64,000 nucleotides of DNA. Source: Hymenobacter busanensis. GTDB taxonomy: Bacteria; Bacteroidota; Bacteroidia; Cytophagales; Hymenobacteraceae. Within the stretch, counting starts at the first letter, position 1. Each line of letters opens with the position of its first letter. The notes under the pieces are model-generated. The model was not told the origin of the DNA. It saw only the letters and a program-made list of their open reading frames with translations, and searched no databases. This document shows, in pieces, positions 1 through 64,000 of this stretch. Both the position numbers and the translations under genes were made by a program. The stretch is from positions 1 through 64,000 of the forward strand of contig NZ_VTWU01000008.1 in the NCBI RefSeq assembly GCF_008727865.1. The letters are read 5' to 3'.

Positions 1-16
1 TCTGCATGACGGTCAC

Positions 17-55
17 GCGAAGCGGTAGAGATGCTTCGACTGCGCTCAGCATGAC
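17..55 (+). repeat. Palindromic intergenic repeat, copy 1
   Basis: A 28-base core at 28-55 (GAGATGCTTCG...CAGCATGAC) is the exact reverse complement of 1904-1931 and differs at two positions from 1977-2004. The preceding GCGAAGCGGTA is shared with 1966-1976. It lies just past the stop of the OmpA-fusion gene. It looks like a REP-type dispersed element; no transposase is nearby. Confidence 0.75.
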
Positions 56-68
56 GTTCGGGTGCCGG

Positions 69-1847
69 TTAGTTGCCCAGCACAATTTCCACGCGGCGGT
101 TTTTGGCGCGGCCGTCGGGGGAGGCGTTGGAGGCCAGGGGCTCGGTGGCGCCGTGGGCGTAGATCTGCACGCGCCCGTCGGGGAAGGCGCTGGCGCTTTT
201 CCGGCTGAGCCAGTGCTGCACGGCCAGGGCGCGGTCTTCGGAGAGCTGCTGATTCTTTTGCGGGTCGCCCTGGTTGTCGGTGTGGCCGTGCACGGCCACT
301 TTCAGGCGGCCGGCCACCACCAGGTCGTCGAAGAGCTGGTTCAGGTCGCGCTCGGCAGCCGGCGTGAAGGTGCTGCGGCCGGTTTCAAACTCGATGTTCC
401 AGGCCCGGCGGCTCACGCTCTGGCGGATTTCATCGTCGGCGGCAAACTGCTGCTTGTCGGCCGGGGCAATGGCTTTGCCTTTGTACTGGGCCTGCAGCTT
501 TTTCAGAATCGAGAGGTCGAGCATTTGATCGAGCGGCACGTAGCTGGGCAGCTCTTTGGGGTAGAGCTTGCTTTGCACGTCGCCGAAGGTCTTGTAGACG
601 GAGGCGTAGACGTTGGTGCCGCCTTCTTCGAGGCCGAACAGGGCCAGGTTGTCGGCGAAGTTGAAGGCCTTGCTGCCGCCCAGCTCCACCACTTCGCCGT
701 TGCGGTCGGCTTCGCTCACGCCCTTGTAGTAGCGCAGCCAGTACGAGCCGGGTTTGTCCTTGTCGCCGTACACTTCGGCCGAAATATCGGCGGCGCGCTT
801 GAGGGCTTCGGGGTGCGTTTTCACTTGGTCGCCGGCCACGGCCAGGGCCGTGATGATGCCTTCTACCTGCTTGGGGTGCGCTTCGTACCAGCGTTTGGTC
901 GTGACCATGATGTTGGGCATCTGGTTGGAGTAATCCTTCGTGGAGACGATGTTCACCAGGCCGCCTTTCTGCTGGGCAATGTTCACGTCGCCGGGGGTCC
1001 AGGTGGCCACGCCGTCGGCAGTCACGTCTACTTTCACGCCGGTTTCCTTGCCCTTCACCACTTTGGTGCGCTGCTCGGGCTTGCCGAGGATGTACTTTTC
1101 GGCGGCGGCCAGGAAGTCGGGGGCAGCCATGAAGTTCACGGCTTCGGGGTCGTAGGTGGTTTCGTCGGGGTTCACTTTCAGGCCGTTGTCGGCGCACCAC
1201 TTCAGGGCAATGTTCTGGTCGCCGTCGCGCAGGTAGCAGGCAATGGTTTTGCCCAAGGCGGCTTTGGGGTTGTCGAGCCATTCCTTCGGACCCATCAGCT
1301 TGTCTTCGCCAAACGACTTGCCGCAACTGTAGGGCAGAATCTGCAGGCTGGTACCGGTTTTTTCGAGCTGGCTCTGCACGGCCGAGAAGGCCGGCAGCCC
1401 GTCGCCCATGATGCTCACGATAAGGCCCGGTGTGGCGGGGTTGTTTTGCAGGTCGAGGGCGTTTTTCACCAGGTCGGCCTGCATCTTGGCCACGTCGTCC
1501 TGCCGCACAATCTGCAGGTCGATGCCGTTGGCGGCCATGGCCGAGCCGGTGGTAGCGCGCGGACCGCCGTTGGCCAGCATGCCGGCCATCTGCGAGTTCC
1601 AGGCCATTACTTCCCAGGTGACGGGGGTGCCCTTCTCGGCGGGTGTGCTGCTGGGCAGCGGGGCCAGCGGCACGGCAATGTTGGTGCGGCTGCCGGCCGT
1701 TTGCGCGGGCAGCTCAATGGTGTTCAGCAGCACCGATTCGGTGGCCGCCTTCTTGAACACGGCCCCGCTGGAAACCAGCTTGTTGATGCCGAAGTACAGC
1801 AGCGCCACAATCAGGACGCCGATGACAATTTTACCGCGAGTAGTCAT
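69..1847 (-). CDS. Solute-binding-like protein fused to an OmpA C-terminal domain
   Basis: Protein of 592 residues. A single hydrophobic segment at about residues 7-24 should anchor it in the inner membrane or act as an uncleaved signal. The middle (about 75-440) resembles the periplasmic substrate-binding proteins of phosphate/NMT1-type ABC transporters, but no permease or ATPase gene is adjacent. The last 120 residues are an OmpA/MotB domain with the peptidoglycan-binding signature GHTDNQGD...N..LSEDRA and the terminal KNRRVEI. The expected role is to link a periplasmic sensor or binding domain to the cell wall. It is the last gene of a minus-strand set with the two coiled-coil genes upstream, and a repeat pair fills the gap to its neighbour. 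The domain calls are read from motifs; the function of the set is inference. Confidence 0.85.
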   Translation of the reverse strand: MTTRGKIVIGVLIVALLYFGINKLVSSGAVFKKAATESVLLNTIELPAQTAGSRTNIAVPLAPLPSSTPAEKGTPVTWEVMAWNSQMAGMLANGGPRATTGSAMAANGIDLQIVRQDDVAKMQADLVKNALDLQNNPATPGLIVSIMGDGLPAFSAVQSQLEKTGTSLQILPYSCGKSFGEDKLMGPKEWLDNPKAALGKTIACYLRDGDQNIALKWCADNGLKVNPDETTYDPEAVNFMAAPDFLAAAEKYILGKPEQRTKVVKGKETGVKVDVTADGVATWTPGDVNIAQQKGGLVNIVSTKDYSNQMPNIMVTTKRWYEAHPKQVEGIITALAVAGDQVKTHPEALKRAADISAEVYGDKDKPGSYWLRYYKGVSEADRNGEVVELGGSKAFNFADNLALFGLEEGGTNVYASVYKTFGDVQSKLYPKELPSYVPLDQMLDLSILKKLQAQYKGKAIAPADKQQFAADDEIRQSVSRRAWNIEFETGRSTFTPAAERDLNQLFDDLVVAGRLKVAVHGHTDNQGDPQKNQQLSEDRALAVQHWLSRKSASAFPDGRVQIYAHGATEPLASNASPDGRAKNRRVEIVLGN

Positions 1848-1903
1848 GTTGGGTATGAGAGAAAGAGTTTTCGGGGGGTTGATTTTTCTGGTCCATTCAG
1901 GCC

Positions 1904-2004
1904 GTCATGCTGAGCGCAGTCGAAGCATCTCGCGTGCTGATGTTAGGTAGCGAATCAGCTATCTGGCGAAGCGGTAGAGATGCTTCGGCTTCGCTCAGCA
2001 TGAC
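1904..2004. repeat. Inverted pair of the palindromic intergenic repeat
   Basis: Arms 1904-1931 and 1977-2004 are inverted copies of one 28-base core (26 of 28 match) separated by 45 bases. Transcribed, they could form a long hairpin. The pair fills most of the gap between the PspA-like gene and the OmpA-fusion gene, so it may act as an internal processing or attenuation site. With copy 1 at 28-55 it brackets the OmpA-fusion gene. Confidence 0.75.
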
Positions 2005-2016
2005 CGTTGCGAGGCC

Positions 2017-3009
2017 TTAGTCGAGCAGGTTGCTGTAGGCGTCGTTGATGGCCTTGGTAGTGGCCGTAGCGGCGCTGGGCTGGCTCAGGGGCTTTTCGTT
2101 GAGCAGGGTGTTGAAGTCGCCTTTCTGGTACTTCTCGAGCAGGCGCTGGCCTTTCTCGCTCATCACGCCGTTCTGGATGTCCATTTCCTTCACGAACTCC
2201 TGCGAGTAGCGCATGGCCTGCTTGATCTGGCCGAGCTGCTGGGCCATGTCCTGGGCCACGCGGTCGGTGGCCATGTCGAAGAAGTACTTCTTGTCGGGGT
2301 CGCCGCGCAGGATGTTCATGGCGGCCCGCATGCCCGAACTCGTGCGCTTCACCAGCTCGTACTCGTCCTTCAGCAGGTTCACCTTGAACTTGGAGTTGTC
2401 GATCTGGCGCAGGGCCGCTTTCAGAATCTGGCGCATCACCACCGACACGTTGGCCGTGGTCGTGAGCATGGGCTGCAGGCGGTTGTTGTAATCCTCCAGC
2501 TGCGCGGCCCGCGAGGCGTACGACTCGGCGAAGTCCTTTTCGCCCTTGCGGGCAGCCGAGTCGGCGAGGCGCAAATACTCCTGCACCTGCTGCTTGTTGG
2601 CGTCCATCTTGCGCTTCACCAGCTCGTGGGCACCTTCGATGTGGCCGACCTCGCCTTCCATGTTCTCGGCCTCCTTCTCGGTGTTGCGGATGTAGTCCTG
2701 CATGATGCCGATGGGGTCCGTCTCGACGAAAATGCCGGCCGCCGTGCGGAAGATGCGCTGCCCCGCGTACCAGAGCCCGGCCTTGATGCGCTTGCTCGTG
2801 ACGATGAGAAACAGCGCGAACAGTGCGCCTAGCCCAATACCGAGCTTCACGGTGTCGAACACGATGTCGACCAGGTACGGCACAATGGCGCCCCAGAAGT
2901 ACACGCCGGCCCCCACGGCACCGACCAGGAAAATCCAGCCCGCTACCTTTTCGGGCCGCTGCCACTTGGGCAAGTCAGAGGGGTTGTGGGTAGTAAGAAG
3001 CGTGTTCAT
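2017..3009 (-). CDS. Membrane-anchored PspA-like coiled-coil protein
   Basis: Protein of 330 residues. Two hydrophobic segments near the N-terminus (about 22-42 and 55-72) are followed by a long charged alpha-helical region (about 85-300) rich in heptads. The helical part opens with a DPIGIMQDYIRNTEKEAE stretch, like the start of PspA/IM30 (ESCRT-III-like) proteins, which also carry DP followed by a long helix. I infer an inner-membrane coiled-coil protein that could scaffold or sense membrane stress; the similarity is at pattern level and not proven. It starts 3 bases after the stop of the 246-residue coiled-coil gene, so the two are almost certainly co-transcribed, and the OmpA-fusion gene follows. 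An alternative is a structural protein of unknown class. Confidence 0.8.
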   Translation of the reverse strand: MNTLLTTHNPSDLPKWQRPEKVAGWIFLVGAVGAGVYFWGAIVPYLVDIVFDTVKLGIGLGALFALFLIVTSKRIKAGLWYAGQRIFRTAAGIFVETDPIGIMQDYIRNTEKEAENMEGEVGHIEGAHELVKRKMDANKQQVQEYLRLADSAARKGEKDFAESYASRAAQLEDYNNRLQPMLTTTANVSVVMRQILKAALRQIDNSKFKVNLLKDEYELVKRTSSGMRAAMNILRGDPDKKYFFDMATDRVAQDMAQQLGQIKQAMRYSQEFVKEMDIQNGVMSEKGQRLLEKYQKGDFNTLLNEKPLSQPSAATATTKAINDAYSNLLD

Positions 3010-3012
3010 CGG

Positions 3013-3753
3013 TTAGCGGGGGTGAATGGTGTTGAAGGAAGTGGGGCCAAGCAGGAAGGATTGCGCAGCCTGGCGGTGGGCCTGCAAGTCGGCCGCGGCG
3101 GTGGTGTTGGCCAGTTCGTAGGATGCCAGCGCGGCCTGCGCCTTTTGCCGCTCCGCCACCAGCTGTTGCTGGGTGGCTTGCAACTGCTCGTTTTTAGCTT
3201 CCAGCTGCCGCGTCAGCTCGGCCAGGTCGGCCTGTAGTTGCTGCTCCTGCCCCACCAGCTGCACAATGGCGCTGGGCTTGCCGCCAGACGCTTTCACCTC
3301 ACCGAGCTTTTCGCGGTGACGTTCCAGCACCTTGGCGCGGTCGGCTTGCAGGCGCTGCTCAAACTGCTCGGCTGAGGCCAGCAGCGTGGGCGCATCGAGG
3401 CCCGTGACGGCGGCAAAAGCGTTGTAGGCTGTTTGGTAGAGCACCGGCCCGGTCAGCCCGCTCGCGGCCATGCTCTTCACCATTTTGGTGTAGGCCACAA
3501 AGTCGCGGCCGTCGCCGGCCAGCAGGGCGGCCACGTGGTCGAGGTGACGCTGCTCGGGTTGGGTTACGGCCGTGCTCAGCACAAACGTGGCCGGACCGGC
3601 CGGGCCCGCCAGCGGCGGTTGCGGTGGGGCAGTAGCGGCAGTCGGGGGCTGAGGCGTGGCTGGGCCTTTGCCGGCCGCGCCGGGGGCGCTGGGGTCGTCG
3701 CCTTCGACGAAGAAGTCTTTGGCGGCTTTGGCGAGGTTGTCGAAAAGGTCCAT
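3013..3753 (-). CDS. Coiled-coil protein, first gene of the envelope module
   Basis: Protein of 246 residues with no signal peptide or membrane segment, so probably cytoplasmic. Residues 20-52 are Pro/Ala rich. A short globular helical part follows (about 55-120), then a long Gln/Leu/Ala-rich coiled coil (about 125-230). I do not recognise a named family. The N-terminal MDLFDNLAKAAKDFF is amphipathic and might touch membrane. It is followed after 3 bases by the membrane-anchored coiled-coil gene, which suggests that the two helical proteins work together. Confidence 0.75.
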   Translation of the reverse strand: MDLFDNLAKAAKDFFVEGDDPSAPGAAGKGPATPQPPTAATAPPQPPLAGPAGPATFVLSTAVTQPEQRHLDHVAALLAGDGRDFVAYTKMVKSMAASGLTGPVLYQTAYNAFAAVTGLDAPTLLASAEQFEQRLQADRAKVLERHREKLGEVKASGGKPSAIVQLVGQEQQLQADLAELTRQLEAKNEQLQATQQQLVAERQKAQAALASYELANTTAAADLQAHRQAAQSFLLGPTSFNTIHPR

Positions 3754-4140
3754 AAGCGGGTCGGGTTGGTGTTTGGTGACGCGGACCTATTGCCAATCCC
3801 AGTGCCGCCCAACTCGCTCAACTCAACCAATCCCTCATAACCACATGATTTTCAGTATAAAATATTCTAACAACCGCTTTTCCGGCCGCTCCGCCCTTGC
3901 CACTACCCTTCCATTTTGAAAGGGCGCTTTCCAAAACGGCACCGTGGCGCGGCCCACACCTGGTTTTATCAGCTGATTGTCCGACCCGGCCTGTCGTACC
4001 AATTCGCCCCAGCCTCGTGATATTCCAATCGTAGCGGTATAAACCACACACTATCATGCTATTGAATGCACACCAAGGTTGCCGGAGCTTTGCCAGCACC
4101 AATCGGCACGGCCGGTTTTGCTCCGTTTCCTTTCTGCGCT
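3754..4140. other. Divergent intergenic region between the envelope module and a lipoprotein gene
   Basis: 387 bases without a convincing gene. The stretch 3835-3880 is visibly AT-rich and is the likeliest place for promoters. At 3914-3936 there is a dyad (TTTTG AAAG GGCG CTTT C CAAAA) that could be an operator or weak hairpin. Short open frames here are biased in composition and have no recognisable content. Confidence 0.5.
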
Positions 4141-4623
4141 ATGAAAACCCACTTTGCACCCTCTCTCCTGCTGACCAGCGGCTTGCTGACTCTTTTCTCG
4201 GCCTGCCAACGTTCCTTTTCGGGCCCGACGCCGCCGTCCATTTCCTCTGCTCCGGTAGCTTCTGCACCACGCACCTTGCGCTTTGGCAGCGGCAGTACCT
4301 ACACCGGCTACGAGGAAGTCTACGCCTTGCAAGCCAATGGCCGCCTGGCACACAAGCAAGGCTTCGTGTCGTCCAAGGCCGGCAGTTGGACCACGCTCAA
4401 GGTACCCTCCGGCCAGGCCCGCGCCTGCTTCCGGCGCTTCGACAGCCTGCCCATCGACAGCCTGTGCGTGGAGGCCTCGGGCAACCACTACTATTTCCTG
4501 GAAAGCCAGACCGCCAGCGGCCAGCCCGTGCGCGTGGTGTGGGGCGCCCACGGCGCCACCGCCCCGCGGTGCGTGCGCACGTTGCACCAGCAACTGCAGG
4601 AACTCGTGCCGCTGACGCTATAA
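4141..4623 (+). CDS. Small lipoprotein of unknown function
   Basis: Protein of 160 residues. I chose the ATG at 4141 because it gives a clean lipoprotein signal (MKTHFAPSLLL...LFSACQ, Cys about residue 22); an upstream ATG at 4066 would bury it. The mature part begins with a Ser/Pro/Ala linker and then a compact domain of about 110 residues with three cysteines (in RACFRR, SLCVEA and RCVRT). No family recognised. It is followed by a strong hairpin shared with the convergent DUF349 gene. Confidence 0.75.
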   Translation: MKTHFAPSLLLTSGLLTLFSACQRSFSGPTPPSISSAPVASAPRTLRFGSGSTYTGYEEVYALQANGRLAHKQGFVSSKAGSWTTLKVPSGQARACFRRFDSLPIDSLCVEASGNHYYFLESQTASGQPVRVVWGAHGATAPRCVRTLHQQLQELVPLTL

Positions 4624-4676
4624 GGCGCAGCCATCGGCGCTCCGTCGGTCGTGCCGCCCTTCTTGGTCCCCACGAA

Positions 4677-4708
4677 AAAGCCCCACGCCAAACCAGGCGT
4701 GGGGCTTT
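4677..4708. terminator. Bidirectional terminator
   Basis: A 13-base perfect stem (AAAGCCCCACGCC) with a 6-base loop, A-rich on one side and T-rich on the other. It lies between the convergent lipoprotein and DUF349 genes. Confidence 0.85.
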
Positions 4709-4731
4709 GGTAAGCTGAAGCAGGAACCTGA

Positions 4732-7224
4732 CTAGCTGCGCACGATGCGCAGCTGCCGCTTCATGCGCTCAATGCGCACCTTGGTTTCGTCGATGCGGCC
4801 TTGGTATTCTTCACGCAGTTGCCCGGCATTTTTCGAGCGAGCGAAGAAGTCGAGGTTGGTTTGCAGCGTGGCAATGTCGTTTTCCAACTCGTTGATGTCA
4901 CGACGCAGTTGCTGCTCCTTGCGGTAGAGCAGTTGCTGGGCATCGGGGTTGGCCTTCATGCGCTGCACCTGCAGCTGAAACTGCTGCTCCTCGCGCTCCT
5001 GGTACGAAAGGCCGGGAATGGTGTCGATGTACTTGCCGGCCAGGCTCAGGAATTTCTCCTCGGCTTGGGCGCTGCCGCGGCGGTTGCCTTGGCTGTCGAA
5101 CTGCGCCCACTCCTGCACCAGCGCCTGCAGGCCTTCCTGCGTGCCGGGGGTATCGGCCGACAGCGCGGCTACCTGCTCGGCAATCCGGTCGAGGAAAGCC
5201 GACTGCTCGGCCGACGCTTGCTGCACCTGCTGCTCGCGGTGGCGCACTTCCTGGTGTTTCCGCTCGAAGAAAGCATCACAGGCAGTACGGAAGCGGTGCC
5301 AGATTTTGTCCGACTGCTTCTCGGGCACGCGGCCGATGAGTTTCCACTCCTTCTGCACCCGAATGACGGTTTCGCGGCCGGCTTCCCAATCGGGGTTTTC
5401 GAGGGCAGCTTCGGCCTGCTCGCAGAGGGCAATTTTCTGCTTCAGGTTGTTGGACTTCTCTTCGTCGAGGGCCTTGAAGAACTGGTTTTTGTGCTGGAAA
5501 AAGCCTTTGTAGGCGGCCCAGAACTGCTTGTTCATGCTCTCGGCCTGGCTGCGCGGCACGAGGCCGGCGCTGTCCCACTGCTCTTTGAGGGCCTGCAGCT
5601 CGTCGGTTTTGGCGCGCCACTCGTTCACGCGCTCGGTTTTGAACTCGCCGTAGGGCAGAATCTGAGTCAGGATTTCCTGCTTGCGGGCCAGGTTGGCATT
5701 TTCCTGCGCCGAGCGGGCGTCGAGGAAGCTGCGTTTCCGGTCATGCACTTTCTCGGAGGCTTGCAGGAAACGCTGCCAGAGTGGCTCGCGCATGTCGTTG
5801 GGCACGGGGCCCACGGTTTTCCACTCCTCGTGCAGTTGGCGCAACTCCTGCAGTGCCTTGTTGATGCTCGACTGCCCGGCCAGCGCCTCGGCGCGCTGGA
5901 TCAGAGCCTCCTTGGCTTCCTGGTTACGGCGGCGGTCCAGCTCTTTCATCTCGAAGAACAGACCGCGGTTGTTGTAATAGATGTCGAGCAGGGCATGGTA
6001 GGAGTTCCACAGCTCCTGCGCCTGCGCCTGCGGCACCGGGCCGGTGGCTTTCCAGTCGGCCTGCAGGGTTTTGATGCGAGCCGAAGAATCCTTGGTCTCA
6101 GCCGACTCGACCAGCTGGCGCAGCTGCGACAACAAATGCTGCTTGTGAAGCAGGTTTTTGGCGCGCTGCTCGTCTTCCTGCTTGGCGTCGCGCACGCGGG
6201 CGTCGCGGTAGTCCTGCATGCCCTTGCTCACCTCAGCGTAACCATCGGGGCCGGCGAAGGAAAAAGCGTCAGCCTCGTTGCCTTCCTGCACGAAACGCTG
6301 TCGGGCTGCTTGGCGCTCCACGTTTACGCTTTGTTCGTAAAGCCGGTGCAGGTCGTTGATTTGCTTGCGGTTCTGGCGGGCATCAGGGCGGCGCAGCAGC
6401 TCCAGGATGTAAGCACCCTGGGCCGTCACGTCGAGCGTAGCAAAATCGGGCGCCGGGGTTTCGGGCACGTACTCTTCGTCTTCCTCGTGGTGAGCGGCGG
6501 CCGCAGCTTGCGGAGCATTGGTGGAGCCGCCGGGCTGCGCTTCGCCGGGCGTTTCGCTCAGACCCATTGCAGCCGGCGCAGCATGGTGCGCGGCGTCGGC
6601 GTGGGCAGCTTCGGTGGCCGATTCGTTGTTGGAAGTCGGCAGGGCCGCCAGCGGTTCGGGCGCGGTTTCGATGTCGGCGGCCTGGGCCAGCTCGTGCGCA
6701 GGCAGCGTTACGGCAATGGGTTCTTCGGTAGTCGCCGCAACTGGAGCTTGTTCTTGAGAAGCTGAAGGCGTTCCGGTGGCTGGTGCAGCAGTTGCAGGAG
6801 CATCGGAAGCAGGTTCGGAGACTACAGCAGCGGCCGGAACCGGCTCAGTTGGTTCGGGACCGGTTGCCAGGGCAGCTTCGGCGGTACGCACACCTTCGTT
6901 GGCCGTGCCGTAGTGTTCCTCGGCGCGCTGAAGCGGCTCCGAAGGCGTTGTGGCAGTCGGCTCGGTGGCTACTGCGGGAGCGGTGACGGGCAAATCGGCG
7001 GCCGAGGGCAAGCCTGTACCTACTTCGGCTGGCTGGGGCACTATGGGTGCTTCGGGGGCAGCAGGCGCTGAAGCGGCAGCTTGCGGTTGCGGCGCGTCGG
7101 CCGCCGGAGAGTCGGCGGCTTTGCTGCGCGCAATTTCGGCCAGACGGCGTTCCAGAATGCTCATGGGCGAATCCGAAGCGTCATCGGGACGGTTGGGGGC
7201 GGTGTTCTCGTTCTCGGGTTGCAT
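4732..7224 (-). CDS. DUF349 domain protein
   Basis: Protein of 830 residues. About the first 260 residues are Ala/Pro/Glu/Thr-rich low complexity. The rest is helical and contains several DUF349 repeats, recognisable from W-x-GPVP-like motifs: TGPVPQAQ, VGPVPNDM, AGLVPRSQ and IGRVPEKQ, each followed by an aromatic- and basic-rich helix (e.g. WQRF, WHRF). DUF349 proteins are widespread in Bacteroidota and cytoplasmic; their biochemical role is not established. The C-terminus (about 770-830) is a coiled coil ending in a basic stretch (MKRQLRIVRS). Monocistronic, with YqgE upstream on the same strand 52 bases away. Confidence 0.9.
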   Translation of the reverse strand: MQPENENTAPNRPDDASDSPMSILERRLAEIARSKAADSPAADAPQPQAAASAPAAPEAPIVPQPAEVGTGLPSAADLPVTAPAVATEPTATTPSEPLQRAEEHYGTANEGVRTAEAALATGPEPTEPVPAAAVVSEPASDAPATAAPATGTPSASQEQAPVAATTEEPIAVTLPAHELAQAADIETAPEPLAALPTSNNESATEAAHADAAHHAAPAAMGLSETPGEAQPGGSTNAPQAAAAAHHEEDEEYVPETPAPDFATLDVTAQGAYILELLRRPDARQNRKQINDLHRLYEQSVNVERQAARQRFVQEGNEADAFSFAGPDGYAEVSKGMQDYRDARVRDAKQEDEQRAKNLLHKQHLLSQLRQLVESAETKDSSARIKTLQADWKATGPVPQAQAQELWNSYHALLDIYYNNRGLFFEMKELDRRRNQEAKEALIQRAEALAGQSSINKALQELRQLHEEWKTVGPVPNDMREPLWQRFLQASEKVHDRKRSFLDARSAQENANLARKQEILTQILPYGEFKTERVNEWRAKTDELQALKEQWDSAGLVPRSQAESMNKQFWAAYKGFFQHKNQFFKALDEEKSNNLKQKIALCEQAEAALENPDWEAGRETVIRVQKEWKLIGRVPEKQSDKIWHRFRTACDAFFERKHQEVRHREQQVQQASAEQSAFLDRIAEQVAALSADTPGTQEGLQALVQEWAQFDSQGNRRGSAQAEEKFLSLAGKYIDTIPGLSYQEREEQQFQLQVQRMKANPDAQQLLYRKEQQLRRDINELENDIATLQTNLDFFARSKNAGQLREEYQGRIDETKVRIERMKRQLRIVRS

Positions 7225-7276
7225 GGCTGCTCAGCATAAAGAGCCCGGCACAACGGGCCGGGCCAACGGAGGGAAA

Positions 7277-7843
7277 TTAATTCAAGCGCGGGTCGACGGG
7301 GTAGTTGGACATGACCCGGAACCGGCCGCCTTTTTCGCGTAAAATGGCCTGCCAGAAGGCATCGGTAGTCAAAGTAAACACTTTCCCGGCAGCATTGGGG
7401 TGGACAATCCAGGTATTTTCCTGCACTTCGCCCGCCAGCTGGCCGCTGGTCCAGCCCGAATAGCCCACGTACAGACGCAGGTCGTCGGCGGTCAGCTCGC
7501 CACTGGCCACAAGGCCCAGGAGCACTTCGAAGTCGCCGCCCCAGTACACATCCTGCCCCAACGGTTCGGCATTCGGAATGTCGGCGCGGCGGTGCAGGTA
7601 GTGGAGCGTATCGGGCTGCACGGGGCCGCCCACGTGCAGCGGCAGGCTGGCGGCGGGGTGGTCTTCGCCTTCGGGCAAGTTGAGCGCGTCGCCGAGGGCC
7701 ACGGTGGTCGGCCGGTTGAGCAAAAGGCCAAAGGAGCCTTCTTCCTCGTCGTGGCGGCACAAAAGCACCACCGACCGCTCGAAGTTCGGGTCGCCTAGAA
7801 AGGGCTGCGAAATCAGCAAGCTGCCACTACGAAGCTGGGGCAT
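7277..7843 (-). CDS. YqgE/AlgH family protein
   Basis: Protein of 188 residues, the normal length for UPF0301/AlgH. The start at 7843 gives MPQLRSGSLLIS, followed by the family hallmark QPFLGDPNFERSVVLLC and GLLLNRP near the N-terminus. The middle has HVGGPVQPDTLHYLHR and the C-terminal half YVGYSGWTSGQL. The family is cytoplasmic; the Pseudomonas member was linked to alginate regulation but the molecular function is unknown. An in-frame ATG 27 codons upstream lies in non-conserved sequence and was rejected. The gene is divergent from pdxH. Confidence 0.93.
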   Translation of the reverse strand: MPQLRSGSLLISQPFLGDPNFERSVVLLCRHDEEEGSFGLLLNRPTTVALGDALNLPEGEDHPAASLPLHVGGPVQPDTLHYLHRRADIPNAEPLGQDVYWGGDFEVLLGLVASGELTADDLRLYVGYSGWTSGQLAGEVQENTWIVHPNAAGKVFTLTTDAFWQAILREKGGRFRVMSNYPVDPRLN

Positions 7844-8035
7844 GGCGCGGGGCTGGAGAGTGGATAATAGGGACACTGACGCGGTGCGGCGGCGCAAAGA
7901 TGCGCGGCAATATGTGCCGCGCAAGGTTGCCCGTGCTTTTTGCTTACGTTGGGCAGGGCGCTGCGGGTTCCCGCGGGGGCTGTGTTACTTTGCGGGCCCA
8001 CAGCGCCCGGCTGCCGCGGCGAATTTCGATTCTGT

Positions 8036-8686
8036 ATGCAAGACCAGTCCCTCGCCGACCTGCGCAAGACCTACGCCCAGCACGAACTCAGCGAAGCCGC
8101 GGCCGACGCCGACGGCCTGCGGCAGTTCCGCCGCTGGCTCGACGAAGCCCTGCAGGCCCAGCTCGACGAGCCCACCGCCATGACCGTGGCCACCGTGGGC
8201 CCCGACGGCCAGCCCTCGGCCCGCATTGTGCTGCTGAAAGGCTTGCCCGACGACGCGGGGTTTCTGTTTTACACCAATTACGACTCGCGCAAGGGCCAGG
8301 AAATGGCCACTACGCCCAAGGCCGCCCTTACGTTTTTCTGGCCTGGCCTGGAACGGCAGGTGCGCGTGGAAGGCACGGTAGAAAAAGCACCCGAAGCCCA
8401 GTCGACAGAATACTTTCAGAGTCGGCCACGCAGCAGCCAGGTAGGCGCCTGGGCTTCGCCGCAAAGCCAGCCCATTGCCAGCCGCGAAGTGCTGGAACAG
8501 CGCGAAGCGGAAATCGAGCAGCGCTTTGCCGGCCAAGATCCGCTGCCGCGCCCGCCACACTGGGGCGGCTACGTGGTGCGGCCTCACCGCATCGAGTTCT
8601 GGCAGGGCCGCCCTTCGCGCCTGCACGACCGGCTGCTGTACGAAAAAACGGCCACGGGCTGGCAGCGCAGCCGGCTGGCGCCGTGA
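8036..8686 (+). CDS. pdxH: Pyridoxamine/pyridoxine 5'-phosphate oxidase
   Basis: Protein of 216 residues, close to the 218 of the E. coli enzyme. It oxidises pyridoxine or pyridoxamine 5'-phosphate to pyridoxal 5'-phosphate using FMN and O2, the last step of vitamin B6 synthesis and salvage. Family motifs: ARIVLLKG and [12 protein letters not shown] (FMN and substrate contacts), [27 protein letters not shown], and the C-terminal [18 protein letters not shown] followed by LHDR. The start [13 protein letters not shown] matches the usual N-terminus; the in-frame extension to 7940 looks non-coding. Confidence 0.96.
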
Positions 8687-8797
8687 AGAGTGAAGGGTAA
8701 TTTTTAGCTTGCGCTGCCATTGGGCCGTTTTCATCTGACCGGTCCCTCCTTTTCCCGACGTTGGCGCGTCGGCGCAAGCCCCTGCTTACGCTCTTTC

Positions 8798-10114
8798 ATG
8801 GCTGAAATTCAACCCGTGCGCGCCTGGCGCTACAATCCCGAGCTTAACCAGCAGATCGACCGGTACGTGTCGCCTTTGTTCGACGTGGTGTCGGCCAAGC
8901 AGCGGGAACAGCTCTACCAGAACCCGCTTAACAGCATCCATCTCTCGGTGCCGCGCGGCGACGACGCGGCCGGCGAGGCCCTGCGCCGCCTCACCGAATG
9001 GGAACAAACGGGCGTGCTGGAGCAGGACGCGCTGGCGGGCATTTACGTGTATTACCAGTATTTCCGGCTGCCGGGCAGCCACCACGAATACTGCCGCAAA
9101 GGCTTCATGTGCCACATTCGGGCCTACGATTGGCAGGAGCGCGTGGTGTTGCGTCACGAAAACACGCTGCCCACCGCTGTGAACGACCGCGCCGAGCTGC
9201 TGGCCCGCACCCAGTTCCAAACCAGCGCCACCCACGGCTTGTACCGCGACGAGGACTTTGAGCTGGAGCGCTACTGCGACGAAGCCATTCAGGACCCGCT
9301 CTGCCAAACCGAGGAAGACTACCAGGGCGCCCGCGACGTGCTGGCCGTGATTCAGGACGCCGCCGTTATCCAGCGTTTTCAAGCGGTGCTCAGCCAGCGG
9401 CAGGTCATTTTGGCCGACGGCCACCACCGCTACGAAGGCTCGCTGGCCTACCGGCAGGCCCGCCTGGCGGCCAACCCGCAGGCCACCGGGCACGAAGCCT
9501 GGAACTATCACCTGATGTACCTGACCAACGCGGCGGCCGACGACCTGCGCATTCTGCCCACGCACCGCCTGCTGCTGGAGCTGCCCGGCAACCTGACCGA
9601 TGCCGAGCTGCTCGCGCGCCTGGAGCCGTACTTCACCATCCGGCCGCTCGACGATGCGTTTTCCATGCCCGAAATCATTGCCGGCAAGCCCTGGGCCTTT
9701 GGGCTCTACCTCGGCGGCCAGCCCTACAAGCTGCGGCTGCGGCCCGAGGTGCACGAGCAGCTTGCCTGGAACACCACGCCCGAAGTGAAGGCGCTGGACC
9801 TGACGGTGCTGCACTACTTCGTGCTGGAGCGCGCCCTGGGCATTGTGGGGCCCGATGCCCAGCGGCAATGGACGGGCATTACCTACGTGCGCAACTTCCC
9901 CGAATGCCTGCAGCGCGTGGACTCGGGCGAGGCGCGTGCCGCCTTTATTACCAACGAAGTGACCATGGACGAAGTAGAGCGCGTGTGCCAGTCGGGCGCC
10001 GTGATGCCGCCCAAGTCCACCTTCTTCTACCCCAAAACGCTCGGCGGCCTGCTTTTCACCAGCATCCGCGACGACGAACCCGTGCCGTATGCCCCGTTTA
10101 CTGCTGGCCTCTAA
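8798..10114 (+). CDS. DUF1015 family protein
   Basis: Protein of 438 residues; the whole length matches DUF1015. Typical segments are the N-terminal VRAWRYNP, the region around YVYYQYF, the strongly conserved ILADGHHRYEGSL and a C-terminal MPPKSTFFYPKTLGGL. The DGHHRYE motif looks like an active-site or metal site, but no reaction is established. I chose the start at 8798 (MAEIQPVRAW). The 3' end overlaps the maf start by 26 bases, so the two genes are translationally coupled. Confidence 0.93.
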   Translation: MAEIQPVRAWRYNPELNQQIDRYVSPLFDVVSAKQREQLYQNPLNSIHLSVPRGDDAAGEALRRLTEWEQTGVLEQDALAGIYVYYQYFRLPGSHHEYCRKGFMCHIRAYDWQERVVLRHENTLPTAVNDRAELLARTQFQTSATHGLYRDEDFELERYCDEAIQDPLCQTEEDYQGARDVLAVIQDAAVIQRFQAVLSQRQVILADGHHRYEGSLAYRQARLAANPQATGHEAWNYHLMYLTNAAADDLRILPTHRLLLELPGNLTDAELLARLEPYFTIRPLDDAFSMPEIIAGKPWAFGLYLGGQPYKLRLRPEVHEQLAWNTTPEVKALDLTVLHYFVLERALGIVGPDAQRQWTGITYVRNFPECLQRVDSGEARAAFITNEVTMDEVERVCQSGAVMPPKSTFFYPKTLGGLLFTSIRDDEPVPYAPFTAGL

Positions 10115-10673
10115 TTCCCCGCGGCGGCGTCAGCTGCTCACCGACCTCGGCCTGCCCTACGAAGTGCGCCTGAAGGATGTGGACGAAAGCTACCCACCGG
10201 ACCTGCACCGCGCCGACGTGGCCGAGTACCTGGCCGCCCACAAAGCCAGCGCCTACCGCACCGAGCTGCTGCCTGGCGACGTACTGCTCACCGCCGACAC
10301 CATAGTGTGCCTCGACGAGCAGGTGCTCAACAAGCCTACCGACGAAACCGACGCCGTGCGCATGCTCACGCTCCTGCAAGGCCGCGCCCACGACGTTTAC
10401 ACCGGCGTGTGCCTGCTCACCGGCGAGGGCCAGCAAGTGGTGTTTTCCGACCAGACCCGGGTGCATTTCCGCCCGCTCAGCGAAACCGAAATCCGCTACT
10501 ACGTGCAGCAGTACCGGCCATTCGACAAAGCCGGCGCTTACGGTGCCCAAGATTGGATTGGGCTGGTGGCGGTGACGCGGTTGGAAGGCTCGTATTTCAA
10601 CGTGATGGGGCTGCCGGTACACCGCGTGTACGCCGAGCTGGAAAAGCTGGGCTTTGGAGTGCAAGCGCTCTAG
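10089..10673 (+). CDS. maf: Maf family nucleotide pyrophosphatase
   Basis: Protein of 194 residues. Maf proteins hydrolyse non-canonical or modified nucleoside triphosphates (e.g. dTTP/UTP or m7GTP) to the monophosphate. Motifs: LLLASNSPRRRQLL at the N-terminus, ADTIV, NKPTDETDAVRML, and DKAGAYGAQ with the conserved Lys. The YhdE-type (dTTP/UTP) specificity is likely but not certain. It starts inside the end of the DUF1015 gene and ends 15 bases before the stop of a convergent gene. Confidence 0.95.
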   Translation: MPRLLLASNSPRRRQLLTDLGLPYEVRLKDVDESYPPDLHRADVAEYLAAHKASAYRTELLPGDVLLTADTIVCLDEQVLNKPTDETDAVRMLTLLQGRAHDVYTGVCLLTGEGQQVVFSDQTRVHFRPLSETEIRYYVQQYRPFDKAGAYGAQDWIGLVAVTRLEGSYFNVMGLPVHRVYAELEKLGFGVQAL

Positions 10674-10688
10674 GCTGCCGCCTCCACC

Positions 10689-12353
10689 TTATTTCAAGTG
10701 AATTTGCCGGAGTTCGTGCATTGAGTTGCTTTCTAGAGCAACCCAGTACGTGCCCCGTGGCCAGCTCCGCACGTTCAGCTTGTAGTCGGTTTCGTTCAAT
10801 TCGTGCAGCAGCACGGGCTTGCCCAAAGCCGAGTACACCGTCAACCTGACAGGATCAGTGGCCGATCCTGCGCCCGTAACGTGTAGTTCGTCTACCACGG
10901 GATTGGGGAACAAAGCCAGTGGTGCGGCCGGTAGCCTGGGGCTGCTGGTTCGGAGCGGATCAAGTGTGAGGCGGGCCCAGAACCCGCTGACCGGGCTGGC
11001 CGGCCCGGTGAGGGTGAACGGCCCAAACACCCCGCTCGACTCAAAATTACCGGTCCAGTACACGGCCTGGTCGCCCAGCAAAGCCACATCCGAAGCCCCA
11101 TTGCTACCCGGACCGCCGGAGGCGAGGCGCCACTGCAGCGCGCCGGCGGGAGAAAATGCAGCCAGCACCGAATAACGCGAAACTGTTTCTGTGCCCCATG
11201 CAGCAACCACGCGGTTGACATTGGCGGCCAACGTCACCCCGGTATTGGTGTAGCCAAAAGCAGTGCTGACATTCCCCACCGGCTGAATCCACGTCTGCGA
11301 GCCGCTGCCGGCGTTCAGACGCGCCACGTAACCAGTCATCGTCGTGCCGGCAAATAGGGCTGTTCCGTCAAAAATTTCATTGCCTTTGAACGTGCCCGCG
11401 AGGTAGCATTCCTTGCCATACACGGCCAGGCCGGTGCCCATCGACACATCGTTGGTCCCGAACGCGAGGCTTGGTTTTTTACTGGCTTTCAGCCAGCTGG
11501 CAACTCCGGTAGCAGCCTGCAAGCGCGCCACAAACGTTTGGCTGGGCGAGTTGCTATCCGGCAGCCGCAACCCGCCAAGCTCCAGCGCCGAGCTGAAAAA
11601 CCCGGTGGCAAAGCAATTCCCGGCATCGTCGACGGCGACTTCGTTTACTCGCGAGCCGTACACGCCGCCGTCGTGGTTGCCCAACGTGACCCACTGCGCC
11701 TCCCCAACCACGTTGTAAGCGGCCACAAAGCCCGTCCGCCGTCCCGGCGAAACCCGAACCGGCCCGAAATCGATGGTGCTGCCACCGCCCAAACGCCCGC
11801 CGATGTAAAATATGGAAGCGCCCGGTTTCATGGCAATGGATTTCCCTTCTGAGTAATCCAGGTCGTTGCCAATGCCACGGCTCCAGAGGGTGGTACCGGA
11901 GCTAGCGGAGCAGCGCAGAACGAGCACCGCCGCGAAAATCGGGGATGCCACGGTACTGGCGGCGCCGGTATTGACCGTGAGGGTGCCGGTGAAGGACCCC
12001 ACCACATACACACTGCCGATGCCGTCGAATGCAATACGCGACCCATACGCCGAGGCGCCGGCTCCGCCTACCTGGCGCACCCAAATCAGATTGCCGGCCG
12101 CATCCAGCCGGGCCACAAACAGGTCTGCCCGGCCCACCGGCACCATAGTCTTTTTCCCGCCGGGATAAGGCGAGGTAAAACTGATCTGCGTGGAAAAGCT
12201 GCCCGTGACGTAGGTGTCGCCGCTGGCTGGATCAGCCGCCACGCTGGTTACAGCCACTTGGTTGAGCGCCCGGGCTGTTTCCCAGTGCACCTGACTCCTC
12301 CCTGGCACTACCGCACCGACTACGCAAATCAGGAATACGAACAGGGCTTTCAT
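10689..12353 (-). CDS. Secreted beta-propeller-like protein with T9SS sorting domain
   Basis: Protein of 554 residues with a signal peptide (MKALFVFLICVVGAVVPGRSQ). The body is made of repeats with the pattern DPASGDTYVTGSF, DGIGSVYVVGSF, DDAGNCFATGFF and YLAGTF, like SBBP beta-propeller repeats. The last 80 residues are a type A T9SS sorting domain (LFPNPVVDELHVTG ... YKLNVRSWPRGTYWVAL). It should be exported through the Sec system and then across the outer membrane by T9SS. Substrate unknown; such proteins are often surface-attached. Convergent with maf. Confidence 0.9.
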   Translation of the reverse strand: MKALFVFLICVVGAVVPGRSQVHWETARALNQVAVTSVAADPASGDTYVTGSFSTQISFTSPYPGGKKTMVPVGRADLFVARLDAAGNLIWVRQVGGAGASAYGSRIAFDGIGSVYVVGSFTGTLTVNTGAASTVASPIFAAVLVLRCSASSGTTLWSRGIGNDLDYSEGKSIAMKPGASIFYIGGRLGGGSTIDFGPVRVSPGRRTGFVAAYNVVGEAQWVTLGNHDGGVYGSRVNEVAVDDAGNCFATGFFSSALELGGLRLPDSNSPSQTFVARLQAATGVASWLKASKKPSLAFGTNDVSMGTGLAVYGKECYLAGTFKGNEIFDGTALFAGTTMTGYVARLNAGSGSQTWIQPVGNVSTAFGYTNTGVTLAANVNRVVAAWGTETVSRYSVLAAFSPAGALQWRLASGGPGSNGASDVALLGDQAVYWTGNFESSGVFGPFTLTGPASPVSGFWARLTLDPLRTSSPRLPAAPLALFPNPVVDELHVTGAGSATDPVRLTVYSALGKPVLLHELNETDYKLNVRSWPRGTYWVALESNSMHELRQIHLK

Positions 12354-12670
12354 CGCAGTACAGTAGAGGTTGAACCATCACGTTTCGGCAGAACTTTACG
12401 CTACATCGCCGTGCCTGTTATCCATGCAACCCCAAGCGGATGTACAAGACCCGACGCACCAAGGCCCAAGCGGCCGGCTAACCGACCTGAATGTATTGCA
12501 CGAAAAACATTAATTCTATAACATATTCATGTGGCAGTATATCCTAAAAATTTCTGCGTGGGCAGTTGCTGTCATCGTTATTGCTGAAGCCTGCCTGGGC
12601 CAAATGGGCGCCCACAAAAAAAGGCCGGTAGACGCTGCTACCGGCCTTTTTACTACTTAAACAAAGCGTA
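12354..12670. other. Intergenic region upstream of the T9SS cargo gene
   Basis: 317 bases without a gene. The part 12500-12545 is AT-rich (TTAATTCTATAACATATTC) and may hold the cargo-gene promoter on the minus strand. The catalase terminator lies at 12619-12651. Confidence 0.5.
12619..12651 (-). terminator. Terminator of the catalase gene
   Basis: An 11-base stem (AAGGCCGGTAG / CTACCGGCCTT) with a short loop, flanked by an A-run that reads as a T-run on the minus strand, 20 bases past the catalase stop. Confidence 0.85.
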
Positions 12671-14383
12671 CTAATACGGCTTGGCTTCGTGGCTTTGCGC
12701 TTCGGCCTGGGCCACGGCTGCTTCCTGTTTGGCTTCGTTCTGCTGATTGCCTCCTTCGCTCTGCTTGCCGCTGCGGGCAGCTTGCAGGCCGTCGGCAAGG
12801 CGCTTGCCCCAGTCTGGGTCGCAGTTGGTGCACAGCTCCACCATTTTGTCGCTCACGCGGCGGTCGGCATCGGCCAGGGCACCCACCATGTTGTTGATGA
12901 GGTCGTTTCGCTCCCAGTCTTCGTGCAGGCGGTACCGCTCGCCGGCCTGCTTGAAGTTGTTCTGCCGGTCGATGGTCTGGCGCATCACGCGGCCCGTGTA
13001 TTGTGGCATGTGGTCGGGAGCCGAGCGGGGCGCCTCTTTCAAGCCGTTCAGGCTGCTGGGTTCGTAGTTGATGTGCAGGTTCTGATCGGGCGCCGAGTCG
13101 ACGTGGTAGGCCATTTGCCCGTCGCGCTGGTTGGTGGCCACGTGCTTTTTGGGGGCGTTAATAGGCAGTTGCAGGTAGTTGGTGCCCACGCGGTAGCGTT
13201 GCGTGTCGGAGTACGAGAACGTACGACCCTGCAGCATCTTGTCGTCGGAGAAATCGAGGCCATCGACCAGCACGCCGGTACCGAAGGCCGCCTGCTCCAC
13301 CTCGGCGAAGTAGTTTTCGGGGTTGCGGTTCAGGGTCATCTTGCCCACGGGCAGGAACGGGAACTGATCCTGCGGCCAAATCTTGGTGTCGTCAAGCGGG
13401 TCGAAGTCCAGCTCGGGGTGCTCATCATCCGACATAATCTGCACGCACAGTTCCCACTCGGGGAAGTTGCCGGCCTTGATGTTGTCGAACAGGTCCTGGG
13501 TGGCGTGGTTGAAGTTTTTGGCCTGAATAGCCTCGGCTTCCTGCGCCGTGAGGTTTTTTATGCCTTGCAGCGGCTCCCAGTGGTATTTCACCAGTACGGC
13601 TTCGCCTTGGGCATTCACCCACTTGTAGGTGTTCACGCCCGAGCCCTGCATCTGGCGGTAGTTGGCCGGAATGCCCCACGGCGAAAACAGGAACGCCACC
13701 ATGTGCATGGCCTCCGGCGTGTTGCAGATGAAGTCAAAAATCCGCTCCCCGCTCTGGCGGTTGGTTACCGGGTCGGGCTTCTGGGAGTGAATCAGGTCGG
13801 GGAACTTCATGGCGTCGCGGATGAAGAACACCTTGAGGTTGTTGCCCACCAAATCCCAGTTGCCGTCCTCGGTGTAGAACTTCACCGCAAAGCCGCGCGG
13901 GTCGCGCAGGGTTTCGGGCGAGTGGCCGCCGTGGCCCACCGTGGAGAAGCGCACGAATACCGGCGTCTGCTTGCCTTTCTGCTGAAACAGTTTGGCCCGG
14001 GTGTACTTCGCAATCGGCTCCCCGCCTACCGTGCCGTAGGCTTCGAATACGCCGTGGGCCCCGGCCCCGCGGGCGTGCACCACGCGCTCGGGAATCCGCT
14101 CCCGGTCGAAGTGGCTGATTTTCTCAATGAAGGCGTAGTTTTCCAACGTAGCCGGGCCGCGGTTGCCCAGCGTCCGGATGTTCTGGTTGTTGGTGAGCGG
14201 GTGGCCCTGCCGGGTGGTCAGCGTTTGGGCATTCTCGCCCTCGGCCGTGCGCGGGTCGCGCGACGAGCCGGAGCCCGTTACGGCCGTGCCGGTGCCGTCG
14301 GCGGGCGTGTGGCCGTTGCCGTTTGGGTGACCGTTGTGGCCGTTCGAGCCGTGGTCCTGGGGATTTTGGGGGTTGGGAGTCAT
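12671..14383 (-). CDS. Monofunctional haem catalase
   Basis: Protein of 570 residues that converts H2O2 to water and O2. The start at 14383 ([10 protein letters not shown]) gives a Gly/Asn/His-rich N-terminal tail, then the catalase core. Catalytic His103 lies in [11 protein letters not shown], the catalytic Asn in DLVGNN, and the haem-ligand Tyr in [10 protein letters not shown]. Other family segments are [24 protein letters not shown] and [12 protein letters not shown]. The length suggests a clade without a full C-terminal flavodoxin-like domain; the tail is Gln/Ala/Glu rich. No OxyR or PerR gene is adjacent. A terminator follows. Confidence 0.96.
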
Positions 14384-14561
14384 AGGCGGGCTGGTTGAAA
14401 TGGTGACGTAAGCTATACCAACAAGCCCCGACTTCTGTTTGCCTTTCGGAGAATTATTCTCCACTAGACAATTAGGCAGTGCGCGCAGCCCGCTGGAACG
14501 GCCGGCTATGCTACTCAACCCGCCAGACAATAACAAGCCGTACTGCCAGCTACTTACCTCC

Positions 14562-15719
14562 TCACAGCTTCACGCGCGAAGCCACCGCCGCCACGCACAC
14601 GCCCATCACCGCAATAAGCGCGTAGGAAACGCGCAGGCTGGTAGCGCCGGCCACTATCCCGATGATCGGGGGGCCAACCAGAAAACCCAGAAAACCGATG
14701 GTCGACACGGCCGCCAGTGCCATACCCGCCGGCATCACCGTAGAACGGCCGGCCGCGCTGTACACCAGCGGCACCACCGACGACGTGCCGAAGCCCACCA
14801 GCATAAAGCCCAGCACGGCCGTGATGAGCGTGGGAAACAGCACCGCCACCAGCAGGCCAAAAGCCGTGAGCATGCCGCTCAGCTGAATCACCCGCTTTGA
14901 CCCCAAGCGGGCCGTAAGGCGGTCGGCGCCGAAGCGGCCCAAAGCCATGGTGCTCATAAAGGCCGTGTAGCCAGCGCCCACCCAGGCTTTTTCGGCGTGC
15001 ACTACTTTCTTGAAGTAGACGCCGCTCCAGTCGAACATGGCGCCTTCGCAAATGAGGGCGCAAAAGGCAATGGCTCCCAGACCCAGCAGGGTGCGGTCGG
15101 GCATCACAAAGGCGGGCTGTTCTTCATCGTCGGCTGCGGCGTGGGGCAACAGAGCACCGGAAGTAAGCAGGGCGCCCGCCGCAACCAAGCCCGTAATCAG
15201 CAGAAAGTGGAACTCCGGCAATACGCCCCAGCCAATCATGGCCGTGCCGATGAGGGCACCGGTGAAGCCGGCCAAGCTCCAAACGCCGTGAAACGAGGCC
15301 ATGATGGGTTTCTCGTACAGCGCCTCCACGCCCACGGCCTGCGTGTTGATGGAAATGTTCATCAGGTTGCTGGCGAAGCCAAACGCCACCAGACACGGCA
15401 CCAGCAGCCACGGCCCCTCGGCCCAGCCCAGCCCCACCAGCGACAGGCTGTAGAGCGCGGCCCCGGCAATGGCGGTGTGGCGGCTGCCGTATTTGTGAAT
15501 CAGCCAGCCCGTGAGCGGCAACGACGGCAGTTGGCCCAGCGGAATAGCCAGCAGCAGGAGGCCCAGCGTGGCGTCGGAAAAGCCCATGCGCTGCTGGATG
15601 GCGGGAATGCGCGAAGCCCAACTGGAAAAGATCAGTCCTTGCAGGAAAAACCAGGCCGCTACCGCTAAACGGTGCGTGCGGGGCGCAGCCGGTGCGGCTG
15701 CGGTAGTCATAGAAATCAT
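14562..15719 (-). CDS. MFS transporter, YbjJ-like
   Basis: Protein of 385 residues with about 12 membrane segments. The start at 15719 (MISMTT) is chosen because AGGAGG sits 6 bases upstream on the minus strand, a rare clear Shine-Dalgarno sequence in this window; the ATG at 15710 is the alternative. The N-terminal half has [20 protein letters not shown] and [10 protein letters not shown], typical of the YbjJ group of the major facilitator superfamily. Substrate unknown (related transporters handle sugars or small acids). It lies between catalase and a small secreted-protein gene on the same strand with wide gaps. Confidence 0.88.
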
Positions 15720-15987
15720 AGCTTCCCTCCTTCTGCAAAACCGCCAACAACGGCTTTGGGTGGCACAATCGACGCACCAGCGGCCCTTCTGGCGGTGGCG
15801 CAAACGCACGAACAGGCCCGAGGGGACGACCTGCTTGCGCGCCCCGAAGATACGGGTGCCCGGTACTACCCGTTGCTACGGTGTCGCCGACTCAACGCAA
15901 GAAAAAGGCTGAACCCAGCTCACCAAGACAGAAAATCGATTGCGAAGCGGAAGAATAATTTGCTTCGCTTGTCCTATGGGAATGTTC

Positions 15988-16305
15988 TTAGCCGAGTAGG
16001 CCGGTGCGGCCCAGCAGGCGGTACCGGTGAGGCGTTTTGGTTTCGCTGGATTCGGCGTAGGCCCGTACCAAGCGGCCAATGGCCCGCACGGCCGAGGCGC
16101 GGGCTCCTTCGGGCACTTTGCGGGCCGCGTCGCGCGCCGCATAGGCCGTCGAGCGGCGCAGCGCATCCGAATTGGGATGCCACCATACGTCTGGTTGTAG
16201 TTGCGGCACCGACCACTCGGTGTGGGCAGTTGCAGCTTTGGGCTGAGCGGTCAGTAAGCCGGCCACTACCACAAGGCCGTTGGCTATCCAGTGAAGATTG
16301 TTCAT
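15988..16305 (-). CDS. Small putative secreted protein
   Basis: Putative protein of 105 residues beginning MNNLHWIANGLVVVAGLLT, a plausible signal peptide cleaved near PKAATAHT. The rest is basic and Ala/Arg rich with no recognised domain. The start at 16305 is chosen for the signal peptide. A 14-base perfect palindrome lies just upstream. The coding call rests on the signal peptide only, so it is moderate. Confidence 0.5.
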   Translation of the reverse strand: MNNLHWIANGLVVVAGLLTAQPKAATAHTEWSVPQLQPDVWWHPNSDALRRSTAYAARDAARKVPEGARASAVRAIGRLVRAYAESSETKTPHRYRLLGRTGLLG

Positions 16306-16308
16306 ACT

Positions 16309-16322
16309 ACCAATCGATTGGT
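16309..16322. promoter_or_regulatory. Perfect 14-base palindrome
   Basis: ACCAATCGATTGGT, 3 bases upstream of the putative start of the small secreted protein. It could be an operator; chance cannot be excluded. Confidence 0.35.
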
Positions 16323-16510
16323 GGGTAATAGCTGCGGCTGACGCGACCTTGTCCATAGCGGCCCGTTGGCCGCTCATTGGCTCCTGTTGCGTCGGCAAGC
16401 AGCAGCAGTACAAAGAACCACCTGGGATTCGCTCAGCACAATCACACAACGATGTATTGCGCCTCGCATAAGTATGTGAGCGAGGAAGGTGCCCTGCAGT
16501 AGAGCCGTAA

Positions 16511-16543
16511 AAAAGCCCGCTGGAGGGCGGGCTGCAGCGGGCT
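16511..16543 (-). terminator. Terminator of the DUF4259-EamA operon
   Basis: A 9-base stem AGCCCGCTG / CAGCGGGCT with a GC-rich inner part, followed on the minus strand by a T-run (GCTTTTTTAC). Confidence 0.85.
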
Positions 16544-16563
16544 ATTTACTTTGTTGGAAGACA

Positions 16564-16992
16564 TTAATGGCCGCGGGCCAGCAACGCAATGCCGCCCACA
16601 ATCAGCAGCAAGCCCAGCACTTGCGGCAGCGTCAGGGTTTCGCGCAACACCACCAGCCCCAGCACGGCCGTCAGCAGCACCGAGCCTCCCACAATTACCG
16701 GCGTCCCCACCGACGACGGCACCCCACGGCTGAAGACCACAAAGGTGAGAATTTCGGCCAGCCCCACGCCTAGCCCGGCCAACGCCGCCAGCCACAGCCC
16801 TTGGCTGCTAATGGGCAGCGGCTGGCCCTGCAGCTTGAGGCGCACGAGCCACACCCCACCCAGCGCGGCGGCCACCAGCTGCAATACCACGGCCCCCACG
16901 GCTGCCGGCACGTGGTCGGCAGCCAGCTTGATGAAGAAGTTGTAGAAGGCAAGGCTCAGGGCGGTAAGCAGTGCCAGAAGCAGCCAGGGCAT
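16564..16992 (-). CDS. EamA-type small multidrug/metabolite transporter
   Basis: Protein of 142 residues, one EamA unit of about five hydrophobic helices, half the size of usual 10-helix DMT transporters, so it would have to work as a dimer. Family signs are the N-terminal ALLTALSLAFYNFFIKLA and the C-terminal GGSVLLTAVLGLVVLRE followed by GLLLIVGGIAL. Inner membrane; substrate unknown. It begins 4 bases after the DUF4259 stop on the same strand, so they form an operon that ends at a strong terminator. Confidence 0.88.
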   Translation of the reverse strand: MPWLLLALLTALSLAFYNFFIKLAADHVPAAVGAVVLQLVAAALGGVWLVRLKLQGQPLPISSQGLWLAALAGLGVGLAEILTFVVFSRGVPSSVGTPVIVGGSVLLTAVLGLVVLRETLTLPQVLGLLLIVGGIALLARGH

Positions 16993-16996
16993 AAGG

Positions 16997-17401
16997 TTAT
17001 TCTTCCAGCCCCAACCGCGTCAGCAGGTTCTGCTGCAGCTGTTGCCAGGCGGCGTAATTCTCGTTTTCGGCCCACAACTCCTGCAGCTCCGACTTGCGCA
17101 GCACCGCCTGCACGGCTTCAATGGCCAGCTCCTGCAGGTCTTCCTGCCCGTCGGCATCGAGTTGGGTTGTGGCCGGTAGCAGGCCCACGGGCATGTCGGC
17201 AGCGGGCTTGCCGATGACGGCGGCCACCAGCTCGGCAGCGGCCAGGGCTTGGCTGGCCTCGGCAGCTTCCAACTGGCCTTCTTCCTCGGCGGCCGTGGCC
17301 AGGGCTTCGTAGAGCACGGCTTCGTTGGGGCGTTGGCGAAAATCCTCGGCGAAGTCAGCCGCCGCGTCGTTGTCGAAATTGTGGTAGTCCCAGGTGGCCA
17401 T
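16997..17401 (-). CDS. DUF4259 domain protein
   Basis: Protein of 134 residues, acidic and cytoplasmic. The N-terminal MATWDYHNFDNDAAADF matches the DUF4259 pattern (usually MGxWGxxxFENDxAxDF). The C-terminal half is helical (LRKSELQELWAENENYAAWQQ), also typical of this family. Function unknown. Immediately upstream of, and probably co-transcribed with, the EamA-type transporter. Confidence 0.85.
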   Translation of the reverse strand: MATWDYHNFDNDAAADFAEDFRQRPNEAVLYEALATAAEEEGQLEAAEASQALAAAELVAAVIGKPAADMPVGLLPATTQLDADGQEDLQELAIEAVQAVLRKSELQELWAENENYAAWQQLQQNLLTRLGLEE

Positions 17402-17469
17402 AGAGCTAGCTCGTGTTTAAATGGAGAGAGGAAGCTAATACGCAAAAACGGCTGACAGCGCCGTCCGCA

Positions 17470-18018
17470 TCATCTTGTGTGCAAGCTGTCGGTTGGCATC
17501 GGGAAAGTTGGGTTGGCCCCGTTGCGGGCTACCGAATCGGGCATCGGCCCGGTGCCAAACACTTCGTATACGTTGCCCACCTGCCGCTCCGAGGTGAGTT
17601 GGTCTGCTTTGGTTGCATTCCCATACTGCCGGTATACAACACTGGCCCCGTGCAACACTGTGGGCCCAAGCAGCAGCAGCGGCAACCACGCCAGTGCCGG
17701 CGAAAAGCCCGCTTCACGTAATGCCAGCCGTCCTCTGAAAGCCACCGCCCAAAACAGCAGCGAGAAGACACCCGCCGCTGCAGAAGCCGACAACGTACCC
17801 ACGTACATCATAAAGCTGAACGGATTGCTGTTCTCCGATTCAGGAATGGCCTGCGGCAAGGCCGAAAGCGGCGGGTATATGGTCCAGCCTTGCAGTTCCG
17901 CCCCGCGCAGCCACAGGGCGCCGTCGAACCAGATATAACTGACGACAATGGCCCCAAAAGCCGCCACCGCAGCGCCAAGGGAGCAGTACCACAGCCCAAC
18001 GACCCAGCGGCCACTCAT
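17470..18018 (-). CDS. Membrane protein of unknown function, downstream of gpsA
   Basis: Protein of 182 residues with three probable membrane helices (about 8-30, 70-92 and 104-126) and a polar C-terminal tail. No family recognised. Its ATG overlaps the gpsA stop (ATGA), so it is translationally coupled to gpsA; that does not by itself show a shared function. Confidence 0.75.
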   Translation of the reverse strand: MSGRWVVGLWYCSLGAAVAAFGAIVVSYIWFDGALWLRGAELQGWTIYPPLSALPQAIPESENSNPFSFMMYVGTLSASAAAGVFSLLFWAVAFRGRLALREAGFSPALAWLPLLLLGPTVLHGASVVYRQYGNATKADQLTSERQVGNVYEVFGTGPMPDSVARNGANPTFPMPTDSLHTR

Positions 18019-19004
18019 CTAAACTTCTCCTTCAAAATTTCCAACTCCACGGCCGGCGAAATCTTCTCGTAGAGCACGTGGTAGGCGGCCGTGGTGATGG
18101 GCATGTTCACGCGCAGGTCTTTGTTTAGCTCGTAAATGCTCTTGACGGCATAGTAGCCCTCGGCAATCATGTTCATCTCCATCTGCGCCGACTTCACCGA
18201 GTAGCCCCGGCCCACCATGTTGCCGAAGGTGCGGTTGCGCGAAAACTGCGAGTAGGCCGTCACCAGCAAGTCGCCGAGGTAAGCCGAGGCCGACAGGTCG
18301 CGGGGCTGGGGACTGAGGGCGTAGAGGAAACGGCGGATTTCCTGCACGGCATTGGCCACCAGCACGGCCTGGAAGTTGTCGCCGTACCCGAGGCCGTGGG
18401 CCACGCCGGCGGTCAGGGCAATGATGTTTTTCATGACGGCGCAGTACTCGATGCCGTCGAGGTCGGCAGCCGGGTGCGCCTTCACGTAGCGGTTGCGCAG
18501 GCGCTGGCAGAAATCCTCGGCCAGGGCCAGGTCGGGCGAGCCGATGGTGAGGTAGCTCTGCTTTTCCAGCGCCACTTCCTCGGCGTGGCAGGGGCCGGCC
18601 ACTACCCCTACCCGGTCGCGGGTTACTTTAAACCGCTCCATGGCGTAGTCGGTCACCAGCTCGTTGCGCCCCGGAATCATGCCCTTGATGGCCGAAATGA
18701 TGCGCTTGTTCTTGAACGCGTCGCGGTCGAGCTTGTCGAGGGCTTCCTTCACGAAAGCTGCGGGCACGGCCAGCACCACCCAATCGGCGTCCTTCACCAC
18801 CTCCCCGATGTCGGTAGAAGGCGTGACGCGGGTGAGGTCGAACTGCACCGACGAGAGGTAGCGGGCGTTGTGGCGGGTGCTGCGCAGGTGCTCCACGTCG
18901 GCTTTGTTGCGCATCCACCAGCTCACGCGGGCGCCGTTTTCGGAGAGAATCTTGGCAAGCGCGGTGGCCCACGAGCCGCCGCCAATCATGGCTATTTTAT
19001 CCAC
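18015..19004 (-). CDS. gpsA: Glycerol-3-phosphate dehydrogenase [NAD(P)+]
   Basis: Protein of 329 residues. It reduces dihydroxyacetone phosphate to sn-glycerol 3-phosphate for phospholipid synthesis. The start is GTG at 19004, giving (M)DKIAMIGGGSWATALAKIL with the Rossmann GGGSWA; the next ATG would cut into the first beta strand, and upstream in-frame sequence looks non-coding. Other motifs: SAIKGM, the catalytic Lys in MKNIIAL followed by GLGYGDN, and GRNELVTDY. Slightly shorter than the E. coli enzyme (339). The membrane-protein gene follows with a 4-base overlap. Confidence 0.95.
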   Translation of the reverse strand: MDKIAMIGGGSWATALAKILSENGARVSWWMRNKADVEHLRSTRHNARYLSSVQFDLTRVTPSTDIGEVVKDADWVVLAVPAAFVKEALDKLDRDAFKNKRIISAIKGMIPGRNELVTDYAMERFKVTRDRVGVVAGPCHAEEVALEKQSYLTIGSPDLALAEDFCQRLRNRYVKAHPAADLDGIEYCAVMKNIIALTAGVAHGLGYGDNFQAVLVANAVQEIRRFLYALSPQPRDLSASAYLGDLLVTAYSQFSRNRTFGNMVGRGYSVKSAQMEMNMIAEGYYAVKSIYELNKDLRVNMPITTAAYHVLYEKISPAVELEILKEKFR

Positions 19005-19113
19005 GGGGAAAAGGTCAGCAACCGCACCGGAGGTGCGGCAGGGAAGCAGAAAAGAAAAGGCGGCGCTCAACGGGCAACGTGGCCCGCAGGCCGCCCGGCG
19101 GCCGAGTTTAGGC

Positions 19114-19156
19114 AAAAAAAGCGAGAGGCCGGGGCTGCAAGCAGCCCCGGCCTCTC
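19114..19156 (-). terminator. Terminator of the membrane-fusion protein gene
   Basis: A 16-base perfect stem at 19123-19138 / 19141-19156 with a 2-base loop, followed on the minus strand by a run of seven T. It separates the efflux genes from gpsA. Confidence 0.92.
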
Positions 19157-19183
19157 CTCTTGCCGGTTGCAGTGGCGTTTGGC

Positions 19184-20605
19184 TTAGTCGTTGTCGTCGG
19201 CCGCGTCTTCCTTCAAGGCGGCGCGGTTCAGGCTCTTAGCGTCTTTCACCACTACCAGGCTGCCGTCTTTCAGGCGCCGCGCATTCGATACCACGCCGTA
19301 GGGCCCGCTCACCACTTCGTCGCCGGCCTTGATGCCTTCCAGAATCTGGATGTGCTCCAAATCGTTGATGCCGGTTTTCACGGGCACCAGCACGGCCTTG
19401 CTGTTGCGAATCACGAACACGACTTCCTGCACGTCGCCCTTAGGTTTGGCCTGCTCCTCGCTGGGGCCCGAACCACCGCGGCCGCCCACGCGCACCTTCA
19501 CGCCGCCTTTTTGCTTTTCCTTATCGGCCAGCATCACGCTGTCGGTGCGCGTCGTCACCGCGTTCAGCGGCACGGCCAACACGCCCGTGCGGCGGTCGGT
19601 AATGATGTCGACGGAGGCCGTCATGCCCGGGCGGAACGGCACGATGGTGCGGCCGGCCACGTTGCGCACCAGCTGGCGGTACGACTCGGGCAGCAGGCGC
19701 ACGCGCACCTCAAACTCGGTTACGGCTTCGGCCGTCAGGGCATCCTTGGCGCTGTTGGCAATGCTGGTGACGATGCCGCGAAACTTCTCGCCCTTGCTCG
19801 TGTAAGAGTCCACCTCCACGTCGGCCGAGTCGCCCAGGTTCACGTTCACAATCTGGTTTTCGTTCACGTTCACGCGCACTTCCATCGAGTTGAGGTTGGC
19901 AATGCGCATGATTTCGGTACCGGCCATTTGGGAAGTACCCACCACTCGTTCGCCTTTCTCTACGTTCAGCTTGCTCACCGTGCCGCTCACGGGGGCGTAG
20001 ATGGTGGTTTTGTTGAGGTTCTTGCGGGCTTCTTCGAGGCCGGCCTGGGCCGAGCGCACCGAGCTCTGAGCGGCCCGAATGCTGGCCTTGGCCGAGTTGA
20101 TTTCTTCCTGTGAAGCGTCGTAAGCGGCTTTGGCCTGCTCATATTCGGCCTGTGAAATCACCTTCTGCTTGTAGAGCGAGGCGTTGCGGCGGTACGTCAG
20201 CTCGGTTTGCTTGGCCGAGGCAATGAGCTGCTGCAGGCGCGCCTGGCTTTGGCCCACGTTGGCCTGCTGCGTGCCCACCACGGCCGACTGCTGGCTGACC
20301 ATGGCCTGGTAGTTATCGGGCCGAATGCGCAGCAGCAACTGGCCTTTGCGCACGGAGTCGCCTTCGCGCACGTACAGCTCGGTTATTTCGCCCGATACGT
20401 CCGGCGAGATTTTTACCTCCGTTTCGGGCTGCACTTTGCCCGAGGCACTCACCTTCTCCACGATGCTGGCCGGGCCGGCTTTTTCAGCCAGCACCTCCAC
20501 ACCGGCGGGCTTGCCCACCCAGCCCTGCTTTTTGGCCACCACAAAACCGGCGAGCAGCAACGCCAGCACGCCGAGCAGAATAAACAACAGACGGTTGTTG
20601 CGCAT
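19184..20605 (-). CDS. Periplasmic adaptor (membrane fusion) protein of an efflux system
   Basis: Protein of 473 residues of the HlyD/MacA type. An N-terminal membrane anchor (about 6-24) is followed by a lipoyl-like half-motif (SASGKVQPETEVKISPDVSGEI), a long alpha-hairpin rich in Gln/Ala/Ser (about 100-215), the second half-motif (IYAPVSGTVSKLNVEKGERV) and beta-barrel and membrane-proximal domains (GMTASVDIITDRR, VKTGINDLEHIQILEG). It would bridge an inner-membrane pump to TolC. It follows the TolC gene on the same strand, but no MacB-like ABC or RND gene is present on either side, so the pump must be encoded elsewhere. Confidence 0.93.
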   Translation of the reverse strand: MRNNRLLFILLGVLALLLAGFVVAKKQGWVGKPAGVEVLAEKAGPASIVEKVSASGKVQPETEVKISPDVSGEITELYVREGDSVRKGQLLLRIRPDNYQAMVSQQSAVVGTQQANVGQSQARLQQLIASAKQTELTYRRNASLYKQKVISQAEYEQAKAAYDASQEEINSAKASIRAAQSSVRSAQAGLEEARKNLNKTTIYAPVSGTVSKLNVEKGERVVGTSQMAGTEIMRIANLNSMEVRVNVNENQIVNVNLGDSADVEVDSYTSKGEKFRGIVTSIANSAKDALTAEAVTEFEVRVRLLPESYRQLVRNVAGRTIVPFRPGMTASVDIITDRRTGVLAVPLNAVTTRTDSVMLADKEKQKGGVKVRVGGRGGSGPSEEQAKPKGDVQEVVFVIRNSKAVLVPVKTGINDLEHIQILEGIKAGDEVVSGPYGVVSNARRLKDGSLVVVKDAKSLNRAALKEDAADDND

Positions 20606-20665
20606 AGTACCTACAAAGAAGGGTCAGCAATGACCGGCAGGAGCGCCGGCGGAGCAAAAGAAGTA

Positions 20666-20715
20666 AAAAAGACGGCTGCCACGTGCGCCGTTTCAGCAAC
20701 GGTTTCGTGGCAGCC
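20666..20715 (-). terminator. Hairpin between TolC and adaptor genes
   Basis: A 10-base stem GGCTGCCACG / CGTGGCAGCC (20674-20683 / 20706-20715) followed on the minus strand by TTTTTT. It has the form of an intrinsic terminator inside the TolC-adaptor gene pair and may reduce read-through into the adaptor gene. Confidence 0.75.
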
Positions 20716-20759
20716 GGCCTAAAAGGAGAAAAACTGTCGTTTTCGCACTGACAATCAGC

Positions 20760-22304
20760 TTACAGCGCCAACGGCTTGCCTTGGTAGAAATCCAGCACCT
20801 TGCTGCGGAACAAGTACTCGTACTTGGCCTGAATCATGGTCGACTCGGCCGCGTTCAGGTTGTTCTTGGCAATGTTGTAGTCGGTGCCGTTCATCAGGCC
20901 GTTGTTGAAGCGGATTTCGGCGTTGCGCTGGGCCGTGGCCAAGGCTTCTACCTGCCGCTTGCTGGAGGCGTAGCGGCGCTGGGCGGCCAGGGCATCGGCG
21001 TAGGCCTGCTGAATGCTCTGGCGCAGCGTCAGGCGGGCTTGTTCGCGGTTCAGTTCGGCCCGCTTCACGTTGATTTCGGACCGCTGCACGTTGGTGCGGG
21101 CCTGAAAGCCGTTTAGAATGGGAATGTTGAGGTTGAACTGCAGCTGCTTGCCCAGGTTGTCGCCCAGCTGGTTGGAAAAGGCGGTGGGCTTGGTTTCAAA
21201 GCGCGGCTGCGCCACCCCGGTCACGTACTGTGTGGGAATGGGCGGCGTGGTAGGCGCGGCGGGGTTGTAGATGAACACCGGCGCGTAACTGAAATCGACT
21301 TCGCCGGTGGGAATAAACGACGAGCGCGCCGACGAATAGCCGGTAAAAATGCCCGCTCCAAAGCTCAGCCGCGGGTAGTAGGCGCCACGGGCTACTTCCA
21401 CGCCGCGCATGGAGCTTTGCACCCGCAGGTCGGCGGCCTTGATTTCGGGCAGGCGGCCCTGGGCCGTTTCGTAAATGCCGTTCAGGTCGTTTTCGAGCGG
21501 CACCTCGTCGGGGTCGGGCAGTTGCGGCGTGACGATGGCTACATTGCTGCTGCCGGCCGCGTCGAGGTTGAGCAGCTGCGCCAGCTGCAGCAGGGCCAGG
21601 TTGCGCTGGTTCTGGGCCGTTACCACGTTCAGTTCGTCGGAGGCAAGTTGGGCCTGGCTGTCGAGCAGGTTGCTTTCGGCCACCGAGCCGGCCCGCAGCA
21701 GCTTCTGGGTGCGCTCTACCTGCTGCTGGGTAGAATTCACGCGCAGCTGGTTGGTGCGCAGCAGCTCATCGGCCAGCAGCACCTGCAGGTAGGCCGAGGC
21801 CACGTTCAAGCTCAGGTCGTTGCGGGCTTTTTCGATGTCGTTCAGGCTGGCCTGGTAGTCGAGGGCGTCGCGCTTGATGGTGTTGCGCACCTGAAACCCC
21901 GAAAACAGGTTCACCTGGCCCGACAACGAGAAGTTGTTCGAGCGAATGGTGCTCGTTTTAAACTCGTTGGTCAGCGGGTCGATGGAAGTACCAAAGTTCC
22001 AGTTCTGCGAGGCGTTGGCGTTGGCCGTGGGCAGCAAGCCCGCCCGGCTCTGGCGCAGCGTGGCGTCGCTCAGCTCCGACGTCAGTTGCGACTGGCGCAC
22101 CTGCAGGTTGTTTTTCAGGGCGTAGTCGACGGCCTGCTGCAACGACCACGGCCCGGAAGGAGCCGCCTGGGGCACGGCCGCGGCGGGCGGGGCCGCTGGC
22201 GTAGTCTGGGCCGCCGCGGGCAAAGCCAGCCCCAGCGAGGCGAGCAGCAGCGCACCTGCCGGACCCGCTGTGTGGCGCGACAAAAACGAGGCAAGAGTAG
22301 TCAT
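20760..22304 (-). CDS. TolC family outer-membrane efflux protein
   Basis: Protein of 514 residues with a signal peptide (cleavage near ALPAAAQ, about residue 32) and a Pro/Ala linker. Two outer-membrane-efflux repeats follow: the first opens with WSLQQAVDYALKNNLQV and has LNVASAYLQVLLA; the second has LQFNLNIPILNGFQARTNVQ and ends in NNGLMNGTDYNIAKNNL. It forms the trimeric outer-membrane channel for a type I or tripartite efflux pump. The adaptor gene follows on the same strand, with a terminator-like hairpin between them. Confidence 0.94.
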   Translation of the reverse strand: MTTLASFLSRHTAGPAGALLLASLGLALPAAAQTTPAAPPAAAVPQAAPSGPWSLQQAVDYALKNNLQVRQSQLTSELSDATLRQSRAGLLPTANANASQNWNFGTSIDPLTNEFKTSTIRSNNFSLSGQVNLFSGFQVRNTIKRDALDYQASLNDIEKARNDLSLNVASAYLQVLLADELLRTNQLRVNSTQQQVERTQKLLRAGSVAESNLLDSQAQLASDELNVVTAQNQRNLALLQLAQLLNLDAAGSSNVAIVTPQLPDPDEVPLENDLNGIYETAQGRLPEIKAADLRVQSSMRGVEVARGAYYPRLSFGAGIFTGYSSARSSFIPTGEVDFSYAPVFIYNPAAPTTPPIPTQYVTGVAQPRFETKPTAFSNQLGDNLGKQLQFNLNIPILNGFQARTNVQRSEINVKRAELNREQARLTLRQSIQQAYADALAAQRRYASSKRQVEALATAQRNAEIRFNNGLMNGTDYNIAKNNLNAAESTMIQAKYEYLFRSKVLDFYQGKPLAL

Positions 22305-22331
22305 CGGGCTAAGGGTGTTTTTCGAGCAGAA

Positions 22332-22375
22332 AAAAGAGACAGGAACCCGCAGCGGCCGCTTGTGCCGGCCGCTGC
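22332..22375 (-). terminator. Terminator of sdaAB
   Basis: A 10-base stem GCAGCGGCCG / CGGCCGCTGC (22349-22358 / 22366-22375); on the minus strand a T-rich tract (CTCTTTTTTC) follows. Confidence 0.75.
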
Positions 22376-22386
22376 AGCGGCCGGCG

Positions 22387-23067
22387 TTAGTCGATGGCCG
22401 GGATGTAGCGCACCTGGTGCACCCAGCGCAGGTGGCGCAGGTATTGCAGGCTCAGCTCGGTCAGCGGAGAGTCGATTTCGATGAATTGGCGGGCCACCTG
22501 GTTTTTGCCCTGGCGGCTCACGTTCATGGTGGCAATGTTGCAGTCGTCGTGGGCAATGACGTCGGCAATGAAGGCAATGGAGCCTTTCACATCGTCGGCA
22601 TCGATGATGAGCGTGTGCAGCGCCGCCGAGAAGTCGCACGGAAACCCGTCGACCTCCACGATGCGAATCACGCCGCCGCCCCGGCTTTGCCCAATCACCT
22701 CCACCTGCGTGCCGGCGCGCTCGTCGCGCAGCTCCAGCCGGATGGTGTTCGGGTGCATGGTAGAGGCGTTGCCCACCCCCTGAAACGTGAAGTTCAGCCC
22801 CGCTTCTTTGGCGTGGTCGAACGACTCGCGGATGCGCTTGTCGTCGGTGGGGTAATCGAGCAGCCCGGCCACGATGGCGCGGTCGGAGCCGTGGCCTTCG
22901 TAGGTGCGGGCAAAGGAATTGTAGAACGTGATGGTGGCGTGGGTGGGCTGCGAACCCAGCACGCGGATGGCGGCGCGCGCGATGCGCACCACCCCGGCCG
23001 TGTGCGAGGAGCTGGGCCCAATCATCACCGGCCCAATCATGTCGAATATGCTGCTTTTTTCGGCCAT
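22387..23067 (-). CDS. sdaAB: L-serine ammonia-lyase, iron-sulfur-dependent, beta subunit
   Basis: Protein of 226 residues. With the alpha subunit it deaminates L-serine to pyruvate and ammonia using a 4Fe-4S cluster. The start at 23067 gives MAEKSSIFDMIGPVMIGPSSSHTAG, the diagnostic N-terminus. Further motifs are FYNSFARTYEGHGSDRA and STMHPNTIRL. The C-terminal ~75 residues (SIAFIADVIAHDDCNIATMN) are an ACT domain, likely sensing serine. No alpha-subunit gene lies beside it. The frame stays open far upstream but that part is antisense to the dioxygenase gene and was not used. Divergent from tryptophan 2,3-dioxygenase. Confidence 0.95.
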   Translation of the reverse strand: MAEKSSIFDMIGPVMIGPSSSHTAGVVRIARAAIRVLGSQPTHATITFYNSFARTYEGHGSDRAIVAGLLDYPTDDKRIRESFDHAKEAGLNFTFQGVGNASTMHPNTIRLELRDERAGTQVEVIGQSRGGGVIRIVEVDGFPCDFSAALHTLIIDADDVKGSIAFIADVIAHDDCNIATMNVSRQGKNQVARQFIEIDSPLTELSLQYLRHLRWVHQVRYIPAID

Positions 23068-23253
23068 AAGATGGGCTAAAGGTACTGGCTCAGCAATCAA
23101 AAACAACGGCCCAAACGCGCGCAGCGTACTTTGCCGCACGCTCGGCTGCCCGGTAGATGCGCGGCTTGCCGAATAGGTTGCCCCGAATGGCTGTCTTTTT
23201 CCCGGCTTTTTCGTTCTTTGTAACCCCTCCCCCAGATTTCCCCACCCACCCCA

Positions 23254-24252
23254 ATGTCGAATCACGACGAATTCTCTCCCGCGGTCCTCACCCAGCTGCG
23301 GCGTTTGCAGGAGAAATACGCTGCCGACGGCCAGGATCTGGCCGCCTACCTCGAAGGCCTGTACCACGCCGACTACGTCAACTACTGGGACTACATTGAG
23401 CTGGATACGCTGCTTTCGCTGCAACGGCCGCTGACCAAGATTCCCGACGAGCAGATTTTCATCATGTACCACCAGATTACGGAGCTGTACTTCAAGCTCT
23501 GCCTGGTGGAATACGAACAGATCGGCAACCTGCAAAACCCCACGCTGGGCGAGCTGGTGCTGCGCCTGGGCCGCATCAACCGCTACTTCGAAAACCTGAT
23601 CGACTCGTTCGATGTGATGGTCGACGGCATGGACCGGCAGCAGTTTCTGCAGTTCCGCCTGTCGCTGATGCCGGCCTCGGGCTTTCAGAGCGTGCAGTAC
23701 CGCATGATTGAAATTGCCTCGACTTCCCTCGACAACCTGCTCGACAAGGAGAAGCACCGGTTGCTGGGCGAGTCGGACGACCACGAGGAGCTGATGGGCT
23801 GCATTTACTGGAAGGCCGGCGCCACCCAGGAGCACGACGGTGCCAAAACCCTCACCCTGCTGCAGTTTGAGGAGAAATACCACCAAAAACTCATCGACCA
23901 CGCCGCCCAGTTCCGCCAGCGCAACGTGTGGGCCGTGGTGGAGCGCCTGCCCGTCGACGACCGGCGCCACCCGCGCCTGCTGCGCCAGCTCAAGCAGCTC
24001 GACGTGAACGTGAACATCAACTGGCCGCTGATGCACTACAAGTCGGCGGTGCGCTACCTGGAGCGCCAGGCCGGCGACGCCGTACCGGCCACCGGCGGCA
24101 CCAACTGGCGCAAGTACCTGCCACCCAAGTTTCAGAAGCGCATCTTCTACCCGCAGCTCTGGACCGAGCAGGAACTCGAAGACTGGGGCAAAAGCTGGGT
24201 CGACCAAGTGCTGGAAGAAGTAGCCGCTGCGGCGGCCGGTGTTAAAAAATAA
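23254..24252 (+). CDS. kynA: Tryptophan 2,3-dioxygenase family protein
   Basis: Protein of 332 residues. Haem-dependent cleavage of L-tryptophan to N-formylkynurenine, the first step of the kynurenine route. Motifs: MYHQITELYFK near the N-terminus (substrate-pocket His), MPASGFQSVQYR in the middle (Arg for the carboxylate) and, near the C-terminus, a candidate haem-ligand His in LMHYKSAV followed by ATGGTNWRKYLPP (substrate loop). Longer than the Xanthomonas enzyme (about 298) and typical of Bacteroidota. No other kynurenine genes are next to it. A terminator follows directly. Confidence 0.92.
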   Translation: MSNHDEFSPAVLTQLRRLQEKYAADGQDLAAYLEGLYHADYVNYWDYIELDTLLSLQRPLTKIPDEQIFIMYHQITELYFKLCLVEYEQIGNLQNPTLGELVLRLGRINRYFENLIDSFDVMVDGMDRQQFLQFRLSLMPASGFQSVQYRMIEIASTSLDNLLDKEKHRLLGESDDHEELMGCIYWKAGATQEHDGAKTLTLLQFEEKYHQKLIDHAAQFRQRNVWAVVERLPVDDRRHPRLLRQLKQLDVNVNINWPLMHYKSAVRYLERQAGDAVPATGGTNWRKYLPPKFQKRIFYPQLWTEQELEDWGKSWVDQVLEEVAAAAAGVKK

Positions 24253-24260
24253 TCCGGGGT

Positions 24261-24296
24261 AGCCAGTCGTTCTTGTGGTTCGACTGGCTATTTTTG
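24261..24296 (+). terminator. Terminator of the dioxygenase gene
   Basis: A 9-base perfect stem AGCCAGTCG / CGACTGGCT (24261-24269 / 24281-24289) followed by ATTTTTGG. Confidence 0.8.
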
Positions 24297-24313
24297 GTTT
24301 TCGACTCCCTGCC

Positions 24314-24805
24314 ATGAAGCATCTCGTTGTAGCCTCCTTCGCGGGCCTGTGCCTGCTGCTGGGTTTGCCCGCGGCCTCCTACGGCAACCACGACGGGCCC
24401 CGGCCCATCAATACGCTGCCGCGCTACGGCGGCAAGGCCAAGTCGAAAGCCCTTCAGAAAATTGACCAGGACTTCATAGCCTCGGAGCTGCGCAAGTACC
24501 GCCGCGACGCCCACGCCGCCTCCGAAGTGAGCGTGGAGCTGGGGTGGCAGCACCTGGCCCAGCAGGATCCGGCGGTATCCATCAAGCGCTTCAACCAGGC
24601 CTGGCTGCTCGATTCGACCAACTGCAACGTGTATTACGGTTTCAGCGCCTGCCTGAGCCTGCAGGGCGACGCCAAGGCCGCCCGCGAGTATTTCCGCCTA
24701 GCCCAGCGCCGCGACCCGAAAAACCAAGGCGCAGCCAAGTACAACGAACGACTGGCCGAATTGCGCAACAAGCAGGCCGACGTCTCGGCTAATATCCTCA
24801 CCTAA
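24314..24805 (+). CDS. Small exported TPR-like protein
   Basis: Protein of 163 residues. The start at 24314 gives a signal peptide (MKHLVVASFAGLCLLLGLPAASYG). The mature part carries about two TPR-like helical pairs: LGWQHLAQQDPAVSIKRFNQ followed by LDSTN, then YGFSACLSLQGDAKAAREYF followed by RRDPKN. Probably a periplasmic scaffold of unknown partner. Not recognised beyond the repeat class. Ends shortly before a strong terminator. Confidence 0.82.
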   Translation: MKHLVVASFAGLCLLLGLPAASYGNHDGPRPINTLPRYGGKAKSKALQKIDQDFIASELRKYRRDAHAASEVSVELGWQHLAQQDPAVSIKRFNQAWLLDSTNCNVYYGFSACLSLQGDAKAAREYFRLAQRRDPKNQGAAKYNERLAELRNKQADVSANILT

Positions 24806-24834
24806 GGCTTTACCCGAAGCCTTCTGAGACACCG

Positions 24835-24871
24835 AAAAGCGGCCGTAGCTCTCCAGCTACGGCCGCTTTTT
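24835..24871 (+). terminator. Terminator of the TPR gene
   Basis: A 16-base perfect stem (AAAAGCGGCCGTAGCT) with a 4-base loop and a T-run. Confidence 0.9.
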
Positions 24872-24939
24872 CATTGCCCGCCACTCATGAGAAAGCGGCT
24901 GCCTTCGGTGTCAAGTACCCACATCCGGAACTCCCGCCG

Positions 24940-24947
24940 TAATTTTG
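24940..24947 (+). promoter_or_regulatory. Candidate Bacteroidota -7 element
   Basis: TAATTTTG matches the TAnnTTTG consensus of the Bacteroidota housekeeping promoter, 50 bases upstream of the FAD oxidoreductase ATG. A matching -33 TTTG is not evident. Confidence 0.4.
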
Positions 24948-24997
24948 CGGTCTGAACCCTACCCGGCTTGCAGGCCTAACTCCCTGCCGCCCACTTT

Positions 24998-26569
24998 ATG
25001 GATAAATACGAAGTTGAACTCGTGCTGGCGCCCGCCGAGGCGTACGACGAGTTGGCCCGCTACCGGGCCCTGCTGCAGGCCGCGGGCCTGAAACCCGGCC
25101 AAGCCGATTTTGTGCACTTGCTGCGCCGCTCCATCGACGCACGGGGCCGCAACGTGGGCGTGCGCCTGCGGGCCGATATTTACCGCACGCCGCCGCCGCG
25201 GGAGCTGTTTGGGCCGTGGGTGCAGTACCAAGATGTCAGCCAGGCCAAACAGAGCGCCGTGATTGTGGGCGCGGGGCCGGCTGGGTTGTTTGCGGCCTTG
25301 CGCTGCATTGAGCTGGGCATTCGGCCGGTGGTGCTGGAGCGCGGCAAGGACGTGCGCAGCCGCCGGCGCGACTTGGCGGCGCTCAACAAGGAGCACATCG
25401 TCGACCCCGATTCCAACTACTGCTTCGGCGAGGGCGGCGCGGGCACCTATTCCGACGGGAAGCTCTACACCCGCTCCAAAAAGCGCGGCGACGTGCAGCG
25501 GGTGCTGCGGCTGCTGGTGCAGCACGGCGCCACGCCCGAAATTCTGGTGGACGCTCACCCGCACATCGGCACCAACAAACTGCCCACGGTGGTACAGGCC
25601 CTGCGCCAGAGCATCGTCGACCACGGCGGCGAGGTGCGCTTTGAGGCGCGCATGACCGAGTTGCTGCTCGACGGCGGCCGTGCCCGGGGCGCCGTGTTGG
25701 CCGATGGCACCAGCATCGAAGCCGACGCGGTGATTCTGGCCACGGGCCACTCGGCGCGGGATATTTACGAGCTGCTGCTGCGCCAGAAAGTGCGCATTGA
25801 AGCCAAGCCCTTTGCCCTGGGTGTGCGCGTGGAGCACCAGCAAAGCCTCATCGACCAGGCCCAGTACCACCGCACCGACCGCGGCCAGCTGCCGGCGGCC
25901 TCCTACGCCCTGGTGCAGCAAACCGACGGGCCCGGCGGCCAGCGCGGCGTGTTTTCTTTCTGCATGTGCCCCGGTGGCTTTATTGTGCCAGCCGCCACGG
26001 CGCAGGGCGAAGTGGTGGTGAACGGCATGAGCCCGAGCCGCCGCGACTCGCGCTTTGCCAACTCCGGCATTGTGGTGGCCATCGAGCCCGAGGACATGGA
26101 CTTGAAGCGGCACGGCGTGCTGGCCGGCCTCAAGCTGCAGCAGGAAATCGAGCAGCGGGCCTGCCAGCTAGCCGGCAACACCCAACTGGCCCCGGCGCAG
26201 CTGCTCGGCGACTTCATGCAGCGCAAAACCTCGCGCAGTTTGCTGGAAACCTCCTACCAACCCGGCCTCACCTCATTGCCGATGGATGAGGTGCTGGGCC
26301 CGAACCTGGCCAACCGGCTGCGGCAGGGCTTTCAGGCGTTTGGGCGCAAGATTCCCGGCTACACCACCAACGCAGCCCAGATTGTGGGCGTGGAAAGCCG
26401 TACTTCGGCGCCGGTGCGCATTCCGCGCGACCCGGCCACGCTGCAACACCCCGAAGTGGCGGGGCTGTACCCCTGCGGCGAAGGCGCGGGCTTTGCGGGC
26501 GGCATCGTCTCGGCGGCCATGGACGGCGAGCGGTGCGCCGAGGCCATTGCGGTTCAGCTGAGTCGCTAA
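24998..26569 (+). CDS. NAD(P)/FAD-dependent dehydrogenase (COG2509-like)
   Basis: Protein of 523 residues. An N-terminal ~80-residue domain (VHLLRRSIDARGRNVGVRLR) precedes an FAD-binding Rossmann site GAGPAGLFAAL with the ribose-binding Glu in LERGKDVRSRR. Further family segments: FGEGGAGTYSDGKLYTR, DAHPHIGTNKL, ILATGHSARD, FSFCMCPGGF and the C-terminal GLYPCGEGAGFAGGI. The family is common and conserved, but the physiological substrate is unknown. Stands alone between two terminators. Confidence 0.92.
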   Translation: MDKYEVELVLAPAEAYDELARYRALLQAAGLKPGQADFVHLLRRSIDARGRNVGVRLRADIYRTPPPRELFGPWVQYQDVSQAKQSAVIVGAGPAGLFAALRCIELGIRPVVLERGKDVRSRRRDLAALNKEHIVDPDSNYCFGEGGAGTYSDGKLYTRSKKRGDVQRVLRLLVQHGATPEILVDAHPHIGTNKLPTVVQALRQSIVDHGGEVRFEARMTELLLDGGRARGAVLADGTSIEADAVILATGHSARDIYELLLRQKVRIEAKPFALGVRVEHQQSLIDQAQYHRTDRGQLPAASYALVQQTDGPGGQRGVFSFCMCPGGFIVPAATAQGEVVVNGMSPSRRDSRFANSGIVVAIEPEDMDLKRHGVLAGLKLQQEIEQRACQLAGNTQLAPAQLLGDFMQRKTSRSLLETSYQPGLTSLPMDEVLGPNLANRLRQGFQAFGRKIPGYTTNAAQIVGVESRTSAPVRIPRDPATLQHPEVAGLYPCGEGAGFAGGIVSAAMDGERCAEAIAVQLSR

Positions 26570-26576
26570 AAAGACG

Positions 26577-26610
26577 GCTGTAGCGCGAATTGCACCCTTC
26601 GCGCTACAGC
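26577..26610. terminator. Shared terminator, FAD oxidoreductase and ECF sigma gene
   Basis: A 13-base perfect stem GCTGTAGCGCGAA / TTCGCGCTACAGC between convergent genes. The right arm contains the TAG stop of the sigma gene (26604-26606). Confidence 0.7.
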
Positions 26611-27257
26611 TCGCGCAGTACCAGGTGCACCATCCGGTCGCAACGCGGGCCGAGGTAGGCGAACGTGCGCTGCGGGTCGAAGCATTGCAATTGCTGGCGC
26701 AGCCGCTCACGCGCTCTGGCGAGGCGAACTTTCACGTTGGTTTCGGTCAGGCGAAGGTATTCGGCGGTTTCGACCACGCTCAGGCCTTCCACCGCACGCA
26801 GCACAAACACGCTGCGGTAGCCAGCCGGCAAGGCGGCCACGGCGGTTTCCAGCGCCGCGCGCAGCTCGTCGTTGAGCACGAGTTGCAACGGGGTTCGGTC
26901 TTCGATAGGCAAAGCCGGATGGTCGTCAGCATCTTCTTCGGCGCCAACGCCCAGGGTAGCGTAATGCCGCTGGCGGCGCTGGCGCAGCAGGCATTCGTTG
27001 ATGAGGATGCGCGTAACCCAGGTGGCAAAGCCGGCGCGGCCCTCAAAGCTGGCCAGCTGCTCGTAGGCCTTCACCCAAGCGGCCTGCATGGTTTCTTCCA
27101 CGGCATCGGCATCGTGCAGCAGGCCCAGGCCCACGCGGTACAGGCGTTGGTTGTAGCGCCGCAGCAGCAACTCGTAGAGTTGTTTTTCGCCGGCCAGCAC
27201 CCGCCGGATGACTTCGGCATCGGGCAGCGGCGCGTAAGGCAAAACGGTGGTCGACAT
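26604..27257 (-). CDS. ECF RNA polymerase sigma factor
   Basis: Protein of 217 residues. Region 2 spans about 20-90 (DAEVIRRVLAGEKQLYELLL, GLLHDADAVEETMQAAWVKA, FATWVTRILINECLLRQRR) and region 4 about 140-200 (LPAGYRSVFVLRAVEGLSVV, ETAEYLRLTETNVKVRLARA). The start at 27257 gives MSTTVLPYAPL. No anti-sigma gene is adjacent; the divergent neighbour is a DoxX-like membrane protein. The intergenic region carries the same promoter-like motif facing both genes, which suggests autoregulation and control of the DoxX-like gene. Confidence 0.93.
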   Translation of the reverse strand: MSTTVLPYAPLPDAEVIRRVLAGEKQLYELLLRRYNQRLYRVGLGLLHDADAVEETMQAAWVKAYEQLASFEGRAGFATWVTRILINECLLRQRRQRHYATLGVGAEEDADDHPALPIEDRTPLQLVLNDELRAALETAVAALPAGYRSVFVLRAVEGLSVVETAEYLRLTETNVKVRLARARERLRQQLQCFDPQRTFAYLGPRCDRMVHLVLREL

Positions 27258-27308
27258 AGCAGCAAACAGTGACGGCAAAGCGCCCGGGATTGGGCAGCCT
27301 TGGTGGGA

Positions 27309-27338
27309 ATTAGATGCACAAGGCCGCCAAAGGTTACA
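27309..27338 (-). promoter_or_regulatory. Candidate ECF promoter for the sigma gene
   Basis: On the minus strand TGTAACC (27338-27332), 15 bases, then CATCTAAT (27316-27309), 52 bases before the sigma ATG. It mirrors the plus-strand copy at 27361-27390. Confidence 0.6.
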
Positions 27339-27360
27339 GCACTCGAAGATAGGCGGCCGG

Positions 27361-27390
27361 TGTAACCGATTTCGGGCAACGGTATCCAAT
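27361..27390 (+). promoter_or_regulatory. Candidate ECF promoter for the DoxX-like gene
   Basis: TGTAACC (27361-27367), 15 bases, then TATCCAAT (27383-27390), 39 bases before the ATG. The AAC-type -35 element and the identical spacing to the divergent copy point to one sigma factor reading both. Confidence 0.6.
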
Positions 27391-27428
27391 GAGCAAGATT
27401 CCATTGTTCACCTCAACCCCTCACTGCC

Positions 27429-27836
27429 ATGCTTTCGCAAATCGAACTGAACCAGACCGCCACGTCGCCGGCCACGGTATCGGTACCGCAGGTGCTGCGC
27501 CTGACTTACGGGCTGGTGCCCATCGTGGCCGGCCTCGACAAATTCACGCACCTGCTCACCGACTGGTCGGCATACCTGAATCCGGCCCTGGTGCACGCGC
27601 TGCCGTTTTCGGCCGGCACGTTTATGCACCTGGTAGGCCTCATCGAAATAGTGGCCGGTGTGCTGGTGCTTTTCCGTCCGCGCATCGGGGCTTGGGTGGT
27701 TATGGCGTGGCTGCTGGCCGTTGCCGCCTCCTTGCTGGCCAGCGGCCACTACCTCGATGTGGCCGTGCGCGACGTGGTTATGGCCATCGGGGCCTGGGCG
27801 TTGGCGCGGCTCAGCACGGGGGGCCAGCATTCCTAG
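27429..27836 (+). CDS. DoxX-like four-helix membrane protein
   Basis: Protein of 135 residues with about four membrane helices (about 23-40, 60-80, 86-104 and 110-127). The pattern RLTYGLVPIVAGLDKF, then MHLVGLIEIVAGVLV and GAWVVMAWLLAV, is typical of DoxX/DUF4267-type inner-membrane proteins. Related proteins act in sulfur or thiol oxidative-stress systems in some bacteria; here the role is unknown. Divergent from the ECF sigma gene and likely its target. Confidence 0.82.
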   Translation: MLSQIELNQTATSPATVSVPQVLRLTYGLVPIVAGLDKFTHLLTDWSAYLNPALVHALPFSAGTFMHLVGLIEIVAGVLVLFRPRIGAWVVMAWLLAVAASLLASGHYLDVAVRDVVMAIGAWALARLSTGGQHS

Positions 27837-27917
27837 CCTGTCGCCCAGCCGATACCCCTACAGCCTTTGCCGGCGCCATTGCGTATTATAGGACCCTCCA
27901 CTTCATTTTGATTCGCA

Positions 27918-28283
27918 ATGGCCAGCAAAAAAACCGTCGTCATCGGCGCTTCCGATAATCCTTCGCGTTACGCCTACCAAGCCGTGCACCGCCTCAAGGC
28001 CCACGGTCACGAGGTAGTGCCGGTCGGCATCCGCAAAGGCGCCGTAGCCGGCATCGACATTGCCACCGACAAACCGACCGTGGAAGACGTGGACACCGTG
28101 ACGCTGTATGTGGGCCCGCAAAACCAGCCCGCCTGGTACGACTACATTCTCGATCTGAAGCCGAAGCGCATCATCTTCAACCCCGGCACCGAAAACGACG
28201 AGCTGGAGCGCCGCGCCCAGCAGCAAGGCATCCGCACCGAGGAAGCCTGCACGCTGGTAATGCTCTCGATTGGCAATTACTAG
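27918..28283 (+). CDS. CoA-binding domain protein
   Basis: Protein of 121 residues, a single CoA-binding Rossmann domain of the YccU type. Motifs: KTVVIGASDNPSRYAYQAV (nucleotide loop), VVPVGIRKG, VTLYVGPQNQ and IIFNPGTEN, ending in the conserved EEACTLVMLSIGNY, which contains the family Cys. Cytoplasmic; these proteins bind CoA and may be S-thiolated by it. A strong terminator follows. Confidence 0.93.
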   Translation: MASKKTVVIGASDNPSRYAYQAVHRLKAHGHEVVPVGIRKGAVAGIDIATDKPTVEDVDTVTLYVGPQNQPAWYDYILDLKPKRIIFNPGTENDELERRAQQQGIRTEEACTLVMLSIGNY

Positions 28284-28296
28284 CGCTTGTTCTCGG

Positions 28297-28334
28297 CAAA
28301 AAGCCCCTGCAACCGGAGTTGCAGGGGCTTTTTG
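28297..28334 (+). terminator. Terminator of the CoA-binding protein gene
   Basis: A 17-base perfect stem (CAAAAAGCCCCTGCAAC) with the loop CGGA and a T-run. Confidence 0.92.
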
Positions 28335-28407
28335 CTTTGGATAGCTGCCTGGTTTTCGCAGTTTAGCCTAGTGACGCAACATTGTTTTATCATTGATTTA
28401 CAAGACA

Positions 28408-28424
28408 TTAAACCAAAGGTTTAA
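28408..28424. promoter_or_regulatory. Inverted repeat upstream of the second ECF sigma gene
   Basis: TTAAACC AAA GGTTTAA, 7-base arms, in an AT-rich stretch about 105 bases upstream of the sigma start. A possible operator or promoter-region element. Confidence 0.35.
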
Positions 28425-28528
28425 ATTCCTTGCAACTTTTTCCTGGTTGGCAGGCAACGCTGCTCCGCACGTTTCCATCTACCCCTCCAAACACCACTAC
28501 TACTGCCCTACTTCTACCTTTCCGAGCT

Positions 28529-29107
28529 GTGAACGACGTCGACCTCATCAGTGCCTGCCGGCAAGGCAGCGTCCGGGCACAAAAACAGCTCTACGAGCGG
28601 TTTGCCGGGCTGATGCTGACCGTGTGCCTGCGCTACCTGCGCCAGCGCGCCGACGCCGAAGAAGCCATGCTGACGGGGTTTACGAAAGTGTTTCGGGCCC
28701 TCGACCAGTACCGCCACGAAGGCTCGTTTGAAGGCTGGATCCGGCGCATCATGGTCAACGAAGCCCTCGGACAGCTGCGCCGCAAGGAGCCCCTGCACCT
28801 GGCCATCGACGACATGGTGACCGACGTGCCCGCCACCCAGGCCGACGCGGAAAGCAACCTGGCCGCGGCCGACCTCATGCAGCTGCTGAGCGAACTGCCG
28901 GCCGGCTACCGCACAGTGTTCAACCTCTACGCCGTAGAAGGTTACAACCACCCCGAAATAGCCGAGCTGCTGGGCATTTCGGAGGGCACCAGCAAGTCAC
29001 AGCTCAGCAAGGCCCGGGCCATGCTCCAGCGCCGCCTCGGCTCCGCCAGCACCCAGGCCAGTTCCACCTCCTCACCGAAAGAATATTATGCGACCGGAAG
29101 ATATTGA
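28529..29107 (+). CDS. ECF RNA polymerase sigma factor (second)
   Basis: Protein of 192 residues. The start chosen is GTG at 28529, giving (M)NDVDLISACRQGSVRAQKQL, the usual beginning of region 2; the in-frame ATG at 28430 would add an unconserved Pro/Thr-rich piece. Region 2: LRYLRQRADAEEAMLTGFTK, GWIRRIMVNEAL. Region 4: LPAGYRTVFNLYAVEGYNH, AELLGISEGTSKSQLSKAR. It belongs to the Bacteroidota sigma-70 group that pairs with small membrane regulators. It overlaps the next gene by 20 bases. Confidence 0.92.
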   Translation: MNDVDLISACRQGSVRAQKQLYERFAGLMLTVCLRYLRQRADAEEAMLTGFTKVFRALDQYRHEGSFEGWIRRIMVNEALGQLRRKEPLHLAIDDMVTDVPATQADAESNLAAADLMQLLSELPAGYRTVFNLYAVEGYNHPEIAELLGISEGTSKSQLSKARAMLQRRLGSASTQASSTSSPKEYYATGRY

Positions 29108-29981
29108 TAAGCTGTTTCGGGACCAGCTGGAGCAGCACGTAACGCCCCCGCCTCCCGGCCTGTGGTACGACCTGCAGGATCGCCTGGAGCCCGAAGAGCG
29201 GAAACGCCGCGGCGGTTTCTGGATGTACGCGGTGGCGGCGGCCGTTACGCTGCTGCTGGTAGCCGGCACGGGCTGGCTGCTGTGGCGCCCCAGCACCCCG
29301 CAGGGCAGCGCAGCCACCGGCGAGCTGGCTTCAGCCACGCAACCGGCAGCTCCGGCCCACACCCCAGCAGCTCAGCCTGCCGGCCCCAATTCGCCCGAAC
29401 TGCTGGCTTCGGCCCCGCACCCCAACTCTGCTACTACTCCGGCAGTACCCGCCGACGCGGCTGCCGAAACCGCTCCTACCTACCCAGCCAACCCCGATTC
29501 TTTCACCCCCACGCCAGCTGCTCGTCAGCGGGAAGCCATCCGGATGGCCGCCCGCACGGCGCGCCCGGTGGTTGCTCCGGAGCAGCCGTCGGCGCCCCGC
29601 TCCCCAGCGCAGCCGGAAATGGTAGCCGCCGTGCCTACGGGCTCGGCAACGACTTCGCAACTTCCTTCGTCAGCTACGCCGGTTCCAGCACCGGTGGTGG
29701 GCGGACAAGCCCTGGCCGCTGCTGGAGCGGGCCGGGCGCCTCAAGGTACCATTGAGGTGGAAGTGCGCGAGTCGCCGGAGCTGCCCGCGGTAGCCGCCGT
29801 GGCTACCACCGAACCGGAGCTGACGCGCCGGAGCCGGTTGCTGGGGGTAGTGAAACAAGTAGGCCGCGTGGTGCGCGGCGAGAAACCTAACCTGACTGAA
29901 GTAGGCTTACCGGCCAACCCCGGCCTCACGGTGCAAGCGCGCATCGGCAGCCACACGCTTTCCAAAACCATTTCGCTGTAG
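29088..29981 (+). CDS. Single-pass membrane protein, likely anti-sigma-like partner
   Basis: Protein of 297 residues. The N-terminal cytoplasmic part (about 1-45: MRPEDIDKLFRDQLEQHVTP, LWYDLQDRL) precedes one membrane helix (about 45-67) and a long Pro/Ala/Thr-rich periplasmic region; the C-terminal 35 residues are more ordered. Its position, overlapping the sigma gene by 20 bases, and its topology suggest a transmembrane regulator of the sigma factor, but I see no canonical zinc-finger or FecR domain. An outer-membrane barrel gene follows. Confidence 0.8.
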   Translation: MRPEDIDKLFRDQLEQHVTPPPPGLWYDLQDRLEPEERKRRGGFWMYAVAAAVTLLLVAGTGWLLWRPSTPQGSAATGELASATQPAAPAHTPAAQPAGPNSPELLASAPHPNSATTPAVPADAAAETAPTYPANPDSFTPTPAARQREAIRMAARTARPVVAPEQPSAPRSPAQPEMVAAVPTGSATTSQLPSSATPVPAPVVGGQALAAAGAGRAPQGTIEVEVRESPELPAVAAVATTEPELTRRSRLLGVVKQVGRVVRGEKPNLTEVGLPANPGLTVQARIGSHTLSKTISL

Positions 29982-30043
29982 CCAGCGGCCTTCCGGCCCG
30001 GTTCCGCCCTCTCCCTTCCTCCGACTTTCTGCTTCCTACGTTT

Positions 30044-31201
30044 ATGAAACCCGCTTTCTTCTGCGCCGCCACCGCCGCGCTCCTGCTTTCCGGTGCCGCT
30101 GCCTCGGCCCGCCCCTACGCCCCCGCTGCCGGCAACGACGACACCATTCTGGTGAAGCTGCCCAACCAGGTGTCGATGACCATTGTGGCCCGCGACAAAA
30201 AGCAGCTGCGCGAGCTGAAGGAATACAAGCTCGACTCGCTGATGATTATGCTCTCGGGCTACATCAGCCAGGCCGAAGCTGCCGGCAGCAAGTCCAGCAA
30301 CGGGCAGGTGACAATGGAATTTTACCCCGCCAAAGACAAACCCAGCAGCCAGGCCGCGCCCGAGCAAGTGCGCGTGACGGTGCGCGGCGGCCAAACCAAA
30401 ACCGACCGCGTGGAGGTGATGATGGGCAAAATGGGCATCAAGGTGGAGTCGGACCAAGAAATCGATACTGGCAAAGAGCACGTGTCCATCAAGTGGAACA
30501 ACGACGATGACGACGACACCAAGCGCGACTCCCTCAAGCAGGTGCGCCGCCAGGTGAAGCGCGACAAGCTCACCGGCTCCGACTTCGGCGTGGACCTGGG
30601 CCTGAACGCACTGGTGAACCGCAAGCCCTACCTCGACCCCACCTCCGGCCAGGAGCAGGCGTTTGATCTGCGGCCGTTCGGTTCGCGCTACATCAGCCTG
30701 AACTGGAATTTCTGGGCCCGCGCCGGCAAAAACAGCCCGCTGTACTTCCACCTCGGCCCGGAAGTAGCCTTCAACAACTACATGCTGGAGGGCAACCGCC
30801 GCTTCGTGCAGACCGACCAGCGCACCAACATTGCCGCCGGTGGCGACGTGCAGTACGAGAAAAGCAAGCTGGCCACCACCAACCTGAACCTGCCGGTGGG
30901 CTTCACCCTGAAGTTCCGCAACGAGAAGCACGACGAGATTATGCGCATCGGGGCCGGGGGCTTTGTCGGCTACCGCATTGGCGCACACACCAAGGTGAAG
31001 TACGAGCAGGACGGCCGCACCCACAAAGACAAAGACCGCGGCAGCTACAACCTAGAGGACTTCCAGTACGGGGTGCAGGGCACCCTCGGCATCCGCGGCT
31101 TCGACCTGTTTGCCAAGTACAACATGAACGACCTGTTCAAGGAAAACCGCGGCCCCAAAGCCCAGGTCGTGAGCTTCGGCATCACCTTCAGCGACATTTA
31201 G
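30044..31201 (+). CDS. Outer-membrane beta-barrel protein
   Basis: Protein of 385 residues with a signal peptide (MKPAFFCAATAALLLSGAAASA). The N-terminal half is charged, with a run of Asp (NNDDDDDTK, about residue 152). The C-terminal half (about 175-385) shows alternating strands with turns, e.g. GVDLGLNALV, YFHLGPEVAF, LNLPVGFTLKF and VVSFGITFSDI, consistent with a small PorT/OmpW-like barrel. Third gene of the sigma/membrane-regulator cluster, so likely its regulated output or signal receiver. It is followed by an unusually long perfect hairpin. Confidence 0.85.
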   Translation: MKPAFFCAATAALLLSGAAASARPYAPAAGNDDTILVKLPNQVSMTIVARDKKQLRELKEYKLDSLMIMLSGYISQAEAAGSKSSNGQVTMEFYPAKDKPSSQAAPEQVRVTVRGGQTKTDRVEVMMGKMGIKVESDQEIDTGKEHVSIKWNNDDDDDTKRDSLKQVRRQVKRDKLTGSDFGVDLGLNALVNRKPYLDPTSGQEQAFDLRPFGSRYISLNWNFWARAGKNSPLYFHLGPEVAFNNYMLEGNRRFVQTDQRTNIAAGGDVQYEKSKLATTNLNLPVGFTLKFRNEKHDEIMRIGAGGFVGYRIGAHTKVKYEQDGRTHKDKDRGSYNLEDFQYGVQGTLGIRGFDLFAKYNMNDLFKENRGPKAQVVSFGITFSDI

Positions 31202-31213
31202 GCTGATTTGTTG

Positions 31214-31287
31214 AATGGCTGGATGGATAAATGGCTGGCCGTTCTGGAAAACTCCAGAACGGCCAGCCATTTATCCATCCAGCCATT
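31214..31287. terminator. 35-base perfect hairpin between convergent genes
   Basis: Arms 31214-31248 and 31253-31287 are perfect inverted repeats around a 4-base loop (AAAC). Each arm has ATGGCTGG twice and ends next to the loop with GGCCGTTCTGGA. It lacks a long T-run, so it may be a repeat element that also terminates transcription between the barrel gene and the convergent methyltransferase gene. Confidence 0.7.
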
Positions 31288-31299
31288 TGGCTCTTCCTT

Positions 31300-32037
31300 C
31301 TACTCGTTCCGAAAAAAATTATCGAGCAGGATGGCGGCGGAAAGGGCCACGTTCAGGCTTTCGGCGCCGCCGCGGCCGGGAATGTGCAGGCGTTGCGTGA
31401 GGTGGGCCTCCACCTCGGGCGTCAGGCCGTGCGACTCGCTGCCCATCACCAGGACACCGGTGGGCTGCAAACGAAGCCGGTGCACGTTGTCGCCGTGCAG
31501 GTCGGCGCCGTACACGGGCAGCGCCGAGGGCAGGCCAGCCAGCCAGGCGGGCAGGTCGCGCTGCCACACGGGCACCCGCGTAAAGGAGCCCATGGTGGCC
31601 GCCACCGTCTTGGCGTTCCAGGCATCGGCGCAGGTTTCCGACAACACCACGCCGCCGAGGCCGTACCAATCGGCCAGGCGAATGAGCGTGCCCACGTTGC
31701 CGGGGTCGCGCACTTGGTCGAGGGCCAGCAGCAGCTGGCAGGGGCGGGCATCGAGCGGCGTTTCGTCGGGGATGCGCACCACGGCCAGCGCTGCGTCGTT
31801 GGTCTGAAGCGTGCCGAGGCGGGTTAGCTCGTCGGGCGTGGCCAGGTCGGCGGGCACGCGGCTCACGTCGTTTTCCGCCGCAAACTCCGCCGTATACAGC
31901 AAGCGTTCCACCGTCAGTGCCGAACTTAGCAGCTCCCGCACGTTTTTGGCCCCTTCCACCAGAAAGGCCCCGTGGCGCTGCCGGTATTTCTTTTGATGCA
32001 AGGACTGCACGTATTTCGCAACGGCTTTTGAGACCAT
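31300..32037 (-). CDS. TrmH/SpoU family RNA 2'-O-ribose methyltransferase
   Basis: Protein of 245 residues, SAM-dependent and SPOUT-fold. The N-terminal ~85 residues (KYVQSLHQKKYRQRHGAFLV, LLSSALTVERLLY) form the substrate-binding domain. The catalytic domain has motif 1 LALDQVRDPGNVGTLIRLAD, motif 2 VLVMGSESHGL and motif 3 IPGRGGAESLNVALSAAIL. It modifies rRNA or tRNA; the target is not deducible. Its ATG is only 11 bases from that of the divergent TamL gene. Confidence 0.94.
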   Translation of the reverse strand: MVSKAVAKYVQSLHQKKYRQRHGAFLVEGAKNVRELLSSALTVERLLYTAEFAAENDVSRVPADLATPDELTRLGTLQTNDAALAVVRIPDETPLDARPCQLLLALDQVRDPGNVGTLIRLADWYGLGGVVLSETCADAWNAKTVAATMGSFTRVPVWQRDLPAWLAGLPSALPVYGADLHGDNVHRLRLQPTGVLVMGSESHGLTPEVEAHLTQRLHIPGRGGAESLNVALSAAILLDNFFRNE

Positions 32038-32048
32038 CTGTTTCGGTA

Positions 32049-34679
32049 ATGACGAGTGAATGGGCGCGGCTTTATCGGCTGGTGCTGAAGTGTTTGACGG
32101 CGGGCCTGCTGCTGGCCGCAGCGGCTTGCTCCCCGCTGCACCTGCTGGGCCCGCGCCAGCGGCTGCTCACGAAAGTACAGCTCGAGGGCCTAAAGGAAGC
32201 CGACCAGGAACGGGTACAGGAGCTGTTTCGCCAACGCCCCAACGACAACTTCCCGCTGCCGAAGCTGGCAATTTACGACCTCGGCTACACCTTCTACGAC
32301 CCCCAGCGCCTCCAGCGCAAGCTCGACACCACCCGCGCCGACTTCAACCGGCGCATTCGAGCCGCCGGCACCGACTCGGTGGCCGTGGGCCGGCTGCTGC
32401 AGAAGCGCGAGCGGCGCATCCAGCGCCTGCAGGCCGCCCTCGACAAGGGCAACGCCATCATGCGCCTCGGCGACCCGCCCGTCATCTACGACTCGGCCCT
32501 GACGCGCGTGACCGAAACGCAGATTGGCATTTTCCTGCGCTCCAAGGGCTTTTTCCGCTCCCGGGTGTCGGCCGTCGATACCACCGACTGCCCCACCAGC
32601 CTGCTGAGCAAGCTGGGCAAAAGCGCCAAAAACGACACCCTGGGCTGCCGCCGGGCCGCTGTTATCTACAACGTGCAGGAAGGCCCGCAGTTCCGCGTCA
32701 CCCAGCTCAATTACGACGTGGCCGATACCACGGTGGCCCGCCTTATTCGGGCCGATACTGCCCAGGCGCTGATTCGCGTGGGCCAGCCCTACGACGAAGA
32801 GTTGATTGGGCGCGAGCGGACGCGGCTGGAAAACATGCTGAAAAACCGCGGCTACTACGATTTTCGCCAGCAGTACATCACCCTGGAAGCCGATACCAGC
32901 TTTGCCCCGGCCACCGTGCGGCTGCTGGTGATGGTGGAAAACCCGCCCGAGCAGACCGCCCACCGCGCCTACACCGTGCGCAACGTGAGCGTGATTACCG
33001 ACGCGGGCGTGAACCGCTTTGGCGTGCAGCGCGACACCGTGCGGCGCAACGGCATCAACTTCCTGGCCTACGACCACCGCTTCAGCACCCGCATTCTGGA
33101 CCGCAAGGTGGCCGTGCGCCCCGGCGACCCGTACAGCCTCGCCAATTCCATCATCACGCAGCGGCAGCTGGCCGAGCTGGACGTGTTTCGCTTCACGGGC
33201 GTGAACTACCAGAAAGTGCGCCTGCCTACCGACACCGCGGCAGCTATTCTGGACGCCACGGTGCTGGCCTCGCCCCAAAAACGACTGCAGCTGACCGACG
33301 AACTGGGCGGCACATTCGTGGCCGAAAAAGCTGGTCCGTTCGGCAACTTCCGCCTGCGGGTGCGCAACGCCTTTGGCGGCGCCGAAGTGCTGGATCTGGG
33401 CGTGCGCGCCGGTTTGGAAGGCCAGTACAAAGCCAGCAGCGGCGGCAACAACCAGAATCCGGAGTCGGTATACACGCTGCAGCTTGGGGCCAACGCCAGC
33501 TTGTCGTTACCGCAGTTTCTAGTGCCGTGGCGCACCAACCGGCTCTTCACGCGCTACAGCCCGCGCACGCGCATCACCACCAGCTACACCTACGTCAACC
33601 GGCCCGAGTACACCCGCACCACGCTCGAAGGCACCTACGACTACATCTGGCAGCGCAGTGTGTTGCACCAATACGTCCTCACGCCGCTCAACATCAGCCT
33701 GGTAAATACGCCCAACATCAGCGAAGCCTTCCGCACCACGCTGCTGAACCAGTCGAACTCCGGCGCCCTGCTCCGCTCCTTCGACCGGCTGCTGATTCCG
33801 AGCGTCAACGCCACGTCGCTCTACAACTCCAACGATTTCGTGCAGACGCTCGACGCCCAGTACCTGCGCCTGTTTGCGGAAATGGGCGCGCCGTTTCGGC
33901 AGTTCTACACCCGCCCCGGTACCCGCACCCTCATTGGCACCGACCGCAACGAGCGAATCGAAACGCTCATCGGCAACCTGCTGGTGCTCGACTACGCCCG
34001 CTTCAGCGCCGACTACCGCCGCTACCACAAGCTCACGCCAAACCAGTTTCTGGCCTGGCGCCTCAACGGCGGCCTGGTGCAGGCCCTTACGCCCACCGAA
34101 GTAACCCGCGACGGACAAACGTCCAGTGCCTACCTGATTCCCTACGACAAATACTTCTTTGCCGGCGGCGGCTCCAGCGTACGGGCCTGGCGCCCGCGCC
34201 GCCTGGGCATTGGCTCATACCCGACCTACCTCTACAAAGACGGGGTCTTGCAAAAAGACAGCCGCGGCCTGCCCATTCGCGACGAAAACATCGAGCAGCC
34301 GGGCGAGTTGCTGCTGGAAGGCAGCGTGGAGTACCGTTTTCCGGTCTACGACTACATCCGCGGCGCGCTCTTCACCGACTTTGGCAACGTGTGGACGCTG
34401 CAGAAAGACGCCCGCCGCGACACCACCGGCTTCACCAACGGCTCGGCCCGCTTCAGCCCCACGCGCTTCTACCGCGAGTTTGCTGTGGGCGCCGGCGCCG
34501 GTCTGCGCTTCGATTTCACGTTCCTCATCGTTCGCCTCGACTTCGCCTGGAAGGTGTACGACCCGACCGCCGTGACGCAGGACCGGTGGGCGCTCCGCAA
34601 CTTCGCTTTCTTCTCCAGCAACGCCAAGCCCTGGCTGAACACGCCCGCCCTGAACGTGGGCATCGGCTACCCATTCTAA
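32049..34679 (+). CDS. tamL: TamL-type BamA/TamA family outer-membrane lipoprotein
   Basis: Protein of 876 residues. The start at 32049 gives a lipoprotein signal with Cys27 (LLLAAAACSPLHLLG). POTRA-like segments fill the N-terminal half (TKVQLEGLKEADQERVQEL, YNVQEGPQFRVTQLNYDVAD, LENMLKNRGYYDF). The C-terminal ~400 residues are an Omp85 barrel with FFAGGGSSVRAWRPR (the conserved loop-6 VRGxR equivalent, here VRAWR) and a terminal strand NVGIGYPF. The Bacteroidota form of TamA is a lipoprotein called TamL and works with TamB in outer-membrane protein or lipid trafficking. TamB is not in the window. Confidence 0.88.
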   Translation: MTSEWARLYRLVLKCLTAGLLLAAAACSPLHLLGPRQRLLTKVQLEGLKEADQERVQELFRQRPNDNFPLPKLAIYDLGYTFYDPQRLQRKLDTTRADFNRRIRAAGTDSVAVGRLLQKRERRIQRLQAALDKGNAIMRLGDPPVIYDSALTRVTETQIGIFLRSKGFFRSRVSAVDTTDCPTSLLSKLGKSAKNDTLGCRRAAVIYNVQEGPQFRVTQLNYDVADTTVARLIRADTAQALIRVGQPYDEELIGRERTRLENMLKNRGYYDFRQQYITLEADTSFAPATVRLLVMVENPPEQTAHRAYTVRNVSVITDAGVNRFGVQRDTVRRNGINFLAYDHRFSTRILDRKVAVRPGDPYSLANSIITQRQLAELDVFRFTGVNYQKVRLPTDTAAAILDATVLASPQKRLQLTDELGGTFVAEKAGPFGNFRLRVRNAFGGAEVLDLGVRAGLEGQYKASSGGNNQNPESVYTLQLGANASLSLPQFLVPWRTNRLFTRYSPRTRITTSYTYVNRPEYTRTTLEGTYDYIWQRSVLHQYVLTPLNISLVNTPNISEAFRTTLLNQSNSGALLRSFDRLLIPSVNATSLYNSNDFVQTLDAQYLRLFAEMGAPFRQFYTRPGTRTLIGTDRNERIETLIGNLLVLDYARFSADYRRYHKLTPNQFLAWRLNGGLVQALTPTEVTRDGQTSSAYLIPYDKYFFAGGGSSVRAWRPRRLGIGSYPTYLYKDGVLQKDSRGLPIRDENIEQPGELLLEGSVEYRFPVYDYIRGALFTDFGNVWTLQKDARRDTTGFTNGSARFSPTRFYREFAVGAGAGLRFDFTFLIVRLDFAWKVYDPTAVTQDRWALRNFAFFSSNAKPWLNTPALNVGIGYPF

Positions 34680-34697
34680 CCTATTGGTCTCTAAACA

Positions 34698-34737
34698 TTA
34701 AAAAAGCCCGCTCTTGTAAAAAGAGCGGGCTTTTTTT
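34698..34737. terminator. Bidirectional terminator
   Basis: A 15-base stem AAAAAGCCCGCTCTT / AAGAGCGGGCTTTTT with T-runs on both strands, between the convergent TamL and E1 genes. Confidence 0.93.
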
Positions 34738-34776
34738 GGCCGACGGCGGAACTACCTCGCGGAACCGAGGACTGGT

Positions 34777-36891
34777 TTAGTAGGCCAGCAGTTCCTGCAA
34801 GGCCGTCAGCACTTTATCCGCCGAGGGCAGCATTTGCTTTTCCAGCTCCACGTTGAGGGCAATGGCCGGCAGGTTAACGGCACCTAGGGTAAACACCGGC
34901 GCATCGAGCTGCTGAAAGCAATGGCGCTGAATGCGGCCCGCCAACGACTCGGCAAACGAGTTCATCAGCGGCTCTTCGGTGAGGATGAGCACCTTGCCGT
35001 GCCGCTGCGTGGCGGCCATTACGGCCTCCCAATCGAGCGGGTTGAGGGTGCGCAAATCCAGAATTTCGACCTGGCCGGGCAGCTGCTTGCTGGCCGTTTT
35101 GGCCCAGTACACGCCCATGCCGTAGGTCACCACCACGCAGGTGTCGCCCTCGGCCAACTTGTCGGCCGCAGCTTCCTGCACCACGTTGGCCTTGCCAAGC
35201 GGCACCACGTACCCCGCTTCCGGCTCCACGGTTTTGGCGTCTTCGGTGCCGGGCACTTTGCTCCAGTACAGGCCCTTGTGCTCCAGCATCACCACCGGGT
35301 TGGGGTCGAGGAAGGCCGCCCGCATCAGGCCTTTCATATCGGCCGCGTTCGACGGATACACCACCTTAATGCCCCGAATGGTGAGCAGCGTGCTTTCGAT
35401 GGAGCCCGAATGGTACGGCCCGCCGCCGCCGTATGCCCCAATGGGCACCCGAATCAGGCTTTGCACTGGAAACTTGCCCATGCTCAGGTAGCAGGACTTG
35501 CTAAGCTCTTCTACCAGCTGGTTGAGGGCGGGCCAGATGTAGTCGGCAAACTGTATTTCGACAATGGCCTTGGCGCCCACGGCCGACATCCCGGCCGTGC
35601 TGCCCACGATGTAGGCCTCCTGAATGGGCGTGTTGAACACCCGGGCGTCGCCGTACTTTTTGGCCAGCAGCGCAGCTTCGCGGAACACGCCGCCCAACTC
35701 GCCGCCCACGTCCTGGCCGTAGAATAAGGCCTCGGGAAACTCCTGCAGAATATCGTCGACGGCGTGCAGGGCCGCGTCCACCATCAGGGCTTTGTCGGCA
35801 CCGGCGGGACTGCGTTGGCCGGCTTCCTGGGTTACCACAGGCGCGGCAAACTCGTGGTCGGCGAAGGTGGCGGGGTCGGGATTGGGCGCGGCCAGGGCAC
35901 GTTGGTAGTCTTCCTGCACCGTGGCCTGGGCCGCGGCAGCGGCGTAGCCCAGTTCGCCTTCCTCGAAGCTTTCGGTGAGCAGCTGCTGGTGCAGGCGCGG
36001 CAGCGGGTCGTTGGTTTGATGCTCAGTCAGGTTGTCGCCGCGGTACCACTCGCGGCGCACGCCGCTGGTGTGGTGGCCCAGCAGCGGACAACGCGCGTGC
36101 ACCAGCACCGGACCGCGCCGCTCGCGCACGTACTGCGTGGCGGCCGTCATGGTGGCGTAGCTATCCACAAAATCGGCGCCGTCGCACTGCAGGCGGTGCA
36201 GGCCTTTGAAACCGGCCGCAAACTCGTAGGCGTTCATGGCGCGCATCTCGCGGCCCGTGGCCGAAATGCCCCACTCGTTGTCTTGCACCAGGTAAATGAT
36301 GGGCAGCTGGTGCAGCACGGCCATTTGCAAGGCCTCGGCCACTTCCCCCTCGGTCATGGCCCCGTCGCCGATGGAGCACACCACCACCGGCTGCTGCGCG
36401 GCGCTGGGCAGCTGGTTTTGGCTTTCCAGGTATTTCACGCCGTGGGCCATGCCGGTGGCCGGAATGGCCTGCATGCCCGTGGCCGAGCTCTGGTGCGGAA
36501 TTACGGGAATGCCCGGCCGGCGCAACGAGGGGTGCGAGTAGTACGTGCGGCCGCCCGAAAACGGGTCGTCGCGCTTGGCCATGAGCTGCAGCATCAGCTC
36601 GTAGGGCGTCAGGCCGAGACCGAGCAGGAAAGCGTCGTCGCGGTAATACGGGGCACAGTAGTCGGTTTCGCGCAGTTGAAAGGCGGCGGCCAGCTGAATG
36701 GCTTCGTGGCCGCGGGCCGAGGCGTGCACGTACTTGGCCGTCACGGCCTTGTTTTCTTCGTAGAGCCGGGCCATTTCCGCCGAGGTGTGCATCAGGCGGT
36801 AGGCGCGCAACAGCGTGGCACGGTCGGGGTGCGCGGCCGGGGCCGGCGTAAAAGCAGCTTCGGGGGTTTCCAGGGTGGCAGAGGCTTGCAT
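34777..36891 (-). CDS. 2-oxoacid dehydrogenase E1, fused alpha and beta subunits
   Basis: Protein of 704 residues. The N-terminal half is the E1 alpha subunit with the thiamine-diphosphate motif GDGAMTEGEVAEALQMAV...LVQDN and PIIYLVQDNEWGIS; the C-terminal half is the beta subunit (YGQDVGGELGGVF, AIVEIQFADYIWPALNQL, GAYGGGGPYHSGSIES). It decarboxylates a branched-chain or related 2-oxo acid and passes the acyl group to lipoyl E2. Such single-chain alpha-beta forms are common in Bacteroidota. The start at 36891 (MQASATLETPE) is set by where conserved sequence begins. E2 and E3 genes are not adjacent. Divergent from hemF. Confidence 0.92.
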   Translation of the reverse strand: MQASATLETPEAAFTPAPAAHPDRATLLRAYRLMHTSAEMARLYEENKAVTAKYVHASARGHEAIQLAAAFQLRETDYCAPYYRDDAFLLGLGLTPYELMLQLMAKRDDPFSGGRTYYSHPSLRRPGIPVIPHQSSATGMQAIPATGMAHGVKYLESQNQLPSAAQQPVVVCSIGDGAMTEGEVAEALQMAVLHQLPIIYLVQDNEWGISATGREMRAMNAYEFAAGFKGLHRLQCDGADFVDSYATMTAATQYVRERRGPVLVHARCPLLGHHTSGVRREWYRGDNLTEHQTNDPLPRLHQQLLTESFEEGELGYAAAAAQATVQEDYQRALAAPNPDPATFADHEFAAPVVTQEAGQRSPAGADKALMVDAALHAVDDILQEFPEALFYGQDVGGELGGVFREAALLAKKYGDARVFNTPIQEAYIVGSTAGMSAVGAKAIVEIQFADYIWPALNQLVEELSKSCYLSMGKFPVQSLIRVPIGAYGGGGPYHSGSIESTLLTIRGIKVVYPSNAADMKGLMRAAFLDPNPVVMLEHKGLYWSKVPGTEDAKTVEPEAGYVVPLGKANVVQEAAADKLAEGDTCVVVTYGMGVYWAKTASKQLPGQVEILDLRTLNPLDWEAVMAATQRHGKVLILTEEPLMNSFAESLAGRIQRHCFQQLDAPVFTLGAVNLPAIALNVELEKQMLPSADKVLTALQELLAY

Positions 36892-37038
36892 TCGGGAGGG
36901 AAAGCGGTGGAGCGGGAATGCGAAATTACGCCATCGGGGCCAGATGCCGCTGCACCTTGCCCGGCTCGGTAGCCCGCCCGCCCGGCAGATTTGGTCCGAC
37001 TCGGCCAGCCAAACGCGTGGGCTTCGTCGGCTGTGGCT

Positions 37039-37046
37039 TATTTTTG
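37039..37046 (+). promoter_or_regulatory. Candidate -7 element of hemF
   Basis: TATTTTTG matches TAnnTTTG, ending 5 bases before the hemF ATG. If used, the transcript would start at or next to the start codon (leaderless mRNA). Confidence 0.4.
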
Positions 37047-37051
37047 CGGCC

Positions 37052-37993
37052 ATGCCCGAACCCTCTGCCCCTGTTACCGCCTTCCGGCACGACGTAGAAT
37101 CCTGGATGCGCGGCTTTCAGCAGCGCCTCATTCAGCAGCTGGAAGCCACCGATGGCGGTGCCCGCTTTCAGCCCGATGCCTGGCAACACCACTCCGGCGG
37201 CGGCGGGCTCTCGAACGTGATTCAGGACGGGCGCATTCTGGAGAAAGGCGGCGTAAACTTCTCGGCCGTGTGGGGCCAGATGGACGAACGCGCGGCCAAG
37301 CAGCTGCTCATGCCCGACCCCAACTACTTTGCCACGGGCGTGTCGGTGGTGCAGCACCCGCGCAGCCCCATGGTACCCATTGCCCACATGAACGTGCGCT
37401 ATTTCGAGGCCGGCAACGGCGAGGCGTGGTTCGGCGGCGGCATCGACCTGACGCCGATTTACGTGGACGAGGCGCAGGCCCGCTGGTTTCACGAGCAATT
37501 GTATGCCGTGTGCCAGCGCTTCGACTCTACTTACTACCCGCGCTTCAAAGCCTGGGCCGACAGTTATTTTTTCATTACCCACCGCAAGGAAACGCGCGGT
37601 ATCGGCGGCATTTTCTTCGACCGCCTCACCGTGGGCAAAGACGGCTCGCGTGAGGAGTTGTTTGCCTTTGTACAGGCCGTGGGCGACGCTTTCGGGCCGA
37701 CCTACTGCGAGCTGCTGCGCGAAAACGCCGACCGCCCGTTTACCGAGCGCGAGGTGCAGTGGCACTTGCTGCGCCGGGCCCGCTACGCCGAGTTTAACCT
37801 GGCCATCGACCGCGGCACCCGGTTTGGGCTGGAAACCGGCGGCCGCACCGAAAGCATCCTGATGAGTTTGCCGCCGCGCTGCGAGTGGCACTACAACCAG
37901 CAGCCCGCGCCCGGCTCGGCTGAAGCCCGCACCCTGCAGTGGCTGCGGAAGGGCGTAAATTGGCTGGAAAATCCCCTCCCCGCGCTTGATTGA
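37052..37993 (+). CDS. hemF: Oxygen-dependent coproporphyrinogen III oxidase
   Basis: Protein of 313 residues. It converts coproporphyrinogen III to protoporphyrinogen IX with O2 in haem synthesis. Motifs: WQHHSGGGGLSNVIQDGRI followed by EKGGVNFS, HMNVRYFEAG, WFGGGIDLTPIY, FFITHRKETRGIGGIFFDR and YAEFNLAIDRGTRFGLETGG. The start at 37052 (MPEPSAPVTAFRHDVESW) fits the family; upstream in-frame sequence runs antisense to the E1 gene. The PAP2 gene begins inside its last codons. Confidence 0.96.
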   Translation: MPEPSAPVTAFRHDVESWMRGFQQRLIQQLEATDGGARFQPDAWQHHSGGGGLSNVIQDGRILEKGGVNFSAVWGQMDERAAKQLLMPDPNYFATGVSVVQHPRSPMVPIAHMNVRYFEAGNGEAWFGGGIDLTPIYVDEAQARWFHEQLYAVCQRFDSTYYPRFKAWADSYFFITHRKETRGIGGIFFDRLTVGKDGSREELFAFVQAVGDAFGPTYCELLRENADRPFTEREVQWHLLRRARYAEFNLAIDRGTRFGLETGGRTESILMSLPPRCEWHYNQQPAPGSAEARTLQWLRKGVNWLENPLPALD

Positions 37994-38570
37994 TTCGCTG
38001 CAGAACCTGGACCGTTGGCTGCTGGTAACGGCCAATAACACCGCCACGCCCGCCCTCGACCGGTTCATGATTTTCATGTCGGACCGCTTCGTGTGGTTTC
38101 CGGCCTACTTGGTCATCATCGTGGCCCTGATCTATTATTTCGGCCGGCGAGCCTACTTGCTGCTGCCGTTGCTGGGCCTGAGCGTGGCCCTGGCCGATTC
38201 GGTGTCGAGCCGCTTCTTCAAGCCCTATTTCGCCCGGCTGCGCCCCTGCCACGACCCCGAACTCTCGGAAACGCTAAACCTGGTGCACGGCTGCGGCGGC
38301 AAGTTCGGGTTCATTTCCTCGCACGCGGCCAACTCGTTTTCGATGGCCGTGTTTCTGTGCCTGGTGCTGCCGCGCCGGTTCTGGCCGGTGAAAGTGCTGC
38401 TGCTGGTGTGGGCGGCCGTGCTCAGCTACAGCCGCATCTACCTGGCGGCCCACTACCCTTCCGATGTATTGGCCGGCACCACGCTGGGCGCGGCGCTGGG
38501 CTGGTTGTGCTACTGGCTCTACCGGCAAGGCGAAGCCCGCTGGTGGCCGGCTCGAACCGTGGCCCCTTAG
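37986..38570 (+). CDS. PAP2 family phosphatase, TTG start
   Basis: Protein of 194 residues with several membrane helices. The three acid-phosphatase motifs are present: KPYFARLRP (KX6RP), SSHAANSF (in place of PSGH), and SRIYLAAHYPSD (SRX5HX3D). It probably dephosphorylates a lipid such as undecaprenyl pyrophosphate or phosphatidic acid on the periplasmic side. The only start fitting the family N-terminus is TTG at 37986, which overlaps the hemF stop by 8 bases, suggesting translational coupling. A terminator follows. Confidence 0.9.
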   Translation: MIDSLQNLDRWLLVTANNTATPALDRFMIFMSDRFVWFPAYLVIIVALIYYFGRRAYLLLPLLGLSVALADSVSSRFFKPYFARLRPCHDPELSETLNLVHGCGGKFGFISSHAANSFSMAVFLCLVLPRRFWPVKVLLLVWAAVLSYSRIYLAAHYPSDVLAGTTLGAALGWLCYWLYRQGEARWWPARTVAP

Positions 38571-38577
38571 CAACATC

Positions 38578-38613
38578 AAAAAAGCCCTGCAGCATGTGCT
38601 ACAGGGCTTTTTT
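38578..38613 (+). terminator. Terminator of the hemF-PAP2 operon
   Basis: A stem AAAAAAGCCCTG / CAGGGCTTTTTT with T-runs on either strand. Confidence 0.88.
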
Positions 38614-38629
38614 ATTTGGCGAATATCGA

Positions 38630-38830
38630 CTATCGGCTGGGCTTTCGGTTGCCGGTGTGCCCGTCGCCCCGGTCGCCCTGGCCGGGCTTGCTGGTGACGT
38701 GGGAGTTGTGCTTGTCGTCCTGCGAAAGGGAGCGGTGCAGGTCGACGGAGCTGGTGTAGCGGCCTTGCTCGTCGCGGCGCACGTAGCGCTTGTCGCCGGG
38801 CGTGGGTTCGTTTAATTCGCGTTTCGACAT
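38630..38830 (-). CDS. Small highly charged conserved hypothetical protein
   Basis: Protein of 66 residues, polar and basic with no hydrophobic core: MSKRELNEPTPGDKRYVRRD, then SLSQDDKHNSHV. The PGDKRYVRRDEQGRYT segment recalls small proteins seen in many Bacteroidota genomes, without known function. Probably disordered; it might bind nucleic acid. It lies at the edge of the AT-rich stretch that begins at about 38835. Confidence 0.75.
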   Translation of the reverse strand: MSKRELNEPTPGDKRYVRRDEQGRYTSSVDLHRSLSQDDKHNSHVTSKPGQGDRGDGHTGNRKPSR

Positions 38831-38914
38831 GATGGTGAGGCCTTTAGTTTAGATTTCTCTTTACGTAATACCCTCATATATGGGTGGATAATTTATTTTA
38901 GCCATTAACAGGTA

Positions 38915-39982
38915 TTACCTGCCAAACCGATCAAAAAGACGCCAATATTTATCTTGGTAGATATAGTAGTCTACTTCAAACTGCTCAGAATACACCTGCC
39001 GGATTTGATCGAAAGCTTTGGAAGGCTGTCTGAACTCCTTACACGCAAAATATATTTCCCGCACGCCATCAGCAGTTTGTCGTCCTACATTCAGGTATCC
39101 TTCATGGTCTACTAGTTGGGCTAGCAGCTTATCCTCAATTTCCTCAAGCAATGCATATGTTTCCTCATCCGGCATGCCGTTTCGCTGTTCACCATCAAAA
39201 TGCAATTCTAACACCGCTATCCAAGAGTGTGATGCTTTTCTATCCCAATCCAACAAGTCCGTATTGAGCACAGCTATCAACGCTTTTTTTTCGCTCAATT
39301 TCCCCTCGAAGGCAGCATAGCTGTCATTTTCAGAATCATGCCATACCCCTTCGTATTTCTCCACAAACTCAGCCTGTCGCCAAGTCAAGTAGCTATCCAG
39401 CTTGCTGATTGGAACTGGCTCTTTCGATAATTCTGAACGATTTAATACCGTAAAGCTGTCTACTTGAGTAGCCAGCTGAAGCTCACCCAGATAATTTTCC
39501 AGAAAGAGCGAAACGCCTACACTAATAGCGTTTGAGTCCTCACCGGACTGGGAATCGAAGACAATGTTCAAGTCTATGTCATCAGGATAGCTGGGTTCTA
39601 TTCTCGGAACAAATTGAATAGAATTGCTATCAAAACAGTAATTACCAATATTGATTGACACATCACTGATATCCGTAGCTTGTTTAAGCGCAACAAACCT
39701 CCATCCTAAGAGTTGAGGAGCAGCATTAATTAGCTCTTCCGCAAACACGATGTTTTCAATGGCTCCATCAACTGTAATTATCAGTTCAACGGTGTCGTCA
39801 TCGTACATTCCAACCAAATAGAAAAAATTTTCCCTGACCTTGCTCAGATTTTCTGCCAATTCAGGAAAAAACTCTTGTTCTATATTTCTTTGGTCTTTGA
39901 CTATTGTATGAAAACGGTTTGCATTCTCTGCAAACCAATTCCAAAATTCTTGATACCTCTCTAGGTAATCCATATTCATCAT
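38915..39982 (-). CDS. DUF695-containing protein in an AT-rich patch
   Basis: Protein of 355 residues, acidic (many Asp/Glu) and cytoplasmic. The C-terminal third resembles DUF695 (SHSWIAVLELHFDGEQRNGM, ETYALLEEIEDKLLAQL, REIYFACKEFRQPSKAFDQI). The N-terminal two thirds (FWNWFAENANRF and a region around GMYDDDTVELIITVDG) are a separate alpha/beta part seen in related proteins. Codon use is clearly AT-richer than every neighbour, pointing to recent acquisition. Function unknown; no toxin or mobility gene is next to it. Confidence 0.85.
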   Translation of the reverse strand: MMNMDYLERYQEFWNWFAENANRFHTIVKDQRNIEQEFFPELAENLSKVRENFFYLVGMYDDDTVELIITVDGAIENIVFAEELINAAPQLLGWRFVALKQATDISDVSINIGNYCFDSNSIQFVPRIEPSYPDDIDLNIVFDSQSGEDSNAISVGVSLFLENYLGELQLATQVDSFTVLNRSELSKEPVPISKLDSYLTWRQAEFVEKYEGVWHDSENDSYAAFEGKLSEKKALIAVLNTDLLDWDRKASHSWIAVLELHFDGEQRNGMPDEETYALLEEIEDKLLAQLVDHEGYLNVGRQTADGVREIYFACKEFRQPSKAFDQIRQVYSEQFEVDYYIYQDKYWRLFDRFGR

Positions 39983-40036
39983 TCAGTACTGCTTGTTCAA
40001 CTTAATCAGTGTTCTATCCCTTAGAAAACGAATGTC

Positions 40037-40627
40037 TTACCGCCCTAGCAATTTCGCCACGTACTTGCCTACGATGTCAAACTCCAAATTCACCGCGTCG
40101 CCGGGGCGCAGGTGCTGGAAGGTGGTGTGCTCGTAGGTATAAGGGATGATGGCTACGGAAAAACCGTCGTCGGTGCTGTTGAAGCAGGTCAGGCTCACGC
40201 CGTTGATGCAGATGGAGCCTTTTTCGACCGTCACGCGGCCGGGGCCGGTTTCGTGGCGGAAGCGGTACAGCCACGAGCCGTTCTGGTCTTCTACCGACTC
40301 GCACACGGCCGCCAGATCCACGTGGCCCTGCACAATGTGGCCGTCGAAGCGGCCGTTGGCGGCCAGGCAGCGCTCCAGGTTCACTTGCCGGCCTTCGGCC
40401 CAGCTGCCCAGGTTGGTTTTCTGCAGCGTCTCGGCTATGGCCGTGACGGTATGCGTGCCGGCGGCCGCGTCCAGCGCCACCACCGTCAGGCACACGCCGT
40501 CGTGCGATACGCTCTGGTCGATCTGCAGCTCGCTGAAAAACGGCGACTGCACCGTAAAATGGCGGTTGGTGCCTTCCGTGCGCACCGCCGTGATGGTGCC
40601 GAGGGCTTCGATGATGCCGGTGAACAT
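40037..40627 (-). CDS. ribE: Riboflavin synthase, alpha chain
   Basis: Protein of 196 residues. It dismutates two 6,7-dimethyl-8-ribityllumazine molecules to riboflavin. The two lumazine-binding repeats are visible: repeat 1 MFTGIIEALGTI ... VSHDGVCLTV and repeat 2 GHIVQGHVDLAAVC ... ICINGVSLTCFN. The start at 40627 (MFTGIIE) is universal for the family; upstream in-frame sequence lies in a hairpin region. No FMN riboswitch is seen upstream. Confidence 0.97.
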   Translation of the reverse strand: MFTGIIEALGTITAVRTEGTNRHFTVQSPFFSELQIDQSVSHDGVCLTVVALDAAAGTHTVTAIAETLQKTNLGSWAEGRQVNLERCLAANGRFDGHIVQGHVDLAAVCESVEDQNGSWLYRFRHETGPGRVTVEKGSICINGVSLTCFNSTDDGFSVAIIPYTYEHTTFQHLRPGDAVNLEFDIVGKYVAKLLGR

Positions 40628-40633
40628 CTTTTT

Positions 40634-40743
40634 AATGTGCGGAATATGATGAATGTGCTTAATGTGATTGAATGCCAAAATGTTTGACGGGCCGTTTCTT
40701 AACGTATCTAGAACGGCCACATTCAAGCACATTCCTTCACATT
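40634..40743. repeat. Large imperfect hairpin with AATGTG words
   Basis: The core is GGCCGTTTCT / AGAACGGCC (40690-40699 / 40710-40718). The flanks are imperfect inverted repeats of AATGTG/AATG words (left 40634-40674, right 40720-40743, containing CATTCAAGCACATT). The core matches that of the perfect hairpin at 31214-31287. It fills the gap between the sugar transferase and ribE, and could act as a processing or termination site. Confidence 0.65.
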
Positions 40744-42160
40744 ACTTACCTCTTCCTTCCACGATGATTTTAATCGTGTAGAGCATCACCCGAAAGTCCA
40801 TGGCCAGGCTCATGTTTTCGATGTAGAGGATGTCGTATTTGAGGCGCTGCACCATCTCGTCGACGGTTTCGGCGTAGCCGTATTTCACCTGCCCGAGCGA
40901 GGTGATGCCGGGGCGCACGCGGTGCAAATGGCGGTAGTGGGGCGCCACTTTGGTAATCTGGTCAATGAAGAACTGCCGCTCGGGGCGCGGGCCCACCAAG
41001 CTCATGTCGCCCTTGAGCACGTTCCAGAACTGCGGCAGCTCGTCGAGGCGCACTTTGCGCATGAAGCGGCCCCAGCGCGTGATACGCGGGTCGTTTTTGC
41101 TCGACAGGGCCGGCCCAAGGCGCTCGGCATCGACAAACATCGAGCGGAACTTGTAGATTTTGAACGGCTGCCCGTGAATGCCGATGCGCTCCTGGGCAAA
41201 GAAAATCGGCCCCGGCGACGAGAGCCGCACCATGATGGCCGTGAAGGCGTACACCGGCCAGGCCAGCAGCAGAAACACGGCCGAGCCCACCACGTCAATC
41301 ACGCGCTTGACCACCTCCTGCCACACCGGGAGCAGGTCGTGCTTGATTTCGATGAGCGGCGTACCGAACAGGTGGTTGACCTTCACCGAGCCCAGCAGAA
41401 TCTGGTACACGTCGGGCAGCACGCTCACGCGGGTGGGCGTGCCCTCCAGCCGGTCGAGCACCTGCTGAATCATCTGATGTTCACTGGGTTCGAGGGCAAT
41501 GACTACCTGCTCGATTTTGAGGGCCCGCACCAGGGCCGGCAGCCGCTCGAAAGAACCGCGCTGCGGCAGCTCGGTGGCCAGGTCGGGGTCGACCACATCG
41601 CCCACCGGCGCAAAACCCACGATGTTAAGGCCCAGGTGCCGGTTGCTGCGCTCCAGTTCGCGGTAGGTGTCGCGGGCCAGGGTGCTGGCCCCCACAATGA
41701 GCGTGTTGAAGTAGATAATGCGCCGGCGCACCAGGCCCTGAATGCTGGTGACGGCCCACGTGCGCAGCACCGCCGTGATGGTGAAGTGCAACAGGAAGTA
41801 GGCCGAAATCGTCTTGTAATAGAGCCGGTAGTTGCTCACGCCCTGGTCGTCGAGCAGCAGGGCGAAGAAGATGACGACCGCACCAAGCACCGAAATACGA
41901 GCCAGCCGAATGATTTCGGCCACCCGCGACTTGCGGAAAATGTCGCGGTACTCGCCGATAAGGGCGTAGAGAATTACCCAGAAAGCGGCAATCATCAGCG
42001 CCGAGCCGGTGAGCGTGAACAGCTGGTCGCCGGTGAAGCGGTAGCCGGCGTTGATTTCGCTCAGCAGGTACTTGCGCAGCAGAAAAAACGTGCCCCAAGC
42101 CAACAACGCCGCGCCAAAGTCGGCGGCCAGCAGCTTGAGCTTTTGCAGGTTTCGGATCAA
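40742..42160 (-). CDS. Undecaprenyl-phosphate sugar phosphotransferase (WcaJ-like)
   Basis: Protein of about 472 residues. It transfers a sugar-1-phosphate to undecaprenyl phosphate to start exopolysaccharide synthesis. There are about four N-terminal membrane helices, a CoA-binding-like Rossmann domain (LIVGASTLARDTYRELERSN) and a C-terminal bacterial sugar transferase domain (VKRVIDVVGSAVFLLLAW, PGPIFFAQERIG, FKIYKFRSMF, LPQFWNVLKGDMSLVGPRPE). There is no ATG upstream of helix 1; the TTG at 42160 ((M)IRNLQKLKLL) is my best start. The frame remains open further upstream, antisense to pcm, and was not used. No other polysaccharide genes adjoin. Confidence 0.88.
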   Translation of the reverse strand: MIRNLQKLKLLAADFGAALLAWGTFFLLRKYLLSEINAGYRFTGDQLFTLTGSALMIAAFWVILYALIGEYRDIFRKSRVAEIIRLARISVLGAVVIFFALLLDDQGVSNYRLYYKTISAYFLLHFTITAVLRTWAVTSIQGLVRRRIIYFNTLIVGASTLARDTYRELERSNRHLGLNIVGFAPVGDVVDPDLATELPQRGSFERLPALVRALKIEQVVIALEPSEHQMIQQVLDRLEGTPTRVSVLPDVYQILLGSVKVNHLFGTPLIEIKHDLLPVWQEVVKRVIDVVGSAVFLLLAWPVYAFTAIMVRLSSPGPIFFAQERIGIHGQPFKIYKFRSMFVDAERLGPALSSKNDPRITRWGRFMRKVRLDELPQFWNVLKGDMSLVGPRPERQFFIDQITKVAPHYRHLHRVRPGITSLGQVKYGYAETVDEMVQRLKYDILYIENMSLAMDFRVMLYTIKIIVEGRGK

Positions 42161-42310
42161 GGAAGGAAAATAGAAGCGCGGAATAAACGCCGGGGCAAGC
42201 GAAAATCGTACCGCCGCCGTAGCTTCGCGACCGAAAAGGCCCGCCGCGAGGTCGGGCGCAAAGGTAGGGCATGATTCCAGAACCGGAAACGCCCGCCGCT
42301 TAGCCGAAGT

Positions 42311-42979
42311 ATGCACGCTGCTGCCCTCGATACCTACCGCCACCGCGGCCAGCGCCGCGCCCTCGTTGAGGAGCTGCGGCGCAAGGGCATTGGCGACGAG
42401 CGGGTGCTGGCGGCCATCGGTGCGGTGCCGCGCCACCTGTTTTTCGAGCGCGCCTTCGAGTCGCACGCCTACCAGGACAAGGCCTTTCCCATTGGCGAGG
42501 GCCAGACGATTTCGCAGCCCTACACGGTGGCCTACCAAACCGAGCTGCTGCACCTGAGCCCCGGCCAGCGGGTGCTGGAGGTGGGCACCGGCTCGGGCTA
42601 CCAGTGCGCGGTGCTGCTGGCCTTGGGCGTGGAGGTGTGGACCATCGAATACAACCGCGTGCTGTTTGAGCGTACCCGCCAGCGCCTGCTGGAGCAGTTT
42701 CAGTACCGCGGCGCGCAGCTGTTTTGCGGCGACGGCTCGGTGGGCCTGCCCGCCCACGCCCCTTTCGACCGCATTCTGGTAACGGCCGCCGCTCCGGCCC
42801 TGCCCCGCCCCCTCTTGCGCCAGCTCTGCCTCGGCGGCCGGCTGGTGGTGCCCGTCGGCGACGAGCAGGTGCAGCGCATGGTGCGCGTCACGCGCGAGTC
42901 GGCCGAGGGCTTTGCGCAGGAGACCTTCGAGGAATTTCGGTTTGTGCCCCTGCGCGGCGCGGCCGGTTGGGCCGGTTAG
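42311..42979 (+). CDS. pcm: Protein-L-isoaspartate O-methyltransferase
   Basis: Protein of 222 residues. SAM-dependent repair methylation of isoaspartyl residues. Motifs: FPIGEGQTISQPYTVAYQTE (pre-motif), VLEVGTGSGYQCAVL (motif I), VWTIEYN (the Glu binding ribose), DRILVTAAAPALP and GGRLVVPVGDEQVQ. The length is typical. Divergent from the sugar transferase. Confidence 0.95.
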   Translation: MHAAALDTYRHRGQRRALVEELRRKGIGDERVLAAIGAVPRHLFFERAFESHAYQDKAFPIGEGQTISQPYTVAYQTELLHLSPGQRVLEVGTGSGYQCAVLLALGVEVWTIEYNRVLFERTRQRLLEQFQYRGAQLFCGDGSVGLPAHAPFDRILVTAAAPALPRPLLRQLCLGGRLVVPVGDEQVQRMVRVTRESAEGFAQETFEEFRFVPLRGAAGWAG

Positions 42980-43108
42980 TTTCGGCTGGCTTGAATAGCC
43001 GGGCTGTCTGGCGTAAATTGGGCAGCCAAACCCGCACCTTCCTGATGCCGTGTTGGTTCGCAGGTTACCCACTTGCCTTTCAGTTGCTTTTTCACCTTAT
43101 TTCACTTC

Positions 43109-45295
43109 ATGCTACGCAAACTTTTACCCGCGCTGCTGTTGGCCGTTAGCGCCTGGTGGTCGGCCGGTCAGGCGCAGGCCCAGCGCCAGGCTCACCCCGA
43201 GCACACCTTTGGTTTCCGCTGCTCTTTCGACAGCGTGCAGCAGGCCGAGTGGCAGCGCCACCCCGGCGCGGAGGCCGAATACCGCCGCTTTTTGCGCAGC
43301 GTAGCCGAAATGGCACCGGCCGAGCAAGCCCGCTTGCGTGCCCTGCCCGACGTGACCGTGCCGGTGGTGGTGCACATCATTCATACCGGCGGCGCCAACA
43401 ACATTTCCGACGCCCAGGTGTACGATGCCATCCGCATCCTGAACGAGGACTTCAACAAGCTGAACCGCGACACGGCCGACGTCATTGCCGCGTTCCAGCC
43501 GATTTATGCCCGCGTGGGCTTCCAGTTCCGACTAGCCCGGAAAGACCCCAACGGCAACTGCACCACCGGCATCACGCGCACCTACTCCACGCAAACCACC
43601 GTGGGCGACAACAGCGTGAAGGACGTGATTCGCTGGGACCAAAACCGCTACGTGAACATTTGGGTGACAGACCGCGCCAACGGCGCCGGCGGCTACGCCA
43701 TCCTGCCCTGCGGCGGCGGCCTCTACGACGGCATCGTAATTCTGAACACCCAGTTTGCCAGCATCGGCCGCTCGTGCGGCTCCAACTTCTGCGCCCGCTC
43801 GCTCACCCACGAAATGGGCCACCACTTTGGGCTGCCGCACGTGTGGGGCGGTAGCAACACCCCCGGCCTGGCCTCCAACTGCGGCCTCGACGACGGCATT
43901 GCCGACACGCCCAACACCACGGGCGTGGGCGCACCGGCTGGTGGCAGCGGCTGCCCGCTCACCAGCGCCCCCTGCGGCGTGCTGGCCAACGTGCAGAACT
44001 ACATGGACTATGCCTCCTGCATCAAGATGTTCACCGAAGGCCAGAAAGCGGTGATGCGCTCGGCCCTGAACCTGCCCTGCCGCGCTACGCTGGTGTCGCA
44101 GGCCAACCTGGTGGCCACGGGCACCAACGACGGTTATGTGCCGGTGCCTTGCACTCCCACCATTGCATTCCGCGCTTCCGTCAACACCATCTGTCAGGGC
44201 GGCTCGGTATCGTTCACCGATTACTCCTACAACGCCGACCTGACGGGTGCCCAATACCAGTGGAGCTTCCCCGGCGGCACGCCCTCCAGCGCCTCCACCC
44301 GCACCGCATCGGTTACCTACAACACGCCCGGCGTGTACGACGTGACCCTGACCGTGACAACGGCCGCCGGCGCTTCCACCACCGAAACGCGCCAGCAGGT
44401 AGTGCGCGTGCTGGGTGCCGCTGCCGCTTTCAGCGCCCCCTACGTGGAAACCTTTGCTAACCCAACCTGGCCGACCAACCCCACGGACCCCGACAAGAGC
44501 TGGCGCGTGGAAAGTAACGTGCCCGCGGCCAGCAAATGGGCGCGCATCTCGGGCATCGGCTCGCCGCTCCAAGGCGGCACCGACGACTCGTCGATTCGCC
44601 TCTCGCTCGGCTCCAACAGCCTGCCCGACGGCACCATCACTACGCTCTACTCGCCCATCATCAACTTGGCAGCTACGCCCACCAGCGGCACCTACGAGGT
44701 AGCCTTCGACCGCGCGTATGCCCGCCGCAACTCGGCCTCGGCCGATCAGCTACGCATTTATTTCAGCGGCGACTGCGGCCAGAGCTGGACCAGCCCGGCT
44801 ACCGTCAACGCCGCGTCGCTCGTGAGCAACGGCGGCGCTTACGTGGTCGGCTCGTTCTTCCCGCAGGCCTCGCAGTGGGCCGTTACGTCGCTGGCTATTC
44901 CCACGGCTTTGCAAAGCGCGACGCGCTTGATTGTGCGCATCGACGTGACCAGCAACGGCGGCAACTTTTTGTACCTCGACAACTTCCGCGTAGCCGACCC
45001 CACGGTAGCGGCCACACACGCCGCCGACATGGCCACGCGCAACATCGGCGTGTTCCCCAACCCGCTTTCCCAGGAAACAGCCGTGCATTTCCGCCTCGAC
45101 CAGCCCACCACGGCCCAGGTGCAAGTGCTCGATTTGCTGGGCCGCTCGGTGCTGACCACCAAGGCGCAGCACTTTGGCGCCGGCCAGCAGCAGATTCCGT
45201 TGCAGGCCGCTGGCAAGCACCTGAGCGCCGGCGTGTACGTCGTGCAGCTCACCCTGGGCCAGCAGCGTTACACCACCCGAGTAGTCGTGCAATAA
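43109..45295 (+). CDS. M43 family zinc metalloprotease with PKD and T9SS domains
   Basis: Protein of 728 residues. The start at 43109 gives a signal peptide (MLRKLLPALLLAVSAWWS...AQAQ). The pappalysin-type catalytic domain (about 85-330) carries the zinc site HEMGHHFGLPHVW (HExxHxxGxxH), and the Met-turn may be VQNYMDYASC. A PKD domain follows (about 365-445: YQWSFPGG, YDVTLTVTT), then a jelly-roll-like part and a C-terminal T9SS sorting domain (IGVFPNPLSQE ... LSAGVYVVQL). Secreted or surface-attached protease. A terminator follows. Confidence 0.94.
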   Translation: MLRKLLPALLLAVSAWWSAGQAQAQRQAHPEHTFGFRCSFDSVQQAEWQRHPGAEAEYRRFLRSVAEMAPAEQARLRALPDVTVPVVVHIIHTGGANNISDAQVYDAIRILNEDFNKLNRDTADVIAAFQPIYARVGFQFRLARKDPNGNCTTGITRTYSTQTTVGDNSVKDVIRWDQNRYVNIWVTDRANGAGGYAILPCGGGLYDGIVILNTQFASIGRSCGSNFCARSLTHEMGHHFGLPHVWGGSNTPGLASNCGLDDGIADTPNTTGVGAPAGGSGCPLTSAPCGVLANVQNYMDYASCIKMFTEGQKAVMRSALNLPCRATLVSQANLVATGTNDGYVPVPCTPTIAFRASVNTICQGGSVSFTDYSYNADLTGAQYQWSFPGGTPSSASTRTASVTYNTPGVYDVTLTVTTAAGASTTETRQQVVRVLGAAAAFSAPYVETFANPTWPTNPTDPDKSWRVESNVPAASKWARISGIGSPLQGGTDDSSIRLSLGSNSLPDGTITTLYSPIINLAATPTSGTYEVAFDRAYARRNSASADQLRIYFSGDCGQSWTSPATVNAASLVSNGGAYVVGSFFPQASQWAVTSLAIPTALQSATRLIVRIDVTSNGGNFLYLDNFRVADPTVAATHAADMATRNIGVFPNPLSQETAVHFRLDQPTTAQVQVLDLLGRSVLTTKAQHFGAGQQQIPLQAAGKHLSAGVYVVQLTLGQQRYTTRVVVQ

Positions 45296-45317
45296 GCCGT
45301 TTGCGTCTTCATGCTAG

Positions 45318-45350
45318 CAACGCCCCGGTGCTTCGGTACCGGGGCGTTGT
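45318..45350 (+). terminator. Terminator of the metalloprotease gene
   Basis: A 12-base stem CAACGCCCCGGT / ACCGGGGCGTTG with a GC-rich loop and a short T-rich tail. Confidence 0.85.
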
Positions 45351-45405
45351 TGTTTGATGTCGTCTGCCGATACCAGGCCATGCGCAACCGGGAAATGCCG
45401 CGCCC

Positions 45406-45413
45406 TATCTTTG
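45406..45413 (+). promoter_or_regulatory. Candidate -7 element of the thioesterase gene
   Basis: TATCTTTG, a perfect TAnnTTTG match, 33 bases upstream of the ATG at 45447. No clear -33 element. Confidence 0.45.
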
Positions 45414-45446
45414 CGGCCGATTTTCAGCCCTACGCCTTTACCTGTG

Positions 45447-45965
45447 ATGCGCAAACAGAAACCCGTCCAAGAGTCTTTCGTTCGGATGACCGAGCTGGTG
45501 CTGCCCAACGACACCAACACGCTCAACAACCTGATGGGCGGCCGCATGATGCACCTGATGGACATTGCCGCCGCCATTGCGGCCCAGCGCCACTCCAACC
45601 GTATCGTCGTCACGGCCTCGGTCGATAACGTGTCGTTTCGCGAAGGCATTCGGCTGGGCAATGTGGTGACGCTGGAAGCCAAAGTGACGCGCTCCTTCAG
45701 CTCCAGCATGGAAGTGCACATCGACGTGTGGGCCGAGGACATTCCGAGCGGCACCAAGGTCAAATCCAACGAAGCCTACTTCACCTTCGTGGCCGTCGAC
45801 CAGTCGGGCCGGCCCATCGACGTGCCCGAAGCCGTGGCCGAAACCGAGGAGGAAATCAAGCACTACGACGGGGCCCTGCGCCGCCGCCAGCTGCGCCTGG
45901 TGCTGGCCGGCCGCATGAAGCCCAACGAAGCCTCGGAGCTGAAAGCCCTGTTTGACATAGCGTAA
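45447..45965 (+). CDS. Acyl-CoA thioesterase, HotDog fold
   Basis: Protein of 172 residues of the YciA/BFIT-like group. It hydrolyses acyl-CoA to free acid and CoA. Motifs: ELVLPNDTNTLNNLMGGRMM (catalytic Asn/Gly region), MDIAAAIAAQRHSN, VDNVSFREGIRLGNVVTLEA and VKSNEAYFTFVAV. The C-terminus is basic (RRRQLRLVLAGRMKP). The start at 45447 (MRKQKPVQESFVRM) is the usual position; the in-frame upstream part contains the preceding promoter region. Confidence 0.93.
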   Translation: MRKQKPVQESFVRMTELVLPNDTNTLNNLMGGRMMHLMDIAAAIAAQRHSNRIVVTASVDNVSFREGIRLGNVVTLEAKVTRSFSSSMEVHIDVWAEDIPSGTKVKSNEAYFTFVAVDQSGRPIDVPEAVAETEEEIKHYDGALRRRQLRLVLAGRMKPNEASELKALFDIA

Positions 45966-46068
45966 CCGGGCGCTTATCTTCGGGTAGCGCGGCGGTAGCC
46001 AGCGGGCCTTGGTCTTTCGGACTGCTGCCGCGCCCGGTTTCTCCTTTGTTTAGCCTTCTTTCTTCCTC

Positions 46069-46824
46069 GTGGACGACGCAACGCTTGCCTTCTACCAACA
46101 GCTCTACACCGGCACGCCGCTGTACGTGGTGAACGAGCCCCACGCGGCCCCCGTCTCCCCAGCACCCCAGGCAGCCGTTACACAAGTGGCTGCACCTGCG
46201 CCACCACCGGCACCGCCCGTTGCGCCGGTTCCGCCAGTTGTAGCGGCCCTAGCCGACGAACCAGCCGGCAGCCCTGCCCCAAGCCGTCTACCGTCGTTGG
46301 CTGACTTGAAAGCGGCGCGTCTGGCGGCCCAGGCCCAAGCAGCACCTGCTCCGACAGCGGCAGCCCAACCAGTTACGCCTGTTGCAGCCGCTGCAGCGCC
46401 CGCGCCAGCACCGCCGGCTACGCGCGCCCCGGTGCCCTTCGACACCTTGGGCAGCAACCCTCGCGGGATTGTGCTGCTGGTGCGCGTGGAGCCCGAAAAC
46501 CTGATCAAGCTGCAACGCAACGTATTCCTCAACAACATGCTCAAAGCCATTGGGCAGGTGATGGAGGAATGCGTGGTGGTGAACGTGCGCAGCCCCTACC
46601 CGGTGGCCGTGGAGGAGCTGCGGGCGCGCGGCTTGGCCGCCACCCAGGTTATCGGCTTCGGCAAGAATTTGCTCGACGTAGCCACCAAGCGCACCCAGCC
46701 CTACGAACCCGTGCGCCTCGGTGACGTAGCCTACCTGCCGGCGGCCGAAGTGGAAATCATTGAGTACGACAACGGCCGCAAAAAACAGCTCTGGCAGGCG
46801 CTCCAACGCATGTTTTTGGGTTAG
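46069..46824 (+). CDS. Protein with Pro/Ala linker and conserved C-terminal domain, GTG start
   Basis: Protein of 251 residues. GTG start at 46069 ((M)DDATLAFYQQLYTGTPLY); no suitable ATG. Residues 30-120 are a Pro/Ala-rich linker. The C-terminal ~130 residues are compact and probably conserved (GIVLLVRVEPENLIKLQ, MLKAIGQVMEECVVVNV, VIGFGKNLLDVATKR, AEVEIIEYDNGRKKQLWQAL). The fold might resemble small DNA-polymerase-clamp-loader psi-type proteins, but this is a guess. No family confirmed. Confidence 0.75.
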   Translation: MDDATLAFYQQLYTGTPLYVVNEPHAAPVSPAPQAAVTQVAAPAPPPAPPVAPVPPVVAALADEPAGSPAPSRLPSLADLKAARLAAQAQAAPAPTAAAQPVTPVAAAAAPAPAPPATRAPVPFDTLGSNPRGIVLLVRVEPENLIKLQRNVFLNNMLKAIGQVMEECVVVNVRSPYPVAVEELRARGLAATQVIGFGKNLLDVATKRTQPYEPVRLGDVAYLPAAEVEIIEYDNGRKKQLWQALQRMFLG

Positions 46825-46841
46825 AGCCGCACCTGGTCGGG

Positions 46842-47996
46842 TTAGTCAAACAAGTCGATTAGACTTTCAAACAGGGATTCGCCGCGCAAATCCTGCCCGA
46901 TGACGCGGCCCTGCGCATCGAGCAACAGGGAAGCGGGAATGCTGCGGAGCGGAAAACGCGCGTACGAGGCCTTGCCGTTGGGGTCCCAGGTGAGCACGCC
47001 CGTCAAGCTGTCTTCGGCAATTATTTCTTGCCATGCGGCCCGCTCGGGCTCTAGGCACACGCTGTACAGGCGCAGGCCCTGCTTGGCGTATTCGGCGCAC
47101 ATCTGGTGCACCTGCTTGGCTTCGGTGCGGAACTGCCGCTGCGCCGGCCACCAGAAATACACCAGCACCGGCTGCCCCTTGAGCGATGACAACGCCACGG
47201 GGCGGCCGTCGACGCCGGGCAGCACGAAATCCTCGGAGCCCAGCTCCCGCACTACCTTGGAGGCGTCGAGCCGCATCTTGGCACCAATGTATTTGGTGTA
47301 GGGCGAATGGGGCCGCAACTGCTCGTAACGCGTACGCATGGAATCGATAAACGCGAGGTCGATGCTGTAATCGAGCAGGTGGGCGGTGGCGTAGGCAGCG
47401 GCGAGCGAAGCGGGGCGGGCGCGCACAAACTGCCGCACTCCGCGGCGGAAAAGGGTTTTGGTTTGGTAATACCGCCGCTGCACCACCTGCATGGTGTCGG
47501 GGTGTGAGTTTGCCGCCACCAAGCGGCGCTCCAGCCCCTGCACGCGCCGCTCCTGCTGCCGAATCAGAACTTGCAGCTCCTGCAGTTGGTCGGTTTCGGC
47601 ATATCCTCGCACCACATAGGTGGCCGCCGAGCGGCGTAGGTCGCCCGCAATCTGCTGCGCCGAGCCGTTGCCAATTACCAAGGTGAGGGTACGGACAGAA
47701 TCGGCAGGAGCACCGGGCGTGCGGGCCGCAAAGCGGTACAGGGCGGTATCGGGCACTTGGCCGCGCAGCTCAAACCGGCCCTTCTCATCGACCAAGGCCG
47801 AATCGAGGACCACCGGCGCATTGGCCAACGATTTGAGGCTAATCACCGTACCGGGCACGGCCGAAGTTAGCCGGCCCTGAACGCTAAACCCGGTAGCGCC
47901 GGCGCGGGTCGTCGGGGCCGTGCCACGCTGGCACGCCGCTACCGGCAGCAGCAATAAAACACTCCGCAGAACGGCCGACCACAGCAGGTTTTTCAT
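46842..47996 (-). CDS. DUF4369-thioredoxin-like lipoprotein lacking catalytic cysteines
   Basis: Protein of 384 residues. Lipoprotein signal (MKNLLWSAVLRSVLLLLPVAAC), DUF4369 at about 35-125 (FSVQGRLTSAVPGTVISLKS), a helical linker, then a TlpA/AhpC-TSA domain from about 255. Where the paralogues have WASWCGPCRQENP this one has WWPAQRQFRTEA, so both catalytic cysteines are gone; the cis-Pro loop (SIPASLLL) is kept. It is therefore not a disulfide reductase and may be a binding protein. First of four tandem paralogues (46842-51755). Confidence 0.88.
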   Translation of the reverse strand: MKNLLWSAVLRSVLLLLPVAACQRGTAPTTRAGATGFSVQGRLTSAVPGTVISLKSLANAPVVLDSALVDEKGRFELRGQVPDTALYRFAARTPGAPADSVRTLTLVIGNGSAQQIAGDLRRSAATYVVRGYAETDQLQELQVLIRQQERRVQGLERRLVAANSHPDTMQVVQRRYYQTKTLFRRGVRQFVRARPASLAAAYATAHLLDYSIDLAFIDSMRTRYEQLRPHSPYTKYIGAKMRLDASKVVRELGSEDFVLPGVDGRPVALSSLKGQPVLVYFWWPAQRQFRTEAKQVHQMCAEYAKQGLRLYSVCLEPERAAWQEIIAEDSLTGVLTWDPNGKASYARFPLRSIPASLLLDAQGRVIGQDLRGESLFESLIDLFD

Positions 47997-48078
47997 GCAC
48001 GTCAGCCGTATTTGTCAGCTGGCCCCAAAGATAAACCGGCGGTTTGAGTCGGCTTCGTTCGCGCTGGGCTTAAACGCA

Positions 48079-48107
48079 CCGAGCCCGCCGGATTGCGGCG
48101 GGCTCGG
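48079..48107 (-). terminator. GC-rich hairpin downstream of the second paralogue
   Basis: A 12-base perfect stem CCGAGCCCGCCG / CGGCGGGCTCGG with a 5-base loop, between two DUF4369-thioredoxin genes. There is no T-run, so termination is uncertain. Confidence 0.6.
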
Positions 48108-48128
48108 CGGTGGCAGCGAAGGAAAACG

Positions 48129-49280
48129 CTACTTGATGGTCTTGGCCAAGCGGGCGTCCAGGGCGTCGCCGCGCAGGTTTTTGGCAATGATTTTTCCCTG
48201 TGGATCGAGCAAGAAGTTCATCGGAATAGATTGCACGCCGTAGGCCTGGCCGGCGGCCGACTGCCAGCCTTTAAGGTCCGAAACGTGGGTCCAGGTCAGG
48301 CCGTCGGCGGCAATGGCTTTTTCCCACTTGCCCTTGTCCTGGTCCAGCGACACGCCGTAGACAGTGAATTTCCGGTCCTTGTACTTGTTGAAAGTGCGAA
48401 CCACATTGGGGTTTTCCTGCCGGCAGGGGCCGCACCAAGAGGCCCAGAAATCGAGCAGGACGTACTGCCCGCGCAGGCTGCTCAAGGCCACTGTTTTGCC
48501 TTCCGGCGTGGTCAGGTTGATGTCGGGCGCTACCGAGCCGAGGGCGGTTTTGCGCAGGGGCTCCAGCTTCTGCACCAAGGCTTTGGTGTAGCGCGAGTTG
48601 GGGTTGGACTTCTTCAGGCCGGTGGCTACCGAGTCGGCAAAACCGAAGTTCTCGTCGGGGTTTACCACGTTGGTCAGCACAAAGGCCGACACCACCGACT
48701 TGGGGTTTTGCAGAATCAGCTTCTTGATGCCAGCGGTGTGGCTGGCCTGCGAGGCAAAATACTGCCGCTCCAGAATTTTCAGCGAATCGAGGCGGCCGGC
48801 CTGCCCGTTGGCCTGGTAGCGGGCGTTCAGCGACGCTTCCGTGGCTTTCGACTGCACCATGGCGCGCGTCACCTGCTGGAGCATCTCCGAGTCCTTGGAG
48901 CCCTTCACGGTGTAGTCGCGGCTGAACTGTTGGGCGTCGCCGGTCAGCTGCAGCTTGGTTTTGTTGTCGAGGGCCACCAGCACTTGGTTTGGCTCGTTGA
49001 TTTTCACTTGGTAGAGTGCGACTTCCGAGGCCGTACCCGTAAACGTGAACCGGCCTTGCGCATCGGTGGTAGCGGTGTCGCGGGTCACAAACTGGGTATC
49101 CATCAGTTCGGAGAGGTACACCTTGGTGCCGGGCGCCGCGTTGCGCAGCTGCCCGCTGATTTCAAAACCGCCTTTGCCGCCAGCGGCCGCGGTTTCGGAC
49201 GACGAGGCTTCGGAGCAGGACGTGTGGGTGGCGCCAAATACGGCGGCGGCCAGCATGAGACTGAGCATAGGGTATTTCAT
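48129..49280 (-). CDS. DUF4369-TlpA thioredoxin (paralogue 2)
   Basis: Protein of 383 residues. The start at 49280 gives a signal peptide or lipoprotein signal (MKYPMLSLMLAAAVFGATHTSC). DUF4369 at about 35-130 (FEISGQLRNAAPGTKVYLSE), then a helical region and a TlpA domain with DFWASWCGPCRQENPNV and the cis-Pro loop QSIPMNFLLD. It would reduce periplasmic disulfides, as ResA/TlpA do. It shares a 99-base stretch (48261-48359) with 97 identities to paralogue 4, pointing to recent conversion. Confidence 0.93.
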   Translation of the reverse strand: MKYPMLSLMLAAAVFGATHTSCSEASSSETAAAGGKGGFEISGQLRNAAPGTKVYLSELMDTQFVTRDTATTDAQGRFTFTGTASEVALYQVKINEPNQVLVALDNKTKLQLTGDAQQFSRDYTVKGSKDSEMLQQVTRAMVQSKATEASLNARYQANGQAGRLDSLKILERQYFASQASHTAGIKKLILQNPKSVVSAFVLTNVVNPDENFGFADSVATGLKKSNPNSRYTKALVQKLEPLRKTALGSVAPDINLTTPEGKTVALSSLRGQYVLLDFWASWCGPCRQENPNVVRTFNKYKDRKFTVYGVSLDQDKGKWEKAIAADGLTWTHVSDLKGWQSAAGQAYGVQSIPMNFLLDPQGKIIAKNLRGDALDARLAKTIK

Positions 49281-49422
49281 CTGCGAGAGTAACGAGCCAA
49301 CGGCAAACGTATTGGCCCGGCAAGGACGGAATTTTCTACCTGCAAGTTGGCACTTTGGCCGCGAATGCGGAAGCCGCCCCCGGCCGTTCTGCAAAACCCG
49401 AAACCACCGGCTTGGTTCCCGG

Positions 49423-50484
49423 CTACCTTCCGCTCAGCAGCTTGGCCACTTGCTTTTCCAGCGCCGGCCCGCGCAAGCCCTTGGCCACCACGCGGCCTTC
49501 GCGGTCGAGCAGCACGCTGTAGGGCACGGCCGTTACGTTGTAGGCCTGCCCGGCCACGCTCTGCCAGCCTTTCAGGTCCGAGACGTGCACCCACGGCAAG
49601 CCGTCGGTGGCAATGGCCTTCTGCCACTTGGCAGCCGAGTCGTCGAGCGACACGCTGTAGATTTCCAGTCCTTTGGGCTGATACTGCTGGTAGAGCCTGA
49701 CCAGGGCGGGGTTTTCGGCGCGGCAGGGCCCGCACCACGAGGCCCAGAAATCGACCAGCACCACCTTGCCGCGCAGGCTGCTCAGGGCCACCGGCTGGCC
49801 GTTAGGAGCCGGCAGGTTGATGTCGGGCGCCAAGTCGGCTTTGTTCACCGGCACTACTTTGGTGCGATTCTCGGCCAAGACCTTGGTAGCCGATAATTCG
49901 GGCAGGCGGCGCACGTACTCGGCCGTCATCGAATCGACAAACGCCTGCTGGCTTTCCTGCCGGGCTAGGTAGTTTTTCACCACGTAGGGCCCCACGAACG
50001 ACCCGGCATTCTGCCGAATCAGGCCGCGCAACCTGCGCAAGCGCCGGTCGTCGGCCTTGTGCTGCTCAAACAAGTACGGAACATACTCGATAAACTCCCT
50101 CCAGAATGCCACGTCGACTGTACCACTCAATTGCCCGGCCGCCCACCGCTCGGCGCTGGCCGCTTCGTAGCGCAGCTGCGCACCCGGCGCAAGGGGCAGG
50201 CTCACAATTTCGCGGCGGCCACTGACGCCCAGGCTATAGATGCCCGGTTCGGGCACCTGCCCCCGCAGGACAAACTGTCCCGCCGCATCCACCACGGCCG
50301 AATCGAGCCGCAGGTGGTGCAGGTTGCGGTATTGGCTCACGTACAGCTTGGTGCCGGCGGGCATGTCGCGCACGTGGCCGCGCAGCTCGTAGGGGTTGTT
50401 GGTGGGGTTGTCGGGAACAACACGTATACCCGAGCCGGCTAACAGGGCGAGGCAGAGAAACGAATGGAGCATGGGAATGAGCAT
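49423..50484 (-). CDS. DUF4369-TlpA thioredoxin (paralogue 3)
   Basis: Protein of 353 residues with a signal peptide (MLIPMLHSFLCLALLAGSGI). The start at 50484 was chosen; the ATG at 50472 is also possible. DUF4369 at about 28-115 (YELRGHVRDMPAGTKLYVSQ), then TlpA with DFWASWCGPCRAENP and VPYSVLLD. Catalytic cysteines are intact. The linker is shorter than in paralogues 2 and 4. The open frame extends upstream to 50934, but that part is antisense to paralogue 4 and was excluded. Confidence 0.92.
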   Translation of the reverse strand: MLIPMLHSFLCLALLAGSGIRVVPDNPTNNPYELRGHVRDMPAGTKLYVSQYRNLHHLRLDSAVVDAAGQFVLRGQVPEPGIYSLGVSGRREIVSLPLAPGAQLRYEAASAERWAAGQLSGTVDVAFWREFIEYVPYLFEQHKADDRRLRRLRGLIRQNAGSFVGPYVVKNYLARQESQQAFVDSMTAEYVRRLPELSATKVLAENRTKVVPVNKADLAPDINLPAPNGQPVALSSLRGKVVLVDFWASWCGPCRAENPALVRLYQQYQPKGLEIYSVSLDDSAAKWQKAIATDGLPWVHVSDLKGWQSVAGQAYNVTAVPYSVLLDREGRVVAKGLRGPALEKQVAKLLSGR

Positions 50485-50563
50485 GCGCGCGGAAGAAATG
50501 AAACAGTAGCAACGCGAGACGCCGCCAGCAACCGAACCGGGGCTTGCGGCCCCGAAACAAGCA

Positions 50564-50600
50564 CAAAACCCGCCGGCGACCAAACGCCCGGCGGGTTTTG
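50564..50600 (-). terminator. Terminator of paralogue 4
   Basis: A 13-base stem CAAAACCCGCCGG / CCGGCGGGTTTTG between paralogues 3 and 4. Confidence 0.85.
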
Positions 50601-50624
50601 CAGAAGTTGTGTTCGGTGAACAGG

Positions 50625-51755
50625 CTAGTTCAGCAGCGACGCCACTTTCTTCTCCAGCTCTTCGCCGCGCAGGTTTTTGGCAATGATGCGGCCCTGCGGG
50701 TCGATGAGCACCGTAGCTGGAATGGCCCGGATGCCGTACTGCTGCCCGGCCGCGCTCTGCCAGCCTTTCAGGTCCGAAACGTGGGTCCAGGTCAGGCCGT
50801 CGGCGGCAATGGCTTTTTCCCACTTGCCCTTGTCCTGGTCCAGCGACACACCGTAAATCTCGAAGCCTTTGCTTTTGTAGGCGTTGTAGAGCTTCACCAC
50901 GTTGGGGTTTTCCTGCCGGCACGGGCCGCACCACGACGCCCAGAAGTCCACCATCACGTATTTGCCCCGCAGGCTACTGAGCGGAATGATTTTGCCATCG
51001 GCCCCAGCCAGCTGAATATCGGGTGCTAGGGCGCCCACGGCGGTGGCCTTTTGCTTGGCCTGGTGCTCCAGCAGGGTTTTGGTGTAGCGCGAAGCGGGCT
51101 GCACTTTCTGGTAAATAGCCGTTACCGAGTCAAGAAAAGCAGCCTGGGCTTCGTCGCCGAGCAAGGTGAGGGCCGCGTAGGGTGCCAGAAACGACGTTTG
51201 CCGCGCCAGCCGCTTGGTGGTAACGGCCATGGCGGCATCCAAGGCTTCGCCCTGCTTCTCGATGGCGGCCTTGGCGGTTTCATCCTTGGCGTCGCGGTAA
51301 GCCGTCGACAGTTCGCGCATTTGCATCATGCTACGCATGCGGGCCTGTTGGAAGGTTAAGTAGGTATCGGCTTCGGCCGAGCCGCGCACGGCGCCGGTTT
51401 GTGCCAGCTTGGTGGCGTCGCCGGTTACTTGCAGCTTCGCCCCGGCCGCGAGCGGCAAGCCCATCGACTCTTTCTGCTTGTCGACGGCCAAATAATAGAT
51501 TGCGGCATCCTCAACGCGCCCGCGCAACGTAAACGCCCCGCCTGCGTCCACCGTTGCCGAATCGAGGCGCGTGGAGCGGCCGGCGTTCTGGTCGACGATG
51601 TACACCTTGGTACCAGCCGGCGCGTTCTGCAGCTTGCCGCTGATTTCAACATTGGATTTGCTGGCTGCTTTCGACGCTTTGGCACTGCGCTGGGCCAGAG
51701 CGGGCGTGGTCAGCAGGGCCGCCAGGGCCAGAGCAGAATACGGTTTCAGGAACAT
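50625..51755 (-). CDS. DUF4369-TlpA thioredoxin (paralogue 4)
   Basis: Protein of 376 residues with a signal peptide (MFLKPYSALALAALLTTPALA|Q). DUF4369 at about 35-125 (VEISGKLQNAPAGTKVYIVD), a helical region, then TlpA with DFWASWCGPCRQENPNV and AIPATVLIDPQGR. It is likely a periplasmic thiol-disulfide reductase. The thioredoxin part has the stretch DQDKGKWEKAIAADG, followed by WTHVSDLKG, identical to paralogue 2. It lies downstream of gatB, separated by a terminator. Confidence 0.94.
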   Translation of the reverse strand: MFLKPYSALALAALLTTPALAQRSAKASKAASKSNVEISGKLQNAPAGTKVYIVDQNAGRSTRLDSATVDAGGAFTLRGRVEDAAIYYLAVDKQKESMGLPLAAGAKLQVTGDATKLAQTGAVRGSAEADTYLTFQQARMRSMMQMRELSTAYRDAKDETAKAAIEKQGEALDAAMAVTTKRLARQTSFLAPYAALTLLGDEAQAAFLDSVTAIYQKVQPASRYTKTLLEHQAKQKATAVGALAPDIQLAGADGKIIPLSSLRGKYVMVDFWASWCGPCRQENPNVVKLYNAYKSKGFEIYGVSLDQDKGKWEKAIAADGLTWTHVSDLKGWQSAAGQQYGIRAIPATVLIDPQGRIIAKNLRGEELEKKVASLLN

Positions 51756-51785
51756 AGCTACGGTTGGTTGAGGTGGTAAGAAAAC

Positions 51786-51827
51786 GAAAAATCACCGCCC
51801 GACTATAAGCCCGGCAGTGATTTTTCC
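51786..51827 (-). terminator. Terminator of gatB
   Basis: A hairpin with arms GAAAAATCACCGCC and GGCAGTGATTTTTC, almost symmetrical, with T-rich flanks, 42 bases past the gatB stop. Confidence 0.75.
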
Positions 51828-51868
51828 AAAGTCCCGGTTGCAGCCGGCGCGGTTGCACCGCCTGGGCG

Positions 51869-53332
51869 CTAGGCCTGCTCCAGTTTGTCGCGCAGCAGCT
51901 GGTTGGCCAGCTTAGGGTCGGCTTTACCCTTGGTGAGCTTCATCAGCTCGCCCATAAACATGCCCGTCAGCGACTTTTTGCCGGCGCGGTATTCGGCTAC
52001 TTTGGCCGGATTAGCGTCGAGCACCTGCTGAATCAAGCCTTCCAGCTCGCCCGAATCGGCTTGCTGCAGGAGACCCAGCTGTTCGGCGGCTTCGCTGGCC
52101 GATTGGCTCGGGTTGTCGAGCAGATGCGGGAACAGCTGCTTGGAGGCCACCGAATGGTTGACCTTGCCCGCGTCGATGAGGCCAATGATGTCGGCCAGGT
52201 GCTGCGCCGTGAGCGGGAATTCGCTCATGGTGTAGGCGCGCTCGTTCAGAAACGACTTCACCGGGCCCTGCATCCAGTTGGCGGCGGCTTTGGCGCTTCC
52301 AGGCGTCAGGCGCGTCAGCTCGTCGAAAAACAAGGCAATGTCCTTCTCCGCGGTCAGCACCGAGGCGTCGTAGTCCGAGAGGCCCAGCTCGCCGGTAAAG
52401 CGGGCGTAGAGCTGCTGCGGCAGGGCCGGCAGCTCGGCCTGCACGCGGTGCAGCCACGCATCATCCACAATGACCGGGGGCAAATCCGGCTCCGGGAAAT
52501 ACCGGTAGTCGTTCATCGTTTCCTTCGTGCGCTGCGCCTGCGTGGTGCCGGTGGCGGCGTCGAAGCCGCGGGTCTGGCTGATGACCTCCTCGCCTGCTTC
52601 GAGCAGGGCAATCTGCCGCTCGATTTCGTGCTCGATGGCGCGCTGCACGTTGCGGAAGGAGTTCATGTTCTTCACCTCCACCTTGGTGCCGAACTTCTCC
52701 GCACCCCGGAGCATGACGGAAATGTTGGCGTCGCAGCGCAACGAACCCTCTTCCATGTTGCCGTCGCAGATGTCGAGGTACTGCACCAGCTTCTTGATTT
52801 CGGTCAGGTAGGCGTAGGCTTCGTCGGCGTTGCGGATGTCGGGCTCCGACACGATTTCGATGAGGGGCACACCGGCGCGGTTCAAGTCGACCAGCGTTTC
52901 GGTCTCTCCCGCCAGGTGCATCGACTTGCCCGCGTCTTCCTCCATGTGAATGCGCGTGATGCCGATGGGCTTCACGGTGCCATCGGCGAGGCGAATTTCC
53001 ACGTGGCCCTTGGTGCAGAGCGGCGTTTTGTCCTGCGTAATCTGGTAGCCCTTGGGCAGGTCGGGGTAAAAGTAGTTTTTGCGCGCAAAGAGGTTGTCGC
53101 GCGTAATCTGGCAGTTGGTGGCCAGGCCCATCTTGATGGCGTACTCCACGGCCGTGCGGTTGATGCGCGGCAGCGTGCCGGGGTGCCCAAGGGTGATGAC
53201 CGAGAGGTTGGAGTTGGGCAGCGCGCCGTATTCGTTTTCGTCGGCCGAGTACATTTTGCTGCGCGTGAGCAGCTGTGCGTGCACTTCGAGGCCGATGACG
53301 GGCTGGTATTTCGATTTGATGTTTTCGTCCAT
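51869..53332 (-). CDS. gatB: Aspartyl/glutamyl-tRNA amidotransferase subunit B
   Basis: Protein of 487 residues. With GatA and GatC it transamidates Glu-tRNA(Gln) or Asp-tRNA(Asn). Motifs: YQPVIGLEVHAQLLTRSKMY, LGHPGTLPRINR, FARKNYFYPDLPKGYQITQ, RIHMEEDAGKSMH, GVPLIEIVSEPD, SLRCDANISV, KVEVKNMNSFRNV and YRYFPEPDLPP; the C-terminal YqeY-like part ends in KGKADPKLANQLL. The start at 53332 (MDENIKSKYQPV) is the family start. gatA and gatC are not adjacent. Confidence 0.96.
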   Translation of the reverse strand: MDENIKSKYQPVIGLEVHAQLLTRSKMYSADENEYGALPNSNLSVITLGHPGTLPRINRTAVEYAIKMGLATNCQITRDNLFARKNYFYPDLPKGYQITQDKTPLCTKGHVEIRLADGTVKPIGITRIHMEEDAGKSMHLAGETETLVDLNRAGVPLIEIVSEPDIRNADEAYAYLTEIKKLVQYLDICDGNMEEGSLRCDANISVMLRGAEKFGTKVEVKNMNSFRNVQRAIEHEIERQIALLEAGEEVISQTRGFDAATGTTQAQRTKETMNDYRYFPEPDLPPVIVDDAWLHRVQAELPALPQQLYARFTGELGLSDYDASVLTAEKDIALFFDELTRLTPGSAKAAANWMQGPVKSFLNERAYTMSEFPLTAQHLADIIGLIDAGKVNHSVASKQLFPHLLDNPSQSASEAAEQLGLLQQADSGELEGLIQQVLDANPAKVAEYRAGKKSLTGMFMGELMKLTKGKADPKLANQLLRDKLEQA

Positions 53333-53510
53333 AGGATAAGCCGTCGGCGCCGCGTTCAGGCCGCGCCGGCATTGAGGGTGCAAGTTAGCAGCCCGCGCGC
53401 TTTTTGCCGGCAGCGGGGCCGCTAATGCTTTGGGATACGCCGTTGGTGCCGCCAAACGCAACGCAAATCAGCCGGCCAACGGCTGGAGCATTTCGGTTTC
53501 GTTCGGAAGG

Positions 53511-54365
53511 CTAGTCGTTGGAAGCGGCAGCGGCGCGGCGCGTGGGGTAGTAAAAGAAGCTGCCTTCCATCACGCTCGGCACGGGCTGGCCTTCTTCGGT
53601 AGCCGGCGCGAGGCGCGGCAGGCGGCGCACGGCCTCCAGCGCAGCGGCGTTCAGGGCCGCGTCGTCGGTGGTCAGCACGCGCGGGTCGTGCACATTGCCC
53701 AGGCTGTCGACGCCGAATGCCACGTGCACCACGCCGTCGGTGGCGCGGGCGTAGCCTTTCGGAATGAACTGCGTGAAGGGCTTCTGCAAGGCCTGAAACA
53801 CGATGGCCTGCCCGGCGCCTTTGCCCGCCAGCTTGGCGGCGGTGCGGTACACGGGGCACTCATCGAGCGCGGCACCTGTAGGTCCGAAACATTCGCTTTT
53901 GACCACCACGCCGGCTTTGTTCTGCTGGTCGCGGCGCGGCTTGCCCGAGGCGTAAAAGGTTTTCATGGGGCCGTCGGGCTTGCCGAGGCGGTAGCTCACG
54001 TCTTCGCGCGGCGTGCCGTTGGGGTACCACTCGCGGCTGCGGGCGTGCAGGGAGCCAAAAGGCAAGTCGCTGCTGTAGCCCGCGTCGAGCAGCTGCTGGT
54101 GGCCTTGCACGGTATAGCGCCGCACGCGCCACTTCACGCCCAGGCTGTCGGCGCGACGCATCACGTCGTAGGCGTAGGCGCCCTGGGCCGAGGGCAGCGG
54201 CACCAAATACCGGTCGAGGTAGCGCACGGCCGCCTGCTGCCCGTCGAGCTGCTCGAGCGAGGACACAACTTTTACCTGGGCCTGGGCAGCCGAGCCGATC
54301 AGCAGCATTCCCAGCCAGAGCCCTTGGCGGCTGCACGCCGCCCCAAAACGTAGCGCGTTCATCAT
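53511..54365 (-). CDS. Exported MORN_2-TonB_C protein
   Basis: Protein of 284 residues. Signal peptide (MMNALRFGAACS...LLIGSAAQAQ). The middle (about 115-165) has MORN_2/YwqK-like repeats (REWYPNGTPREDVSYRLGKP, TFYASGKPRRDQQN). The C-terminal ~90 residues are a TonB_C-like domain (VVHVAFGVDSLGNVHDPRVL, AALNAAALEAVRRLPRL). It has a cleavable signal instead of a TonB inner-membrane anchor, so it is unlikely to be an energy transducer. It follows the DUF5995 gene on the same strand. Confidence 0.85.
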   Translation of the reverse strand: MMNALRFGAACSRQGLWLGMLLIGSAAQAQVKVVSSLEQLDGQQAAVRYLDRYLVPLPSAQGAYAYDVMRRADSLGVKWRVRRYTVQGHQQLLDAGYSSDLPFGSLHARSREWYPNGTPREDVSYRLGKPDGPMKTFYASGKPRRDQQNKAGVVVKSECFGPTGAALDECPVYRTAAKLAGKGAGQAIVFQALQKPFTQFIPKGYARATDGVVHVAFGVDSLGNVHDPRVLTTDDAALNAAALEAVRRLPRLAPATEEGQPVPSVMEGSFFYYPTRRAAAASND

Positions 54366-54435
54366 GCCCGAAAGATACTGGACTGCCCGCAACTGCCTGC
54401 CACCGCCGCGGGTGCCGCGGCCGGCGCAGCAGGCT

Positions 54436-55218
54436 TCAGCCCACTTGCGTGGTGTCAATCAGCCGAATGGTGCGGGCCACGTCGTCGTATTCCGTCGCCC
54501 GAATCAGCCGCAGCAGTGCCGCCGACCACGGCCCGGGGTTGCTGATGCGGCGGGCCACGTTCAGCACAGCGGCGTCCATGGCCACGATGTGGGCCTGCTG
54601 CTGGGCCGGACTCATCTGGGCCAGCAGCACGGCGTTGGCCCAGGCCGTTTTGCGGGCCGCTCCGATGCTAAAATTCAGCACGTCGGTTTGCTGGGTGGCG
54701 GCCACGCGCCGCAGCCAGCGCATCGGAAACCACACCTGCTCCAGGCACTGCTGCACGTCGTCGAACAGGGAGCTGATGACGGCGTTGATGCGGTTGAAAT
54801 CGGCTTCGAGGGCGTGAATGCGCGGCCCGGGCGCCACGGTAGCCGCCGCAATGGCCAAGTCGAGGTTGATGTGGGTGTTGATACCCAACAGAAGCTGCTG
54901 CAACACGATGAGCGGCTGGGCGCGGCAGCCGTCGAAGGCGTATTTCCAGGACGCGGTGCACGCAGCTTGCTGCCCGTAGGCCTGCCAGGCGCTCAGGTAA
55001 CGCCCGGCAAACACCAGATCCAGCCGCTCCATGCGCGGCCCGTCGTCAAACGCGCCGGCCCGAATGCCTTCGGCCACGGCCACCGTCATGCGCCGGTACA
55101 GGGCCGCAAAGTAGCCGGCGCGGTGGCGCGTCTGTTCGCACTGCCGCACAATGGCGGCCAGGGCCGTTACCACTTCCGAAATCGTGCGCGGAGCCGGGTG
55201 GGGCGAAATCTGAGCCAT
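54436..55218 (-). CDS. DUF5995 family protein
   Basis: Protein of 260 residues, mostly helical, no signal peptide. Motifs match DUF5995: HRAGYFAALYRRMTVAVAEG, FDDGPRMERLDLVFAGRYL, AWQAYGQ followed by SWKYAFDGCR, LLLGINTHINLDLAIAA and DFNRINAVISSL. The His in INTHINLDL suggests a metal or haem site, as in bacterial proteins of this group, but no function is established. It lies between two exported MORN_2-TonB_C genes, all on the minus strand. Confidence 0.87.
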   Translation of the reverse strand: MAQISPHPAPRTISEVVTALAAIVRQCEQTRHRAGYFAALYRRMTVAVAEGIRAGAFDDGPRMERLDLVFAGRYLSAWQAYGQQAACTASWKYAFDGCRAQPLIVLQQLLLGINTHINLDLAIAAATVAPGPRIHALEADFNRINAVISSLFDDVQQCLEQVWFPMRWLRRVAATQQTDVLNFSIGAARKTAWANAVLLAQMSPAQQQAHIVAMDAAVLNVARRISNPGPWSAALLRLIRATEYDDVARTIRLIDTTQVG

Positions 55219-55295
55219 GCAAACGAAAGATAATCCCCCGCGCAGAAATCGAGGAAAATTTCCCGGGCAAAACCTACCGCCCTACCGAGCCACGT

Positions 55296-56063
55296 TCAAC
55301 GCAAGGTAAACGTAACGGGCACCGCAAAGCGCACTGGCACCGGTTCGCCCTGCTGCACAGCGGGCTGCCAGCGCGGCATCAGCCGGATGACACGCACCGC
55401 TTCGGCGTCGAGGTCGGGCGCCACGCCCTGCTTTACCCGTACATCGCGCAGCTGGCCCGTTTCGTCGACGATGAAACCCACCACCACCTTGCCTTGCGCC
55501 CGCCGGCGCATTGCCAAAGTAGGGTACCGGATGTTCTTGCCCAAAAACCGCATCATGTCGCTAAACTCCCCCGTGTAGCGAGGCATTTGCTCCGAGTAAC
55601 CGGGACCTACACAGGCTATGGGTTGGCCCTGGGCATCGTAGCAGGAACTGTCCTTCGGTGCCCCAAACGCATACACCGTCTGACGCATCAGTTTGCCGTC
55701 GGCGTTGTAGAGTCGTTCCGGCCCGTGCAGCTTGCGCCCCAGGGCTTCCTGGTACCGAACGCGGCTACCATCGGGCCGCCAGTGCGTTTCGGCAATGAGT
55801 GTATCGCCCGTTGGCCGCCACGTAGTGCGCACCACCCGCCGCAACTGCTTGCCTTCCAAACTGTAGATGCTGTCAATTTGCCCACCGGCGGAAAGGCGGT
55901 AGCGTCGGCAAACAAAACCCAACTCGGCTTGCCCCTGTGCAGCTTCCTGATAGCAATAGTCGAGGGAAAATGTGCGCTCCGGCCCACTCGGCAACGGACG
56001 TTGCGCAGTAGCCGCAACAGTTAACGCGCAGGCACCCACTACGAAGCACAAAACTAATTTCAT
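55296..56063 (-). CDS. Exported MORN_2-TonB_C protein (second)
   Basis: Protein of 255 residues. The start at 56063 gives a signal peptide (MKLVLCFVVGACALTVAATAQ). The middle has MORN_2-like repeats (ETHWRPDGSRVRYQEALG, PERLYNADGKLMRQTVYAFG). The C-terminal TonB_C-like domain has IRYPTLAMRRRAQGKVVVGF, VDETGQLRDVRVKQG and AVRVIRLMPRWQPAVQQG. As with the 53511 gene, the signal is cleavable, so it is probably periplasmic. The alaS terminator lies just upstream of it. Confidence 0.87.
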   Translation of the reverse strand: MKLVLCFVVGACALTVAATAQRPLPSGPERTFSLDYCYQEAAQGQAELGFVCRRYRLSAGGQIDSIYSLEGKQLRRVVRTTWRPTGDTLIAETHWRPDGSRVRYQEALGRKLHGPERLYNADGKLMRQTVYAFGAPKDSSCYDAQGQPIACVGPGYSEQMPRYTGEFSDMMRFLGKNIRYPTLAMRRRAQGKVVVGFIVDETGQLRDVRVKQGVAPDLDAEAVRVIRLMPRWQPAVQQGEPVPVRFAVPVTFTLR

Positions 56064-56150
56064 TTTTACAAACAGATAAGTTGTTGAACACGAGGCATCT
56101 GCCCTACCGCAAAAGAACCACAGAATATTGCGGGAATTGACCCACTTCTT

Positions 56151-56204
56151 AAAAAACGTCGGCAGCACCGTAACCCACGGTACAAGGTTACGGTGCTGCC
56201 GACG
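56151..56204 (-). terminator. Terminator of alaS
   Basis: A 19-base perfect stem CGTCGGCAGCACCGTAACC / GGTTACGGTGCTGCCGACG (56157-56175 / 56186-56204) followed on the minus strand by TTTTTT. Confidence 0.93.
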
Positions 56205-56225
56205 CAAGCTCCAAGGCCACGTGTT

Positions 56226-58910
56226 CTACCCCAACAGCCCGCTCACCAGCCCTTCGGCCTTGCCGATGGCGGCATCCAAGCCCGCCGCGTTTTTGCCGCC
56301 GGCCGTGGCAAAGAACGGCTGCCCGCCGCCGCCGCCCTGGATTTCCTTGGCCAGCTCCCGGATCAGCTGGGTGGCGTTGAGCTTCCCTCCTTTCGCCAGC
56401 TCGTCGTCGAGCATCACGGCCAACTGCGGCTTCCCGTCGACTTCGGCGCCGAGCACCAGCACGAGGTTTTCGACCACCTGGCGCAGGCCGAAGGCCAACG
56501 TTTTCAGGGCGTCGGCCGAGCGGGCGGGTACTTTGGCGGCCAGGAAATTCACGCCATTCAACGCTTTAACCTGGCCGGCCAGTTGGTCCTTCAGCTGCCC
56601 GAGCTGCTGGGTTTCGGCCTGCTCCAGCTGCTTGCGCAGGGTGGCGGTTTCATCGGCGAGCTTCTGAATGGTGGTGACGAGGTGCTGCGGGTTGCCGAGC
56701 AGCTCGCGTACCTGGGTCAGCAGGTCCATTTGTTCGTCCACAAACTTCTCGGCCAAGTCGGCCGTCACGGCCTCGATGCGGCGCACGCCGGCGCCCACGG
56801 CCGACTCGCTCACAATCTTGAAGAAGCCTATTTCGCCGGTGTTGGGCGCGTGGATGCCGCCGCACAGCTCCACCGAGTACGCGGGGTCGAAGGTGATGAC
56901 GCGCACCGCGTCGCCGTACTTCTCGCCGAACAGGGCCATGGCGCCGCGCGAGCGGGCTTCGTCGATGGGCACGTTGCGCTCCTCGCCCAGCGGAATCTGC
57001 TGGCGGATGCGCTGGTTGACGAGGCGCTCCACCTCGCGCAGCTGGTCGTCGGTTACTTTCGAGAAGTGCGAGAAGTCGAAGCGCAGCAGCTTTTCGTTCA
57101 CGAGCGAGCCGCGCTGGGCTACGTGCGTGCCGAGCACCTGCCGCAGGGCCGCGTGCATGAGGTGGGTGGCCGAGTGATTTTTGCGAATCTGCTCGCGGCG
57201 GGCCCGGTCGACTTTGGCTTCCACCGCGGCATCGAGGTCCTGCGGCAGGTCGAGCACGGTGTGCACGATGAGGTCGTTTTCCTTGCGGGTGTCGATGACC
57301 CGCACTTTCGAGAGCGGCGTGACGAGGTAGCCGGTGTCGCCCACCTGCCCGCCCGACTCGGCGTAGAACGGCGTCTGGTCGAGCACAATGTGGTATTCGG
57401 TTTTGCCCTTCTGCGTCACGGCGCGGTAGCGCAGAATGCGCGCCTCGGCCTCGGTGGCGTCGTAGCCCACAAAGCGCGGCAGCTCCTGCGAGGCTTCGAC
57501 GATGGTCCAGTCGCTCTGCTCCTGCTCGGAGGCGTTGCGCGAGCGGGCTTTCTGCTGCTCCAGCTCGGCTTTGAACTCGTCTTCGCTCACCGTCAGGCCT
57601 TTTTCGCGGGCCAGCAGGGCCGTCAGGTCGAAGGGGAAGCCGAAGGTGTCCGACAGCTCGAAGGCCGACTTGCCGTCGATGTGGTTGTTGTTCTGGCGGA
57701 AGCCTTCTTCCAGCGCATCGAGGCGGCGCAGACCGTTTTCGAGGGTTTTGAGGAAGGCAATTTCCTCTTCTTCGATGACGCGCGTCACGAACTGCTGCTG
57801 GGCTTTCAGCTCGGGGAAAATCGATTTCATGTGGTCGGCCAGTACCGGCACCACTTTGTAGAGGAAGGGCTGCTTCTGGTTCAGCGACGAGAAGGCGTAG
57901 CGCACGGCGCGGCGCAGGATGCGGCGAATGACGTAGCCGGCCTTCACGTTGCTGGGCAGCTGCCCGTCGGCAATGGTGAAGGCGATGGTGCGCACGTGGT
58001 CGGCAATGACGCGCACGGCAATGTCGGTTTTCTCGTTTTCGGTGGTCGGCTGGTCGGTCACGGTGGCCGGGGCCGTGCCGTGGTACTTCACACCGGCCTC
58101 GGCGGCAATGAACTGAATCAGCGGCTGGAACACGTCGGTGTCGTAGTTCGACTTTACTCCCGACACGGCCATCATCAGGCGCTCGAAGCCCATGCCGGTA
58201 TCTACGTGCTGGGCGGGCAGCTTTTCCAGCGAGCCGTCGGCCTTGCGCTGGAACTCCATGAACACGTTGTTCCAGATTTCGACCACCTGCGGGTGGTCGG
58301 CATTCACCAGCTCGGCGCCGCCTTTCTGGGCTATTTCGGCCTCGTCGCGCAGGTCGATGTGGATTTCGGTGCAAGGACCACACGGACCAGTATCGCCCAT
58401 TTCCCAGAAGTTGTCCTTTTTATTACCAGGGAGAATGCGGTCATCGGTGGTGTACTTCCGCCACAGGGCCTGCGTTTCGGTGTCGGCGCCTAGGTTGTCG
58501 CCTTTGTCGCCCTCGAAATACGTTACGTACAGGCGCTCCTTCGGCAGCTTATAGACCTCCGTGAGCAGCTCCCAGGCCCAGGCAATGGCCTCGGTTTTGA
58601 AGTAGTCGCCGAACGACCAGTTGCCCAGCATCTCGAACATGGTGTGGTGGTAGGTGTCGTAGCCTACCTCTTCCAGGTCGTTGTGCTTACCGCTCACGCG
58701 CAGGCACTTCTGGGTGTCGGCAATGCGCTTGAAGGGCGCGGGCTTGTTGCCGAGGAAGTAGTCCTTGAACGGCGCCATGCCCGAGTTGATGAACATCAGC
58801 GTGGGGTCGTCTTTCACCACAATGGGTGCCGAGGGCACGATGTGGTGGCCTTTGGAGGCGAAAAAGTCGAGGAACTGCTGACGAACCTGATTGGCTGAGG
58901 GAAGCGACAT
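56226..58910 (-). CDS. alaS: Alanyl-tRNA synthetase
   Basis: Protein of 894 residues. It charges tRNA(Ala). Class II core at the N-terminus (FLDFFASKGHHIVPSAPIV, LMFINSGMAPFKDYFLG), middle (MGDTGPCGPCTEIHID, MGFERLMMAVSG); the editing domain has the zinc-binding HSATH and the ELCGGIHAPNTGEI segment; C-terminal C-Ala domain with GGGGQPFFATAGGKN. The start at 58910 (MSLPSANQVRQQFLDFF) is standard. A 7-base inverted repeat lies 13 bases upstream (58923-58941). Confidence 0.97.
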   Translation of the reverse strand: MSLPSANQVRQQFLDFFASKGHHIVPSAPIVVKDDPTLMFINSGMAPFKDYFLGNKPAPFKRIADTQKCLRVSGKHNDLEEVGYDTYHHTMFEMLGNWSFGDYFKTEAIAWAWELLTEVYKLPKERLYVTYFEGDKGDNLGADTETQALWRKYTTDDRILPGNKKDNFWEMGDTGPCGPCTEIHIDLRDEAEIAQKGGAELVNADHPQVVEIWNNVFMEFQRKADGSLEKLPAQHVDTGMGFERLMMAVSGVKSNYDTDVFQPLIQFIAAEAGVKYHGTAPATVTDQPTTENEKTDIAVRVIADHVRTIAFTIADGQLPSNVKAGYVIRRILRRAVRYAFSSLNQKQPFLYKVVPVLADHMKSIFPELKAQQQFVTRVIEEEEIAFLKTLENGLRRLDALEEGFRQNNNHIDGKSAFELSDTFGFPFDLTALLAREKGLTVSEDEFKAELEQQKARSRNASEQEQSDWTIVEASQELPRFVGYDATEAEARILRYRAVTQKGKTEYHIVLDQTPFYAESGGQVGDTGYLVTPLSKVRVIDTRKENDLIVHTVLDLPQDLDAAVEAKVDRARREQIRKNHSATHLMHAALRQVLGTHVAQRGSLVNEKLLRFDFSHFSKVTDDQLREVERLVNQRIRQQIPLGEERNVPIDEARSRGAMALFGEKYGDAVRVITFDPAYSVELCGGIHAPNTGEIGFFKIVSESAVGAGVRRIEAVTADLAEKFVDEQMDLLTQVRELLGNPQHLVTTIQKLADETATLRKQLEQAETQQLGQLKDQLAGQVKALNGVNFLAAKVPARSADALKTLAFGLRQVVENLVLVLGAEVDGKPQLAVMLDDELAKGGKLNATQLIRELAKEIQGGGGGQPFFATAGGKNAAGLDAAIGKAEGLVSGLLG

Positions 58911-58922
58911 AAGCGGCGGGTG

Positions 58923-58941
58923 CGCGAACGTACTGTTCGCG
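58923..58941. promoter_or_regulatory. Inverted repeat at the alaS 5' end
   Basis: CGCGAAC GTACT GTTCGCG, immediately upstream of the alaS start on the minus strand. Possible operator or leader hairpin; untested. Confidence 0.35.
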
Positions 58942-59001
58942 TATCGGTGAGTATCGTGGGGAACAAGCCCATTCGCCGGAAATTGGCGGCGGCCGGGTTT
59001 T

Positions 59002-59067
59002 TGGCTACTTTTCGGTTTCCGAAGCGGCCGCAGCTACCTTGGAAAGCACTTCCGGCAAAAGTAGCCA
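59002..59067. promoter_or_regulatory. Spaced inverted repeat in the alaS-MerR intergenic region
   Basis: TGGCTACTTTT (59002-59012) and AAAAGTAGCCA (59057-59067), 11-base perfect arms 44 bases apart. A possible regulator site pair for the MerR-type gene or alaS. Confidence 0.4.
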
Positions 59068-59161
59068 CTTCGCCTGGAAGAAAGAACGTACCGGCGGCTT
59101 TCGCTTGCCGGGCATGCTGCTTACCCCGACCTCAGCTGCGCCACCACACCTCCCCGCCCCT

Positions 59162-59524
59162 ATGCCCTACAAAGAGCGCGACATCGAGAAACAATATTTT
59201 ACCATCGGCGAGGTGGCCGCGCAGTTCGACGTGGCCCCGTCGCTGATTCGCTTTTGGGAAACCGAGTTCGACGACCTCAAGCCGCGCAAGAGCAAGAAAG
59301 GCAACCGCCTGTACTCGCCGCAGGACATCGAAATTTTTCGCACTATTTACCATTTGGTGAAGGAGCGCGGCTACACCATTCCCGGCGCCCGCGACCTGAT
59401 GAAGCAGCGCGGCCCGCAGCTCAAGGAAAAGGTAGACGTGATTCACTCACTGGAGAAAGTGCGCAATTTCCTGGTGGGTTTGCGCAAGGAGCTGGAGGCT
59501 ACGACCAAGAATGCAAACGGCTAA
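59162..59524 (+). CDS. MerR family transcriptional regulator
   Basis: Protein of 120 residues. DNA-binding MerR domain: FTIGEVAAQFDVAPSLIRFW (helix-turn-helix), ETEFDDLKPRKSK (wing), NRLYSPQDIEIFRTIYHL. A short C-terminal coiled-coil (VIHSLEKVRNFLVGLRKEL) suits dimerisation; no effector domain is present. The start at 59162 gives MPYKERDIEKQYF; the in-frame extension upstream looks non-coding. A spaced inverted repeat lies just upstream. It precedes a small membrane-protein gene and dprA on the same strand. Confidence 0.93.
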   Translation: MPYKERDIEKQYFTIGEVAAQFDVAPSLIRFWETEFDDLKPRKSKKGNRLYSPQDIEIFRTIYHLVKERGYTIPGARDLMKQRGPQLKEKVDVIHSLEKVRNFLVGLRKELEATTKNANG

Positions 59525-59529
59525 CGACG

Positions 59530-59835
59530 GTGCGGCAGCCGGTTTCAGGCAGACTCAAGGGAATTGTGGCCTTCGTGTCGACCGTGGCAGCCGATGCCGG
59601 GGCGCTGTATCTGGCCTTGTGGTGGGGAATTAAAAACGACAGCAAAAACCAGGCGGCCGACCGGTCTTTCGAATCAGCGCTGGGTGCACTGATTGTTTTC
59701 CTGGCAATAGCGGCTGCGGTAGTTGTGTACTATCGAACCAAAGGCCAGAAAGCGGTTGTCAAGGGTATTCTTTGGGGTATAGCACCTATTATTGGCTTGG
59801 TTCTTTCCCTGCTTTACGTTTTAATAATTTCCTAA
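59530..59835 (+). CDS. Small membrane protein, GTG start
   Basis: Putative protein of 101 residues from GTG at 59530. Hydrophobic segments at about 10-30 (IVAFVSTVAADAGALYLALW), 45-65 and 75-99 (GILWGIAPIIGLVLSLL) suggest an inner-membrane protein. No family recognised. It begins 5 bases after the MerR gene stop, so it is probably co-transcribed. Confidence is moderate because the start is non-ATG and there is no homology clue. Confidence 0.5.
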   Translation: MRQPVSGRLKGIVAFVSTVAADAGALYLALWWGIKNDSKNQAADRSFESALGALIVFLAIAAAVVVYYRTKGQKAVVKGILWGIAPIIGLVLSLLYVLIIS

Positions 59836-59849
59836 GCCAGCGTATTCCC

Positions 59850-61010
59850 GTGCCGCTATTTTCTTCTTCGCCCGATCTGAACGCGCCTGCAGCCGCTTCG
59901 CAACCGGCCGCTTCCCTCGACCTGCTGCCCGAAGTAGCCCTGACGCTGCTACCCGGCATCGGCCCGCTGCTCACGCGGCAGCTCATCAGCTATGCCGGCT
60001 CAGCCCAGGCGGTATTGAGCGCCCCGATGGCCAAGCTGCAAAAGGTGCCCGGCGTGGGGCCGGCCGTGGCCAAAACGCTGCTGAGCCACACCGCCGCGTT
60101 GCGACAGGCTGAGGACATCTTACGCCGCGCCGAAAAAGCTGGCGTACGGCTGCTCTACTACACCCGCCCCGACTACCCCACCCGCCTGCGCCCCGTGCCC
60201 GATGCGCCCGTGCTGCTTTATTACCAGGGCACCACCGAGCTGAACGCGCCGCGCACCCTGGCCGTGGTGGGCACCCGCCAGGCCACCGACTACGGCCGCG
60301 ACCAAACCGAGCGGCTCATCCGCGGCGTGGCGCCCTACCAACCGCTCATCATCAGCGGCCTGGCCTACGGTATCGACATTGTGGCCCACCGCGCCGCCCT
60401 GCAGGAAGGCCTGCCCACCATTGGCGTCATGGCCACCGGGCCCGACCAGATGTACCCGGCCGCGCACCGCCGCACCGCCGAGAAAATGCTCGAACACGGC
60501 GGCCTGCTCACCGAATACCCCTTCGGCACCGGCCCCGACAAATACAACTTCCCCGCGCGCAACCGCATTATTGCCGGCCTATCGGATGGCACGGTGGTAG
60601 TGGAGGCAGCCCGCAAAGGCGGCGCGCTCATCACCGCCGAGCTGGCGCAGGACTACGACCGGGAAGTGCTGGCCGTGCCCGGCAACCTTGGCGCGCCTGC
60701 ATCGGAAGGCTGCAATCATCTGATCAGGAGCAACCGCGCCAGTATCTATACCGGGCCCGAGGACATTGAGCAGGCCCTGAACTGGGACAACGCCCTGCAC
60801 CCCACGCGCTTGCCCGCCGCCCTCGACCCGGCCGATTTCACTCCCGAGGAATTCAGCCTGCTCACTATTCTGGGCAGCAGCGAAAAGCAGATCGACGAGC
60901 TGAGCTGGCAGGCCCAGTTGCCGGTGCACCAAGTGGCGTCGCTGCTGCTGGGGCTGGAGTTTCGGGGGCTGGTGAAGGCCTTGCCGGGCAAGAAATTTGC
61001 GCTGGTATGA
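59850..61010 (+). CDS. dprA: DNA-processing protein DprA
   Basis: Protein of 386 residues. It loads RecA on incoming single-stranded DNA during transformation. Helix-hairpin-helix motifs at the N-terminus (LTLLPGIGPLLTRQ, KVPGVGPAVAKTLL), Rossmann-like core (LAVVGTRQATDYGRD, LIISGLAYGIDIVAH, TEYPFGTGPDKYNFPARNRI, GLSDGTVVVEA) and a C-terminal winged helix (SLLTILGSSEKQIDELSWQA). The start is set at GTG 59850 ((M)PLFSSSPDLNAP). It overlaps the next gene by 4 bases. Confidence 0.94.
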   Translation: MPLFSSSPDLNAPAAASQPAASLDLLPEVALTLLPGIGPLLTRQLISYAGSAQAVLSAPMAKLQKVPGVGPAVAKTLLSHTAALRQAEDILRRAEKAGVRLLYYTRPDYPTRLRPVPDAPVLLYYQGTTELNAPRTLAVVGTRQATDYGRDQTERLIRGVAPYQPLIISGLAYGIDIVAHRAALQEGLPTIGVMATGPDQMYPAAHRRTAEKMLEHGGLLTEYPFGTGPDKYNFPARNRIIAGLSDGTVVVEAARKGGALITAELAQDYDREVLAVPGNLGAPASEGCNHLIRSNRASIYTGPEDIEQALNWDNALHPTRLPAALDPADFTPEEFSLLTILGSSEKQIDELSWQAQLPVHQVASLLLGLEFRGLVKALPGKKFALV

Positions 61011-61852
61011 TGCCGACCGACGCAACGGGCTGGGTGCTGCACAACGGCCAGCTGTTGCCCGCCGCCGGCTTCGCGCTGCCGCATTCGTCGCGCGCGGCGC
61101 TCTACGGCGACGGGTGCTTTGAAACGATGGTGTGGTCGGCGGGGCACATACGCTACGTCTCGGACCACCTGGCGCGGCTCCACCAAGCCTGCGCGGTGTT
61201 GCAGCTGCAGCTTCCCTCCGATCTACAATCGGCCGAAGATCTGGCAGCCTGCGCTGCCCGCCTGACGGCTGCCAATAATCTAGCATCGGCCCGCCTGCGG
61301 CTGCAATGCTGGCGCAGCGGTGCGGGCCTGTACCTGCCCGAAACCAGCCAAGCTGAATACATTCTGACGGCCGCTCCGCTGCACCTCAACAACGCGCCTA
61401 TCAAGGTTGCCGGCATTGCCCAGCAAGTGCACACTGTGGCCAGCCCGCTGGCTTTTTGCAAAGGCCCGCAAGGCTGGCTGTACGTGTTGGCCGCGCAGGA
61501 ACGAGCGGCACGCGGCCTCGACGAACTGGTGCTGCTCGATGCCCAAGGGCACGTAGCCGAAGCGGTAGCCGCGGCCGTTTTCTGGCTTCGCGAGGGGCAG
61601 TTGTTTACTTCGGCGCTCAGCACGGGCTGCGTGGCCGGAGTGCGGCGCGCACATTTGCTGCGGGTGGCGCAAGCGCAGGGGCTACCTTGTCAGGAAGGCT
61701 TGTTTGGAGTTGCGGAGCTGCTACAAGCGGAAGCCGTTTTCACGGCCAACGTGGCGGGCATACGGGCGGTGCAACAGGTGCAAGGGGTCCGTTTTAAAAG
61801 CGAAGCCCACCCGCTTTTGCAAGCGCTACGCCAGTGGGACGCCGAGGACTAG
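61007..61852 (+). CDS. Aminotransferase class IV, aminodeoxychorismate lyase/BCAT-like
   Basis: Protein of 281 residues, PLP-dependent fold type IV. N-terminal HSSRAALYGDGCFETMVW, RLRLQCWRSGAGLYL, and the probable PLP-Lys in FCKGPQGWLYVLAAQE (family usually SxNRxxxVLAKQE, so this segment is atypical), then GLDELVLLDAQGHVAE and VAEAVAAAVFWL. The N-terminal GDGCFETM with a short length suits aminodeoxychorismate lyase (PabC) as well as branched-chain aminotransferases. Its ATG overlaps the dprA stop. Confidence 0.85.
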   Translation: MMPTDATGWVLHNGQLLPAAGFALPHSSRAALYGDGCFETMVWSAGHIRYVSDHLARLHQACAVLQLQLPSDLQSAEDLAACAARLTAANNLASARLRLQCWRSGAGLYLPETSQAEYILTAAPLHLNNAPIKVAGIAQQVHTVASPLAFCKGPQGWLYVLAAQERAARGLDELVLLDAQGHVAEAVAAAVFWLREGQLFTSALSTGCVAGVRRAHLLRVAQAQGLPCQEGLFGVAELLQAEAVFTANVAGIRAVQQVQGVRFKSEAHPLLQALRQWDAED

Positions 61853-62073
61853 CCGACGGGGGTGAGCATCCGGCAGCGCAACGCCAACCAGCTTTCCTCA
61901 AATTCAAGCAAATCGGCTTCTGTTACGTCGTTTTCCGACAACACGCGGCTGCGGGGCTTGGCGCCGGCTTCCAGCGCGTAGAGGGCAATCCAAGCGCGGT
62001 GTTGGCGCGGCAACGTGCTCGTGGTGGGCGGAGCGGTGAGTATGGCAGGCAATGGAAAGGCGTGGGCAGGCAT
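61849..62073 (-). CDS. Small hypothetical protein
   Basis: Putative protein of 74 residues: MPAHAFPLPAILTAPPTT, then RAWIALYALEAGAKPRSR and an acidic segment ENDVTEADLLEFEESWLALR. It overlaps the end of the convergent aminotransferase gene by 4 bases. No family recognised. Its acidic amphipathic helix and codon pattern look protein-like, but support is weak. Confidence 0.45.
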   Translation of the reverse strand: MPAHAFPLPAILTAPPTTSTLPRQHRAWIALYALEAGAKPRSRVLSENDVTEADLLEFEESWLALRCRMLTPVG

Positions 62074-62335
62074 GGCGGCAGATACGAAAACTGCCGTTGG
62101 ATTGGATTTTCTCGGGCGGGTTTAATTTTTCTAACGCAAAAAACGCTCTTGTATTGCCAAAAGCAAGTTGAGCGCATCACATGAAGATGTGAATATCCCC
62201 CGGTTTTTGCTGTCGAGCTAGCGCGGCTGGTAACAGTCATACAAAACCCTGCTAACCGCCAAGATTATTCCACGATTAATCCTTACTGCATCAAGATTTA
62301 TAAGATCTTACGCTTACCATGCCATTCCCAATACT

Positions 62336-62968
62336 TTAGTCAACTAATGAAAATGGAATGGTAATTACTTCTGTTGAAGTACTGGAAGCAGCCGTAAAAC
62401 GTATGCGGCGAAGCGCATAGATGGCGGCATCCGTCATTGCTTGTCGAGCTGCGGCTGTTGTCTGCGCCGACTCAGTCGTGATTGGCTTGAAATCAGCTTG
62501 TATAACGGTGGCATTGCCCACGTAGCCTAAAGGGCTGACGACGAGTTGCACGAGCACCTTCCCTTCTAATTGGACTCGTAATGCAGCCGCGGGGTAGCGA
62601 AGAAAACGACGCAACTGATTGAAGTATGCCCTTTCCGAACCCAAGGCCAAATGCTGTTGAAGCCGCTCGCCTAAGCCGCGGGGCACCAAAGTTGAATCGG
62701 GCAGGGTCGCTAGTTGCAGGGAGTCCTGCCGCCATTGCACCTCCCGGTGTAGCGAATCCCGCCGGTCCTGTGCTGCCATGAGTAGTTTTCCGCGGGCAGT
62801 TGCTAGCGCCGCGGGTGCGGCGGCACGACCGGGCCGGGCATCCCATTGGTTGTAGCTTCGCTGGCCCACAGCACTAACGGACAGCAACAGACAGACTGTC
62901 AACAACAGAACGGCAGGCTTGCTCTGAGCTACTAAAAAGACGCGGGCTCGGTATGAAGTAGCTTTCAT
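62336..62968 (-). CDS. Exported protein with a TonB_C-like domain
   Basis: Protein of 210 residues. The start at 62968 gives MKATSYRARVFLVAQ, then a hydrophobic signal (AVLLLTVCLLLSVSAVGQ). Charged linker (about 40-110), then a TonB_C-like segment (RRFLRYPAAALRVQLEGKVL, PLGYVGNATVIQADF) and a strand-rich end. It resembles the two MORN_2-TonB_C proteins at 53511 and 55296 but lacks visible MORN_2 repeats. Probably periplasmic; function unknown. Confidence 0.78.
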   Translation of the reverse strand: MKATSYRARVFLVAQSKPAVLLLTVCLLLSVSAVGQRSYNQWDARPGRAAAPAALATARGKLLMAAQDRRDSLHREVQWRQDSLQLATLPDSTLVPRGLGERLQQHLALGSERAYFNQLRRFLRYPAAALRVQLEGKVLVQLVVSPLGYVGNATVIQADFKPITTESAQTTAAARQAMTDAAIYALRRIRFTAASSTSTEVITIPFSLVD

Positions 62969-63041
62969 ATACGAAGCGTTAACTGCCAAAAACTACTCCT
63001 GCAACGCACGGAGGTAATGGGCCGGGTTTGTATAGGCTAGG

Positions 63042-63836
63042 CTACACCGCAACCGGAGCCTTGATGGCTGGCCATGGGTCATAATTTTCCAGCTTGAAGT
63101 CATCGAACTGGAAGTTGAATAGGTCCGTCACGGCCGGGTTCAGGTGCATCTGCGGCAGCGGACGCGGGGTGCGGGTGAGTTGCAGGCGGGCTTGCTCGAG
63201 GTGGTTGGTGTAGAGGTGAGTGTCGCCGCCGGTCCAAATGAATTCGCCCGGCTGCAGGCCCACCACCTGCGCCACCATGAGCGTGAGCAGGGCGTAGCTG
63301 GCAATGTTGAACGGCACGCCCAGGAACACGTCGGCACTGCGCTGGTAGAGCTGGCACGAGAGCTTGCCATCGGCCACGTAGAACTGAAACAGCGCGTGGC
63401 AGGGCATCAGGGCCATTTGGTCGAGCTCGGCTACATTCCAGGCCGAGACGAGGATGCGGCGCGAATCGGGGGAACGGCGCAGTTGGTCGAGCACCTGCTG
63501 CATCTGGTCGATGTGGCCGCCGCGGCCGTCGGGCCAGCTGCGCCACTGCTTGCCGTACACGGGGCCCAGGTCGCCGTTGGCGTCTTCCCACTCGTTCCAG
63601 ATGCTCACGCCGTGCTCTTTGAGGTAGGCCGTGTTGGTGTCGCCGCGCAGAAACCAGAGCAGCTCGTAGATGATGCTTTTCAGGTGCACCTTCTTGCTGG
63701 TGACGAGCGGAAAGCCCTGCTGCAAATCGAACCGCATCTGGTGGCCAAACACCGAGAGCGTGCCGGTGCCGGTACGGTCGGTTTTTGGGGTGCCGTGGTC
63801 GAGGATGTGCTGAACGAGGTCGAGGTATTGCTGCAT
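63042..63836 (-). CDS. thyA: Thymidylate synthase
   Basis: Protein of 264 residues, the usual size. It methylates dUMP to dTMP with methylene-tetrahydrofolate. Motifs: [37 protein letters not shown], the catalytic Cys in [35 protein letters not shown] and [13 protein letters not shown]. The start at 63836 is standard. No dihydrofolate reductase gene follows on this strand within the window. Confidence 0.97.
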
Positions 63837-64000
63837 GGCGGCGGGGCGTGAGGGCGAGTCGACAAAAATAAGGATGCGGCACGGATGCCCAGCTCAAATG
63901 CGGATTTGCCCGGTTGCCCAGCCTAGCAGAAACGCCGGCAGCGAATTGGCTATTTTCGTCAATTCGTCTTCCAAAGGCAACCAGAGGTACACGGCTGCCG

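What the first reader, a model, noticed from the sequence alone, without database searches (positions are those of the whole stretch)
69..3753. Envelope module: two coiled-coil proteins plus a solute-binding/OmpA fusion
Three minus-strand genes are arranged as soluble coiled coil, membrane-anchored PspA-like coiled coil (3 bases apart) and a periplasmic solute-binding-like domain fused to an OmpA peptidoglycan-binding domain. Binding domains of this sort normally feed an ABC transporter, which is absent. The set looks like a device that links something bound in the periplasm, the cell wall and a membrane-stress scaffold. I cannot name a described system with this make-up.
Basis: partly seen in the sequence, partly recalled or inferred. 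Interest (0 to 1): 0.6.

Follow-up and report, generated by a model that had tools for sequence, protein, structure and literature searches.

The report
Wall-anchored ABC importer with membrane scaffold
The three genes are the first part of a five-gene set, cut by a contig break, that encodes an ATP-driven importer tied to the cell wall plus a membrane-scaffold protein; bacteria and many of the largest known phages carry the same set, which had hardly been described.

Summary
The three genes are real: a soluble coiled coil, a membrane-anchored PspA-like protein, and a solute-binding/OmpA fusion. The permease and ABC ATPase lie at the end of contig C3, followed by a sigma-54 response regulator, a BBP2 porin and a histidine kinase. 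In most Hymenobacter loci the order is coiled coil, PspA-like, SBP-OmpA, permease, ATPase. The SBP domain models like TauA/NrtA/CmpA (Z 25.6), the OmpA domain like TagL (1.3 Å), and the PspA-like hairpin like Vipp1 (1.2 Å over 135 residues). ATPase catalytic residues and SBP cleft loops are conserved.

Ravi et al. 2024 mention such bacterial operons in one sentence. What I did not find described is that the same module sits in very large phages: Lak megaphages, a 735-kb and a 462-kb phage, Bacillus phage G, and about 71 IMG/VR contigs. A terminase was found in all six reference phages and 13 of 55 IMG/VR contigs tested.

Most likely it is a NitT/TauT-type importer whose binding protein is staked between inner membrane and wall, in a membrane patch scaffolded by an ESCRT-III-like protein. 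The substrate is unknown.

The parts
3013..3753 (-). Gene 1: soluble coiled-coil protein (246 aa), relatives 175-258 aa next to the PspA-like gene
   Evidence: ORF. Homologous to the same-position gene of other bacteria and phages: e.g. window vs v462 E 4e-7, vs v735 8e-7; G306 vs v735 8e-18. No curated family. One invariant Asp (D84) in 17 diverse relatives
2017..3009 (-). Gene 2: membrane-anchored PspA/Vipp1-like protein (330 aa): N-terminal hydrophobic helices 19-49 and 53-71 (a third helix at 73-90), then coiled-coil hairpin 99-231 and shorter helices
   Evidence: PF04012 30.3 bits; 12 of 36 aligned members hit PF04012 at E<=0.01; model pLDDT 76.5; Vipp1 7o3x Z 11.1, rmsd 1.2 over 135 aa; profile vs PDB sequences best hit Vipp1 E 1.6e-5
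69..1847 (-). Gene 3: signal-anchor TM (3-26), TauA/NrtA-like solute-binding domain (about 73-448), OmpA-like peptidoglycan-binding domain (about 481-592)
   Evidence: PF00691; model pLDDT 83.8; TauA 6ssy Z 25.6 rmsd 3.2 over 290; TagL 7bba Z 19.5 rmsd 1.3 over 110
28..55 (-). One arm of a dispersed inverted-repeat element at the contig edge; its partner is at C3:1057416-1057443
1904..2004 (.). Second inverted pair of the same dispersed repeat between genes 2 and 3 (1904-1931 + and 1977-2004 -)
1..68 (-). Contig edge inside the operon. The operon continues on contig C3 (outside the window): permease 1057385-1056618, ABC ATPase 1056268-1055450, sigma-54 response regulator, BBP2 porin, histidine kinase

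Best explanation
A five-gene wall-anchored ABC import module. Shown by sequence and models: gene 3 is a TauA/NrtA-type binding protein with an N-terminal hydrophobic anchor, fused to a peptidoglycan-binding OmpA domain; the next two genes, on contig C3, are its permease and an ABC ATPase of a family with fully conserved catalytic motifs; gene 2 is a PspA/Vipp1-like (ESCRT-III superfamily) protein with N-terminal membrane helices; gene 1 is its soluble coiled-coil neighbour. Inferred: the binding protein is staked between inner membrane and wall, captures a small solute (the fold family takes taurine, sulfonates, nitrate or bicarbonate; in this strain it may enter the periplasm through the BBP2 porin) and passes it to the permease. 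Also inferred: the PspA-like protein and its partner assemble on the cytoplasmic face around the permease, clustering it or guarding the membrane at that wall-fixed site. The same device is carried by many very large phages, which probably use it to keep the infected cell's envelope or nutrient supply working during long infections.
For: Gene order coiled coil - psp - SBP/OmpA - permease - ATPase in 51 of 80 Hymenobacter loci, most others truncated or lacking only the coiled coil. Permease and ATPase of this genome at the abutting contig end. SBP and OmpA folds. PspA/Vipp1 hairpin. In 48 diverse ATPases of the module the core Walker A (S-G-x-G-K), Q-loop, SGG..QR signature, Walker B D-E and H-loop positions are 100% conserved. 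A permease loop glycine is 100% conserved, and SBP residues D182 and P285 are 100%, N93, G95, S178, G180, D278 and T303 over 90%. BBP2 porin, response regulator and kinase follow in this genome; a BBP2 porin also follows in two Flavobacteriales-like genomes. All five genes in one of two orders in about 71 of 86 IMG/VR contigs, and in Lak phages, the 735-kb and 462-kb phages and Bacillus phage G.
Against: No substrate or transport activity is known. The permease matches BPD_transp_1 below the curated cut-off in Hymenobacter (18.3 vs 26.4 bits), though well above in phage G (83.4). OmpA-fused binding proteins are unusual for importers and could equally be a mechanical or sensory design. The porin was recovered in only 6 of 65 other Hymenobacter loci with enough flank. 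The link between the PspA-like protein and the permease rests on gene order only; no complex was predicted.
Confidence: 0.55

Rival explanations
1. Envelope-integrity or mechanical device rather than nutrient importer: as in FtsEX, the ABC engine transmits force or a signal between cytoplasm and wall. The OmpA domain feels the wall, and the PspA-like protein seals or reshapes the inner membrane when the tether or a bound ligand (for example a wall fragment) reports damage.
For: Constant pairing of a PG-binding SBP with an ESCRT-III-like protein in bacteria and phages of different hosts, including phage G of a host without outer membrane. Complete nutrient importers are not what one expects in phages (general knowledge). 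PspA/Vipp1 proteins stabilise membranes (established).
Against: The ligand-cleft residues of a small-anion SBP are as conserved as the ATPase core, and a porin sits in the operon in this genome and in two Flavobacteriales-like genomes: both favour real solute handling.
Confidence: 0.28
2. Phage-phage conflict module: carried by large phages to exclude superinfecting phages or resist defence, and kept by some bacteria as a defence.
For: Wide presence in very large phages, patchy presence in bacteria; the OmpA domain weakly resembles Zorya ZorB.
Against: The ZorB match is only the generic OmpA domain, no other defence component matched convincingly, and in this and many other Hymenobacter genomes the module is followed by a sigma-54 response regulator and a kinase, which looks like physiology.
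Confidence: 0.1
3. Three unrelated envelope genes that lie together by chance, or an assembly artefact.
For: The locus is broken at a contig edge.
Against: Order kept across Hymenobacter loci, other Bacteroidota and dozens of phage contigs.
Confidence: 0.01

Closest known systems
PspA/Snf7-TM operons with AAA+ ATPase, ABC ATPase, permease and PBPB-OmpA protein (Ravi et al. 2024, mSystems, PMC11237479; example OGG56892.1)
   Same: PspA-like protein with TM segment, ABC ATPase, permease, solute- plus peptidoglycan-binding protein; a coiled-coil third gene is noted for some Bacteroidetes PspA/Snf7 neighbourhoods
   Different: The Hymenobacter and phage loci lack the AAA+ ATPase (no hit; present only in the Flavobacteriales-like genomes). 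The main text of the paper mentions neither viruses nor phage G
TauABC / SsuABC / NrtABCD / CmpABCD (NitT/TauT family) ABC importers
   Same: SBP fold (TauA Z 25.6, NrtA/CmpA/SsuA Z 22-24), permease and ATPase relatives, gene adjacency
   Different: SBP has an N-terminal anchor and a C-terminal OmpA domain; two extra coiled-coil proteins; substrate unknown
PspA / IM30 (Vipp1) family, ESCRT-III superfamily
   Same: Long alpha-helical hairpin superposes on Vipp1 at 1.2 A over 135 residues, 18% identity
   Different: N-terminal membrane helices take the place of the amphipathic helix; below the Pfam cut-off; partners differ from PspBCF
MotB/PomB, TssL/TagL, Pal: OmpA-type wall anchors
   Same: OmpA domain and, for MotB/PomB, an inner-membrane anchor with wall-bound C-terminus
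   Different: Between anchor and wall domain lies a full solute-binding domain

Membership tests
NitT/TauT-type ABC importer | Periplasmic SBP of TauA/NrtA/SsuA fold | tested here: met
   Model residues 73-448 vs TauA 6ssy Z 25.6, rmsd 3.2, 290 aligned
NitT/TauT-type ABC importer | Permease of BPD_transp_1 type next to the SBP | tested here: met
   Own permease at C3 end; relatives hit BPD_transp_1: 18.3 bits (sub-threshold) in Hymenobacter L030, 56 and 83 bits in phages
NitT/TauT-type ABC importer | ABC ATPase with intact catalytic motifs | tested here: met
   PF00005 91.8 bits in L030; core motif positions 100% conserved in 48 sequences
NitT/TauT-type ABC importer | ATP-driven uptake of a substrate | not testable with these tools
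   needs binding and uptake assays
PspA/IM30 (PF04012) | Score over curated Pfam cut-off | tested here: not met
   30.3 vs 33.9 bits for the window protein; 12 of 36 members reach E<=0.01. I therefore call it PspA-like, not a PspA
PspA/IM30 (PF04012) | ESCRT-III-type helical hairpin | tested here: met
   Vipp1 7o3x 1.2 A over 135 residues. BAR domains score as high in Z at about 3-5 A, so the low rmsd and the sequence profile carry the argument
PspA/IM30 (PF04012) | Membrane-bound oligomer that remodels or protects membranes | not testable with these tools
   needs biochemistry
PspA/Snf7-TM + ABC + PBPB-OmpA operon class of Ravi et al. 2024 | ABC ATPase, permease and PBPB-OmpA with PspA/Snf7-TM | tested here: met
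PspA/Snf7-TM + ABC + PBPB-OmpA operon class of Ravi et al. 2024 | Associated AAA+ ATPase | tested here: not met
   AAA+ of L125 has no tblastn hit (E<=1e-8) in the Hymenobacter or phage loci. The paper says 'along with' and 'may occur', so this is a sub-type rather than an exclusion
Zorya anti-phage system | ZorA-ZorB MotAB-like motor | tested here: not met
   Only the generic OmpA domain resembles ZorB; no ZorA match among the module proteins scanned

The most novel reading that the evidence does not exclude
A transferable five-gene envelope machine, an ESCRT-III-like membrane scaffold coupled to a wall-tethered ABC transporter, is a recurrent accessory system of many very large phages (up to 0.7 Mb) infecting both Gram-negative and Gram-positive hosts, where it keeps the infected cell's envelope working during long infections; bacterial chromosomal copies such as this one share ancestry with it and exchange with it.
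Probability: 0.4. Interest if true: 0.8.

Novelty: new variant of a known kind. Interest (0 to 1): 0.62.

Why it matters
Very large phages carry hundreds of unexplained genes. A complete, co-inherited importer with conserved catalytic motifs, a wall anchor and an ESCRT-III-like protein, kept with the same gene content in Lak phages, a 735-kb phage and the cultured Bacillus phage G, points to a concrete job at the host envelope. Phage G can be grown, so the question can be tested. It also gives a genetic handle on how PspA-like proteins act without a dedicated AAA+ ATPase, which Ravi et al. 2024 list as unknown.

Tried and rejected
Absence of an ABC transporter: rejected (contig edge). Zorya or other defence membership: only generic OmpA and ABC signals in PADLOC. 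Plasmid search with the SBP-OmpA proteins: only partial matches, no full-length relative. PHROGs: gp247 and gp249 of phage G have their own families of unknown function; ATPase relatives are filed as 'ABC transporter'. Literature searches for the module in phages and inside papers on huge phages found no description; the library is open-licence only and supplements were not read. Concern that IMG/VR contigs are mis-called bacterial DNA: one is (L136 groups inside Hymenobacter). A terminase over the family cut-off was found in the six reference phages and in 13 of 55 IMG/VR records tested, all 13 over 100 kb; two more were sub-threshold. Most records without one are shorter fragments, but some large ones also lack a match (for example the 429-kb record, although its near-identical relative LR756500 has one), and some smaller contigs may still be bacterial. 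Not every giant phage has the module: four records of 484-642 kb gave no match with the SBP-OmpA profile. Direction of transfer between phages and bacteria is not resolved; the tree has long branches.
Full report
CHECK OF THE OBSERVATION. The three minus-strand ORFs exist as described: 3013-3753 (246 aa), 2017-3009 (330 aa, starting 3 bases after the first stops) and 69-1847 (592 aa). The window is G000:C10:1-64000, so its first base is the first base of a contig. Searching this genome with the Hymenobacter metallicola downstream genes finds a permease at C3:1056618-1057385 (92% identity) and an ABC ATPase at C3:1055450-1056268 (85%), both on the minus strand at the end of the 1,057,471-base contig C3. 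The C3 end and the C10 start carry the same ~55-base repeat in opposite orientation, whose 28-base core has 24 near-copies in the genome; this probably explains the break. Further along C3 on the same strand lie a sigma-54 response regulator, a BBP2 porin and a histidine kinase.

CO-CONSERVATION. Eighty loci from Hymenobacter genomes were searched with profiles of all five proteins. Fifty-one have coiled coil - psp - SBP/OmpA - permease - ATPase in that order on one strand. Others are cut by contig ends, or lack a recognisable coiled-coil gene (12 have psp-omp-perm-atp), or have only coiled coil plus psp. In H. artigasi and H. siberiensis one locus has psp-omp-perm-atp and another has coiled coil-psp, as if the set had been split in two. 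Downstream, 45 of 65 loci with enough flank have the response regulator and 50 the kinase. In Bacteroidota at large the module is patchy: 8 of 395 genomes at E<=1e-30. In three genomes of one Flavobacterium-like genus (in G139 beside ATP-synthase genes) it is followed by an AAA+ ATPase and, in two of the three, a BBP2 porin.

WHAT THE PROTEINS ARE. Gene 3: AlphaFold2 model with 34 aligned relatives, mean pLDDT 83.8. Residues 73-448 match TauA (6ssy, Z 25.6, rmsd 3.2 A, 290 aligned), CmpA, NrtA and SsuA (Z 22-24). Residues 481-592 match the TagL and other OmpA-type peptidoglycan-binding domains (Z 19.5, rmsd 1.3 A). The N-terminus is one hydrophobic helix (3-26) without an obvious cleavage site or lipobox (read from sequence), so it is probably an uncleaved inner-membrane anchor. 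Gene 2: model pLDDT 76.5, with hydrophobic helices 19-49 and 53-71, then a hairpin 99-231 that superposes on Vipp1 at 1.2 A over 135 residues with 18% identity. BAR domains reach similar Z but at about 3-5 A, and a sequence profile of 36 relatives finds Vipp1/PspA first among solved structures (E 1.6e-5). Twelve of 36 relatives hit PF04012, the window protein just below the cut-off. Gene 1 is a coiled-coil protein without a curated family, but homologues or similar proteins hold the same position in the module.

THE MACHINE LOOKS INTACT. In 48 diverse ATPases of the module the core Walker A, Q-loop, signature, Walker B Asp-Glu and H-loop positions are 100% conserved. In 52 permeases a glycine of the predicted ATPase-coupling loop is invariant. 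In 54 SBP-OmpA proteins putative cleft-loop residues (D182, P285 100%; N93, G95, S178, G180, D278, T303 over 90%) and the OmpA LS..RA core are conserved. From my own knowledge of OmpA domains, that arginine is one of the two residues that hold diaminopimelate. Hence a working transporter with a shared ligand class is the simplest reading. What it carries is not known.

PHAGES. A tblastn of gene 2 against phage records hit only Lak megaphages and the 735-kb phage. Their neighbourhoods hold the full set: Lak-C1 and LR756501 have coiled coil, psp, SBP/OmpA, permease and ATPase in the Hymenobacter order. The 462-kb phage LR756500 has the same and is closest in sequence (35% over 572 residues of the SBP/OmpA). 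Bacillus phage G has permease gp243, ATPase gp245, coiled coil gp246, psp gp247 and two SBP/OmpA, gp249 and gp250. LR756511 (595 kb) has a diverged version with extra SBPs and a vWA protein. Five IMG/VR scans gave 87 distinct contigs; 72 hold all five genes, in one of two orders (coiled coil-psp-omp-perm-atp, or perm-atp-coiled coil-psp-omp as in phage G), one of them being a Hymenobacter sequence. A terminase large-subunit match over the family cut-off was found in all six reference phages and in 13 of 55 IMG/VR records tested, all over 100 kb. Four other phage records of 484-642 kb gave no match to the SBP-OmpA profile, so the module is common but not universal in giant phages. In a tree of the SBP/OmpA proteins, Hymenobacter and G306 form one clade and the Flavobacterium-like copies sit among viral ones, which speaks for exchange; direction is open.

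PRIOR KNOWLEDGE. Ravi et al. [quoted passage not shown] That covers the bacterial operon class in brief. I found no description of the module in phages in the papers searched, with the limit that only open-licence main texts were searched.

MECHANISM AND CONFIDENCE. Best explanation (0.55): an importer whose binding protein is staked between inner membrane and wall, within a membrane patch scaffolded by the PspA-like protein and its partner. Shown: gene content, order, folds, conserved motifs. Inferred: topology, ligand import, scaffold contact, role in phage infection. Main rival (0.28): an envelope-integrity or force-transmitting device. A conflict-module reading gets 0.1.

VERDICT. The larger point is that the same five-gene module is a recurrent part of very large phage genomes.

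Noticed in passing
window 28-55 (-), 1904-1931 (+), 1977-2004 (-); C3:1057416-1057443 (+): Dispersed intergenic repeat (core GTCATGCTGAGCGCAGTCGAAGCATCTC) often in inverted pairs, 24 copies in the genome with up to 2 mismatches and none for the reversed control; one pair lies between genes 2 and 3 and one pair straddles the contig break.
   Followed up: partly
L127 (G051) 5557-9304; L128 (G024) 8161-11044: Second type of locus: the coiled-coil/psp pair followed not by SBP-OmpA but by an N-terminally anchored protein (in L127 with a weak Ppx/GppA-like match), then in L127 a YqiJ-like protein. The coiled-coil/psp pair may be a reusable scaffold with exchangeable partners.
   Followed up: partly
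L057 and L068 (H. artigasi); L059 and L087 (H. siberiensis): The module looks split over two loci: one with psp-omp-perm-atp without the coiled-coil gene, the other with coiled coil and psp only.
   Followed up: no
L134 (LR756511, 595-kb phage) 5282-13844: Diverged, expanded version: two SBP-OmpA proteins, a vWA protein, a further SBP without OmpA, permease and ATPase; the two coiled-coil-like genes in between are not recognised by the profiles.
   Followed up: partly
L136 (IMGVR_UViG_2627853892_000001): This IMG/VR contig is Hymenobacter DNA by its SBP-OmpA placement, probably a false viral call.
   Followed up: yes
L125, L126 (Flavobacterium-like genomes): Module is followed by a CbbX/SpoVK-like AAA+ ATPase and a BBP2 porin (in L125 it also sits beside the ATP-synthase operon); the porin recurs in the operon of this genome.
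   Followed up: partly
PMC12363816 (Jug phages, 360-402 kb): The paper reports a pspA-like gene beside terD in another huge phage clade; PspA-like proteins may be a wider theme in huge phages.
   Followed up: no
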